Part shown: positions 1 through 46,482 of the stretch, in pieces
Layout: each line of letters begins with the position of its first letter
Numbering within the stretch: the stretch's first letter is position 1
From: an uncultured Gammaproteobacteria bacterium
Lineage (GTDB): Bacteria > Pseudomonadota > Gammaproteobacteria > GCA-001735895
Length of the DNA stretch: 46,482 bases
Assembly: GCA_937894085.1 (NCBI GenBank)
Contig: CALCSG010000225.1
Span: 1-46,482, forward strand
Direction: 5' to 3'
Notes under the pieces: model-generated
What the model was told of the DNA's origin: nothing
The model's input: only the letters and a program-made list of their open reading frames with translations
Databases searched by the model: none
Program-made: the position numbers and the translations under genes

Positions 1-64
1 TCCTCTCACATCAGTGATTTTTTTCTTGCAAGAACGGAGTGGGTCCATATATGGCTTTAGCTTA

Positions 65-1411
65 TTAAGCAAAGGCATAATTCCCTTTTAAATGCTTTTT
101 AACATTAAACATAGCTAAATCAGACTCTGTTCTTAATTCGCGAAAACTATTCCCATTATCAGGAAAAATGGCAATACCAATACTTAAGCTGAGCCCTAAC
201 TTTATCCCGGAAACTGAGACACCTGGAGCATTTTCCTTAATCAACTGAGAGGCAACTTTTTCTATCTGAGACCTGTCATTATAATCAGTTACTATCAAAC
301 AGAATTCATCGCCACCCAGGCGCGCAAAATACTCATTACTTCTCTGAGATTTTTTTAAGCTATCCGCAAAATTTTTAAGAGCCGCATCACCTGTATCATG
401 ACTAAATTCATCATTTACTTTCTTAAAATCATCAATATCAAAATACAGAAATGCAAATTTAGATTTTTCTTTAGTTGATCGAATTATTTCCTTTTCAATA
501 TATTGCTCAAGAATTCTACGATTTGGCAAATCGGTAAGTGAGTCAGTATGAGCCATTTTTTCAAGCTTTGCTTCTAGCGTTTTTCTCCTTTCGATATCAT
601 TGAGCAGTTTCTTATTTATTGTTGCAATTTGCATTGTTCGCTGTTTCACCTGCTCTTCCAGGTTCCTCTTATGCTCTTCAAGGTCTTCATTTAAGCTTCT
701 CAATGAATATTGTGAGCGAGCCAATTTTTTTATCAGCGATTCAAATGTTTTTGCAATAACCCCAATCTCATCTTTGCGGGTTACCAGGATGGAAGAAGCT
801 GTACTAATACGCTCCAGACTGGCTTCACTTATACTCTTTAATAACGCATTGACAGGTTTATTAAACTGATACCAAAGTAGAAAAAAAAGTAGCGTTATAC
901 CTATAATAATCGATATAAAATTATAAATTAAGATTGATGACCCAAGTTTCGAAACTTCAAATTCGATAACTTCAGAATCAAGTATTACGAGTATATTCGC
1001 TACAGGTGGCTCGCCTACTGCCCTGGTAATATGCAGTAATTCAATGGGCAGTGGATTGTTTGAATCATTCTCCAGATTTTTTTTTGCTAATTTGTCATAG
1101 CTCTCATTGATAGTACTTTCATACAGTAGTTTACCGTACAGATGGGTTATAGCTATGTACTTAATACTCTGATTATTAGAGACAATTTCGTTTAACTGTT
1201 TCTCAAACCCGGAAAATTCATCGATATATATCCCCAGATCTAACAAACGATTTACCTGGCTGGATAGTTCGAGGGCAGCTATCTCACCTCTTTCCAGCAG
1301 TAAGTTCTCAAAATGCTCCCGGTACTCCTTTGTAACAAATGTAATGTTAATTAATATGGCGACAATAATCGAAAACAAGGTTAACAACAGCAGTCGTACC
1401 CTCAATGACAT
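65..1411 (-). CDS. Membrane-anchored diguanylate cyclase (N-terminal TM/periplasmic sensor, HAMP-like linker, GGDEF domain)
   Basis: 448 aa ORF; two hydrophobic segments flank a periplasmic region; RLGGDEFCLIV motif; coiled-coil linker before GGDEF. Confidence 0.9.
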   Translation of the reverse strand: MSLRVRLLLLTLFSIIVAILINITFVTKEYREHFENLLLERGEIAALELSSQVNRLLDLGIYIDEFSGFEKQLNEIVSNNQSIKYIAITHLYGKLLYESTINESYDKLAKKNLENDSNNPLPIELLHITRAVGEPPVANILVILDSEVIEFEVSKLGSSILIYNFISIIIGITLLFFLLWYQFNKPVNALLKSISEASLERISTASSILVTRKDEIGVIAKTFESLIKKLARSQYSLRSLNEDLEEHKRNLEEQVKQRTMQIATINKKLLNDIERRKTLEAKLEKMAHTDSLTDLPNRRILEQYIEKEIIRSTKEKSKFAFLYFDIDDFKKVNDEFSHDTGDAALKNFADSLKKSQRSNEYFARLGGDEFCLIVTDYNDRSQIEKVASQLIKENAPGVSVSGIKLGLSLSIGIAIFPDNGNSFRELRTESDLAMFNVKKHLKGNYAFA

Positions 1412-1414
1412 AAT

Positions 1415-2458
1415 CTATTTATCCCAGCTAAAATCCGTAATTATTTTCGATGACAGTAATATATCCGTATCTACCTTGAGACCAAGCTTTCGAGCTCGTG
1501 CCATATTGACGATAGGAATACCAATTTTACTAGATGTGATTGGTATCTGCTGCGGAGGTACTTTATCAACAAGAATTTGACGGGCCATATCCCCGGCTAA
1601 AAAGCCCTGTTCATACCCGGAAACGGCTACCGCACATAACGTTCCCAATTCCACCCGGGATTGCCAAAAAGCAAAATCAGGAACAGTACTATTTTGCTGA
1701 GTCCATTTTAAAACTGATTCAAAATTTTCATTCTGCTGGTTGTCATTGACGAAATTGAAAACGCCTAATAAGGCAATGGCATCAACGCTACCCTGATACG
1801 ATAATATTTTTTCCTTATAGTCCGAATAAGTCTGTATCAACGCCCAGTCAATCACTGTAATCTGAGGCAGGTCTCGCAGTTGATTTCTAATTCTTGACAT
1901 AACACCTTTCCAGGTTGGATCACTGTCAACAACAATAGCTATTTTTTTGATATTGGGGGATAGTCGATTCAATAAGTTCAAAGTTGCTTTGAAATGCTCC
2001 TGCTCGATGACACCCGTTATATTACTTGAACCAATAAAGCCATATTCTGATGGATCACGATTGACCCCGCTGAAAACAATTGGAATATCGCTATTAACAT
2101 AGTCTTTAGCCAGATACTGCTGAGCATTATCATCATTGGTATAAATAAGATGAGGCCTCCACTTCGAAATAATGTTTTTTGCGTCATTAATTTTTTTTAA
2201 AATACGCCCCTCATCATTATCTCTTTTGGTATCAAGTTCTATAATCTGGTATTCAATTTCCTGATCTGCCAGGGCTGATTTAAATCCCTGCAACTGATCT
2301 CTATTCCATACCCAACCAGAGTGGTAACTCATAACATGCAGAATCCGCAGAGGCTCAGCAATAGCCATCGGACTAGAAAAGACAAGGAACAAAGAACATG
2401 TGGTGTAAAACACTCTGCTCACAAATGAGCAATTACAATACTTTTGAAAGATTTTCAT
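1415..2458 (-). CDS. Periplasmic ABC-type substrate-binding-like protein (COG2984-like)
   Basis: 347 aa, signal peptide, 'LRILHVMSYHSGWVWNRDQLQGFKSAL...', 'IVFSGVNRDPSEYGF' typical of ABC_sub_bind; 3-bp gap to the downstream GGDEF gene. Confidence 0.8.
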   Translation of the reverse strand: MKIFQKYCNCSFVSRVFYTTCSLFLVFSSPMAIAEPLRILHVMSYHSGWVWNRDQLQGFKSALADQEIEYQIIELDTKRDNDEGRILKKINDAKNIISKWRPHLIYTNDDNAQQYLAKDYVNSDIPIVFSGVNRDPSEYGFIGSSNITGVIEQEHFKATLNLLNRLSPNIKKIAIVVDSDPTWKGVMSRIRNQLRDLPQITVIDWALIQTYSDYKEKILSYQGSVDAIALLGVFNFVNDNQQNENFESVLKWTQQNSTVPDFAFWQSRVELGTLCAVAVSGYEQGFLAGDMARQILVDKVPPQQIPITSSKIGIPIVNMARARKLGLKVDTDILLSSKIITDFSWDK

Positions 2459-2979
2459 AACCCAGTTAATTAAACCTCATAAAAACTAAAATACAGCAGA
2501 ATTTAAGCCCGCATCATTATTAGGAAAGACAACGCATTATACTTCATGTAAAAAGCCTCCTTTGCTTTAAAAAACACCTCCTGTTGAACATTTGCGGGTA
2601 GATTTGACAGATTTTTATTATAAGTCTTTGATATTCAGGTAAATACCGAGCGATAGCTCGTCCTTATTTCTCAAACTCAAAAACTAGATGCAGTTTTTAG
2701 AAAAAAATTAAACCAAACTCTAAACATCTATTTTAAAATCATATCCAGATATCGAAATTATTCTGAAATTTCTTTCAAATATATACCGATACAATTATCG
2801 ATGCGAGCTGTAATCTCTCATATTGTTTTAAAAGGCATGGTTTACGCGGGCATTCTCACATCGCCATTTTATAACTTTCGAAATAACCGATTAGAGCATG
2901 GATAACCCGCCAGTACACAAGGCAAGCAACAGTTGGGTCAAAATCTATTTACAGATGCAATAAGAAGAGAGGGGGATTT

Positions 2980-3004
2980 CTGACTTATGGAGACCATAAG
3001 CCAG
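2980..3004 (-). terminator. Hairpin downstream of SlyD-like gene
   Basis: ctgacttatgg-aga-ccataagccag stem, located just 3' of the minus-strand PPIase gene. Confidence 0.4.
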
Positions 3005-3043
3005 AATTTACTACTGTAATTAAGCTGAGGATTCCCGGGCTAA

Positions 3044-3526
3044 TTAATGATGATGGCCTTCTGGACCATGTACATGACCGTGTTCAATTTCTACCTCTTC
3101 TGCAGCTCTTATCCCCATGACCTCAACATCAAAATGAAGTTCAATACCTGCTAAAGCATGATTAGAATCAATTTTTACAGAGTCATCTGAAACTTCTAAA
3201 ACGGTAACAGTAATGGTTTCGCCATTAGGGCCTTCAGCATGGAAAACCATACCGGGTTCAATTTCCTGGTCTTCCGGAAACATTTCACGAGGCACTTCTT
3301 CTACCCGGCTATCATCACGTAATCCATATCCATCTTCGGGAGCTACTTTAACGGTGAACTTGTCGCCCACAGCTTTATCGGTTAACTCTTTCTCAAGACC
3401 TGGAATAATATTTTGCGCGCCATGCAGGTAAACAAAACTGCCATCCTGCGCCTGATCAATAACCTCACCCTCATTATCAGTCAATGTATAGTTAAGGGTT
3501 ACGACGTGTTTGTCCTCTATTTTCAT
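3044..3526 (-). CDS. FKBP-type peptidyl-prolyl cis-trans isomerase, SlyD-like
   Basis: 160 aa; FKBP insert-in-flap pattern, 'NHALAGIELHFDVEVMGIRAA', His-rich C-terminus GHVHGPEGHHH. Confidence 0.9.
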   Translation of the reverse strand: MKIEDKHVVTLNYTLTDNEGEVIDQAQDGSFVYLHGAQNIIPGLEKELTDKAVGDKFTVKVAPEDGYGLRDDSRVEEVPREMFPEDQEIEPGMVFHAEGPNGETITVTVLEVSDDSVKIDSNHALAGIELHFDVEVMGIRAAEEVEIEHGHVHGPEGHHH

Positions 3527-3624
3527 AATTTCAATCTACCAGCTAATAAAAAAGGGCCCACCATACAGAAAAAAATCACTTTACGGTACCCCCTCAGAAA
3601 ATAATTTACACTGATTTAGACGGG

Positions 3625-4854
3625 TTAAAGATGCAGCATTCTTTCAATTTCCTGAATTTCTTTATTCGACTCCTTAATCAACCTGATACTTTCAACCGGT
3701 CCCATATTCAGTTTACTGAATGCCGGAATTTTAGATATTGGGGGCATACCATTCATTTCTGCAGACCCCATTAAACTATGGAATTGAGCCACAATAACCA
3801 GGTCACACAAATCAGCTTTGTCACTGGCATTCCTGAACCAGTCTTCACATTCTTCTGCCACGGTGACCATTTCCTCACTAAAATTCCATTTATGCATCAA
3901 CAAACCGGTGATCTGAGGTCGCATCGTACGGATGGTATCTTCAATCATTTCAGAGTCGGAAGAGCTATCATATTGCTGCAGGTACTCAACGATCACGATA
4001 ACGCCCAAATCATGCATCAAACCTGCCAGCATGGCCTGTTCAGGGTCAAATAAACCCGTCGTTTTAGCGAGTACACGACTGATAGCAGCAACTTTTCGGC
4101 TATGTTCCCATAATTTTTTCATGCGCGTTATGACACCGCTAGACAGACTTTTGAACAATTCATTCGCCGCATATGCCATGACCTGTTTATAAGTCGTTTG
4201 TAACCCCAGGCGCACGATAGCAGCCTGTAAAGTAGTCGTAGGGGCCACTCCCTGGTATACAGGGCTATTTGCGATCTTAATTAACTTACCGGTAATCGCC
4301 GGATCAGTCATAATAATGCCTGCCAACTGTGCAGCATCGGCACTATCATCATTAAAGACAGATTGAATACGATGTGCAACTTCCGGCAAACTGGGTAAAT
4401 TAATACTGTCCAGCATCAAATCCTGGTATAAATGCACCGTAAAAGGATTCATCATCAGCTCACCTTCCAGCGAATGAACACTGATATCCTCTTCGCCTGT
4501 TTCTGTCTGCCGGGCAAATTCGTTGAGTAGTTTTTTATCTATTTTTAAATATTCAATCGGCCCGGCTGCCATAACCTCGTACATACTGGGACGAAGTTGT
4601 GCAACAGGGTTCAACTCATCCTGCTGAGTAAAATTTATTGTCTTTACTGCACCGTCCCTGGCGATTGTTTTGAAGTCGCCATGTAAAACAAACAGGCTGT
4701 ACTCTTCGGTACAACCAAGATCAATTAACTTTTCTTTATTACTTGCAGACTGGATAGTTAGACGGTTACATAATGACTGTAATTGCTCATCACTAAATTG
4801 CGCTAAAGGGCGCAGACGACGCAAAGTTTTCAAATTGGGCGGAGATAGGGGCAT
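3625..4854 (-). CDS. HDOD domain protein with N-terminal cyclic-nucleotide-binding-like domain
   Basis: 409 aa; 'LPSLPEVAHRIQSVFNDDSADAAQLAGIIMTDPAITGKLIKIANSP' HDOD signature. Confidence 0.85.
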   Translation of the reverse strand: MPLSPPNLKTLRRLRPLAQFSDEQLQSLCNRLTIQSASNKEKLIDLGCTEEYSLFVLHGDFKTIARDGAVKTINFTQQDELNPVAQLRPSMYEVMAAGPIEYLKIDKKLLNEFARQTETGEEDISVHSLEGELMMNPFTVHLYQDLMLDSINLPSLPEVAHRIQSVFNDDSADAAQLAGIIMTDPAITGKLIKIANSPVYQGVAPTTTLQAAIVRLGLQTTYKQVMAYAANELFKSLSSGVITRMKKLWEHSRKVAAISRVLAKTTGLFDPEQAMLAGLMHDLGVIVIVEYLQQYDSSSDSEMIEDTIRTMRPQITGLLMHKWNFSEEMVTVAEECEDWFRNASDKADLCDLVIVAQFHSLMGSAEMNGMPPISKIPAFSKLNMGPVESIRLIKESNKEIQEIERMLHL

Positions 4855-4937
4855 AAAGGTGAATTAATTTTTTTAATATACGTCTAGTTGTATACGCTCT
4901 GGCCTAAAAGTCAACAACCTGGCTTATAAAAATATTC

Positions 4938-5348
4938 TTAAGAGTGTAGTAAGCCGTTTTTTAGCCGCTCACTGATAGAAGAGACCTGTTTTGCATCATA
5001 GGATTTAGCAAAACCTTTTCCCCACACAACATCTGGCCAATAGACATCATCGTTTCTACGACCGATCACGTGAATATGCATCTGTGAAACCACATTACCT
5101 ATCGTTGCCACATTAATTTTATGACTATCGAAATTTGACTTTATAAATTCAGACAACAGATTTATTTGTGTGCAGAGCTGATTTTGTAATGTGGCATCCA
5201 GTTGATAAAATTCAGTCTGCTGGATATGTGGCACCATAATAAACCAGGCCACTTCAGCATTTTTGTGTAATAGATAACTTATCCCTCCTAACTCAGTTAT
5301 CAGCTGGCAATCATTTAAAAGTCGTTTGTCTATTACAAAATCATTCAT
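4938..5348 (-). CDS. HIT family protein
   Basis: 136 aa; 'QMHIHVIGRR' HxHxH-type histidine triad-like motif. Confidence 0.85.
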   Translation of the reverse strand: MNDFVIDKRLLNDCQLITELGGISYLLHKNAEVAWFIMVPHIQQTEFYQLDATLQNQLCTQINLLSEFIKSNFDSHKINVATIGNVVSQMHIHVIGRRNDDVYWPDVVWGKGFAKSYDAKQVSSISERLKNGLLHS

Positions 5349-5534
5349 TAATAGTATTTATATTTGAATATACCAACAGATAAGATAGGACATCAAATAC
5401 ATTCCCGGTTAGAAAATGAGTCCTGTATCCAGTCATGACTTAAATAAACTCATCAGTTCAGGGAGATAGAGATAATTAATATTCTTTTTGTTTTGATGAT
5501 CGCTCTCGCTCAAGCCACAATTATTTTTTAAAAA

Positions 5535-5570
5535 TAAATGGGGGTTACCATTTCATTACCCCCATTTATC
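5535..5570 (-). terminator. Rho-independent terminator-like hairpin of the outer-membrane protein gene
   Basis: 12-bp perfect stem ataaatgggggt/acccccatttat; followed by T-rich sequence on the minus strand. Confidence 0.7.
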
Positions 5571-5575
5571 ATAGT

Positions 5576-6124
5576 TTAATAGTTAAAGATTAAATTAACA
5601 GTAAGCTGACTAATATCACCTTCATCTATACCATCACCAATATCATTTAACATTTGATACTCTACCCTGGCATGGGTACTCTCTGTCAGTTGGAAATCCA
5701 CTCCACCACCAAGAGTTAACCCAACTCCACTATCACCTTCATAGGTATCCCCAACAAAATCGACTGTAGTACTCCATAAATTAACCCCGATTTTACCAAA
5801 CACATCTAAACTATCTGTAACAGGTAAAAACCCAATACCAGCTAAAGTGAGATTGAAAACATTATGAGTAGCCAATGAAGTACCCGTCCAGTCATAAGAT
5901 GCAAATGATAACCCCATTTCATAACCTGTATTGTCAGACCGGCCACCCAGCACAAATTTAAAAACTGTTCCATCATCAACTTCAAATATTCCGTACAAAG
6001 GTTTTATATCAAAAGACGAATTCCCAAGACCAATACCCCAATAATTATCAGCGTTCGCCTGTATAGAAATCAGTGAAGATGCTAATAGAACAGCGCTACT
6101 GGCAAGATATTTAATTTTTAACAT
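5576..6124 (-). CDS. Outer membrane beta-barrel protein
   Basis: 182 aa with signal peptide, alternating beta pattern, C-terminal aromatic 'LTVNLIFNY'. Confidence 0.75.
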   Translation of the reverse strand: MLKIKYLASSAVLLASSLISIQANADNYWGIGLGNSSFDIKPLYGIFEVDDGTVFKFVLGGRSDNTGYEMGLSFASYDWTGTSLATHNVFNLTLAGIGFLPVTDSLDVFGKIGVNLWSTTVDFVGDTYEGDSGVGLTLGGGVDFQLTESTHARVEYQMLNDIGDGIDEGDISQLTVNLIFNY

Positions 6125-6491
6125 GATTTTCTCCTTTTTATTAATAACAATATTCCAAAAGTCTATTAACCAATTACTTCACCCTGGCTTCTAAACTCGC
6201 CCGTTAATTTTATAGAGTTATGATCGACATGACAAAACTGATAAACTAAATAAACGTAGGAAAACAAACGCAGGTCAATACAAAAAGTTGACACAGATCA
6301 TTTTTTTTAGATATACATAAAACTGAGTGTCCTGGCTATTATGCGAATAAATAAATAACCCGGCAGAAAATCCGGCGGGGCAATGTAATATAATTTCCGA
6401 AATCAACGATACCATCTATAAAACCTATCCTTTACTGCGCGTAACGGAAAATAATAACCCTAAGAGTTAAAAGCTTAATAAAATAACTATC

Positions 6492-7004
6492 ATGAAGATG
6501 GAAAAATTTGACCCACTCAACGGCTCTATCGCCCATGTCCTTAATTTTCTGGGCGAAGGTTGGTCAATGCTCATTATCCGCGAAGCTTTTTTTGGCATTC
6601 GGCGATTTGAAGAGTTTCAAAGCCACCTTGGCATAGCCCGCAACATCCTGACTTCCCGCCTGAAACGGTTATGCGATAACGGAATTCTCGAAAGGGTTCC
6701 CATCCGGGAAGGTGCGAAACGTCATGAATACCTGTTAACCAATAAAGGTAAGGAGCTCATGCCATTGCTGATTACTCTGACTCAATGGGGAGATAAATGG
6801 GTATATGGCAAAGGCAAAGAACCGATTATTTTTCGCGACCGTGAGAATGGTGAACCCATCAGTCCTATACAGGTGCATGCAAACTATGGGCGCACATTAC
6901 GCCCACGTGAAATGATGCCAACCGCCGGTCCAGGTGCCAATCAGCAGGCAAAACAACGGTTACAGGAACTGGCAGAACTGGCGAACGAGCTGGAGAATCA
7001 ATAA
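6492..7004 (+). CDS. HxlR-family winged-helix transcriptional regulator
   Basis: 170 aa; 'LGEGWSMLIIREAFFGIRRFEEFQSHLGIARNILTSRLKRLCDNGILERVP'. Confidence 0.9.
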   Translation: MKMEKFDPLNGSIAHVLNFLGEGWSMLIIREAFFGIRRFEEFQSHLGIARNILTSRLKRLCDNGILERVPIREGAKRHEYLLTNKGKELMPLLITLTQWGDKWVYGKGKEPIIFRDRENGEPISPIQVHANYGRTLRPREMMPTAGPGANQQAKQRLQELAELANELENQ

Positions 7005-7157
7005 GCCGAAACTAAACAACTTTCAGCGAAGCCTGTTTCAAGTAATCACTGTTTCTCTGGTAACTGAAGAATTTGTTGCTCGCCCAAATCAGCTTAACAG
7101 ATTTTTTTTAGCAACAATGTTAATGTGGCTGCTGCTTTATTCTGTTGTTAAATTTTT

Positions 7158-8300
7158 ATGGATACACAATCAACGATTAATCAATTTGATCATTTCATTC
7201 CGGTCAGTACCTCTCGTTTAATTGATAAATTAGCGCAAAGCGGACTTTCGGCTGCACAGATCGAAGTTATCCATAAACTCAAGCAGGTCATTTCATTTCA
7301 GTTTCATCAAAAACTGGTTGCTGTAAAAAAACACTATCAGCATCTCAATCCTGATCAGGATTTACTCATTCAACAAAACCTGTCAGCAGAAGCTGATACC
7401 TGTATTAATGACCTGCAGAAAATTCTAATCGCAGCAAATTACAGCGAATTAAATCAGCAGCAAATCGAATATGCACTGCAAAAAACTTCGCCCTACGGAC
7501 TGGAAATCAGTATTGATTTTTCTGCGTTTTCCGAAGTCAGTCTATTTTATAGAGGTAAAAGCAGCCACACGATTCAAATACGCGACTGGAAAAATTTTTA
7601 CCTGAAAAAGAAAAACGTCAACTTGATTCAATATCAGCGTTTATTTCTATTATTACGTTACCATGAACCTTCTGATAAACCCGGCTTACACCTGAAACTG
7701 TTCAAGGATATATTGCGTCCTGATCTTGAAATGCTATTCCCCGAATGCAAAATACGCATGAAAATTTTCGACAAAATCAAGCTCGCCATTACCGGTGGTG
7801 GCGGCACAGCCGGTGGAATTATTGCAACGATCGGGAAAGTAAGCGCAGCGGTAAACCCGTGGTCGATAAGCATTGCTATCGCCGGTTTTGCGATGCTGGT
7901 CTGGCGTCAGATCAGTAAAGTTTTTATACAGAAAACTCGATACATGGCAACTCTGGCACAAAATCTCTATTTTCATAACCTGGATAATAACGCCGGAGCC
8001 ATCACCTACCTGATTGATCTGGCCCGCCAGGAAGAAATTAAAGAAACTATTCTCGCTTATGCCCTGCTCAATTTAAATACCATCAATAATCAGGAGGCTC
8101 TTGACAGCAGCTGTGAGGCCTGGTTTGAACAAAATTTTGGCATAAGCATTGATTTTGATATAAGTGATGCCATGCATAAACTTCAACAATTTGACATGTT
8201 GTCAGATGATACAAGCCACATTCAATGTCGCCCCCCCCCTGAACAGATTATCGATAATCTCGAAAAGCAATGGCTGGCATTTATTCAGCTGCAAAAATAA
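7158..8300 (+). CDS. Hypothetical protein with a central hydrophobic glycine-rich segment
   Basis: 380 aa ORF with coding-like composition; 'LAITGGGGTAGGIIATIGKVSAAVNPWSISIAIAGFAMLVWRQI'; family not recognised. Confidence 0.65.
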   Translation: MDTQSTINQFDHFIPVSTSRLIDKLAQSGLSAAQIEVIHKLKQVISFQFHQKLVAVKKHYQHLNPDQDLLIQQNLSAEADTCINDLQKILIAANYSELNQQQIEYALQKTSPYGLEISIDFSAFSEVSLFYRGKSSHTIQIRDWKNFYLKKKNVNLIQYQRLFLLLRYHEPSDKPGLHLKLFKDILRPDLEMLFPECKIRMKIFDKIKLAITGGGGTAGGIIATIGKVSAAVNPWSISIAIAGFAMLVWRQISKVFIQKTRYMATLAQNLYFHNLDNNAGAITYLIDLARQEEIKETILAYALLNLNTINNQEALDSSCEAWFEQNFGISIDFDISDAMHKLQQFDMLSDDTSHIQCRPPPEQIIDNLEKQWLAFIQLQK

Positions 8301-8337
8301 CCTGAACCTGGGTAACTAGTTAGCGTAAAAAAAGACC

Positions 8338-8583
8338 TAAAGATATTCACCACGGAGGCACGAAGAAAGACTAAATACAGGTAAAGGTAAACGGATAGAC
8401 CAGTAACTATTATCGTTTTGAAAAAATTTATTGCTATATAAGGTTTCACCTTCGTGCTCTTCGTGCCTCGACAATTGCTCCTGCATTGTTCCCGGCTTTA
8501 ACTCCTGTGTCGCCCTACCTCCTGCCTCCATGCAGTCGTACCTACGGGCATCCTGCCCTAGTTCGTGGTGAAAAAAATCTTTA
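8338..8583. repeat. Inverted-repeat (MITE-like) intergenic element
   Basis: taaagata-ttcaccacg at 8338 and its near inverse cgtggtgaaaaaaatcttta ending at 8583; internal pair ggcacgaag / cttcgtgcc. Confidence 0.5.
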
Positions 8584-9672
8584 AAGCACCCTGGTATTGA
8601 AATTTTCTGAATTGTTACCAACCTGCAAGGATAATATTTTTTCTACCGGTGCAGGCAAACCATGATGCTGCAAATCCTCCCATGCTACCCATTGATAGCG
8701 AGTACTTTCCTGTACCTGGTTGAGCTGAGACCGTACAAAAGACTCTGCCACATCAATTTCGACTAATGAAATGGATAAGTCAAAATGACTAAATTGATGC
8801 TTTAACATTTTTTCCCGGATGTTATTGTATTTTGCGCTATCCCCCATCTGCTTAATCTGCCAGTCCGGCAGAGAATCAAGTTGCTCAATTTCAGGTAATG
8901 ACCACAATCCACCCCAGATACCCTGTTCCGGACGTCTTTCAAGTAACAGTTTATTGGCAAATCGATGTAGCAAAAACCAGCGATGTTTATGCGGCCTGCT
9001 TTTTTTCGGTTTTGATTTCGGAAAAAGTGCCTGAGTTCCTGCTTTATTACTTTCACAGAGGCCATTTAACGGGCATATATCACAGGCAGGCCGCGAACGT
9101 GTACAAACCATCGAACCAAGATCCATCATAGCCTGATTGTAGAACCCCGTTTGTTCTGAAGGTGTTTGCTGCTCAGCCAGTTGCCATAATTTTTTCAGAA
9201 CGGCACTGACCCCATACCAGCCATCGACCTGATAGAATCGGCAAAGAACACGCTTCACATTGCCATCCAGTATCGCAGCAGGCTGTCCGAATGCCAGGCT
9301 GAGAATAGCGCCAGCTGTGGATTGTCCTATGCCGGGTAAAGCCACCAACTGTTGCATTGTTTGCGGAAAGACACCGCCGTAGTCATCTCGAATAACCTGT
9401 GCCGTTTTATGTAAGTTGCGTGCTCGTGCGTAATAACCCAATCCAGCCCAGTGTTGTAACACCCGGTCCAGACTGGCATCAGCGAGTGCTGTTACATCTG
9501 CAAAAGAATTTAAAAACTGTTCAAAATAAGGAATCACCGTGGTCACCTGAGTTTGCTGCAACATAATCTCAGATAACCATACTCGGTAAGGAGTCACGTT
9601 TTGTTGCCACGGCAAATCTTTACGGCCATGATTATCAAACCACGGTAGCAATAAGGTTGAAATTTCTGGCAT
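8581..9672 (-). CDS. mutY: A/G-specific adenine DNA glycosylase
   Basis: 363 aa; 'WYGVSAV', 'LPGIGQSTAGAILS' HhH, 'CTRSRPACDICPLNGLC' 4Fe-4S cysteine pattern, NUDIX-like C-terminus. Confidence 0.95.
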   Translation of the reverse strand: MPEISTLLLPWFDNHGRKDLPWQQNVTPYRVWLSEIMLQQTQVTTVIPYFEQFLNSFADVTALADASLDRVLQHWAGLGYYARARNLHKTAQVIRDDYGGVFPQTMQQLVALPGIGQSTAGAILSLAFGQPAAILDGNVKRVLCRFYQVDGWYGVSAVLKKLWQLAEQQTPSEQTGFYNQAMMDLGSMVCTRSRPACDICPLNGLCESNKAGTQALFPKSKPKKSRPHKHRWFLLHRFANKLLLERRPEQGIWGGLWSLPEIEQLDSLPDWQIKQMGDSAKYNNIREKMLKHQFSHFDLSISLVEIDVAESFVRSQLNQVQESTRYQWVAWEDLQHHGLPAPVEKILSLQVGNNSENFNTRVL

Positions 9673-11987
9673 TAGAAAAGGTTTTTCAGTTTATCTTCTA
9701 ATTTTTTCCTGGCCTTTTCTTTTTCAGCTGCTGTCTTGGCATCCAGTTTGGCTTTTTGCTCTGCCTCCAGTAAATCTTTTTTCTTTTCCAGTTGAAGTTT
9801 TTTCGCAGCCAGCGCTTTTTCCTCAGACTCTTTTAGTTTTGCTTTTTCTGCGGCCAGTTTTGCACCAAGTTCTGCCTGTTGTTTGGCAATCGACTCCCTG
9901 ACCTTATCTTTTTCAGCGTTTAATCTGGCTTTTAGCATTTCATCATACTGAATATCTATTTTCGGTGAAATCCACGGTCCTGTAATAGCCACAGGAACAG
10001 GTATACCGGACAACTCATCCGCTGTACCGCCATCCTGTCCCTTTATGGTGGTGACCACTTTGGCATTTACCAGGTAGTTCACCGTTTCCCTGGCGATATC
10101 AACAGAACCTTTACCTCCAACCCGAATTAATGGTGCCTGCAAATTGAGATCATCGGTGCTAAACACGCCGTCTTTGATCAGACCAGAAATGGACAACGAA
10201 CTAAAATCGGTTTTCCGTTCAATTAACTCAGGTTCCTTTTCATTTTTCAATTTAGCCCTGGCAACTTCAATTTTCTGGCGCAAATTAAACCCCTTCAGCG
10301 AACCGTCTTTAATCAGGATGGACAGGTCTCCGTTCAAATTAGTTTTCAGTTGACTCAACCAGTCTCCCCGAGTAGTTAAATTAAGCTTTAAATCCGTACT
10401 CCCTGACACCGGATCATTCCCCATAAAATCCTTCAGAAAGCGGCCTATTCGAAAGGATGATAACTTATTTCGAACTGTGTAAGCGGGTTTGTCACCCTGT
10501 GCATTTATGTTTATAGCACCATCAAAAGTCCCTTCATACAGATCCATTTTTAACGGTTCCAGGTTAACCAGTCCTTTATTCGCATTCATACTGACAACGA
10601 TGTTATTGACCGTCAAACCCTGGGCTATCAAAGTTGTCACTGCCAGCTTTCCGTTCAGCTTCAAAGAGCGCAGTAACTCCATCGGCAAGGTTATCTGTAC
10701 ATCTTTAGCTACAGCCTGCTCCGTAGGTTGCGGTTGCTCCACTGTCGCTTCTGATTTAGCGCCAAGCAAACTATCGACATCAAATTTATCTGCCTTAAGG
10801 TTAAATTCAACATTGGGCTGTTGATAGTCCAGCACCTTTAGATATCCCTTGAATCTATTTTCATTCAATGCCAGCACCAGATCATCCAGCACGACTGAAC
10901 GTTTATTTAATTGCACATCAAGCTTACTGGCAGATACAGCAGCTTTCATGGCTTTATTGGGCACCGCTGCCCCCTTTAATTCAGACTGAATATCCAGCAC
11001 TGCTATAGTCAATTGCTGTTGTTTAAGATCAAAACCAATTTCACCGGCAATCGTTGTTTTCGAGCTATCCAGTACACCACCTGTGGTTTGAATAGAGGAA
11101 TTAAAAGCAGAAATACTCAACTGCTGTGTTAACTGGCTAAAACTCACATCTCCTTTCACCATCAATAACAGCTGCTTGACAGGAATTAAAGCTCCTCGAG
11201 CCGTACTATCCAGCTGCAGACCATTCATGCTGATTTTATTTCTGTCAAACATCACATCAGTTTTCAATGCAATATCGGCTGATACTTCATTAACACTTTC
11301 AACCGACATATTCAGGCGTAACGGAAAAGATTGTTTAGGCGCAATTTTGCCGGTTAACAGGGATGCTATTCTGATTTGATATTTAGCACCGGCAACGGCA
11401 TCGGACCATACCAAATTTACGTTAGTAACGGATAAACCATCAAATGCTGCCTGCAGATCTATACCATCGGCTGGTTTAACATCAACATCGGAACTCTTAT
11501 CCGGACTCGCAACAGCAGGTTTAGCTGGCTGTGCTTGCGGGATCAAATCATCCCAGTTAGTCACTCCCTGTTTATTTTTCTGCAAATTGACATTCAGTCC
11601 ATCCAGTATTAATTGAGCAATTTTTGGCTCGAAAGACAATAGCGATAACACATCGACACTGACACTGGCATTATTGACCGCCAGCATCGGTTCATTACCA
11701 AATCCAGCAGCATTACTAAAATTCATACTACCCAGTTTCATGCCCAGCGATGGGTACAGGGTCAACCCGATATCTCCCTTAAACTCCAGATCTCGCCCGG
11801 TTTTCTGTTTAACGATGCCGGATAATTCCTGCTTATATTGATTAGCATCAAACGTTGCCACGAAAATACCCACTGCACTGATAACGAGTAAAATCACTGC
11901 CGCAACAATGATCAATAGAATTTTTACAATTTTCATAAAAGAATCAGCTGCTCCATAATTAGTAGATTCGAGTAAATTTTTAAACAA
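9672..11987 (-). CDS. AsmA family protein
   Basis: 771 aa; N-terminal TM, 'FDANQYKQELSGIVKQKTGRDLEFKGDIGLTLYPSLGMKLGSMNFSNAAGFG'; stop overlaps mutY start by 1 nt. Confidence 0.93.
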   Translation of the reverse strand: MFKNLLESTNYGAADSFMKIVKILLIIVAAVILLVISAVGIFVATFDANQYKQELSGIVKQKTGRDLEFKGDIGLTLYPSLGMKLGSMNFSNAAGFGNEPMLAVNNASVSVDVLSLLSFEPKIAQLILDGLNVNLQKNKQGVTNWDDLIPQAQPAKPAVASPDKSSDVDVKPADGIDLQAAFDGLSVTNVNLVWSDAVAGAKYQIRIASLLTGKIAPKQSFPLRLNMSVESVNEVSADIALKTDVMFDRNKISMNGLQLDSTARGALIPVKQLLLMVKGDVSFSQLTQQLSISAFNSSIQTTGGVLDSSKTTIAGEIGFDLKQQQLTIAVLDIQSELKGAAVPNKAMKAAVSASKLDVQLNKRSVVLDDLVLALNENRFKGYLKVLDYQQPNVEFNLKADKFDVDSLLGAKSEATVEQPQPTEQAVAKDVQITLPMELLRSLKLNGKLAVTTLIAQGLTVNNIVVSMNANKGLVNLEPLKMDLYEGTFDGAININAQGDKPAYTVRNKLSSFRIGRFLKDFMGNDPVSGSTDLKLNLTTRGDWLSQLKTNLNGDLSILIKDGSLKGFNLRQKIEVARAKLKNEKEPELIERKTDFSSLSISGLIKDGVFSTDDLNLQAPLIRVGGKGSVDIARETVNYLVNAKVVTTIKGQDGGTADELSGIPVPVAITGPWISPKIDIQYDEMLKARLNAEKDKVRESIAKQQAELGAKLAAEKAKLKESEEKALAAKKLQLEKKKDLLEAEQKAKLDAKTAAEKEKARKKLEDKLKNLF

Positions 11988-12240
11988 TTGTAACTATTCA
12001 GCGTGTTTATATTTTGTTGCAGAACAAGGCATTTTCGTACGGAGAATGTGAGCATATAGACCATATGCGATCATTTACAGAATACATCAATATATTCTGC
12101 CCTCCGGGCCAGCAAAGCTGTTTTAATTTGTTCTAACAAATTAGTGAATACGAAAATAACGCAGTAATTCGACAAAAGATGAATATGCTGAGTAGTTACA
12201 ATCAGTTTACAATGTCGACTGATGATAGCAAACAAGACAC

Positions 12241-13308
12241 ATGGTTATGAACAATTCTCTGGAAGATAGTTTACTAAACAGTAAAAACTGGCTTATTGGC
12301 AAGTTCAATGCCATTAAAAATGGTGATATTCCTTTTGGATACATTGGCTCATCAGTTTTAGTTATATTCGTCCTGCTGATTTTTCTGGGCTGGTACTGGA
12401 GCCAGGAACCCGATAACTTTGACGTGATAGAAATAGCACAGGAACTTGCTCCTCAATCCAGCGATAAACTGGCAATAGGCAGTATCACTACGGCCACCAG
12501 CATTCACCTGGTAGAAACCCTGTTAAACAAAAACGGCGGTTATTTGAGTAATGACATGATGCCACCGTCAATCTGGCTCGACAACATACCCAACTGGGAA
12601 TACGGCGTTTTGATTCAGGTCCGCGATATAACCCGTTCCATCCGTAATGATTTCAGCCGTTCTCAGTCACAATCGGTCGAAGACAAGGACCTGATTATAG
12701 CTGAACCCCAGTTCAACTTTGACAACGAATCCTGGATACTTCCTGACACAGAAGGAGAATACAGGAAAGGACTCAAAGCACTGCATGGTTACCTGACTCG
12801 CTTACAAAACCCGAACAACCCAGAAGCCCAGTTTTATGCACGTGCAGACAACCTGTCTGACTGGCTAGGTCAGGTAGAAAAACGACTGGGAAGTCTGTCT
12901 CAACGACTCAGCGCCAGTGTCGGACAAACCCGCATCAATACCGACCTTGCCGGAGAAGCAGCAGCAGTACAATCAACGTCTAATGCGCGCGAAATAGAAA
13001 TTAAAACATCGTGGACTGAAATCGATGATATTTTTTACGAAGCCCGTGGTGCGGCATGGGCTCTGTTGCATTTGTTTAAAGCCATTGAATATGATTTCGA
13101 TAGTATTCTGAGTAAGAAAAATGCTCTGATCAGCCTGCGCCAGATCGTCCGTGAACTTGAAGCAACTCAACAAACTCTATGGTCACCACTCATTATGAAT
13201 GGTTCAGGCTTTGGTATGTTCGCTAACCATTCACTGGTCATGGCTTCTTATATTTCGAGAGCAAATGCAGCGATCATTGATTTGAGGCAGTTGTTACAGC
13301 AGGGGTGA
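12241..13308 (+). CDS. DUF2333 family protein
   Basis: 355 aa; 'GGYLSNDMMPPSIWLDNIPNWEYGVLIQVRDITRSIRNDFSRSQSQS'. Confidence 0.85.
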   Translation: MVMNNSLEDSLLNSKNWLIGKFNAIKNGDIPFGYIGSSVLVIFVLLIFLGWYWSQEPDNFDVIEIAQELAPQSSDKLAIGSITTATSIHLVETLLNKNGGYLSNDMMPPSIWLDNIPNWEYGVLIQVRDITRSIRNDFSRSQSQSVEDKDLIIAEPQFNFDNESWILPDTEGEYRKGLKALHGYLTRLQNPNNPEAQFYARADNLSDWLGQVEKRLGSLSQRLSASVGQTRINTDLAGEAAAVQSTSNAREIEIKTSWTEIDDIFYEARGAAWALLHLFKAIEYDFDSILSKKNALISLRQIVRELEATQQTLWSPLIMNGSGFGMFANHSLVMASYISRANAAIIDLRQLLQQG

Positions 13309-13374
13309 TCTCTTGTTGATGAGACACATGAGTCTCAAAGTATGGTAACAATGCAGTCTATTTATATTCGATTA

Positions 13375-14016
13375 TTATAAATAGACATCATCACTTGCGG
13401 ATTCCCAGATATCGTATTTTCTGGAAGCTTCAGCGTACCATTGTGTATCCAGCAGGTAAAAAAACCAGCGCTGCAATGCCTGGTAAGGTGATTCTTCAAA
13501 CCAGTGCTGATCCACTCTGACAAATTCACGGATAAACGGAAATACTGCGATATCAGCAATTGTGACGGTGTCTGCCAATAGAAAATTCTGTTGCTCAAGC
13601 ATACCGTTGAGTTCTTCTAGAAACTCTTCACAACGCTGCCGATAGTATTCCACAGGGTGTTGCGGATGATCTTCTGCATGCTGATAATGACCCAGATCTT
13701 CCTGGAAAGAATAATCATTAGTTTCCACCAGCATTTCGGCTTCCTGCAGGTATTCGTTATTCTTTCCCGCCCAGTTATCAGGATCATGTTGCTGAATGGC
13801 CCACTTCGCTATGTCCCAGCTTTCATCCAGGAATTTATCTTCACTAATCACCAGGGAAGGCACCGTGGCATGTTCAGAAACCGCCAGAGCTTCTGCCGGT
13901 AAATTATCTAATTCCACTTCACGAAGAATAATCTTTTGCCCACTATATTTAAGTGCCATGTGAGCACGCATACAATATGGACAGCCTCTAAAACTATAAA
14001 ATACAGGGGTGTTCAA
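13375..14016 (-). CDS. Glutathione S-transferase / glutaredoxin-2-like protein
   Basis: 213 aa; N-terminal 'FYSFRGCPYCMRAHMALKYSG' CxxC thioredoxin-fold motif, helical C-terminal domain. Confidence 0.88.
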   Translation of the reverse strand: MNTPVFYSFRGCPYCMRAHMALKYSGQKIILREVELDNLPAEALAVSEHATVPSLVISEDKFLDESWDIAKWAIQQHDPDNWAGKNNEYLQEAEMLVETNDYSFQEDLGHYQHAEDHPQHPVEYYRQRCEEFLEELNGMLEQQNFLLADTVTIADIAVFPFIREFVRVDQHWFEESPYQALQRWFFYLLDTQWYAEASRKYDIWESASDDVYL

Positions 14017-14213
14017 AATTTTAATTACTCATTTAGTACCAGATAGCTATAGCTTAAAGCATGCCTGTAGACAAATGGCCTTATTCAGGCATGGATTTTG
14101 ATCCGGCCGTAATTTTTTTTAGTATTACCTGAAGCTACGGATTCAGGTTTATTTCATTTCACTCCTTTTTATATACAAATTTTTTCAGCCAGACAGGCCA
14201 TCAGATCCAGAGT

Positions 14214-14801
14214 TCACAATCTTCGGGAATAATAATATTTCAACACTTCATAGGCCTCCCTGATTTCGATAAAGCGTGCATCATTGCCCCCTTTATCGGG
14301 ATGATGTTCAGCCGCAAGACACCTGTAAGCTCGCTTAACACAATCCCAGCCTGCATCCGGATTCAACCCCAGAGCTACCAGAGCCTCGCCCTGCTTATCA
14401 TGTGCATAATACTTTTTCCAGAAATTAGAGAGTAGCTCATTTACTTCATCTTCAGAGGTGTTATCGAAATGACGCCAGTCGAGATAATAGTCTCGAATGT
14501 TATGTTCTGCAGCAGCCATTAATAATTGCTGATTTGTAGATAGCCCTGGCGGCTCAATAGAAATATCCAGTGCCGAAATTTTCAGGTAACAACCCTCCTC
14601 AGACAAATCTTGCTGCAGCAGATACAGAGCATTCATAATCATGAAATGTTTTTTAAACATTGCCACATTATAAGTGTCATTATCAGCAGCAAAGACCATG
14701 CCCTGCTCTTCAAGCCGACAGATGATGTCGTATTCAGCAATTTTACCGGTGGCGGTTTTGAGGATTTCTAAAATGGGTATGATTAATGGATTATGTTGCA
14801 T
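14214..14801 (-). CDS. DnaJ-related protein (DnaJ-rel N-terminus plus J domain)
   Basis: 195 aa; C-terminal 'AYRCLAAEHHPDKGGNDARFIEIREAYEVLK' with HPD motif. Confidence 0.88.
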   Translation of the reverse strand: MQHNPLIIPILEILKTATGKIAEYDIICRLEEQGMVFAADNDTYNVAMFKKHFMIMNALYLLQQDLSEEGCYLKISALDISIEPPGLSTNQQLLMAAAEHNIRDYYLDWRHFDNTSEDEVNELLSNFWKKYYAHDKQGEALVALGLNPDAGWDCVKRAYRCLAAEHHPDKGGNDARFIEIREAYEVLKYYYSRRL

Positions 14802-15178
14802 ATTACAGATAATTTTTTACGATATGCTAACAAGGCTGTTGAAAACAGTCGAATTCGAGCATGCTCTCCCTGCAACCATTTATTGATAATAGCGTCTACT
14901 TTGCCGGTATTTTTTAATCTTTTCAACTCTATCTTTTTGTTTTCATATTCAAGTCAATTTGATTATTTTTTGGCTTCTTCCCGGTTTTAAGAAGTTTTTT
15001 TCGCTAAATCCTATCTTCTTAACGTTATGAATAATACAGTACACTTCCATAGCGACTGAAGCCATACGCTTAGTATTTGATTTGAGTTTCTATAAAATCA
15101 ATGAGGAATTCGGGTCCGACACTGTGGCTAAATAACTGCAACAAAATACATCGAAAGTATTCTCCCACTCATCCAGGC

Positions 15179-16141
15179 TCAGCCGCCAAAAACAGTGAAA
15201 CTAAGCCCGATATAGGCTACATATCCAGTTATAAGTATCCCACCTTCCAGTCGACTTAAGTGGCGCCCTGTATAGAGAAACAGGAGCAACAGTAGGGAGG
15301 ACCCAAGCATGACCCACTGGTCAAACTGCAAAATTCTGACAGGGACTGGGAGTGGCTGAAGTAAAGTTGAGACACCTAAAATGCCCAATATATTAAAGAT
15401 ATTGCTGCCAAGTATGTTGCCAACAGCAACATCCGCATGTTTGCGCAGTGCGGCAATAACCGAAATTGAAAGCTCAGGGAGGGACGTACCAACCGCTACC
15501 AACGTTAACCCGATAACAGCCTCAGAAACGCCTAAATGCTCTGCAATCCCCACTGCTCCAGTTAGCAGCACTTTCGAACCTACTATTAACAGCAGCAAAC
15601 CAGTGGCTACCCCTATTGCGATCCAGAAAGTTGATTTAGGCACCAACGAAAGTTCTTCTGCTTCAGCTATGTGAACCGTTGCTGACGGTACAACGTTAAA
15701 GCGCTCAGTCCAGTACGCCCAAACCAGGTAAACCATCAGGGCGATCAAAAAAAACCAGGCATCTCCCTTTCCGAGTGCTCCGCCGCCGACCAGCAGAATA
15801 AACAGTACGCTCGCCGCTACTACCGTCACAGCGTCTCGACTCAGTGCCAAAGGTTTGACTGCCAGCGGAGTGATAAGCGCACATATTCCAAGAATCAGCA
15901 GGATATTTCCGATATTACTACCAACGACATTACCGATAGCAATATCTGGCCGCAAGTTCAGTGCCGCATCAACAGAAACCACTAATTCTGGTGCTGACGT
16001 GCCAAAGCCAACGATAACGAGGCCGCTTAACAGTGGGGATATACCCAGCCGTTTAGCCGCCCCCAAAGAGCCGCGAATCAAGGCTTCTCCGCCAGCAGTA
16101 AGCAACGCTACGCCCAGAACTAAAAAAAGGAAATTCATCAC
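15179..16141 (-). CDS. Calcium/sodium antiporter (YrbG-like)
   Basis: 320 aa; duplicated alpha-repeats 'GFGTSAPELVVSVDAAL...GNVVGSNIGNILLILG' and 'AVGTSLPELSISVIAAL...GNILGSNIFNILGILG'. Confidence 0.95.
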   Translation of the reverse strand: MMNFLFLVLGVALLTAGGEALIRGSLGAAKRLGISPLLSGLVIVGFGTSAPELVVSVDAALNLRPDIAIGNVVGSNIGNILLILGICALITPLAVKPLALSRDAVTVVAASVLFILLVGGGALGKGDAWFFLIALMVYLVWAYWTERFNVVPSATVHIAEAEELSLVPKSTFWIAIGVATGLLLLIVGSKVLLTGAVGIAEHLGVSEAVIGLTLVAVGTSLPELSISVIAALRKHADVAVGNILGSNIFNILGILGVSTLLQPLPVPVRILQFDQWVMLGSSLLLLLFLYTGRHLSRLEGGILITGYVAYIGLSFTVFGG

Positions 16142-16206
16142 AGATTGTAAATTTCAAACATAGTGGCCTATGAGTCTAAATGATTGATTGTTGATGCAAA
16201 ATGCAG

Positions 16207-16265
16207 CGCAATGACGGTATTGTATGATTTTTGAGCATATCCAGTTTATACATAAATTTTGCTGG
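16207..16265 (+). repeat. 59-bp dispersed repeat, copy 1
   Basis: 54/59 identical to 29144-29202 with no indels. Confidence 0.85.
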
Positions 16266-16363
16266 GGGAGTTACTATTTTAATTCCAAATTTAGCACTAC
16301 CTTTAAAATCCTTCTTGTAAAAAGTGATTATGTATCTGCTCTCAGATTCAACCACTACTTCAT

Positions 16364-16699
16364 TTATGACTGGTTCACTTTTGCGACAATGTCAACAATT
16401 TCATGCGGACAGATATGCTGATTTCCACAAATGCGTTGTTTTGCGACTTGATCAAGGATATTAAGCAAACGTTGCTGCTGGCTGGGTGAGGGTGTGATCT
16501 GGCCTGATTGATTACACCAGCTTTTAAACTCCACCCGGTGTTGCTGCGTAGTAACCTTACAACTGAGTTTAGCTTCACCTACCTCCGATGTTTGCACATT
16601 TTTGACTGGTACTGAGATATCGAATTCACCGGCCTTTCCCTGTGCCAGAAACCTGCACTGATCGCAATCCACAATAATACCAAATTTTTCCATATTCAC
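16364..16699 (-). CDS. Hypothetical protein
   Basis: 111 aa ORF, six cysteines; no family recognised. Confidence 0.5.
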   Translation of the reverse strand: MNMEKFGIIVDCDQCRFLAQGKAGEFDISVPVKNVQTSEVGEAKLSCKVTTQQHRVEFKSWCNQSGQITPSPSQQQRLLNILDQVAKQRICGNQHICPHEIVDIVAKVNQS

Positions 16700-16942
16700 T
16701 CATCAGGCAACATCAGAACAAAATGTATTACTACCCTGTTACCAGGGTTATATAGTAACCAAGGCATTGATACGAGAATAGTTCATGGATCAGTTATTGG
16801 TCGATCATCAGTTGATTAGTCCAGGCAATTGATACAGGTCATTGATTTCAGCCTGTGCATATCGAGTATTTTCTTCAACCGTTGGTAGTGTTTGCATCAT
16901 GAACTTCCTGTTTTTATTGTTAACAGGTATATTTATTCAGGT

Positions 16943-17317
16943 TCAAACCGGTCTTAAATTATCTAATTCCTCATCGCTGAATAACCGGGAAAGTGTCATA
17001 AATCTTAAGCCGAGTGGAATCTCCAGAGAGAAGCTGGCTCCTCGGCCATGCGTCACATCGATCGTCAGATGAGTATTTTTCCAGAACTCAAACTGATCAG
17101 CGGCCATGTAAAATTCACAACCGTGAATAGAGCCGAGCATAACGTCTCGCGAACCCACCATGAAATCGCCAACGACAAAACACATGGGTGCCGAGCCATC
17201 GCAACAACCACCACTTTGATGGAACATAAGCTCACCGTGCTTCTCGCGAAGCTGATCGATTACAGCGGCTGCTTTGGATGTTATAGCAACACGCTCAGTT
17301 AACTGTTTTTGTGTCAT
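16943..17317 (-). CDS. DUF779 family protein
   Basis: 124 aa; 'LMFHQSGGCCDGSAPMCF...VMLGSIHGCEFYMAADQFEFWKNTHLTIDV'. Confidence 0.9.
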   Translation of the reverse strand: MTQKQLTERVAITSKAAAVIDQLREKHGELMFHQSGGCCDGSAPMCFVVGDFMVGSRDVMLGSIHGCEFYMAADQFEFWKNTHLTIDVTHGRGASFSLEIPLGLRFMTLSRLFSDEELDNLRPV

Positions 17318-17412
17318 TATTCAAATCCTGTCGGTTAGCGATTAAATTTGCTGCAGCGTTAAAACACTGCAGCAAACTCATTACAACGTTACGCTTAAAA
17401 CACAGAGCTCTG

Positions 17413-18909
17413 CTAAAAGAAACCCAGGGCGTTTTTATCATAAGACATCAAAACATTCTTGGTCTTACGATAATGATTCAACATCATTTTATGTGTCTCA
17501 CGCCCGAAGCCAGATTTTTTATGCCCACCAAATGAGGCATGCGCAGGATAGGTGTGATAGCAGTTGGCCCACACACGGCCCGCTTCAATACCACGTGTAA
17601 ACTTTTGCATTTGATGGAGATCTCTCGTCCATACACCTGCACCTAAACCATACATGGTGTCATTGGCAATCTGCAGTGCTTCGGCTTCGTCTTTAAATGT
17701 GGTAACACACAGAACAGGTCCAAAAATTTCTTCCTGAAAGACCCGCATACTGTTGTTACCTTTAAGTAAAGTCGGCTGAATGTAGTAACCCTCAGGAAAA
17801 GTTTCATTTTTATAGGCTTCACCACCACATAATACCTCGGCGCCCTCTTCTTTGCCGATCTTGATGTAATTCAATATTTTTTCATACTGATCATTGGAAG
17901 CCTGCGCGCCCATCATGGTACTGGCATCAAGTGTGTCACCCATCTTTATTGCTTCAATTCTTTGCAGACAACGCGCGATAAAGGCTTCATAAATATTTTC
18001 CTGAATCAGTGCACGTGATGGACAGGTACATACTTCACCCTGATTGAATGCAAATAACACTAAACCTTCGATTGCTTTATCAAAGAAAGCATCATCTTCC
18101 TGCATGATACTTTCAAAGAAAACATTAGGTGATTTGCCGCCGAGCTCCAGTGTCACCGGGATGATGTTTTCGGATGCATATTGCATGATCAAACGACCCG
18201 TGGTGGTTTCGCCGGTGAACGCCACTTTACGAATATCCGGGTGTGTCGCTAAAGGTTTGCCAGCCTCAAGCCCGAATCCATTGACCACGTTAAGCACACC
18301 TGCAGGTAATACATCCTGAATAATCTCCATTACCACAAGAATGGATACCGGAGTTTGTTCCGCGGGTTTAAGCACTACACAGTTACCTGCCGCCAAAGCG
18401 GGCGCCAGTTTCCATGCGGCCATTAATATGGGGAAATTCCACGGGATAATCTGGGCAACAACGCCGAGTGGTTCATGAATTTCCATCGATACGGTATTAG
18501 CATCCAGATCAGAAACTTCGCCTGCATCACCACGAATAACACCCGCAAAATAGCGGAAATGATCAATAGCCAGGGGAATATCTGCAGCCATTGTTTCTCT
18601 GATAGCTTTTCCGTTATCCCAGGTTTCGGCCGTTGCAATCTTTTCTAAATTTTGTTCCATCCTGTCAGCGATCTTTAACAGAATATTACTGCGTTCTGTA
18701 ACAGATGTTTTACCCCAGCTAGCTGCGGCTTTCCATGCAGTTGCAACAGCCAGGTCAATATCCTTGCTACCCGAACGTGGTATCCGATTAATCACCTGAC
18801 CAGAAACCGGTGATATATTGTCAAAATATTCTCCATCAACAGGTGCCAGCCACTCTCCACCAATGAAATTTTCATATTGCTCTTTAAAATCAGGTGTATT
18901 GTTAGACAT
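17413..18909 (-). CDS. NAD(P)-dependent aldehyde dehydrogenase
   Basis: 498 aa; '[14 protein letters not shown]', '[15 protein letters not shown]' catalytic Cys, '[18 protein letters not shown]'. Confidence 0.97.
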
Positions 18910-19141
18910 ATTATCTCTCCGCTTGATTTAATTATAAAAAATACTGATAAATGACGGCCCGTTGCCAGAGGCAGACGATGGCATGAAAGGTATTAAAAAA
19001 GACTGTTTTTCACTTATTTTCCATTTATCTGTCACTAAATTAATATTATCTGTCACAGGAAACTTGTATGTCAGTCCAATTTAATTAGTTGTGAGTCCAT
19101 ATTTGGGTATACTGTCTTACAAAGAGACATAAAGAAGTCAT

Positions 19142-20086
19142 GTGATTTGCACATTAAATTTCCAGGAGGCCTTACCGATAGCTGTTCAAAACATAAGTCA
19201 ATTACGTACACCACGTGTACTCATTGAAAATAAAACTAGTTTTTCAGGCCCTGATTCGGAAGTAAGTATTTATGATACTTATAAGGCCGCTTCTCGTGTG
19301 CGCCTGGATGCTGGAGAATTATTATTTTGCGGCATGGTAACAGGGCGTAAGATTATGCACACCAGCGGCACTGACAGTATGGCTGAAGGCCAGGTTTTTT
19401 TACCTCACGAAAGTTTTGTAATGGCCCCTGGCGGCATCGTTGAAATTGATTTTCCTGACGCCACTCCTGGTACCCCTACTACCTGTTTAACGGTCGAGAT
19501 CTCAAAAGAAAAGGTCAACAGAATTAATGACCGGTTAAATGATTCTTTACCCATGCTTGAATTAGCTGATCAATGGCAAATGAGAGCTCCCGTACTGCAT
19601 ACCCATCACTCCACTGAAACCCAGCGATTACTCACTCGTCTGACCAAGCTATTCATCGAGAACCACCCGGACAGGAATATCCTGATCGATTTGAATATTT
19701 CAGAATTGATTATTCGAATGCTGCGACATAAGACAAGAGACTTCCTGCTGGCTTATTGCAGCAATGACCCGGAAGCTAACAGCCTGATCGCCGCACTGGA
19801 CTGGATTAACAGTACCTTATCAAAACCACTGGAAATAGATCATCTGTGTCGTCATGTCGGTATGAGTAGAAGTCGTCTTTATGTTGAATTTAAAGAAAAG
19901 TTTGGATGTTCGCCTGTGGAATTACAGCAACAATTACGGTTGAAACAGGCAGCAGAGAGAATTAAAAAAGGCGAAGCCATCACGGCTATCAGTTACGACC
20001 TGGGATTCAGCACACCGAGCCACTTTTGTTATCGCTTTAAAAACTTTTTTGGTTGTACCGCATCAGAGTATAAAGCTGGCGTTTGA
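19142..20086 (+). CDS. AraC-family transcriptional regulator, divergent to ALDH
   Basis: 314 aa; C-terminal double HTH 'MSRSRLYVEFKEKFGCSPVELQQQLRLKQAAERIKKGEAITAISYDLGFSTPSHFCYRFKNFFGCTASEY'. Confidence 0.93.
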   Translation: MICTLNFQEALPIAVQNISQLRTPRVLIENKTSFSGPDSEVSIYDTYKAASRVRLDAGELLFCGMVTGRKIMHTSGTDSMAEGQVFLPHESFVMAPGGIVEIDFPDATPGTPTTCLTVEISKEKVNRINDRLNDSLPMLELADQWQMRAPVLHTHHSTETQRLLTRLTKLFIENHPDRNILIDLNISELIIRMLRHKTRDFLLAYCSNDPEANSLIAALDWINSTLSKPLEIDHLCRHVGMSRSRLYVEFKEKFGCSPVELQQQLRLKQAAERIKKGEAITAISYDLGFSTPSHFCYRFKNFFGCTASEYKAGV

Positions 20087-20368
20087 ACCTGGAAAAATCG
20101 GTTGAGTGCCAAAAAAATGTGCAATCTATTGATTTGGATAGCGTAATTAAAAAAACTGTCACCACTTATCATTCCCGGCATTCAGTTTATGGCTGGCTAT
20201 GTTTTACCCGAGTCGACTCGAAGTATGAACCTGCTACCGACAAAAAGTCATTAAAGCCTGTTATTTTGACCCAGTTAGTTCATAAAGGTAGCAGAGAGTA
20301 ATTAACTCTAATATCAGCAACAGATGATCTCAGCCTGCTCTGATAAATCCACTTTACTCCTGTGTTTT

Positions 20369-20848
20369 CTATGGTGAAAGCCTGACCTTAAATACACCGA
20401 CCTCAACAGAGCTGACTGTCACCCTTTGCCCTGCTTCGATTCTGTCAACGCCGGCAGTTTTATCAATCTCAACTCTCCAGCTGATTCCTGAATAATTTGT
20501 AGTACCCGGTTTTAGCGGCGTAATATCACTTTTAATAACAAACTCATAGCCGACAAGATCGCTGCTATTATCTTTCTTTAGCGGTTGATCATCCTGTAAT
20601 CTTTTTAACGGCTTCCACAACAACGCAGTAATAACTCCTGTACTGATGCCGGTACAGGACACACCCGCAATCCATGTTTCTGGCAGCACGCCCAGGCTCA
20701 TCAATACTCCGGCGGTTAACGCGCCTAAACCCGAAAACAAAAAAACACCCGTGGAAAAGCCGGTGACAACTTCGATAGCCAGCATCGCAAAACCAAACAC
20801 CAGCCAGAACTCTGACTGGTGACTCACAACATAATCAATAACCATCAC
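20369..20848 (-). CDS. NfeD family membrane protein
   Basis: 159 aa; TM-rich N-terminus and OB-like C-terminus 'GISWRVEIDKTAGVDRIEAGQRVTVSSVEVGVFKVR'. Confidence 0.88.
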   Translation of the reverse strand: MMVIDYVVSHQSEFWLVFGFAMLAIEVVTGFSTGVFLFSGLGALTAGVLMSLGVLPETWIAGVSCTGISTGVITALLWKPLKRLQDDQPLKKDNSSDLVGYEFVIKSDITPLKPGTTNYSGISWRVEIDKTAGVDRIEAGQRVTVSSVEVGVFKVRLSP

Positions 20849-20859
20849 TCTCTCCTGAT

Positions 20860-21816
20860 TTACTGGCTAATGGTTTTGTCACTATTTAACGTATTAATAA
20901 TGGTCATAGCTTCAGCAACTACATTTGCCGCATTACTATTACTCTCGGGTAGCAACACCACGGTAGAATTCTTCGCAATAGCGCGTTTTGCCTCTATCGC
21001 TTTATCCGCAAGATTCAGCTGTATCGCTTTTTGGCCCTCCACAGTGTTGGCAACCTTACCGACCGTATCCAGTGCTTTCGCCTGGGCATCGGCAACAGCA
21101 ATAATCGCCTGTGCTTCACCTTCTGCGCGTAAGATCTGTTCTGCCTTATCCGCTTCGGCTGATAATACCTGCGCCTGTTTGGCACCTTCCGCGACATTAA
21201 TAGCCGACTGTCGATTACCCTCAGACTCCAGAATAGTCGCACGCTTTTCACGTTCGGCTTTCATCTGGCGCTCCATCGCATCCAGAATCGTACGCGGTGG
21301 TTCGATATCCTTAATCTCATAACGCATCACCTGTACGCCCCAGGGTTCTGATGCGAAGTTTATCGCATTCACAATATTTATATTCAGGCTCTCGCGCTCT
21401 TCAAAGGTTTTATCCAGGTCTATTTTACCAATCTCACTACGCATCGTGGTTTGCGCTAACTGTGTGACCGCGTACACATAGTCATCAACACCGTAAGAAG
21501 CCTTATAAGCATCTAGTAATTTTAGATACAACACACCATCGACCACTAACGAAATATTATCCTTGGTAATAGCCGCCTGACTGGGCACATCGTAGGCGTG
21601 TTCTTTTAAAGACTGGTTATAAGCCACTTTATCAATGAAAGGAAAAAGCACATTTAGACCTGCAACCATGGTTTTGTTGTACTTGCCAAAGCGTTCTACA
21701 ACATAGGCTCGATTTTGTGGCACAAACTTGACTGAGGACTTGACCAGGATGAGAATTAATACCGCCAGTCCTGTCCAGAAGTTAAAAATTACAGTCATCA
21801 ATTCTTCATTACCCAT
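20860..21816 (-). CDS. SPFH/Band 7 (stomatin-like, QmcA-type) protein
   Basis: 318 aa; 'FVPQNRAYVVERFGKYNKTMVAGLNVLFPFIDKVAY...VQVMRYEIKDIEPP'. Confidence 0.95.
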   Translation of the reverse strand: MGNEELMTVIFNFWTGLAVLILILVKSSVKFVPQNRAYVVERFGKYNKTMVAGLNVLFPFIDKVAYNQSLKEHAYDVPSQAAITKDNISLVVDGVLYLKLLDAYKASYGVDDYVYAVTQLAQTTMRSEIGKIDLDKTFEERESLNINIVNAINFASEPWGVQVMRYEIKDIEPPRTILDAMERQMKAEREKRATILESEGNRQSAINVAEGAKQAQVLSAEADKAEQILRAEGEAQAIIAVADAQAKALDTVGKVANTVEGQKAIQLNLADKAIEAKRAIAKNSTVVLLPESNSNAANVVAEAMTIINTLNSDKTISQ

Positions 21817-22022
21817 GGTTCGTCCTCATAGTTAGATTTAGTTTGTGAGAATAGCAGATTAGCTGGTTAAATATAGAACCCAATGGAACTGAGATGGTGA
21901 GAGAGTCGAAGCCATCCCGGGAGGTTAAGAAAGATATTCACTTTGCTGCTTATAAAAGTGCCTAATAATAAATGGATGAATTCTAAACAAATACACCTTA
22001 TTACCGGCATTGTCTCTGACTC

Positions 22023-22156
22023 CAATGCCGGTAAGTTAAGGTCTTTTGTCGTCATGCCAGTGTAGGGCGGGTATCCATTTTATAGGCCTGCAGACTCGTT
22101 GCGATGGATTCTGGCCTTCGCCAGAATGACGATAGTCGCTTGACTTACCGGCATTG
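22023..22156. repeat. MITE-like inverted-repeat element
   Basis: caatgccggtaagttaagg ... gcttgacttaccggcattg, 17/19 inverted match; 10-bp direct repeat tctctgactc at 22013-22022 and 22157-22166. Confidence 0.65.
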
Positions 22157-22169
22157 TCTCTGACTCAGG

Positions 22170-22880
22170 TTATTCCTCGCCCTCGTCCGGGCGGTCGTTG
22201 TAGGCGTTGGACGGGAAGTCGCCGATATCTTCCATCGACTCGAGCCAGTGTTCTGACGAATAAACCGTCAGCAGCGCCGACTTGCCATCTGCCGAGCATT
22301 CGCTAAACCCGGATTGCCAGACCATTCCCTCGGCCTCGGGAAACGAATTACCTGCCAGCTGTTCGTCGAATAGACGCTCCAGAATGCTGTTTTCGCTCAT
22401 ACCATCGGCGAGCACACGGGCAACGAAAGCCGCCTCGGGTTCCAGGCTGATAATTGTCCTGCCGGACGATCCGGTAGCGATGAGCTGCAGGCGAAGCTGT
22501 AGCAAATCGGGCCGTGGAAATACTTTGGGAAACGCCTGTTTTAGCAGCACGCAGGCAGCGAAGATGTCGGCATGCAGATAAATGTCTGCCGTCTCCTCCC
22601 AGGCACGCTGGCCTTCGAGCAAATCCTGCACGATGTTTTGACGCACCCCTTTGGTTACATGGTTACTCAGTTTGTACTCGAGAATCGTTTCGCCCGCGTC
22701 CTCAGGCCCGAGGTCCTGCAATACCATCATCAGGATTTCAAGCAGGTCGCCGCCCGACAACTCGTCGACATCATCGACTTCAAACCCGCTCAGCAGGTTG
22801 CGATAATCTGTGTCGTTCCACGTGCCTGGCATGTCGTAAATCTTTTTCAGGCCCAGTACGCTAACATCAAAAAGTTTCAA
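22170..22880 (-). CDS. Hypothetical acidic protein
   Basis: 236 aa ORF, visibly more GC-rich than neighbours; no family recognised. Confidence 0.65.
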   Translation of the reverse strand: MKLFDVSVLGLKKIYDMPGTWNDTDYRNLLSGFEVDDVDELSGGDLLEILMMVLQDLGPEDAGETILEYKLSNHVTKGVRQNIVQDLLEGQRAWEETADIYLHADIFAACVLLKQAFPKVFPRPDLLQLRLQLIATGSSGRTIISLEPEAAFVARVLADGMSENSILERLFDEQLAGNSFPEAEGMVWQSGFSECSADGKSALLTVYSSEHWLESMEDIGDFPSNAYNDRPDEGEE

Positions 22881-23260
22881 TTGGGTATATCCTTTAGGTC
22901 GGTTTGAGGGCGATATGCCCGCTTATAATTTTAAATATACTAAATGTATCACCGCGTTTTAGCAACGAGGAATACAGCGCAGAATTACCCCCTCACTGTG
23001 AGTCACTTGACAGGCTTTTTAATGCACCTCGCTCCAGTAAAAACAATACGTTACTAGCCCCCAATGACATTAGGTGTCAGCCCTGGCATTTATCCTTAAG
23101 CGTATGCCAGTGGTGCCTATTCCTGCCAGCAGCTGGCAGGTTATTTTGGAATGCACTTCACTATAACAGTAAGAATTGTCAGGCATGCCAAAAGCAGGAC
23201 CTGAACCTTATTTTCCTGCAATGCTCCATCCTCAGCTGGATTAATGAGCGACCTTAAAAG

Positions 23261-23414
23261 TAACTATGCATGTGCTCAATATCCGGCTATAACTGTTAAA
23301 CTTGAATAACAGCTTTTACAGACTAACTGACCCATGATTTCTCTCATTAAATTCCTTTCTAGCAGTGCCTGGTACTGGTGGCTTTTGATTCTTGCCGGCG
23401 TCGGTTTTGAATCC
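23261..23414 (+). repeat. 154-bp direct duplication of dsbB promoter/5' end, copy 1
   Basis: 152/154 identical to 29479-29632 at constant offset 6218. Confidence 0.97.
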
Positions 23415-23438
23415 TGTGTTGGTTACAATGGAGGCTAA
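23334..23438 (+). pseudogene. Truncated dsbB fragment
   Basis: MISLIKFLSSSAWYWWLLILAGVGFES matches DsbB N-terminus at 29552, then diverges (CVGYNGG*) and stops after 34 aa. Confidence 0.92.
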
Positions 23439-23603
23439 GGCGCCACCCTGTAGCCCTTTATGTTACTAAATAACCTGTATTAATTTACAGTATATTAATA
23501 TGTCGATAGATCTTTAAATGATTTTTGTTCTGCCCCTGGATCTGTTTAAATCTGCGCGGGAATACCCTTCCAAAACTGAAACTATCATATACGAGGACTG
23601 TTA

Positions 23604-24230
23604 ATGGCCATACATGTAGCCACTCACCCACTGATCCAGCACAAGCTCGGATTGTTAAGAAAAGATGACATAAGTACCAAAAGCTTTCGTCAACTTGCCA
23701 GCGAAATATCCATGTTACTCACCTACGAGGCAACCTCCGATCTACCGATCGAAACCACAACCATAAAAGGCTGGGATGGCCCGGTTGATGTTAAACAGAT
23801 TGAAGGCAAAAAAATAACCATCATCCCAATCTTAAGAGCAGGTATTGGCATGATGGACGGCGTTTTAGAACTTATTCCAAATGCTCGAATCAGCGTGATT
23901 GGCCTGTACCGTAACGAAGACACTCTGGAGCCCGTACCTTATTTTGAAAAACTGGTTACCGATATCGATATACGCATGGCTCTCATCGTTGACCCTATGC
24001 TCGCCACGGGTGGATCATTTAATGCCGCCGTCGACATGGTGAAAAAAGCCGGCTGCACAAATATACGCGGGCTCTTCCTGGTAGCCGCTCCCGAAGGCAT
24101 CGAGGCGGTACAAAAACGACACCCGGATGTGGACATCCATATCGCCGCTGTTGATGATCATTTAAATGAGCAAGGTTACATAATCCCCGGACTGGGAGAT
24201 GCCGGTGACAAGTTGTTTGGAACTAAATAA
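23604..24230 (+). CDS. upp: Uracil phosphoribosyltransferase
   Basis: 208 aa; '[27 protein letters not shown]', '[10 protein letters not shown]' PRPP loop, '[17 protein letters not shown]'. Confidence 0.98.
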
Positions 24231-24251
24231 TAAAATTAACGAGAGAATTCC

Positions 24252-25496
24252 ATGAACGATAATAGTCTTAACCAGTCCCCTTTACACACAGCCGTAGTCG
24301 GCGCCCAAATGTTATTCGTGGCTTTTGGCGCGCTGGTATTAGTCCCGCTGCTAACCGGCCTCGATCCCAATGTGGCTCTGTTTACCGCAGGCATAGGTAC
24401 CCTCATATTCCAGCTCATTACCAAACGTCAGGTGCCCATTTTTCTGGCTTCATCTTTCGCCTTTATCGCACCCATTATCTATGGCGTACAAACCTGGGGC
24501 ATAGCATCAACTATGTCAGGACTATTTGCAGCTGGAATTTTCTACATGCTGCTTAGTGGCATGATTTATATTAAAGGCAGAGAAGTTATCGACCGTTACC
24601 TGCCGCCAGTGGTGGTTGGCCCCGTCATCATAGTAATTGGATTAAGTCTTGCGCCGGTAGGTATTAACCTGGCTGTTGGAAAAACTGGCGATGGCGCTTT
24701 CGAACTGGTTACTCGCGACGCCGCACTCGTTATTTCAATGCTCACCCTGCTTGCCACTATTGCAACATCATTTCTGGGTAGAGGCATTTTTAAACTGGTG
24801 CCTATCCTGATCGGTATCCTGGTGGGTTACAGTGTTTCATTTTTTTATGGTTTAATTAATTTTGATGGAGTATCAGCTGCAGTCTGGTTTTCAATCCCCA
24901 ATTTCACTACGCCTGAATTCAACCTTGAAGCCATTTTATTTATCGTCCCAATCGCCATCGCACCGGCCATTGAACACGTCGGCGATATCGTTGCGATCAG
25001 CGCCGTAACCGGCAAAGATTTCGTTAAAAAGCCCGGTTTACATCGCACCCTGTTAGGCGACGGATTAGCCACATCTGCAGCAGCATTGTTTGGCGGCCCA
25101 CCTAACACCACCTACTCCGAAGTCACCGGCGCGGTGGCACTGACAAAATCGTTCAATCCAGTAATTATGACCTGGGCTGCAGGTTTCGCTATATTCCTGT
25201 CATTTTCCGGTAAAACAGGCGCAGTTCTGCAAACTATCCCTACCCCGGTTATGGGTGGAATTATGACCCTCATGTTTGGCGCCATAGCAGCCATCGGCCT
25301 GAACACTCTGGTTCGCTCAGGCGAAGATCTTTCTAAAACCAGAAACATGGTCATAGTGTCACTGGTGCTGGTATTCGGTCTTGGCGGTATGCAATTAGGC
25401 CTCGGAGAATTTACTTTAAAAGGCATTGGACTGGCCGCAATCATGGCTATCTTTTTGAATGTTATTTTACCTAAAGAAAAAGTAGAAGAAGCATAA
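24252..25496 (+). CDS. uraA: Uracil permease (NCS2 family)
   Basis: 414 aa polytopic; 'AIEHVGDIVAISAVTGKDFVKKPGLHRTLLGDGLATSAAALFGGPPNTTYSEVTGAVALT'. Confidence 0.96.
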   Translation: MNDNSLNQSPLHTAVVGAQMLFVAFGALVLVPLLTGLDPNVALFTAGIGTLIFQLITKRQVPIFLASSFAFIAPIIYGVQTWGIASTMSGLFAAGIFYMLLSGMIYIKGREVIDRYLPPVVVGPVIIVIGLSLAPVGINLAVGKTGDGAFELVTRDAALVISMLTLLATIATSFLGRGIFKLVPILIGILVGYSVSFFYGLINFDGVSAAVWFSIPNFTTPEFNLEAILFIVPIAIAPAIEHVGDIVAISAVTGKDFVKKPGLHRTLLGDGLATSAAALFGGPPNTTYSEVTGAVALTKSFNPVIMTWAAGFAIFLSFSGKTGAVLQTIPTPVMGGIMTLMFGAIAAIGLNTLVRSGEDLSKTRNMVIVSLVLVFGLGGMQLGLGEFTLKGIGLAAIMAIFLNVILPKEKVEEA

Positions 25497-25509
25497 CAAT
25501 ATATTTTCT

Positions 25510-25540
25510 GACCGGGTGTTAAAAGCACCCGGTCAAATTT
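25510..25540 (+). terminator. Rho-independent terminator after upp-uraA
   Basis: gaccgggtg-ttaaaag-cacccggtc stem then aaattttatt. Confidence 0.7.
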
Positions 25541-25816
25541 TATTGATACAAGTTCACCGTAGCAAAATACTAAATTGTTAGGGGCTTGAGATAGTTACGT
25601 CAAAAAAATTAGTCGATCTTTATCATCAAACCCAACAACTATGGCCTGTTAAGTCGGGAGAGTTTTTTCGTGCCTTCGCTTGATATTTTGCCTAATGGGT
25701 GACCCTTAATTTCCTTACGCTTAACTGCGTTTTCCAGGTTAGTAAATAGATCCAAAAAAAAATTATACTGTACTACGCTTTACTATGAACACAAAAATCT
25801 ATGAGTTTTTGATTTG

Positions 25817-28800
25817 ATGACAGAAAAACTACTGATTATCGGGGCAACACCCGCTACACAGCAGACTTTATTCCATGAAACTCTGCAGACAGCTGGCTAT
25901 CAGTTGAGTGAAGCAGATCCTGATACCCAGGCCTTAACCATGCTGGATGCTAGTTTTGACCTGGTATTGATGGAAATCCAGCCAGGCGCAATACCCGACA
26001 TGGAGCTTTTAAAATTTATTCGTCAGCAATATGCGGATTGCCCTCTCATTCTACTGTCGGCTGTCGCCGATAAAGCGACTGCCAGTGAAGCATTGCGCGA
26101 CCTCGCAAATGACTGTGTGTACCTGCCGTTAGATCCCGAAGAATTACTGCGCGTTGTAAAACACTGGCTATCGTACTCTTTTTTAAAAAAGCAGAATGCC
26201 TGTTTGCTGGAAAACCAGGCTGCAGTAGAAAGCTTGCGAGCCAGCGATGAAAAATACAGGCTGCTGATGCAAAGTGCAGGAGATGCGACTTTCATCGCCG
26301 ATGCACAGACGGGTATTTTGCTGGATGTTAACAGGAGTGCCGAAATTCTGACTGGACGAAAACGGGAAGAATTGTTGGGTATGCTACAGAGCGAGTTACA
26401 TCCCCCCGATGAAATGGATAACTACCGGGAATTATTTGCCCATCATGTGGAGTCTGGCGGCGGTATGGTAGCTGGTTTAGTGGTAGTTATGCACCGTGAT
26501 GGCAGACGGATTCCGGTTGAAATCAATTCTGTGGTTGCAGATTTTGCGGGCAGACAGGTTTTATTGGGTGTTTTCAGGGATATCACCAGGCGCATACAGG
26601 ATGAGCTGGAGCTGCGCCAGAGCGAGATGAAATTCAAAGCAATACTCGAGGCCAGTCCGATGCCATTGGGGATGAATGATGATCAGGGAAATATTACTTA
26701 TCTGAATAATGCGTTTATACAGACGACTGGTTATAGTCTGGAGGACATTCCAACTCTGACCGACTGGTGGCCGCTTGCTTATCCAGATATTGAATACAGA
26801 CAGCAGGTTATTGAAGCCTGGCAGACCCGATTGCAACAGGTCAAGCAAGGCGACAATGATTTTGTCCCTATGGAGGTTAGCATCAACTGCAAGAATGGAT
26901 CTAAGCGAATTTTCATGGTCGGTGCAAGCTCCTTACAGCAGAATTTGGAGGGGAGTCATCTGATAGAGCTGTACGACATCACGGAAAGAAAACGAGTGGA
27001 AACTGCGTTACTCGAATCTAATAACTTATTTCAGAATATCATCGATGCAGCACCCATGCGCGTTTTCTGGAAAGATCGGGATTATCGCTTCCAGGGCTGT
27101 AATCTCTCTTTTGCGAGGGATGCTGGCGAGAAATCTCATCTGGATGTAATTGGTAAGCTTGATAACCAGCTCAGCTGGAAAGATCAGGCCGAGCTTTATC
27201 GTGCCGATGACCGTCAGGTCATGGAAGAAGGGGCGACAAAAATTTGCTACGAGGAACCACAAACGACACCCGATGGAAATATTATCTGGTTGAGCACTTC
27301 TAAAGTACCGCTGCGCAATGCCAGTAACGAAATTATAGGTATAGTTGGCATCTATCAGGATATAACTTCACGTAAAGAATCCGAGATCGAATTGCAGATT
27401 GCAGCTATCGCTTTCGAGGCGAATGTCGGAATTATGGTGACCGATGCGAAATCTGTAATCGTGAAGGCGAATCGAGCCTTCACCGAGCACAGCGGTTATA
27501 GTGCAAAGGAGCTTATCGGTCAAACTCCGCGTCTGCTAAAATCGGACCGCCACGATTCTGCCTTTTATGCGGCATTATGGGATAACCTTAAGCAGAAAGG
27601 AAACTGGGAAGGTGAAATATGGGATCGTCGCAAGAATGGTGAAATTTACCCTAAATGGCTGAGCATTACCGAGATCAGGGGCGATGATGGTGCTGTTAGC
27701 CATTATGTAAGTACTCAAACCGATATTACGGATCGAAAAATGTCGGAAGATGCGATTAAAACCCTGGCCTTCTATGATCCACTGACTTCTCTACCTAATC
27801 GTCGACTATTAAAGGATCGTTTACAACACGCGATCGTTTCCAGTAAACGTAGTGGGCGGGTAGCCGCGCTACTATTTCTCGATCTCGATCATTTCAAGAC
27901 CATTAACGATACTCTGGGACATGCCATGGGGGACTTACTGCTGCAGGAGGTTGCTCTGCGCCTGAAGTCCTGTGTGCGTGATAAAGATACGGTAGCACGG
28001 CTGGGTGGAGACGAATTTGTGGTGATGCTGGAAGAGCTTGATCGAGAGACTATAGAAGCGGCTAAACAGGCGGAAGTCATCGCCGATAAAATAATCCTCT
28101 CTCTTAATCGTCCTTATCTACTGGGTGTGAAGGAATACTTCAATACCCCCAGTGTTGGTATTACCCTGTTCAAAGAGCATGAAACAGAGCTGGACGAACT
28201 GTTTCAGCAGGCTGATATAGCGATGTATCAGGCTAAAAAGGCTGGCCGTAATACGCTACGATTTTTTGATCCGATGATGCAGCAAACGATCAATGCCCGT
28301 GCAGCTATGGAAGGTGAATTACGCAAGGCACTCCTGGGGCGACAGTTGCGCCTGTATTATCAGATCCAGCTGGATGAGACTAACTGCCCTTTGGGTGCAG
28401 AGGCATTGATCCGCTGGGAGCACCCGCAAGATGGTCTGGTGTCGCCAGCACAGTTTATCCCGTTGGCAGAAGAAAGCGGAATGATATTAGCGATAGGACA
28501 ATGGGTCATCGAAATGGCCTGCAGTCAACTGGAGGAATGGCAGAAAAACAGGATTAGTCGCAAACTAACGATGTCTGTCAACGTAAGTGCCAAACAGTTT
28601 CGTCAGGAGAACTTTGTGTCACTGGTAAAGGCCGCTGTGTGGCTTCATCATATCAAACCGGGGCAGTTGAAGCTTGAAATCACCGAGAGCATGTTACTGG
28701 ATAATGTTGAAAAAACTATTGATGCCATGAATGCATTAAAAGCGATCGGTGTCAGTTTATCGCTGGATGATTTCGGTACCGGTTATTCGTCCCTGCAGTA

Positions 28801-29062
28801 TCTAAAACAGTTACCTCTCGATCAACCCAAGATCGACCAGTCATTTGTACGCGATCTTGCCGTGGATGAGAATGATAAGGCCATAGTGACGACAATCATT
28901 GCGATGGCGCATGGTTTGAATCTGGAAGTGATCGCTGAAGGCGTAGAAACAGAACAGCAGCGGGAATACCTGTTATCGGCAGGTTGTCGTCACTTTCAGG
29001 GGTATTTATTTGGCAAGCCAATGCCGATAGATCAGTTTGACAGACTGCTGGAAGGTTACTGA
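25817..29062 (+). CDS. Multi-domain c-di-GMP protein: degenerate receiver, PAS repeats, GGDEF, EAL
   Basis: ~1080 aa; several PAS boxes, 'RLGGDEFVVML', 'GAEALIRWEHP', 'DDFGTGYSSLQYLKQLP'; ATG at 25817. Confidence 0.95.
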   Translation: MTEKLLIIGATPATQQTLFHETLQTAGYQLSEADPDTQALTMLDASFDLVLMEIQPGAIPDMELLKFIRQQYADCPLILLSAVADKATASEALRDLANDCVYLPLDPEELLRVVKHWLSYSFLKKQNACLLENQAAVESLRASDEKYRLLMQSAGDATFIADAQTGILLDVNRSAEILTGRKREELLGMLQSELHPPDEMDNYRELFAHHVESGGGMVAGLVVVMHRDGRRIPVEINSVVADFAGRQVLLGVFRDITRRIQDELELRQSEMKFKAILEASPMPLGMNDDQGNITYLNNAFIQTTGYSLEDIPTLTDWWPLAYPDIEYRQQVIEAWQTRLQQVKQGDNDFVPMEVSINCKNGSKRIFMVGASSLQQNLEGSHLIELYDITERKRVETALLESNNLFQNIIDAAPMRVFWKDRDYRFQGCNLSFARDAGEKSHLDVIGKLDNQLSWKDQAELYRADDRQVMEEGATKICYEEPQTTPDGNIIWLSTSKVPLRNASNEIIGIVGIYQDITSRKESEIELQIAAIAFEANVGIMVTDAKSVIVKANRAFTEHSGYSAKELIGQTPRLLKSDRHDSAFYAALWDNLKQKGNWEGEIWDRRKNGEIYPKWLSITEIRGDDGAVSHYVSTQTDITDRKMSEDAIKTLAFYDPLTSLPNRRLLKDRLQHAIVSSKRSGRVAALLFLDLDHFKTINDTLGHAMGDLLLQEVALRLKSCVRDKDTVARLGGDEFVVMLEELDRETIEAAKQAEVIADKIILSLNRPYLLGVKEYFNTPSVGITLFKEHETELDELFQQADIAMYQAKKAGRNTLRFFDPMMQQTINARAAMEGELRKALLGRQLRLYYQIQLDETNCPLGAEALIRWEHPQDGLVSPAQFIPLAEESGMILAIGQWVIEMACSQLEEWQKNRISRKLTMSVNVSAKQFRQENFVSLVKAAVWLHHIKPGQLKLEITESMLLDNVEKTIDAMNALKAIGVSLSLDDFGTGYSSLQYLKQLPLDQPKIDQSFVRDLAVDENDKAIVTTIIAMAHGLNLEVIAEGVETEQQREYLLSAGCRHFQGYLFGKPMPIDQFDRLLEGY

Positions 29063-29143
29063 AATAGAAATCAACTCAGCAGAGGGTAACTGATTACCTG
29101 TTGAGCAAAAACATCAGGAAGTTTTGGCAACGTTATCAATGTA

Positions 29144-29202
29144 CGCAATGACGGTATTATATAAATTTTGAGCATATCCAATTAATACATAAATTTTGCT
29201 GG
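29144..29202 (+). repeat. 59-bp dispersed repeat, copy 2
   Basis: 54/59 identical to 16207-16265. Confidence 0.85.
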
Positions 29203-29300
29203 CGAAGCTTTGTACGTAATCAAGAAAGCAAATAAAAAGTCCTGATCCTTAATTTTCCGGAATTTGCTGGATGGTCTGCAGTCACATGATTAACGAGTGT

Positions 29301-29477
29301 CCTTGAACCTGGAAATAGCCGTTGAATCACAAAAGGCAGTAAATAGTTCCAGACATTAACAGCACTTCCTACATATCCATGTAGGTCGTCTACACACCAG
29401 GAGCAGGCGCTTTAGGCGACATTTTGATGCACCTGATACGCATCTTTTTCGCTCTCAACTGCGTTTTCCGGGTTGAA
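29301..29477. repeat. MITE-like inverted-repeat element
   Basis: ttgaacctggaaatagccgttga (left) vs reverse complement of right end ttcaacccggaaaacgcagttga, 18/23; single-end relatives at ~20083 and ~25725. Confidence 0.5.
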
Positions 29478-29478
29478 T

Positions 29479-29632
29479 TAACTATGCATGTGCTCAATAT
29501 CCGACTATAACTGTTAAACTTGAATAACAGCTTTTACAGACTAACTGACCCATGATTTCTCTCATTAAATTCCTTTCTACCAGTGCCTGGTACTGGTGGC
29601 TTTTGATTCTTGCCGGCGTCGGTTTTGAATCC
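29479..29632 (+). repeat. 154-bp direct duplication of dsbB promoter/5' end, copy 2
   Basis: 152/154 identical to 23261-23414. Confidence 0.97.
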
Positions 29633-30067
29633 GTCGGACTCATCTATCAGTACATGCTGGATTATGGCCCCTGTCCTTTATGTATTCATGTGCGTATCGG
29701 GATAGCCGGTTTTGTACTGGTCTCAATTGTAGCGTTACTGGTAAACAGACTGGCCTGGTGGCGCATCAGTCACCTGCTAACTGCCGCAATCATGGCCTGG
29801 TTGAGTGAACGTGCCTATATGCTGCTAGGTACGGAACGGGGCTTTGTCTATACCGAATGCGGGGTGGACTCCGGACTGCCTTCCTGGTTTCCAATTGATC
29901 AATGGTTGCCGGCCGTTTTCGGGGTATTAGAATCCTGCGGGTATACACCGAAACTCTTTTTTGGTATCAGTATGGCTGAGGCACTGATGGTATTGTTCCC
30001 GACGATGCTGCTTATCAGCCTGATGATGTTTGTGGTGTCGTTTTTTGCTTCTTCGCAGCATCGATAA
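29552..30067 (+). CDS. dsbB: Disulfide bond formation protein DsbB
   Basis: 171 aa; 'YGPCPLCIHVR' CxxC, second cysteine pair 'TECGVDSGLPSWFPIDQWLPAVFGVLESCGYTP', four TM segments. Confidence 0.94.
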   Translation: MISLIKFLSTSAWYWWLLILAGVGFESVGLIYQYMLDYGPCPLCIHVRIGIAGFVLVSIVALLVNRLAWWRISHLLTAAIMAWLSERAYMLLGTERGFVYTECGVDSGLPSWFPIDQWLPAVFGVLESCGYTPKLFFGISMAEALMVLFPTMLLISLMMFVVSFFASSQHR

Positions 30068-30205
30068 ATTTGCGATTTTCGTTACTAACAAAACCACCGG
30101 GAAGTGGACAGGCATACATGGTTAATCGACAGACCTTCACATCACCTGATGAAGGTCGATTGCCAGGCATGCAAAAAGCAAGAACTGACACTTAATTTCT
30201 TTTTT

Positions 30206-30345
30206 ATGGCTCTGTTTGAAAATCATGTGAAACTTCTAAATACCGAGACTACTGTCATTCCGGCATGTTTTTAGCCGGAATCCATTACAAATATGGCACT
30301 TATTAAAGTTTAACTTCGTTATTAATGGATTTCAAACAGAGCCAT
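30206..30345. mobile_element. 140-bp MITE-like element with perfect 16-bp TIRs
   Basis: atggctctgtttgaaa at 30206-30221 and tttcaaacagagccat at 30330-30345; flanking direct repeat tttctttttt at 30196-30205 and 30346-30355. Confidence 0.75.
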
Positions 30346-30551
30346 TTTCTTTTTTTCCTGTGTGGCAAGGAATGACCTGATTCCTATATTTTCAAAAACT
30401 GCTTCAGCTCTTAAATTATGGAAAGGAGGAATATTTAACAATCATTTAACAATCATGGTATATCGAAACTGATAGAATTGTTTTATTAGGGATTGGCACC
30501 ACACTGCCAATAATTTAATTTTTAACATATGGCGAATTTAAGGATAACAAC

Positions 30552-30683
30552 ATGAAAATAGTTAAATATTTTATCGGGGCTGGCGTTTTGATCGTTAGTA
30601 AAATTTCAAATACAGTATTTATATCTACAGATGATCAAACAGATCTGTTACTTTTGATGCTAGAACAACCAAAGAGTAAATAG
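30552..30683 (+). CDS. Small hypothetical protein (43 aa)
   Basis: MKIVKYFIGAGVLIVSKISNTVFISTDDQTDLLLLMLEQPKSK; weak aagga RBS-like element upstream; hydrophobic N-terminus. Confidence 0.3.
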   Translation: MKIVKYFIGAGVLIVSKISNTVFISTDDQTDLLLLMLEQPKSK

Positions 30684-30799
30684 ACGTTTAATTCACATTA
30701 AAAAATGCCTTTCAACCAGGCATATGCCGAATCACCAGGTCCGGACAGTTTTTGTGATGAAATTTAATTTATATGACCCCAGTTATTATGCCAGTTATT

Positions 30800-30868
30800 A
30801 AATTACTAATATTTAGTGCCTGAAAAGACACGAGATTTTCTTTCTAATTTGTGGATGTCTTATTTATT
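30800..30868 (-). repeat. Accessory-region repeat, copy 1 (69 bp, truncated)
   Basis: 68/69 identical to 31753-31821; overlaps the stop of the DUF2726 gene. Confidence 0.92.
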
Positions 30869-31568
30869 CATTTATGACCTCAGTATATCTGCATTTTGGA
30901 AATGCACTGCATGCCCAAAATTCATTACCAATATTTTTGCCTTTTTTAGCAACCTTTTTGACCATTGCTGATGAACACTTTGGGCATGTTTTTTCTTCTT
31001 GAATATCATATTCTTCGGTAACTGGTGTTTCTAGAGTTGAATTCACATCAAGCTCTAAAGTTTTTGTAGCTTCAGAAGGAAGGTATGACACAAATAATTG
31101 TTGTATTTCGTTAATTCTGTAAGTTGCCTGTGCCGGAATTTGAATGAGTGATAAGCCTGCGGCATCACACGCACCCTCTAAAAAAGCATCACGCTCCTGA
31201 CGTTTTTTAGAATTGTGGGATTTATCATCGAGTTCAATTACACACAAAACTGAAAGATTGTTTTTATCGCACAACAAAAAATCAAAATGCTTTCCTGATA
31301 TTTTATTAAACGCCACTTGCCACTGGCTGCGCGGCATACCTTTTTTAGGAGTAATTACATCTGCCACTCGAACCTTACCAAATATCTGGACATGCTCACC
31401 AATTGCTTGATTTAAAACACCCAGAAAAGAACGTTCTGCAGGACTAAAAAGAGTGTCTATTTTTCTATAGGGTAAATTATTAGACGAAGTCTTTTTATTT
31501 TGCGAAAGCTTTAATATAACAACTGCAACAATTGTTACCACTATTAAGATAATGATTATCCAGATCAC
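30864..31568 (-). CDS. Membrane-anchored DUF2726 (restriction-endonuclease-like) protein with C-terminal zinc ribbon
   Basis: 234 aa; N-terminal TM, 'DFLLCDKNNLSVLCVIELDDKSHNSKKRQERDAFLEGACDAAGLSLIQIPA', C-terminal 'CPKCSSAMVKKVAKKGKNIGNEFWACSAFPKCRYTE'. Confidence 0.85.
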   Translation of the reverse strand: MIWIIIILIVVTIVAVVILKLSQNKKTSSNNLPYRKIDTLFSPAERSFLGVLNQAIGEHVQIFGKVRVADVITPKKGMPRSQWQVAFNKISGKHFDFLLCDKNNLSVLCVIELDDKSHNSKKRQERDAFLEGACDAAGLSLIQIPAQATYRINEIQQLFVSYLPSEATKTLELDVNSTLETPVTEEYDIQEEKTCPKCSSAMVKKVAKKGKNIGNEFWACSAFPKCRYTEVINE

Positions 31569-31587
31569 TCTAACTCCGTACTTTTAT

Positions 31588-31645
31588 GTATAACGTTAAA
31601 GCTCCGCAGAGCGCGCTTTTTGCACGACCGTTGGAGCACCTTGCT
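31588..31645 (-). other. Partial attC-like recombination site (site C)
   Basis: Minus-strand read ends ...GCGCGCTCTGCGGAGCTTTAACGTTATAC, 20 bp before the GTG start of the DUF2726 gene; partner arm ggagc present, outer partner arm not found. Confidence 0.4.
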
Positions 31646-31707
31646 GGTCTATTTACTTAACTACTTAAATCCCTGCCCAATTTAATTTGTATCCGACCCC
31701 AGTTATT

Positions 31708-31821
31708 TAATTTTCGACTAAAAAACTGCAATTCAGGTTATTTAGTCATCGAAAATTACTAATATTTAGTGCCTGAAAAGACACGAGGTTTTCTTTCTAA
31801 TTTGTGGATGTCTTATTTATT
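31708..31821 (-). repeat. Accessory-region repeat, copy 2 (114 bp)
   Basis: 112/114 identical to 31990-32103. Confidence 0.95.
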
Positions 31822-31989
31822 GTGTAAGCAACTGGGCAAAAGCTGGTCACAGGGTATCAACAAGTGTGCCGAATTATTTCCAGAAACATAAATTTAGAAA
31901 TAAATAGCATCAATCCTTCTCATTTCTAAGCCATAAAAGATGGCTTTGACTCCTTATTTCCAGAAATCAGCAATATTTATAATCTCTGC

Positions 31990-32103
31990 TAATTTTCGGC
32001 TAAAAAACTGCAATTCAGGTTATTTAGTCACCGAAAATTACTAATATTTAGTGCCTGAAAAGACACGAGGTTTTCTTTCTAATTTGTGGATGTCTTATTT
32101 ATT
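31990..32103 (-). repeat. Accessory-region repeat, copy 3 (114 bp)
   Basis: 112/114 identical to 31708-31821; internal hairpin ttttcggctaaa...tttagtcaccgaaaa. Confidence 0.95.
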
Positions 32104-32112
32104 CTTATTTAT

Positions 32113-32204
32113 TCCCTATTCCCCGGAACAGCAAAGTTGGCGGGGCTTTTACGACAGCAAAATGGCGTGCCAATTTTTCTGTTTCCGAGTGAATTTTAAT
32201 TGTT
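32113..32204 (-). other. Truncated attC-like site (site B)
   Basis: Minus strand: ACATAACAATTAAAATTCACTCGGAAACAGAAAAATTGGC ... GCCAACTTTGCTGTTCCGGGGAAT; palindromic arms match, outermost ~15 nt of right arm missing where the repeat begins. Confidence 0.55.
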
Positions 32205-32211
32205 ATGTTTG

Positions 32212-33009
32212 TTAGTCATCTTTGACATACTCAGGGTCATGCCTACAGTATGGGCAAATAGATTCACCATCTTCCCAGCTTGTCATTTGCCACATTGGCC
32301 ATTGGCTTCCGCATATCCCGCAATCCACCTCTATATCCTCAGACTCCTCATTACCGCAAAATGTGCACATATAACCAGAACTAGAATCTTCATTGATAAT
32401 CATGGTGTCATGATCGCACTCATAACAATGATATACATTCATGTTATCCTCTTTTGGATCCAACCCTCTAAGAGCTTCCTCTACCTCTGTTTCTGCTTTT
32501 CTCAGGCGACCTTCATATGTATTAGCTAATTCATGAAATAGGTCATACTGCTCAGCAGTTATATATGAACTTAATTCAATATTCTCATGTGACTCATCAA
32601 ATTCAACGACCGCGCTCATAAGCCGACCAATTGCTTCTTCAACTTCCTCAACATCCATTGAAAACTTATGATGTTCGATATTATTTCTTAATTTCTTTAA
32701 CCACTTTATATCTTTTTCAAACTTGTCTGAAATATCATGGCCTTCATTTTTGAGGAAGTTAATCGCCTCAAATAATCCAATGGTTTGTGATTCACCATTA
32801 ATTGTTTTGGCAAATGGGTTTTTATAGATCAATAGTGGGTGAGACTGGGTTACGTAATATTTAAGAATAAGCTCAAGGAAATGTGATAAATGCTGAACAC
32901 AAAACTTATATGATTTATCCTCACCATCCTTGCCTTCTTGATATTTCGCAAGAGCCTCATTCAAGCTATCAATAGCATTTTCAAGTAAATCAAGTTCTAC
33001 ATCAGCCAT
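32212..33009 (-). CDS. Putative HEPN-motif protein with C-terminal zinc ribbons
   Basis: 265 aa; 'KKLRNNIEHHKF' (RNxxxH) in an all-helical N-terminus; C-terminus with four CxxC pairs. Confidence 0.7.
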   Translation of the reverse strand: MADVELDLLENAIDSLNEALAKYQEGKDGEDKSYKFCVQHLSHFLELILKYYVTQSHPLLIYKNPFAKTINGESQTIGLFEAINFLKNEGHDISDKFEKDIKWLKKLRNNIEHHKFSMDVEEVEEAIGRLMSAVVEFDESHENIELSSYITAEQYDLFHELANTYEGRLRKAETEVEEALRGLDPKEDNMNVYHCYECDHDTMIINEDSSSGYMCTFCGNEESEDIEVDCGICGSQWPMWQMTSWEDGESICPYCRHDPEYVKDD

Positions 33010-33037
33010 TTTCTATTTCCTGTAAGGTGCTTTTGAA

Positions 33038-33131
33038 ACATAACGGCCAAAATTACCGGAAGGCAAAAGCATAGCGACGAGGAACGAGGAGTGTAGCTTT
33101 TGACTTTCCGAGTACATTTTAATTGTTAGCA
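33038..33131 (-). other. Full-length attC-like recombination site (site A)
   Basis: Minus strand TGCTAACAATTAAAATGTACTCGGAAAGTCAAAAGC...GCTTTTGCCTTCCGGTAATTTTGGCCGTTATGT; imperfect palindrome with unpaired G and T on the left arm; 3 nt 3' of the PutAbiC stop and 29 nt 5' of the next start. Confidence 0.75.
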
Positions 33132-33134
33132 ACA

Positions 33135-34013
33135 TCACTTTAAATTTAACTTTTCCATTTCTTCGTTTTCACCAAACGATGACTTTCCATAATACTTAAT
33201 TGCTGACTGCAATATATCTGTGTTTAGCCCATTCACTTTAAATGACATGTGTTCAAAAAATTGATACCTACTTATTAAAATGCGATACCTCTCATATTGA
33301 TCTTCTTTATTTTCAGAATAGCAATTAGCAACTAATAGCTGAGTTACTTCGTTGCTTAAAACTGCCCTTACCATATTTGAATATGTTTTTTCATTTGCCC
33401 CAACTTGGTTTGCAATTAGCTGTTTACAATTAAACTCACCACCTAGTTTTGATTCGGGATTATTTACTGCAATGAGCTTTAGAAGTTGATACAACAATCT
33501 AAAATAGTGCCCCAATAAGTAGTTTTCATCATTAAAAGAAGTTTTAAGCTCAGATAAATTGTTTGCGTTACCAAAGCAGTATTTATGGGCTTTAAGAATT
33601 ACGGAAGAGTTATTCAACTCTTTTAAGATCTCATTATGCTGATTGAATAATGAAAAAAATGTATCTTCAAACCTTTGTTTCTCTAACGTAGTTGATTGTT
33701 CCTTTAATGCTGTTGAAGTTATAGCAAGTTCCTTTCTAGTTAACCTCAGTTCCTTTTGCTGTAAAATTATTGTTATTAACAACCCCATAAAGGTTAAAAA
33801 AGTTAATAACGGATTTAATAAACCACCAAAAAAATCCCCAAAAACTCCGATATTGTCAGAATAGGGAATACTTACTATGCCAATAATAAATACTGACAAA
33901 ATTAAATATACTGCAGATTGAAACAAGCGAAATAAATTTCTAGATGTTTTGTCATGAGACAAACCAATTACTCTTATGAATCGGCGGTAAGATCGTTTTA
34001 AAATCATTCTCAT
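33135..34013 (-). CDS. Putative phage abortive infection protein (PutAbiC-like)
   Basis: 292 aa; two N-terminal TMs then 'FGDFFGGLLNPLLTFLTFMGLLITIILQQKELRLTRKELAITSTALKEQSTTLEKQRFEDTFFSLFNQHNEILKEL'. Confidence 0.88.
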   Translation of the reverse strand: MRMILKRSYRRFIRVIGLSHDKTSRNLFRLFQSAVYLILSVFIIGIVSIPYSDNIGVFGDFFGGLLNPLLTFLTFMGLLITIILQQKELRLTRKELAITSTALKEQSTTLEKQRFEDTFFSLFNQHNEILKELNNSSVILKAHKYCFGNANNLSELKTSFNDENYLLGHYFRLLYQLLKLIAVNNPESKLGGEFNCKQLIANQVGANEKTYSNMVRAVLSNEVTQLLVANCYSENKEDQYERYRILISRYQFFEHMSFKVNGLNTDILQSAIKYYGKSSFGENEEMEKLNLK

Positions 34014-34283
34014 AGTAATATTTAATTTTTCATCTTTTCAATTGCTAACAGCTTGATTATGTGACACGCAAAAATATTGACTTATGTTGCACGCACGGCT
34101 ATTGACTTATGTTACAAAAAAAACTCATATTGATCTCATTGGTTTATATGACTGCACTAGCTCGGTCAAATAATGAAAAGGTTGATATTTTTTTAGTTAA
34201 CTATAACAAATTGATCAATTAGCTTTTCCCTGAATGACGAATATAGTGAATGTTCTTCCATTGACTCTTATTCATAACCATAA

Positions 34284-35935
34284 CCTGATTCCGTAACTTA
34301 AAAAACGGTTAACCCCCTACAAGCCCTGAAATCACAAAGCTTTCAGGTTAAAATAAGCCCTCACAAAAAGTCACCCAGCAAGTGAATTATGAATCGCTTC
34401 AAATTCGTACAATCCGATGCTGAAATTATCAGTCACAGTGGTTTGTCCCTGATAGGTCAGGCGGTCAAACAGTATACAGCTTTATCTATGGAATTGGATA
34501 AAAGCGTTGCCCTTCGCCATGGCATCAAACACTCAGATGTCATAAAAAGTTATCTCGGATTAGTGGCAACAGGCAAGAATGATTTTGAAGCAATCAATAC
34601 CATAGACAGCGAATTTTATTTCATCAACGCCATGGGGCTTGACGAAATTCCAGGAGAAGCCACCCTGCGCCAACGCATGGATAAACAGGCCCGGACCTTT
34701 TTGCCGATTGTAGAGCGGGCCAGTATTGATTTCCTTTCCACCATTCAACCAAAGCTGACACCGGTCTTTACCGGGCACTTACCGCTGGATGCCGATGTCA
34801 CCCCGATGGATAACTCGGGCAGTCACAAGGAAGGGGTATCAAGAACCTATAAGGGGCATGACGGTTATGCGCCCATGGCGGTTTATCTCGGAAGTGAAGG
34901 TTATTGTCTGCGACTGGAATTACGTGAAGGTAAACAGCACTGTCAGAAAGATACCCCTGAGCTTTTAGCCAGAGCATTACAGGATGCAAGGCGCATCACG
35001 GATCAACCCATCCTGATTCGGCTGGATGGCGGTAATGATGCGATAGAAAATATCGACATGATTCTTGAACACACGCAAAATCAACACAAAGCAGAAGCGG
35101 CCATTGATTTCATCATTAAATGGAATCCACGCCGGATTGATAAGGACGAATGGCTTGAAACCGCCGAGCAACAAGGCTGCTGGGCGCATCAGCGCGAAGG
35201 CAAGCGCACGGCCATCTTTAGTCAGCATGTGGCGCGCCAATGGCAAGGCTATGATTATCAGGTGCGCCGTGTGATACGTTTGAGTGAAAGAACGATCGAC
35301 AAACACGGACAGGCCTTACTGATTCCTGAGATAGAGCCGGAGGGTTGGTGGAGTAGTCTGGACAATGCGGAAGACGAGGTGATCAAGCTGTATGCCGATC
35401 ATGGGACTTCCGAGCAGTTTCATAGTGAGTTCAAAACGGATCTGGATATCGAACAACTGCCCTCGGGGAAATTTGCCACCAATGCCCTGATCCTGGCGAT
35501 CAGTGCATTGGCTTACAATATTTTGCGCTGGATTGGGCAAAATGGGTTAATCAAACCCGGCAGATCAAAACGATATCAAGCTAAAAGAAGAAGAATCAAA
35601 ACCGTGATGCAGGAATTGATGTACCGAGCGGCCAGGGTCTGCAAAACAGCACGGAGCATTCAGCTCTCGTTTGGAAAAGGTTGCCCTGTCTTTACGATTA
35701 TGAACAATCTGTACCAGCGTTTAGCCTACGGCTAAACCTAAAAATTGATCAATGGATCAAGGGGGTATTGCCTCTAAAATAAGGTGGCACAGTCATCAGG
35801 CTGCAAAAATATACAAAATATTAGAGAGCCTCCTCATCAAAGGCAAGAGGTCTGCCATTAAAACTGAAAGTGATGACAGAAAATGGTAAATAATCACGAA
35901 ATTATTCGGCAATACTGTAAAGTTACGGAATCAGG
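34284..35935 (+). mobile_element. IS1380-family insertion sequence
   Basis: 16-bp perfect TIR CCTGATTCCGTAACTT (34284-34299) / AAGTTACGGAATCAGG (35920-35935); 5-bp direct repeat cataa on both sides (34279-34283, 35936-35940). Confidence 0.93.
34389..35735 (+). CDS. IS1380-family transposase
   Basis: 448 aa; 'LDADVTPMDNSGSHKEGVSRTYKGHDGYAPMAVYLG...LIRLDGGNDAIENI...HGTSEQFHSEFKTDLDIEQLPSGKFATNALILAISALAYNILR'. Confidence 0.95.
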   Translation: MNRFKFVQSDAEIISHSGLSLIGQAVKQYTALSMELDKSVALRHGIKHSDVIKSYLGLVATGKNDFEAINTIDSEFYFINAMGLDEIPGEATLRQRMDKQARTFLPIVERASIDFLSTIQPKLTPVFTGHLPLDADVTPMDNSGSHKEGVSRTYKGHDGYAPMAVYLGSEGYCLRLELREGKQHCQKDTPELLARALQDARRITDQPILIRLDGGNDAIENIDMILEHTQNQHKAEAAIDFIIKWNPRRIDKDEWLETAEQQGCWAHQREGKRTAIFSQHVARQWQGYDYQVRRVIRLSERTIDKHGQALLIPEIEPEGWWSSLDNAEDEVIKLYADHGTSEQFHSEFKTDLDIEQLPSGKFATNALILAISALAYNILRWIGQNGLIKPGRSKRYQAKRRRIKTVMQELMYRAARVCKTARSIQLSFGKGCPVFTIMNNLYQRLAYG

Positions 35936-36357
35936 CATAACTTAACGTATAAACCCGTATAAGCCACTTTAACTCTTTGATTTAACATAAAAGACCTGTG
36001 CAATTACGTCTCATGATTTATTAGTGGTTTTTTATTCAAAGACGCTTCCCTCTGCTGAACACCCCATTTAAAAATCAGCATATTAATATCACAAGACCAG
36101 AAACGGGTCTATCTAAAATCTGCCGAGCCAGGAATTTCAGCTAAAATTATGGTTAAAAAGCTGATGTAAATTACTTTTAAATACTCCATTGAGATATGTG
36201 CCATCTTTGTGATGGATGCCGGTTAGGCCCGGCGTGACGATATCCTACGGCATTGAGGTCAAACCTGGCATGACGATAGATCCTTCTAATCTACCTTATA
36301 CAACATTTTAATTTATCCCTGTTCGTTTGAAATACTTTATAATTCGCAGGATATAAA

Positions 36358-37719
36358 TTGAGTCACATAATGGAGAAGGCCGACATGTACTATCACCTCA
36401 GCAGAAAACTTGTTTTTTTAAGCATCATTCTTTTTGTAACAGCCTGTGCCAGTAATGATATTTATCGCAGTAACTTCGAAAACTGTAATTACACGACTAA
36501 AGGTGATTGCGCTGAAAATGCACTGCAGCAACACTCATCTGAAAAAAATGACGATTACCGCTTAAGCTTTGTTGAATATGATGACCAGGGGCAACTACGC
36601 GATCGGCAGCAAATGAATGCTGCTCTCGATGAATACCGTGAGATTGCTGCCAGTAATGATGTGCTGTTAATCACCTTTGTCCACGGCTGGCACCATAGCG
36701 CAAAACCCGAAGATGGTAATATTCAATCATTTCGCCGCATGCTGTCAGAAGTTTCAAAATATGAAGGTTTGGGCAGTAAACAGCAGGGACGGTCAAAAAG
36801 AAAAATACTGGGGCTGTATGTCGGCTGGCGTGGTGATTCCATCAGTGTGCCATACCTGAATGCTGTCACTTTCTGGGACCGTAAAAATACAGCTCACGAT
36901 GTTGGCCAACTCGGGGTTACTGAACTCCTGCTAAAACTGGAAGAAATTGTTAATGTTAAACAGGGTATGGAAGAAGAGAACCCTCCTCCGGGCAAAAGTC
37001 GCATGGTGGTTGTCGGCCATAGCTTTGGTGGTGCCGTTGTTTTTACTTCGCTGCAAAAAATTCTGGCGGAGAGATTTGTTGATAGCCGAAGGGGTAAAAC
37101 ATTTAGCGATGATGCAAAAGGATTTGGTGACCTGGTGGTTCTGATGAACCCTGCTTTTGAAGCACTGCGTTTTGCATCACTGTATGACCTTTCTCAGGAA
37201 AGCTGCCGGAATTATTTTTCCAGTCAATTACCACGGCTGGCTATTTTAACCTCTGAAGCTGACTATGCTACCAAATATGCATTTCCAGCCGGACGAATAT
37301 TTTCTACGCTTTTTAAAACCCATAATACTCTGGATCGTCACTACTGCAGCGGCCCCGGTAAAAAAGGGATACAAGCCACTAAATTTAAGGAAGGTCAGGC
37401 CGACCGCACTGCAGTGGGTCATTTCGAACCGTTTCATACGCATACCTTAACAGCAGCGACCAATCAGCAGGTCCGCGCGAGTAACTTTCAGCTTGAACAA
37501 ATTCAGGATAGTTGGGGAGAACATACCAATGAACAGCCGATGAATTTTGAAGGTAGCCAGCTACAATCTCTGGACCGTACAACGCCGTTAAACCCGTATT
37601 TAAATATCAGGGTGGATAAGAAGCTGATCCCTAATCACAATGATATCTGGCATAAGGAAGTTATTGCATTTATCCGTGACCTGATTGTTATTTCAACCAC
37701 ACCGGGGAATACGAATTAG
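36358..37719 (+). CDS. Putative lipoprotein with alpha/beta hydrolase fold
   Basis: 453 aa; lipobox 'FVTAC', 'LLITFVHGWHHSA', 'VVVGHSFGGAVV' nucleophile elbow; ATG at 36370 or 36385 also possible. Confidence 0.85.
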   Translation: MSHIMEKADMYYHLSRKLVFLSIILFVTACASNDIYRSNFENCNYTTKGDCAENALQQHSSEKNDDYRLSFVEYDDQGQLRDRQQMNAALDEYREIAASNDVLLITFVHGWHHSAKPEDGNIQSFRRMLSEVSKYEGLGSKQQGRSKRKILGLYVGWRGDSISVPYLNAVTFWDRKNTAHDVGQLGVTELLLKLEEIVNVKQGMEEENPPPGKSRMVVVGHSFGGAVVFTSLQKILAERFVDSRRGKTFSDDAKGFGDLVVLMNPAFEALRFASLYDLSQESCRNYFSSQLPRLAILTSEADYATKYAFPAGRIFSTLFKTHNTLDRHYCSGPGKKGIQATKFKEGQADRTAVGHFEPFHTHTLTAATNQQVRASNFQLEQIQDSWGEHTNEQPMNFEGSQLQSLDRTTPLNPYLNIRVDKKLIPNHNDIWHKEVIAFIRDLIVISTTPGNTN

Positions 37720-37818
37720 TCATAAATAAGCTGCTGATGGACGTTCAGGCTAAAGTCAATACGGCGTCATACCTGAGAATTTATTGCAGGAGAAACGGTG
37801 CACGGAAGCGCCGTTCAC

Positions 37819-37935
37819 GGAATCAGGGGATGTAACCCATTACCGACGAAGACTCCATTTAAATACGTGCCACCGTTTTAATGGATACCGGGTCAAGCCC
37901 GGCATGACGGATCCGGTACCGGCATGACGATATTC
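37819..37935. repeat. Intergenic repeat unit 1
   Basis: 117-bp imperfect direct repeat with 38031-38147 (offset 212); contains ggataccgggtcaagcccggcatgacggatccggtaccggcatgacgatattc. Confidence 0.9.
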
Positions 37936-38030
37936 TGAATAACACTCTTTCTCATTTCGAGATTCCGGCGTGCTACCCAGTCAGGCCGGGCACAAGCTTA
38001 TGCGGGAGTAGTGATGGAAACTCCATTCTC

Positions 38031-38147
38031 GGAAACAGGGGATGCAATCCTTTACCATCGAAAACTCCATCTAAATAGGTGCCAACGTTTCAATAGATAC
38101 CGGGTCAAGCCCGGCATGACGGATCCGGTACTGGCATGACGATATTC
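38031..38147. repeat. Intergenic repeat unit 2
   Basis: See 37819-37935. Confidence 0.9.
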
Positions 38148-38301
38148 CTGCGGCCAAAGCTGGAGGATTTTCTCCCTTTCATGCCCTGTGTTTCGCCGCC
38201 TGTTGCTGTTTCAGATTTGTTTTAAAAGGCATATTCAACACAGTTTCTGCCTGTGCTATGCTGCGCAAATTTGTTTACTCGATCGAATATAAGAGGTTTG
38301 C

Positions 38302-40146
38302 ATGCCACAGTACCGTTCTAAAACATCTACCGCTGGTCGTAATATGGCTGGTGCCCGTTCACTGTGGCGTGCCACCGGCATGAAAGATAATGATTTCGAA
38401 AAACCCATTATTGCGGTGGTTAATTCTTTTACCCAGTTTGTGCCCGGTCATGTGCACCTGAAGGATCTCGGGCAACTGGTCGCCCGCCAGATCGAAAGCG
38501 CCGGTGGGGTAGCGAAAGAATTTAATACCATTGCCGTCGATGACGGAATTGCGATGGGTCATGATGGCATGCTTTACAGCTTACCGTCTCGCGACATTAT
38601 TGCAGACTCGGTTGAATACATGGTGAATGCACACTGCGCCGATGCCATGGTGTGTATTTCCAACTGCGACAAGATCACCCCCGGTATGTTTATGGCTGCC
38701 ATGCGCCTTAATATCCCTGTCGTTTTTGTGTCCGGCGGCCCGATGGAAGCCGGTAAGAGCAAGCTTTCAAAACATGGCCTGGACCTGGTAGACGCAATGG
38801 TCATTGCGGTTGATGATTCCGTCAGCGACGAAACGGTTGCCGAAATCGAGCGCAGCGCCTGTCCTACCTGCGGCAGTTGCTCCGGCATGTTCACCGCCAA
38901 TTCGATGAATTGCCTGACTGAGGCGTTAGGCCTGTCGTTACCGGGCAATGGTTCGGTGCTGGCCACGCACAGTGATCGTGAACAGTTGTTTCTCGATGCC
39001 GGCTCACTGATTGTTGATATCACCAAACGCTATTATGAGCAGGATGATGAATCGGTATTGCCCCGTTCACTGGCCAGTTTTAAGGCATTTGAAAATGCCA
39101 TGAGTCTGGACATAGCCATGGGCGGCTCGACCAACACTATTTTGCATTTACTCGCAGCAGCCCAGGAAGGTGAAGTTGACTTCACCATGAAAGACATTGA
39201 CCGCCTGTCACGCCAGGTCGGCCAATTCTGCAAGGTTGCCCCGAATACACCAAAATATCACATGGAAGATGTACACCGCGCTGGCGGTATCATGGCTATT
39301 CTTGGTGAAATGGATCGTGCCGGTCTGATTCACAACGAATTACCGATGATTCACAGCCCTTCAGTAAAAGCAGCCCTGGCAAAATGGGACATCATGCAAA
39401 CCGACAGTGAAGCGGTTAAGACTTTTTATAAAGCCGGCCCTGGCGGTATTCCCACGCAGACGGCTTTCAGTCAGAGCACCCGCTGGGACAGCCTGGATAC
39501 TGATCGTGAAAATGGTTGCATTCGTTCCTACCAGCACGCTTATTCCACAGAGGGTGGACTGGCAGTGCTGTATGGCAATATTGCGGTCGATGGCTGTGTG
39601 GTCAAAACTTCCGGTGTTGATGAAAGTATTCTGCTGTTTGAGGGTCGCGCACATATCTGTGAAAGCCAGGATAGCGCGGTTGAAGATATTCTCGGCGACA
39701 AAGTTAAGGCGGGTGATGTCGTGATTATCCGTTACGAAGGCCCGAAAGGCGGGCCGGGTATGCAGGAAATGCTTTACCCGACTTCCTACCTGAAAACAAA
39801 GGGACTGGGTAAAGCCTGCGCCCTGCTGACAGATGGCCGCTTCTCCGGCGGAACATCAGGACTGTCGATTGGACATGCATCACCTGAAGCGGCTGCGGGT
39901 GGTGCTATAGCACTGGTGGAACAGGGAGACATGATTAAAATCGACATTCCCAATCGTTCGATAAACCTGCTTATCAGTGATGAAGAACTGTCTCAACGCC
40001 GCGCGGCTATGGATGCCAAAGGCAGTGATGGCTGGAAACCAGCGGCAGAACGACCACGCGCCATTTCATCGGCTTTAAAAGCCTATGCCAAAATGGCCAC
40101 CAGCGCCGATAAGGGCGCGGTCAGGGATATCAGTCAACTCGACTAA
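38302..40146 (+). CDS. ilvD: Dihydroxy-acid dehydratase
   Basis: 614 aa; '[18 protein letters not shown]', '[33 protein letters not shown]', '[22 protein letters not shown]'. Confidence 0.99.
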
Positions 40147-40158
40147 CTTACTTTTCAA

Positions 40159-40191
40159 ACAGGCAAAAGCAGGTTAACTGCTTTTGCCTGT
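40159..40191 (+). terminator. Hairpin downstream of ilvD
   Basis: acaggcaaaagca-ggttaac-tgcttttgcctgt, 13-bp perfect stem. Confidence 0.65.
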
Positions 40192-40236
40192 AGGCATGAT
40201 GTAATATAAAAAAATCAGGGCAGGTTCGCACAACAA

Positions 40237-40286
40237 ATTGTCTCTGACCCCAATGCCGTTAAGCTAAGGTCTTTTGTCGTCATGCC
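40237..40286 (+). repeat. 50-bp repeat shared with the 22 kb element
   Basis: 47/50 identical to 22009-22058 (attgtctctgacNccaatgccgNtaagNtaaggtcttttgtcgtcatgcc). Confidence 0.88.
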
Positions 40287-40331
40287 CGCGTACGACTGCA
40301 TGGATGCAGAAGGTAGAGCCATAATAAATAA

Positions 40332-40551
40332 AGTGATTAGCAAGATATCTCAGCTAAGTCATTTATTTGTCTTTTACAGGAGTTATTATCAGTAAGTTAT
40401 AATTTTTATCGACCTAAAAACCTTCGTCATTCCGGTGGTTTTTTAACCGGAATCTATTGAGCGGCAAGCATTATTTTGAAAATGGATACCGGCTAAGAGC
40501 ATACCGGCATGACGGTTTCGTTTTTCCTACTGAGCCATCTTGCTAATCACT
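40332..40551. repeat. 220-bp MITE-like inverted-repeat element
   Basis: agtgattagcaagatatctcag (40332-40353) vs reverse complement of right end agtgattagcaagatggctcag (40530-40551), 20/22. Confidence 0.7.
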
Positions 40552-40672
40552 ATAAATTAGATCTTTCTTCGTGCGCTTCGTGGTGAAAATATTTTTACAA
40601 AACCAAAACCTGTATTCAAAATGATTAATAGCTGAATCTCAGGGGTAATCAGGTATTTAATAAGCCGTACTA

Positions 40673-42229
40673 TTATTGGCAAACGGGTAAAGCATAAGTT
40701 CGACAAATTTTTTCCAGGCCCTGCTGGCATTTCTCAATAGACGGAAATTGACGACTGCACTGGCCGAGTATTTCATGGGCAGTATAACTATCACCCCGGT
40801 TCAGATAGGGCACCGCCATGTTCCAGTAGGCCGAGCCGATATTATTTTCAAGATCCTGCTTTAGTTGTTTATCCTGAACAGCTACAGCATTATTAACTGC
40901 TGCAATCTCGCTGAGTATGGCCGTGGCTTTTGCATACCAGTTAATGGCCAGCTTATAATCTTTTTGCCTGGAAAAAAGATTCCCCTGATTAACATGGGCT
41001 ATCACCATATTGCGCATAATTTTACGGGATTTTTCTGGCTCTCTGACCCAGCGTAAAGCATTAGTAAAGTGATCGATTGCGGCGCTATAATCATCCTCTG
41101 AAAAAGCTATACCCGCTTTACTGGTAAATATAAAAGTAATAATTGAATCGATCTGTTGCTGTTGCTTTTTTGTCGGTAATAAACTGCCCGCAGTCATCTG
41201 CTTCGAATATTGCTGAATTAAGATTTCTGCTTTAGCAATCAGTTGAATAGCCTGTTGATTATTTTTTTGTTGTAGTAAATTAATCAGCCCATTATTGAAC
41301 ACATAAAACCGATATAACAGTGCCTGCGGATCATCCGGCAGCAACCAGCTCCGGACTTCCTGCAGTCGGTAACGGTCAACCTTTGCCATGCGCTCTGCAG
41401 CCAGGTGTTGATGATTCATATTGTCGGCAATCAGCCGGTAGACACTGTCCACCTGGCGGTTAACATAATCATGGTAAGTGGCAGGGATAAGATTGCGCAC
41501 GCGAAACCAGTGCTCTGAATTTTCTAACAGGTTATTATTATTTTCATAATAGGCTTTATCATGACGCAGGCCAAAACCCGTTTTAGAAGTCGTCTCAATA
41601 TCAAGCTTCTGCCCTGTTGGCAGAGTAAGCTGCACAAACACATGTGATGGCAGGATAACCGCTTCAACTGCCAGCCCGAAATAACGGGCCAGAATAAGAT
41701 ATAACAGTGCTGAACTGGTGCAATTATAGGTTTTATCGCTAAATACCCGTGATAACTGACTTTGATCGGATTTATAACCCTGTAGCTCTGTATGAGGAGC
41801 ATTTGCCAGAAAAAACTCATCGTGCATCGCGTTATGCAATTCAAAAGCTTTACGCCATGTATTTTTCTGTTGTGAAATGAGAGGCTTTACACGATCAATA
41901 AACTGATAGATACGACTCTTAATTTGGTTAAATTCCCTGGTAGTACGAATATTACCAGAGGCCATAATAGCCAGCGCAAGCAATGCATCAGGATCTGCGG
42001 ATTGAGCAAGATGAACCTTGCTCAAAGTACTCAGTTCAAATTCAGTTAACGGGCTCCAGAACACATCCTTTAGTTTTTCAGTCGATGAGGTAGTCAGTTC
42101 CTGTGAAGCGGTCGCCGATAGCAGGTAAATACAAAGTAATACAAAGCCGGACAGGCGCAGCAGGCTGGCTTTCAGATTAAACCCGGGGGGATACAAAAAC
42201 TTCAAATTAATAACCTGCCTGAAAATCAA
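40673..42229 (-). CDS. Transglutaminase-like/TPR-containing protein with N-terminal signal anchor
   Basis: 518 aa; 'FSDKTYNCTSSALLYLILARYFGLAVEAVILPSHVFVQL' Cys-His transglutaminase-like motif; C-terminal TPR-like helices. Confidence 0.8.
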   Translation of the reverse strand: MIFRQVINLKFLYPPGFNLKASLLRLSGFVLLCIYLLSATASQELTTSSTEKLKDVFWSPLTEFELSTLSKVHLAQSADPDALLALAIMASGNIRTTREFNQIKSRIYQFIDRVKPLISQQKNTWRKAFELHNAMHDEFFLANAPHTELQGYKSDQSQLSRVFSDKTYNCTSSALLYLILARYFGLAVEAVILPSHVFVQLTLPTGQKLDIETTSKTGFGLRHDKAYYENNNNLLENSEHWFRVRNLIPATYHDYVNRQVDSVYRLIADNMNHQHLAAERMAKVDRYRLQEVRSWLLPDDPQALLYRFYVFNNGLINLLQQKNNQQAIQLIAKAEILIQQYSKQMTAGSLLPTKKQQQQIDSIITFIFTSKAGIAFSEDDYSAAIDHFTNALRWVREPEKSRKIMRNMVIAHVNQGNLFSRQKDYKLAINWYAKATAILSEIAAVNNAVAVQDKQLKQDLENNIGSAYWNMAVPYLNRGDSYTAHEILGQCSRQFPSIEKCQQGLEKICRTYALPVCQ

Positions 42230-42475
42230 CCTTAAAAGCGGAGTATACGTGATTAAAGGTTGACCTGTTCAAGAAGCGTGGAACCCAGTTACCGCTAAAA
42301 GCCAGAACTGTCATACCCTCGAAAGAGGGTATCCATTATCCACGAAGACTCCATCTAAATACCTTCTACCATTTCAATGGATTTCATCCTTCCAGTTTGC
42401 TCTAAATTTAAGATGAGCCAGGCTGTGCTGGTTGATCTTTAAATCATTCATCGCTAACGCCTGTTTTACCTCAAG

Positions 42476-43468
42476 TTATAATGACGAACGCAGCGCCAGC
42501 TGGCGCGGAAATGGTTCAAGATAGTGCTGTTGATTGATATAGGGCTGCGGATGCACTCTTAAATGGTGTCGCAGTAATGTAATTGGAGTAATCAGCGGTA
42601 ACTCGCGCTGACGATAAGCCTCGAATACCGATAATAATTCCTGCTTATCTTCACCACTTAAAACATCTTTCAGGTAACCCATAATATGTTGCATAACATT
42701 CACCTGTCTTCCCGGACGCGAGCGCAGGGTCATCACTTCCATAAACCTGGCTATGTAAGCGCTACGGCGTTCTGCCAGGTTAGCACGCGTGGTATGGGCT
42801 ACCATTCGCCCCAGTTCCTGATATAACGCACTGCCCCGTCCCATCAGCATCAGTTTATGGCGCGCATGAAACTCAAACAGTCCACTGACATTATTTAGTG
42901 GATCAGCAATTTGCTTCCAGCGCTGATAGGCATAGATGCGTTCAAAGAAATTTTCCCGAATGGCGTTATCGTTCAGACGACCTTCTTCTTCAACCGGTGT
43001 CAGCGGATTTTGCTGCATAAAAGCCTGCGCAAAAAGACCGGTTGCATCACGATGTCTGTATCCATCATCATTAATTACGACGGGAACACGAAATGCACCG
43101 CAACTGGGTGAATCTTTTTTAAAGATAAATCCATCCAGATCACTCAACTGCTGTACTTTTTTATCAGCATAAGATGTCATCTGCTCAGTCATATCCTGAA
43201 ATGGCGTTTTATTGATCAATAACCTAATTTCATCACCCTTTCTGCGCAGCTGCATGGCTGGCCTCGGCGATGAAAAACCAGCTTCCAGTTCAGGACATAC
43301 CGAAACAAGCTCGATAAACTGTGACAGTTCATCGACAATCATTTTATTGTTTTTGTGGCCGCCATCGAAACGTACTGGTTTACCCAGTAAACAGGCACTG
43401 ACCCCTATTTTCGGTTTATTACCTGACGTATCCAGCTTTACATTGTTTGAATTATCGATATTAATCAT
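42476..43468 (-). CDS. DUF523 + DUF1722 (YbgA-like) fusion protein
   Basis: 330 aa; 'IGVSACLLGKPVRFDGGHKNN', 'FIFKKDSPSCGAFRV', C-terminal 'WKQIADPLNNVSGLFEFHARHKLMLMGRG'. Confidence 0.92.
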   Translation of the reverse strand: MINIDNSNNVKLDTSGNKPKIGVSACLLGKPVRFDGGHKNNKMIVDELSQFIELVSVCPELEAGFSSPRPAMQLRRKGDEIRLLINKTPFQDMTEQMTSYADKKVQQLSDLDGFIFKKDSPSCGAFRVPVVINDDGYRHRDATGLFAQAFMQQNPLTPVEEEGRLNDNAIRENFFERIYAYQRWKQIADPLNNVSGLFEFHARHKLMLMGRGSALYQELGRMVAHTTRANLAERRSAYIARFMEVMTLRSRPGRQVNVMQHIMGYLKDVLSGEDKQELLSVFEAYRQRELPLITPITLLRHHLRVHPQPYINQQHYLEPFPRQLALRSSL

Positions 43469-43469
43469 T

Positions 43470-44597
43470 TCAATTTGCTCCGGCAGCCAGAGCTAATTCT
43501 CTGGATTGTTTCAGCTTAAGTTGATAACCATCTTCATCGTGAACGCTGTCCAGCTCCGGCCAACCGGAAGCATGCCGGATGATCCGATCGACCATCAGGT
43601 CGAGCTGTGCCGGTGACGCATTCAGCGCCGGTACGTAATCAAAACGCTCACCACCAGCAGCCAGGAACTCATCACGGCCTTCTACGGCTATTTCATCCAG
43701 AGTTTCCAGGCAATCTATCGAGAAACCGGGGCATACCACGGTAATGCTGTTAACACCTTCTTTCGGCAGTTCTACCCACCTTTCGGCAGTGTAGGGTTTG
43801 AGCCATTCTGCTGCACCAAAGCGTGACTGGAATGCCATTTCCCATTGCTCAGGATTAAGCTCTAACTCGGTAGCAAGCAGGCGTGCTGTTTTATGACAGT
43901 GGCAGAAATACGGGTCACCGGCAATTAGTGTTGCTTTGGGCATACCATGAAAGGAAATAACCAGTTTTTCTGCCTGACCCTGCTGCTGCCAGTGCGAACG
44001 AACCGATTGCGCAACCGCCTGAATATATTGAGGATCATCATGATAGGCACCCATCAGGCGCAATTCCGGTACCCAGCGCCAGTGCTTAAGGTTGTTGAAT
44101 ACTGCATCAGCAACGGTACCAGTGGTAGCGCCTGAATACTGCGGGTATAGGGGTAATACCAGCAGTCGTTCAGCGCCAGCAGACTGCAGTTCATCGAGAC
44201 CCTGCTGAATAGAAGGGTTGCCATAGCGCATGGCCAGAACCGCTTTAACACTGCCTGCAAAACGTTGCTGCATTTGCTGGTCGATTAAATCGGTCAACTC
44301 TCGTGACCCGGCCATTAACGGAGATCCCTGCTCACTCCACACCCGCTGGTAAGCTTTGGCAGATTTGGCCGGGCGAACCCGTAGAATAATGCCATGCAAA
44401 ATAACCTTCCATAACAGTCGGGGGATCTCAACCACACGGCTATCGGATAGAAATTCAGCCAGATAACGCCTGACCGCGGAAGTTGATGGTTCGTCCGGTG
44501 TCCCGAGATTGACAACCAGTATGCCCAGCGAAGGCTTGCGTCCATGCTGGAAATTTTTCTGCCCGTGGACTGTACTGCCAAAAAGACTGCTGCTCAC
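43470..44597 (-). CDS. hemH: Ferrochelatase
   Basis: 375 aa; 'GILVVNLGTPDEPSTSAVRRYLAEFLSDSRVVE', 'LVISFHGMPKATLIAGDPYFCHCHKTARLLA', 'CPGFSIDCLETLDEI'. Confidence 0.98.
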   Translation of the reverse strand: MSSSLFGSTVHGQKNFQHGRKPSLGILVVNLGTPDEPSTSAVRRYLAEFLSDSRVVEIPRLLWKVILHGIILRVRPAKSAKAYQRVWSEQGSPLMAGSRELTDLIDQQMQQRFAGSVKAVLAMRYGNPSIQQGLDELQSAGAERLLVLPLYPQYSGATTGTVADAVFNNLKHWRWVPELRLMGAYHDDPQYIQAVAQSVRSHWQQQGQAEKLVISFHGMPKATLIAGDPYFCHCHKTARLLATELELNPEQWEMAFQSRFGAAEWLKPYTAERWVELPKEGVNSITVVCPGFSIDCLETLDEIAVEGRDEFLAAGGERFDYVPALNASPAQLDLMVDRIIRHASGWPELDSVHDEDGYQLKLKQSRELALAAGAN

Positions 44598-44826
44598 CCG
44601 TATAACCTCATCTCGTCTAAACCAGTGATTCAGTCACAATTAACTGAACCTGCACAAATCTTAGACAAGTATTCTACATATGTCAATATTTCTTGTACAA
44701 TTAATTAATTCTTGTACAATACATTCGTTTCTAACTTAAAAATATGCAGACGACTGTCACAAAATTCACGTGAATTTCACTAACTTTTGACAGGCGCTTC
44801 ACAGCCATGCAGATATTATTTAACTT

Positions 44827-45549
44827 GTGAGCAGCCCGGAAAACATCATGTCAACAGAAGTAAACCCGACTATATTGATCATTGAAGACCATAAGGACAT
44901 TGCCGAACTGGTGGTTGATTACATGCAAAGCAAAGGTTTTGAGGTGGACTATGCAGCAGATGGCATTACCGGACTGCATCTGGCCGTCACTAATAAATAT
45001 GATGCTATTGTGCTTGACCTGATGTTACCCGGTATAGATGGACTGGAGGTATGTCAGAAGCTTCGCATCGATGCGCGCAACGACACACCCATTATCATGT
45101 TGACCGCCAGGGATACACTGGCCGATAAAATTGCCGGTCTGGAAACTGGCGCTGATGACTACCTGGTCAAACCTTTTGCCATACAGGAACTGGAAGCCCG
45201 CCTCAGGTCGATGATTCGCCGGCATAGTGGGGATGTCGCCAGAGAACTTTTACAGATTGCCGACCTGACCCTGGACACCTCAACCTTAACAGTCACTCGA
45301 AATAACCAGAACTTAACTCTGACCCCTATCGGTTTAAAAATTCTTACCGTATTAATGCGTGCGTCACCATCTGTCGTTAGCCGACGCGACCTGGAACGCC
45401 GGGTATGGGGACACGTACTGCCGGATAGCGATACCTTAAGAAGTCATTTATATAATTTACGTAAAATTATCGATAAGCCTTTCGATCAGCCTTTATTACA
45501 GACCATTCAGGGCAGCGGCTATAAAATGACTGACAATAGTCATGGCTAA
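44827..45549 (+). CDS. OmpR-type two-component response regulator
   Basis: 240 aa; receiver 'DAIVLDLMLPGIDGLEV', winged-helix C-terminus; GTG start at 44827 or ATG at 44848. Confidence 0.96.
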   Translation: MSSPENIMSTEVNPTILIIEDHKDIAELVVDYMQSKGFEVDYAADGITGLHLAVTNKYDAIVLDLMLPGIDGLEVCQKLRIDARNDTPIIMLTARDTLADKIAGLETGADDYLVKPFAIQELEARLRSMIRRHSGDVARELLQIADLTLDTSTLTVTRNNQNLTLTPIGLKILTVLMRASPSVVSRRDLERRVWGHVLPDSDTLRSHLYNLRKIIDKPFDQPLLQTIQGSGYKMTDNSHG

Positions 45550-46482
45550 ATCGAGCGGCCTTCTTAGAAAAATAAACCGTGCGTTTTTATTGCAGGCAGG
45601 TCTGATCAGCATTGCCGCGCTGCTTAGCGTATATTTTGCCAAGATCGTGATTGAAGAAATCCTGATAAAAAACGCGATACAGCAGGAAGCAGACTATTTC
45701 TGGCAAAATTACCAGCAAAATGAAAACTTTAATCTGCCTGATACTCTCAACCTGACTGGTTACCTGGATAAACAGGGCATTACAGAAATAGCTGCAGATC
45801 AAATACCGGATCAACCCGGTTTTTATGCCTATTCAGAACATGATAAAAAACTGGTACTGCACCTTTCACAGAAAAAAAACCATTCACTGTACCTGATCTA
45901 TAACCGTGGTCAGGTCGATGCCTTAGCCGCATTTTATGGTTTATTCCCCCTGGCGCTGGTGCTGATTGTACTGTATCTCTCACTCTGGCTTACCTATCTG
46001 TACAGTCGCAGAACCCTGTCTCCAGTCATCTACCTGGCGGAACAGGTGAATAAAATTGATTTTACGACCTTTGATCTTTCACAGCTAAAAGATAAAAAGC
46101 TGCAATTTGAATCGGATGAAGATATCCAGGTCCTGTTTGAAGCTATATTACAGATGGGTGAAAGACTGGAAGCCCACATCGCCCGTGAACGTAACTTTAC
46201 GCGCGATGCCAGCCATGAATTACGCAGCCCGCTCACAGTGATCAATATAGCTGCCGATGTCCTGCTATCCGATGAAGCACTGTCCGAGATGGCTAAAAAA
46301 ACAATACATCGAATCAAGCGCGCGATAACGGACATGGAGGAATTAACAGAAGCTTTCCTGTTACTGGCCAGGGAATCGGACAGTGCGCTAACCAGGGATC
46401 AGGTTTGCATCAATGAGGTTATTGAAGAAGAAATAGAGCGCTCATCCCTGTTAAAAGAAAAGAAAGATATAGCCTTTCACTT
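45542..46482 (+). CDS. Sensor histidine kinase (partial, runs off window end)
   Basis: Manual translation from ATG 45542, open to window end; two TM segments, 'ERNFTRDASHELRSPLTVINIAADVLL' H-box; overlaps response regulator by 8 nt. Confidence 0.93.
   Translation, partial: MAKSSGLLRKINRAFLLQAGLISIAALLSVYFAKIVIEEILIKNAIQQEADYFWQNYQQNENFNLPDTLNLTGYLDKQGITEIAADQIPDQPGFYAYSEHDKKLVLHLSQKKNHSLYLIYNRGQVDALAAFYGLFPLALVLIVLYLSLWLTYLYSRRTLSPVIYLAEQVNKIDFTTFDLSQLKDKKLQFESDEDIQVLFEAILQMGERLEAHIARERNFTRDASHELRSPLTVINIAADVLLSDEALSEMAKKTIHRIKRAITDMEELTEAFLLLARESDSALTRDQVCINEVIEEEIERSSLLKEKKDIAFH

Follow-up and report, generated by a model that had tools for sequence, protein, structure and literature searches.

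A small integron cassette array remote from the integrase gene in the genome of an uncultured gammaproteobacterium

The window analysed here (46,482 nucleotides, contig C225) belongs to a 6.0-Mb draft genome of 567 contigs and carries between dsbB and ilvD a region that is, with high confidence, the remnant of a sedentary chromosomal integron system, small, orphaned and in decay. Two genes of this region, coding for a putative phage abortive infection protein (putAbiC) and for a HEPN protein, are integron gene cassettes as judged from their sequences, followed by an intact attC site (attC1) and by the relic of another (attC2), respectively. The interpretation as integron cassettes, proposed by an earlier sequence-only reading, is supported by a held-out covariance model (R2), by a rule on cassette boundaries, by an integron integrase gene and attC sites elsewhere in the genome, and by homologous cassettes of two of the three genes in other places. 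The array is genuine but ordinary, being of a known kind with dozens more such sites in the same genome.

attC sites and cassette boundaries

Three consecutive ORFs lie on the minus strand (33135-34013, 32212-33009, and 30864-31568), and no integrase was found within the window, both as noted earlier. The array is situated inside the 46-kb contig with non-cassette genes on either side. Its border is formed by an IS1380-family insertion sequence 235 bp upstream (34284-35935, plus strand; NF033539, E 1.8e-94). This element looks intact, having the inverted repeat CCTGATTCCGTAACTT and flanking CATAA direct repeats. The array is upstream of ilvD (38302-40146), at a distance of 4 kb. A repeat search also revealed a 114-bp local repeat with an internal palindrome, which occurs in three minus-strand copies around the third ORF, a DUF2726 gene (window 30800-32103), and nowhere else in the genome; one copy adjoins the lost 3′ end of attC2 (31990-32103), and the second and the partial third are at 31708-31821 and 30800-30868. 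A scan of the window at Rfam gathering thresholds gave zero matches.

The reference set of attC sites came from named integrons and from arrays adjacent to genes for integron integrases; a piece of the Salmonella plasmid pESI that turned up along with them was set aside. Since MAFFT misaligned the 3′ arms when full attC sites were used, the arms were aligned with the loops masked. Folded as DNA, most of these sites show the R box, three to four unpaired bases, five pairs, a bulge, three pairs, a second bulge and further pairs, and the window site at 33038-33131 folds in the same geometry. A first covariance model, R1, was built from ten attC sites and recovers known ones; this narrower model gives attC1 just 9.3 bits, because the central spacer of attC1 is one base longer. 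The second model, R2, was made from 42 matches of R1, none from the window but partly sister sites of the same genome, and its E-values are rough owing to short calibrations. Beside the integrase of genome G014, R2 finds eight sites at E < 0.001, and it has no match at E <= 0.01 in G021-G026 and in three of the seven same-genus genomes.

The palindrome at 33038-33131 on the minus strand is, by its architecture, a real attC site. R2 scores it at 35.8 bits (E 5.9e-7) with ends falling exactly on 33038 and 33131. These ends read ACATAAC and GTTAGCA, the arm AAAAT(g)TAC(t)CGGAA pairs with TTCCGGTAATTTT, and the extra G and T are confined to one arm, in agreement with the R boxes, arms and one-sided unpaired bases described beforehand. 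An unpaired central spacer, an L stem with these extrahelical bases, and a terminal stem are all present, and the bottom strand folds better than the top (-13.4 vs -10.9 kcal/mol). The arm-pairing score of 19.2 was equalled in one of 20 shuffled windows, and the z-score of DNA folding is -2.99. The consensus of attC boxes is RYYYAAC for R″ and GTTRRRY for R′. In attC1, R″ (TGCTAAC, 33131-33125) and R′ (GTTATGT, 33044-33038) have the AAC and GTT cores at the exact ends and match this consensus partly; such looser outer bases are also seen in many control attC sites. Related sequences occur elsewhere in the genome: an attC on contig C241, behind a different gene, is 95% identical to attC1 over 58 bp, and the left arm TAACAATTAAAATNNACTCGGA has nine genomic copies at two or fewer mismatches and none in a reversed control. 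Neither of the two outcomes named in advance as speaking against an attC, namely absence of an attC match or membership in a non-integron repeat family, was encountered.

Cassette boundaries were examined by the rule that the 5′ end of a cassette, or R′ of the preceding site, is complementary to R″ of its own attC. Among control arrays, 31 of 38 neighbouring pairs (13 arrays) obey it at all four variable positions, whereas 3 of 38 do so when the pairs are mismatched as a control. Both window cassettes agree with it at seven of seven bases. The 5′ boundary of cassette 1, GTTAGCA (34043-34049, minus strand), is the exact complement of the attC1 R″, so that the putAbiC cassette spans about 34049 to 33044; cassette 2, with the HEPN gene, extends from 33044 to the decayed attC at about 32120-32208. 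Each ORF is followed by its site in the same orientation, the putAbiC stop at 33135 by attC1 from 33131 and the HEPN stop at 32212 by the attC2 R″ from 32208. attC1 lies 3 bp past the putAbiC ORF and 29 bp ahead of the HEPN ORF, which agrees with the spacing given in the earlier reading. Neither R2 nor an attI comparison found an attC or attI in front of the 5′ junction of cassette 1 (CAAGCT/GTTAGCA). In a small sample of the genome's other array starts at non-attI, non-attC sites, three of four read AACT/GTT.

The second site, at about 32120-32208 on the minus strand, was once an attC and is now a relic: its R″, ACATAAC (32208-32202), is exactly complementary to GTTATGT (33044-33038) at the start of cassette 2. 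In its left half (ACATAACAATTAAAATTCACTCGGA) it agrees with other attC sites of the same genome. Its R′ box is gone, the lost end adjoins the 114-bp repeat, and R2 gives it 8.9 bits (E 4.3). The site originally placed at 32113-32204 stands as to the attC-derived left half but not as an intact attC. A third proposed site at 31588-31645 was rejected, with no match by R2, a fold unlike attC, and no relatives in the genome.

Cassette cargo

The gene of cassette 1 (33135-34013, minus strand) encodes a putAbiC protein of 292 aa (PF16872, E 2.4e-13). In Vibrio sp. HDW18, a homologue (32% identity) has an attC on either side within a seven-site array, and three homologues in genomes of the class have no attC near them. 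The gene of cassette 2 (32212-33009, minus strand) encodes a HEPN/DUF3644 protein of 265 aa (PF05168/PF12358), which matches the PADLOC family PDC-S64 (E 7.6e-28), a candidate defence family. The motif RNNIEH, read from the sequence, fits the R-X4-H pattern of HEPN domains, and zinc-ribbon cysteines are present at the C-terminus. No attC was found near the HEPN homologues on a Serratia plasmid and in G351. Taken together, the cargo is probably anti-phage, with one putative abortive-infection gene and one candidate defence gene.

The third gene (30864-31568, minus strand) encodes a DUF2726 protein with a topoisomerase-type zinc ribbon (PF10881, E 1.5e-43; PF01396, E 4.4e-11). R2 has no match 3′ of this ORF, below 30864. 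A homologue in G169 (55% identity) terminates within an attC R″ box. The gene is a candidate cassette, not a proven one, without an attC of its own at this locus. Two observations come from other genomes. In one, a sequence (L143 1149-1400) that follows the attC of a DUF2726 cassette gives the impression of being the beginning of a group II intron of the attC-targeting type. In G014, the array next to the integrase includes a cassette (L138 9609-10280) for a nuclease-like protein, whose zinc ribbon is similar to that of the window DUF2726 protein.

Integron components elsewhere in the genome

The integron-integrase model TIGR02249 detects one gene above its cut-off, on the 4.1-kb contig C14 (336.7 bits). 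Up to residue 291 it shares 85% identity with an intact integrase from the same genus, and the similarity resumes 137 nt further on in another frame; therefore, an insert of about 120 bp (L015 3269-3405) appears to split the gene and to part the catalytic tyrosine from the rest. The break is an insert inside the contig, away from the contig end. No contig joins C14 to the window. The sole integron integrase of this genome is thus apparently broken, while relatives in the genus and the family carry intact IntI. Relics of other integrases were seen at L032 2039-2223 and L031 503-625. A recombinase gene on C215, considered as a second integron integrase, belongs to a different type of tyrosine recombinase and lies beside an IS91-like gene; other recombinase matches (C550, C349, and others) are far under the integron-integrase cut-off.

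As a search of the rest of the genome for further arrays, R2 detected at least 32 attC sites at E <= 0.01 on 14 contigs, a lower bound in that 150 of 367 candidates were scored and the whole-genome search missed the window site itself. An array on C35 contains toxin-antitoxin-like cassettes, recognised from their sequences rather than by family search. Cassettes of this kind are a usual feature of sedentary integrons.

Of the side results, the most interesting is that the genome has several attI-like copies lacking an integrase. The attI region beside the broken intI (L015 2179-2357) recurs by similarity on four other contigs (L086 2651-2821, L028 4115-4282, L088 3914-3969, and L093 80-116), 72-92% identical and each followed by cassettes; no integrase was found at these four solo copies. 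In C222 and C241, the similarity has a common starting point, as though a separate unit of about 170 bp had been copied. No sequence of the window matches the C14 attI.

Origin and classification of the array

In the scheme that we favour, an integron integrase would have inserted two cassettes, putAbiC with attC1 and HEPN with the attC2 relic, at a place now far from any integrase. We infer that they came in through recombination at attC, perhaps into an attG-like site outside attI that reads CAAGCT/GTTAGCA; a 5′ junction preceded by no attC or attI is in keeping with insertion at such a secondary site. Even if IntI were provided in trans, excision of the putAbiC cassette would be difficult for want of an intact attC partner upstream, and the HEPN cassette would be fixed because its attC has lost the R′ box next to the 114-bp repeat. 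With no working integrase and a damaged second attC, both cassettes would now be fixed, their cargo presumably expressed from their own promoters or from surrounding ones.

That the palindrome is a terminator or a REP/MITE-type repeat resembling attC by accident is very improbable and already largely refuted. It does occupy the gap between two same-strand genes, a usual place for a terminator, in a region containing other repeats, but a terminator scan does not list it, its geometry and boxes match attC at the E-value given above, the cassette boundaries match, and related left arms occur in arrays adjoining intI. An origin of the array from a complete integron split by the draft assembly, with the true integrase intact, is improbable as well. 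The large number of contigs and the shortness of the one bearing intI would favour it, and draft genomes are known to overstate CALINs (PMC9024848). However, the location of the array inside a 46-kb contig with non-cassette flanks places it physically apart from intI, and the insert in intI is internal to its contig rather than terminal.

A rival of more weight, which we regard as quite possible though short of probable, accepts the cassettes as integron-derived but has them moved by transposition through IS1380 or by ordinary rearrangement of a main array, not by an integrase acting at a secondary site. The proximity of the IS1380 element and the 114-bp repeats adjoining the lost end of attC2 speak for such a movement. 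On the other hand, the element has inverted repeats of its own with CATAA flanks and does not bracket the cassettes, and the 5′ boundary of cassette 1 is exactly G/TTAGCA, as predicted for insertion by an integrase. No empty site was readable in relatives, because the genes around dsbB are not arranged in a conserved order there. Integrase-mediated insertion also leads to a wider and rather doubtful idea, that the whole genome harbours a scattered integron in which solo attI copies and secondary-site arrays were fed in trans by one integrase that has since been broken. In this view, secondary arrays in the genome would start at sites resembling the attI core, mostly AACT/GTT, and at the window array AGCT/GTT. 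If this idea is true, the window array would illustrate, in a natural setting, how cassettes enter a chromosomal site other than attI.

As to class, the default definition of a CALIN in IntegronFinder 2 is at least two attC sites with no intI nearby (PMC9024848). The window array resembles a CALIN in carrying attC-bearing cassettes with intI absent nearby, but by the R2 count it has one intact attC and one relic of 8.9 bits; of the label "CALIN-like array" used initially, integron cassettes without intI hold and the two-site definition is missed. Nor is it a complete integron, with intI on another contig and no C14 attI match in the window. It is like the sedentary chromosomal integrons of Vibrio, Xanthomonas and marine gammaproteobacteria in attC architecture, one-ORF cassettes, toxin-antitoxin or defence-like cargo, related attC sites within the genome and a genomic integron integrase, and unlike them in that the array is remote from intI, which appears disrupted. 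In Xanthomonas, similarly, an inactivated integrase is accompanied by attC clusters (CALINs) dispersed at other loci (PMC12444791). The proximity to ilvD shared with Xanthomonas is probably a coincidence, because the window array is upstream of ilvD whereas the Xanthomonas intI is downstream (PMC12444791). Compared with attG insertions, as far as PMC12444791 outlines them in citing Loot et al. (2024), the array likewise starts from a GTT outside any attC or attI, but in the window case insertion is proposed from sequence, and no empty site was found.

The array adds one little-studied gammaproteobacterial lineage to the genomes with sedentary integrons. About a tenth of Vibrio cholerae cassettes are anti-phage according to the summary of Darracq et al. 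(2025) in PMC12409362, and the probable cargo described here fits the recent view, as given there, of integron cassettes as a bank of anti-phage genes. Together with its start site, the array offers a natural case of how cassettes may become fixed in chromosomes after loss of the integrase.
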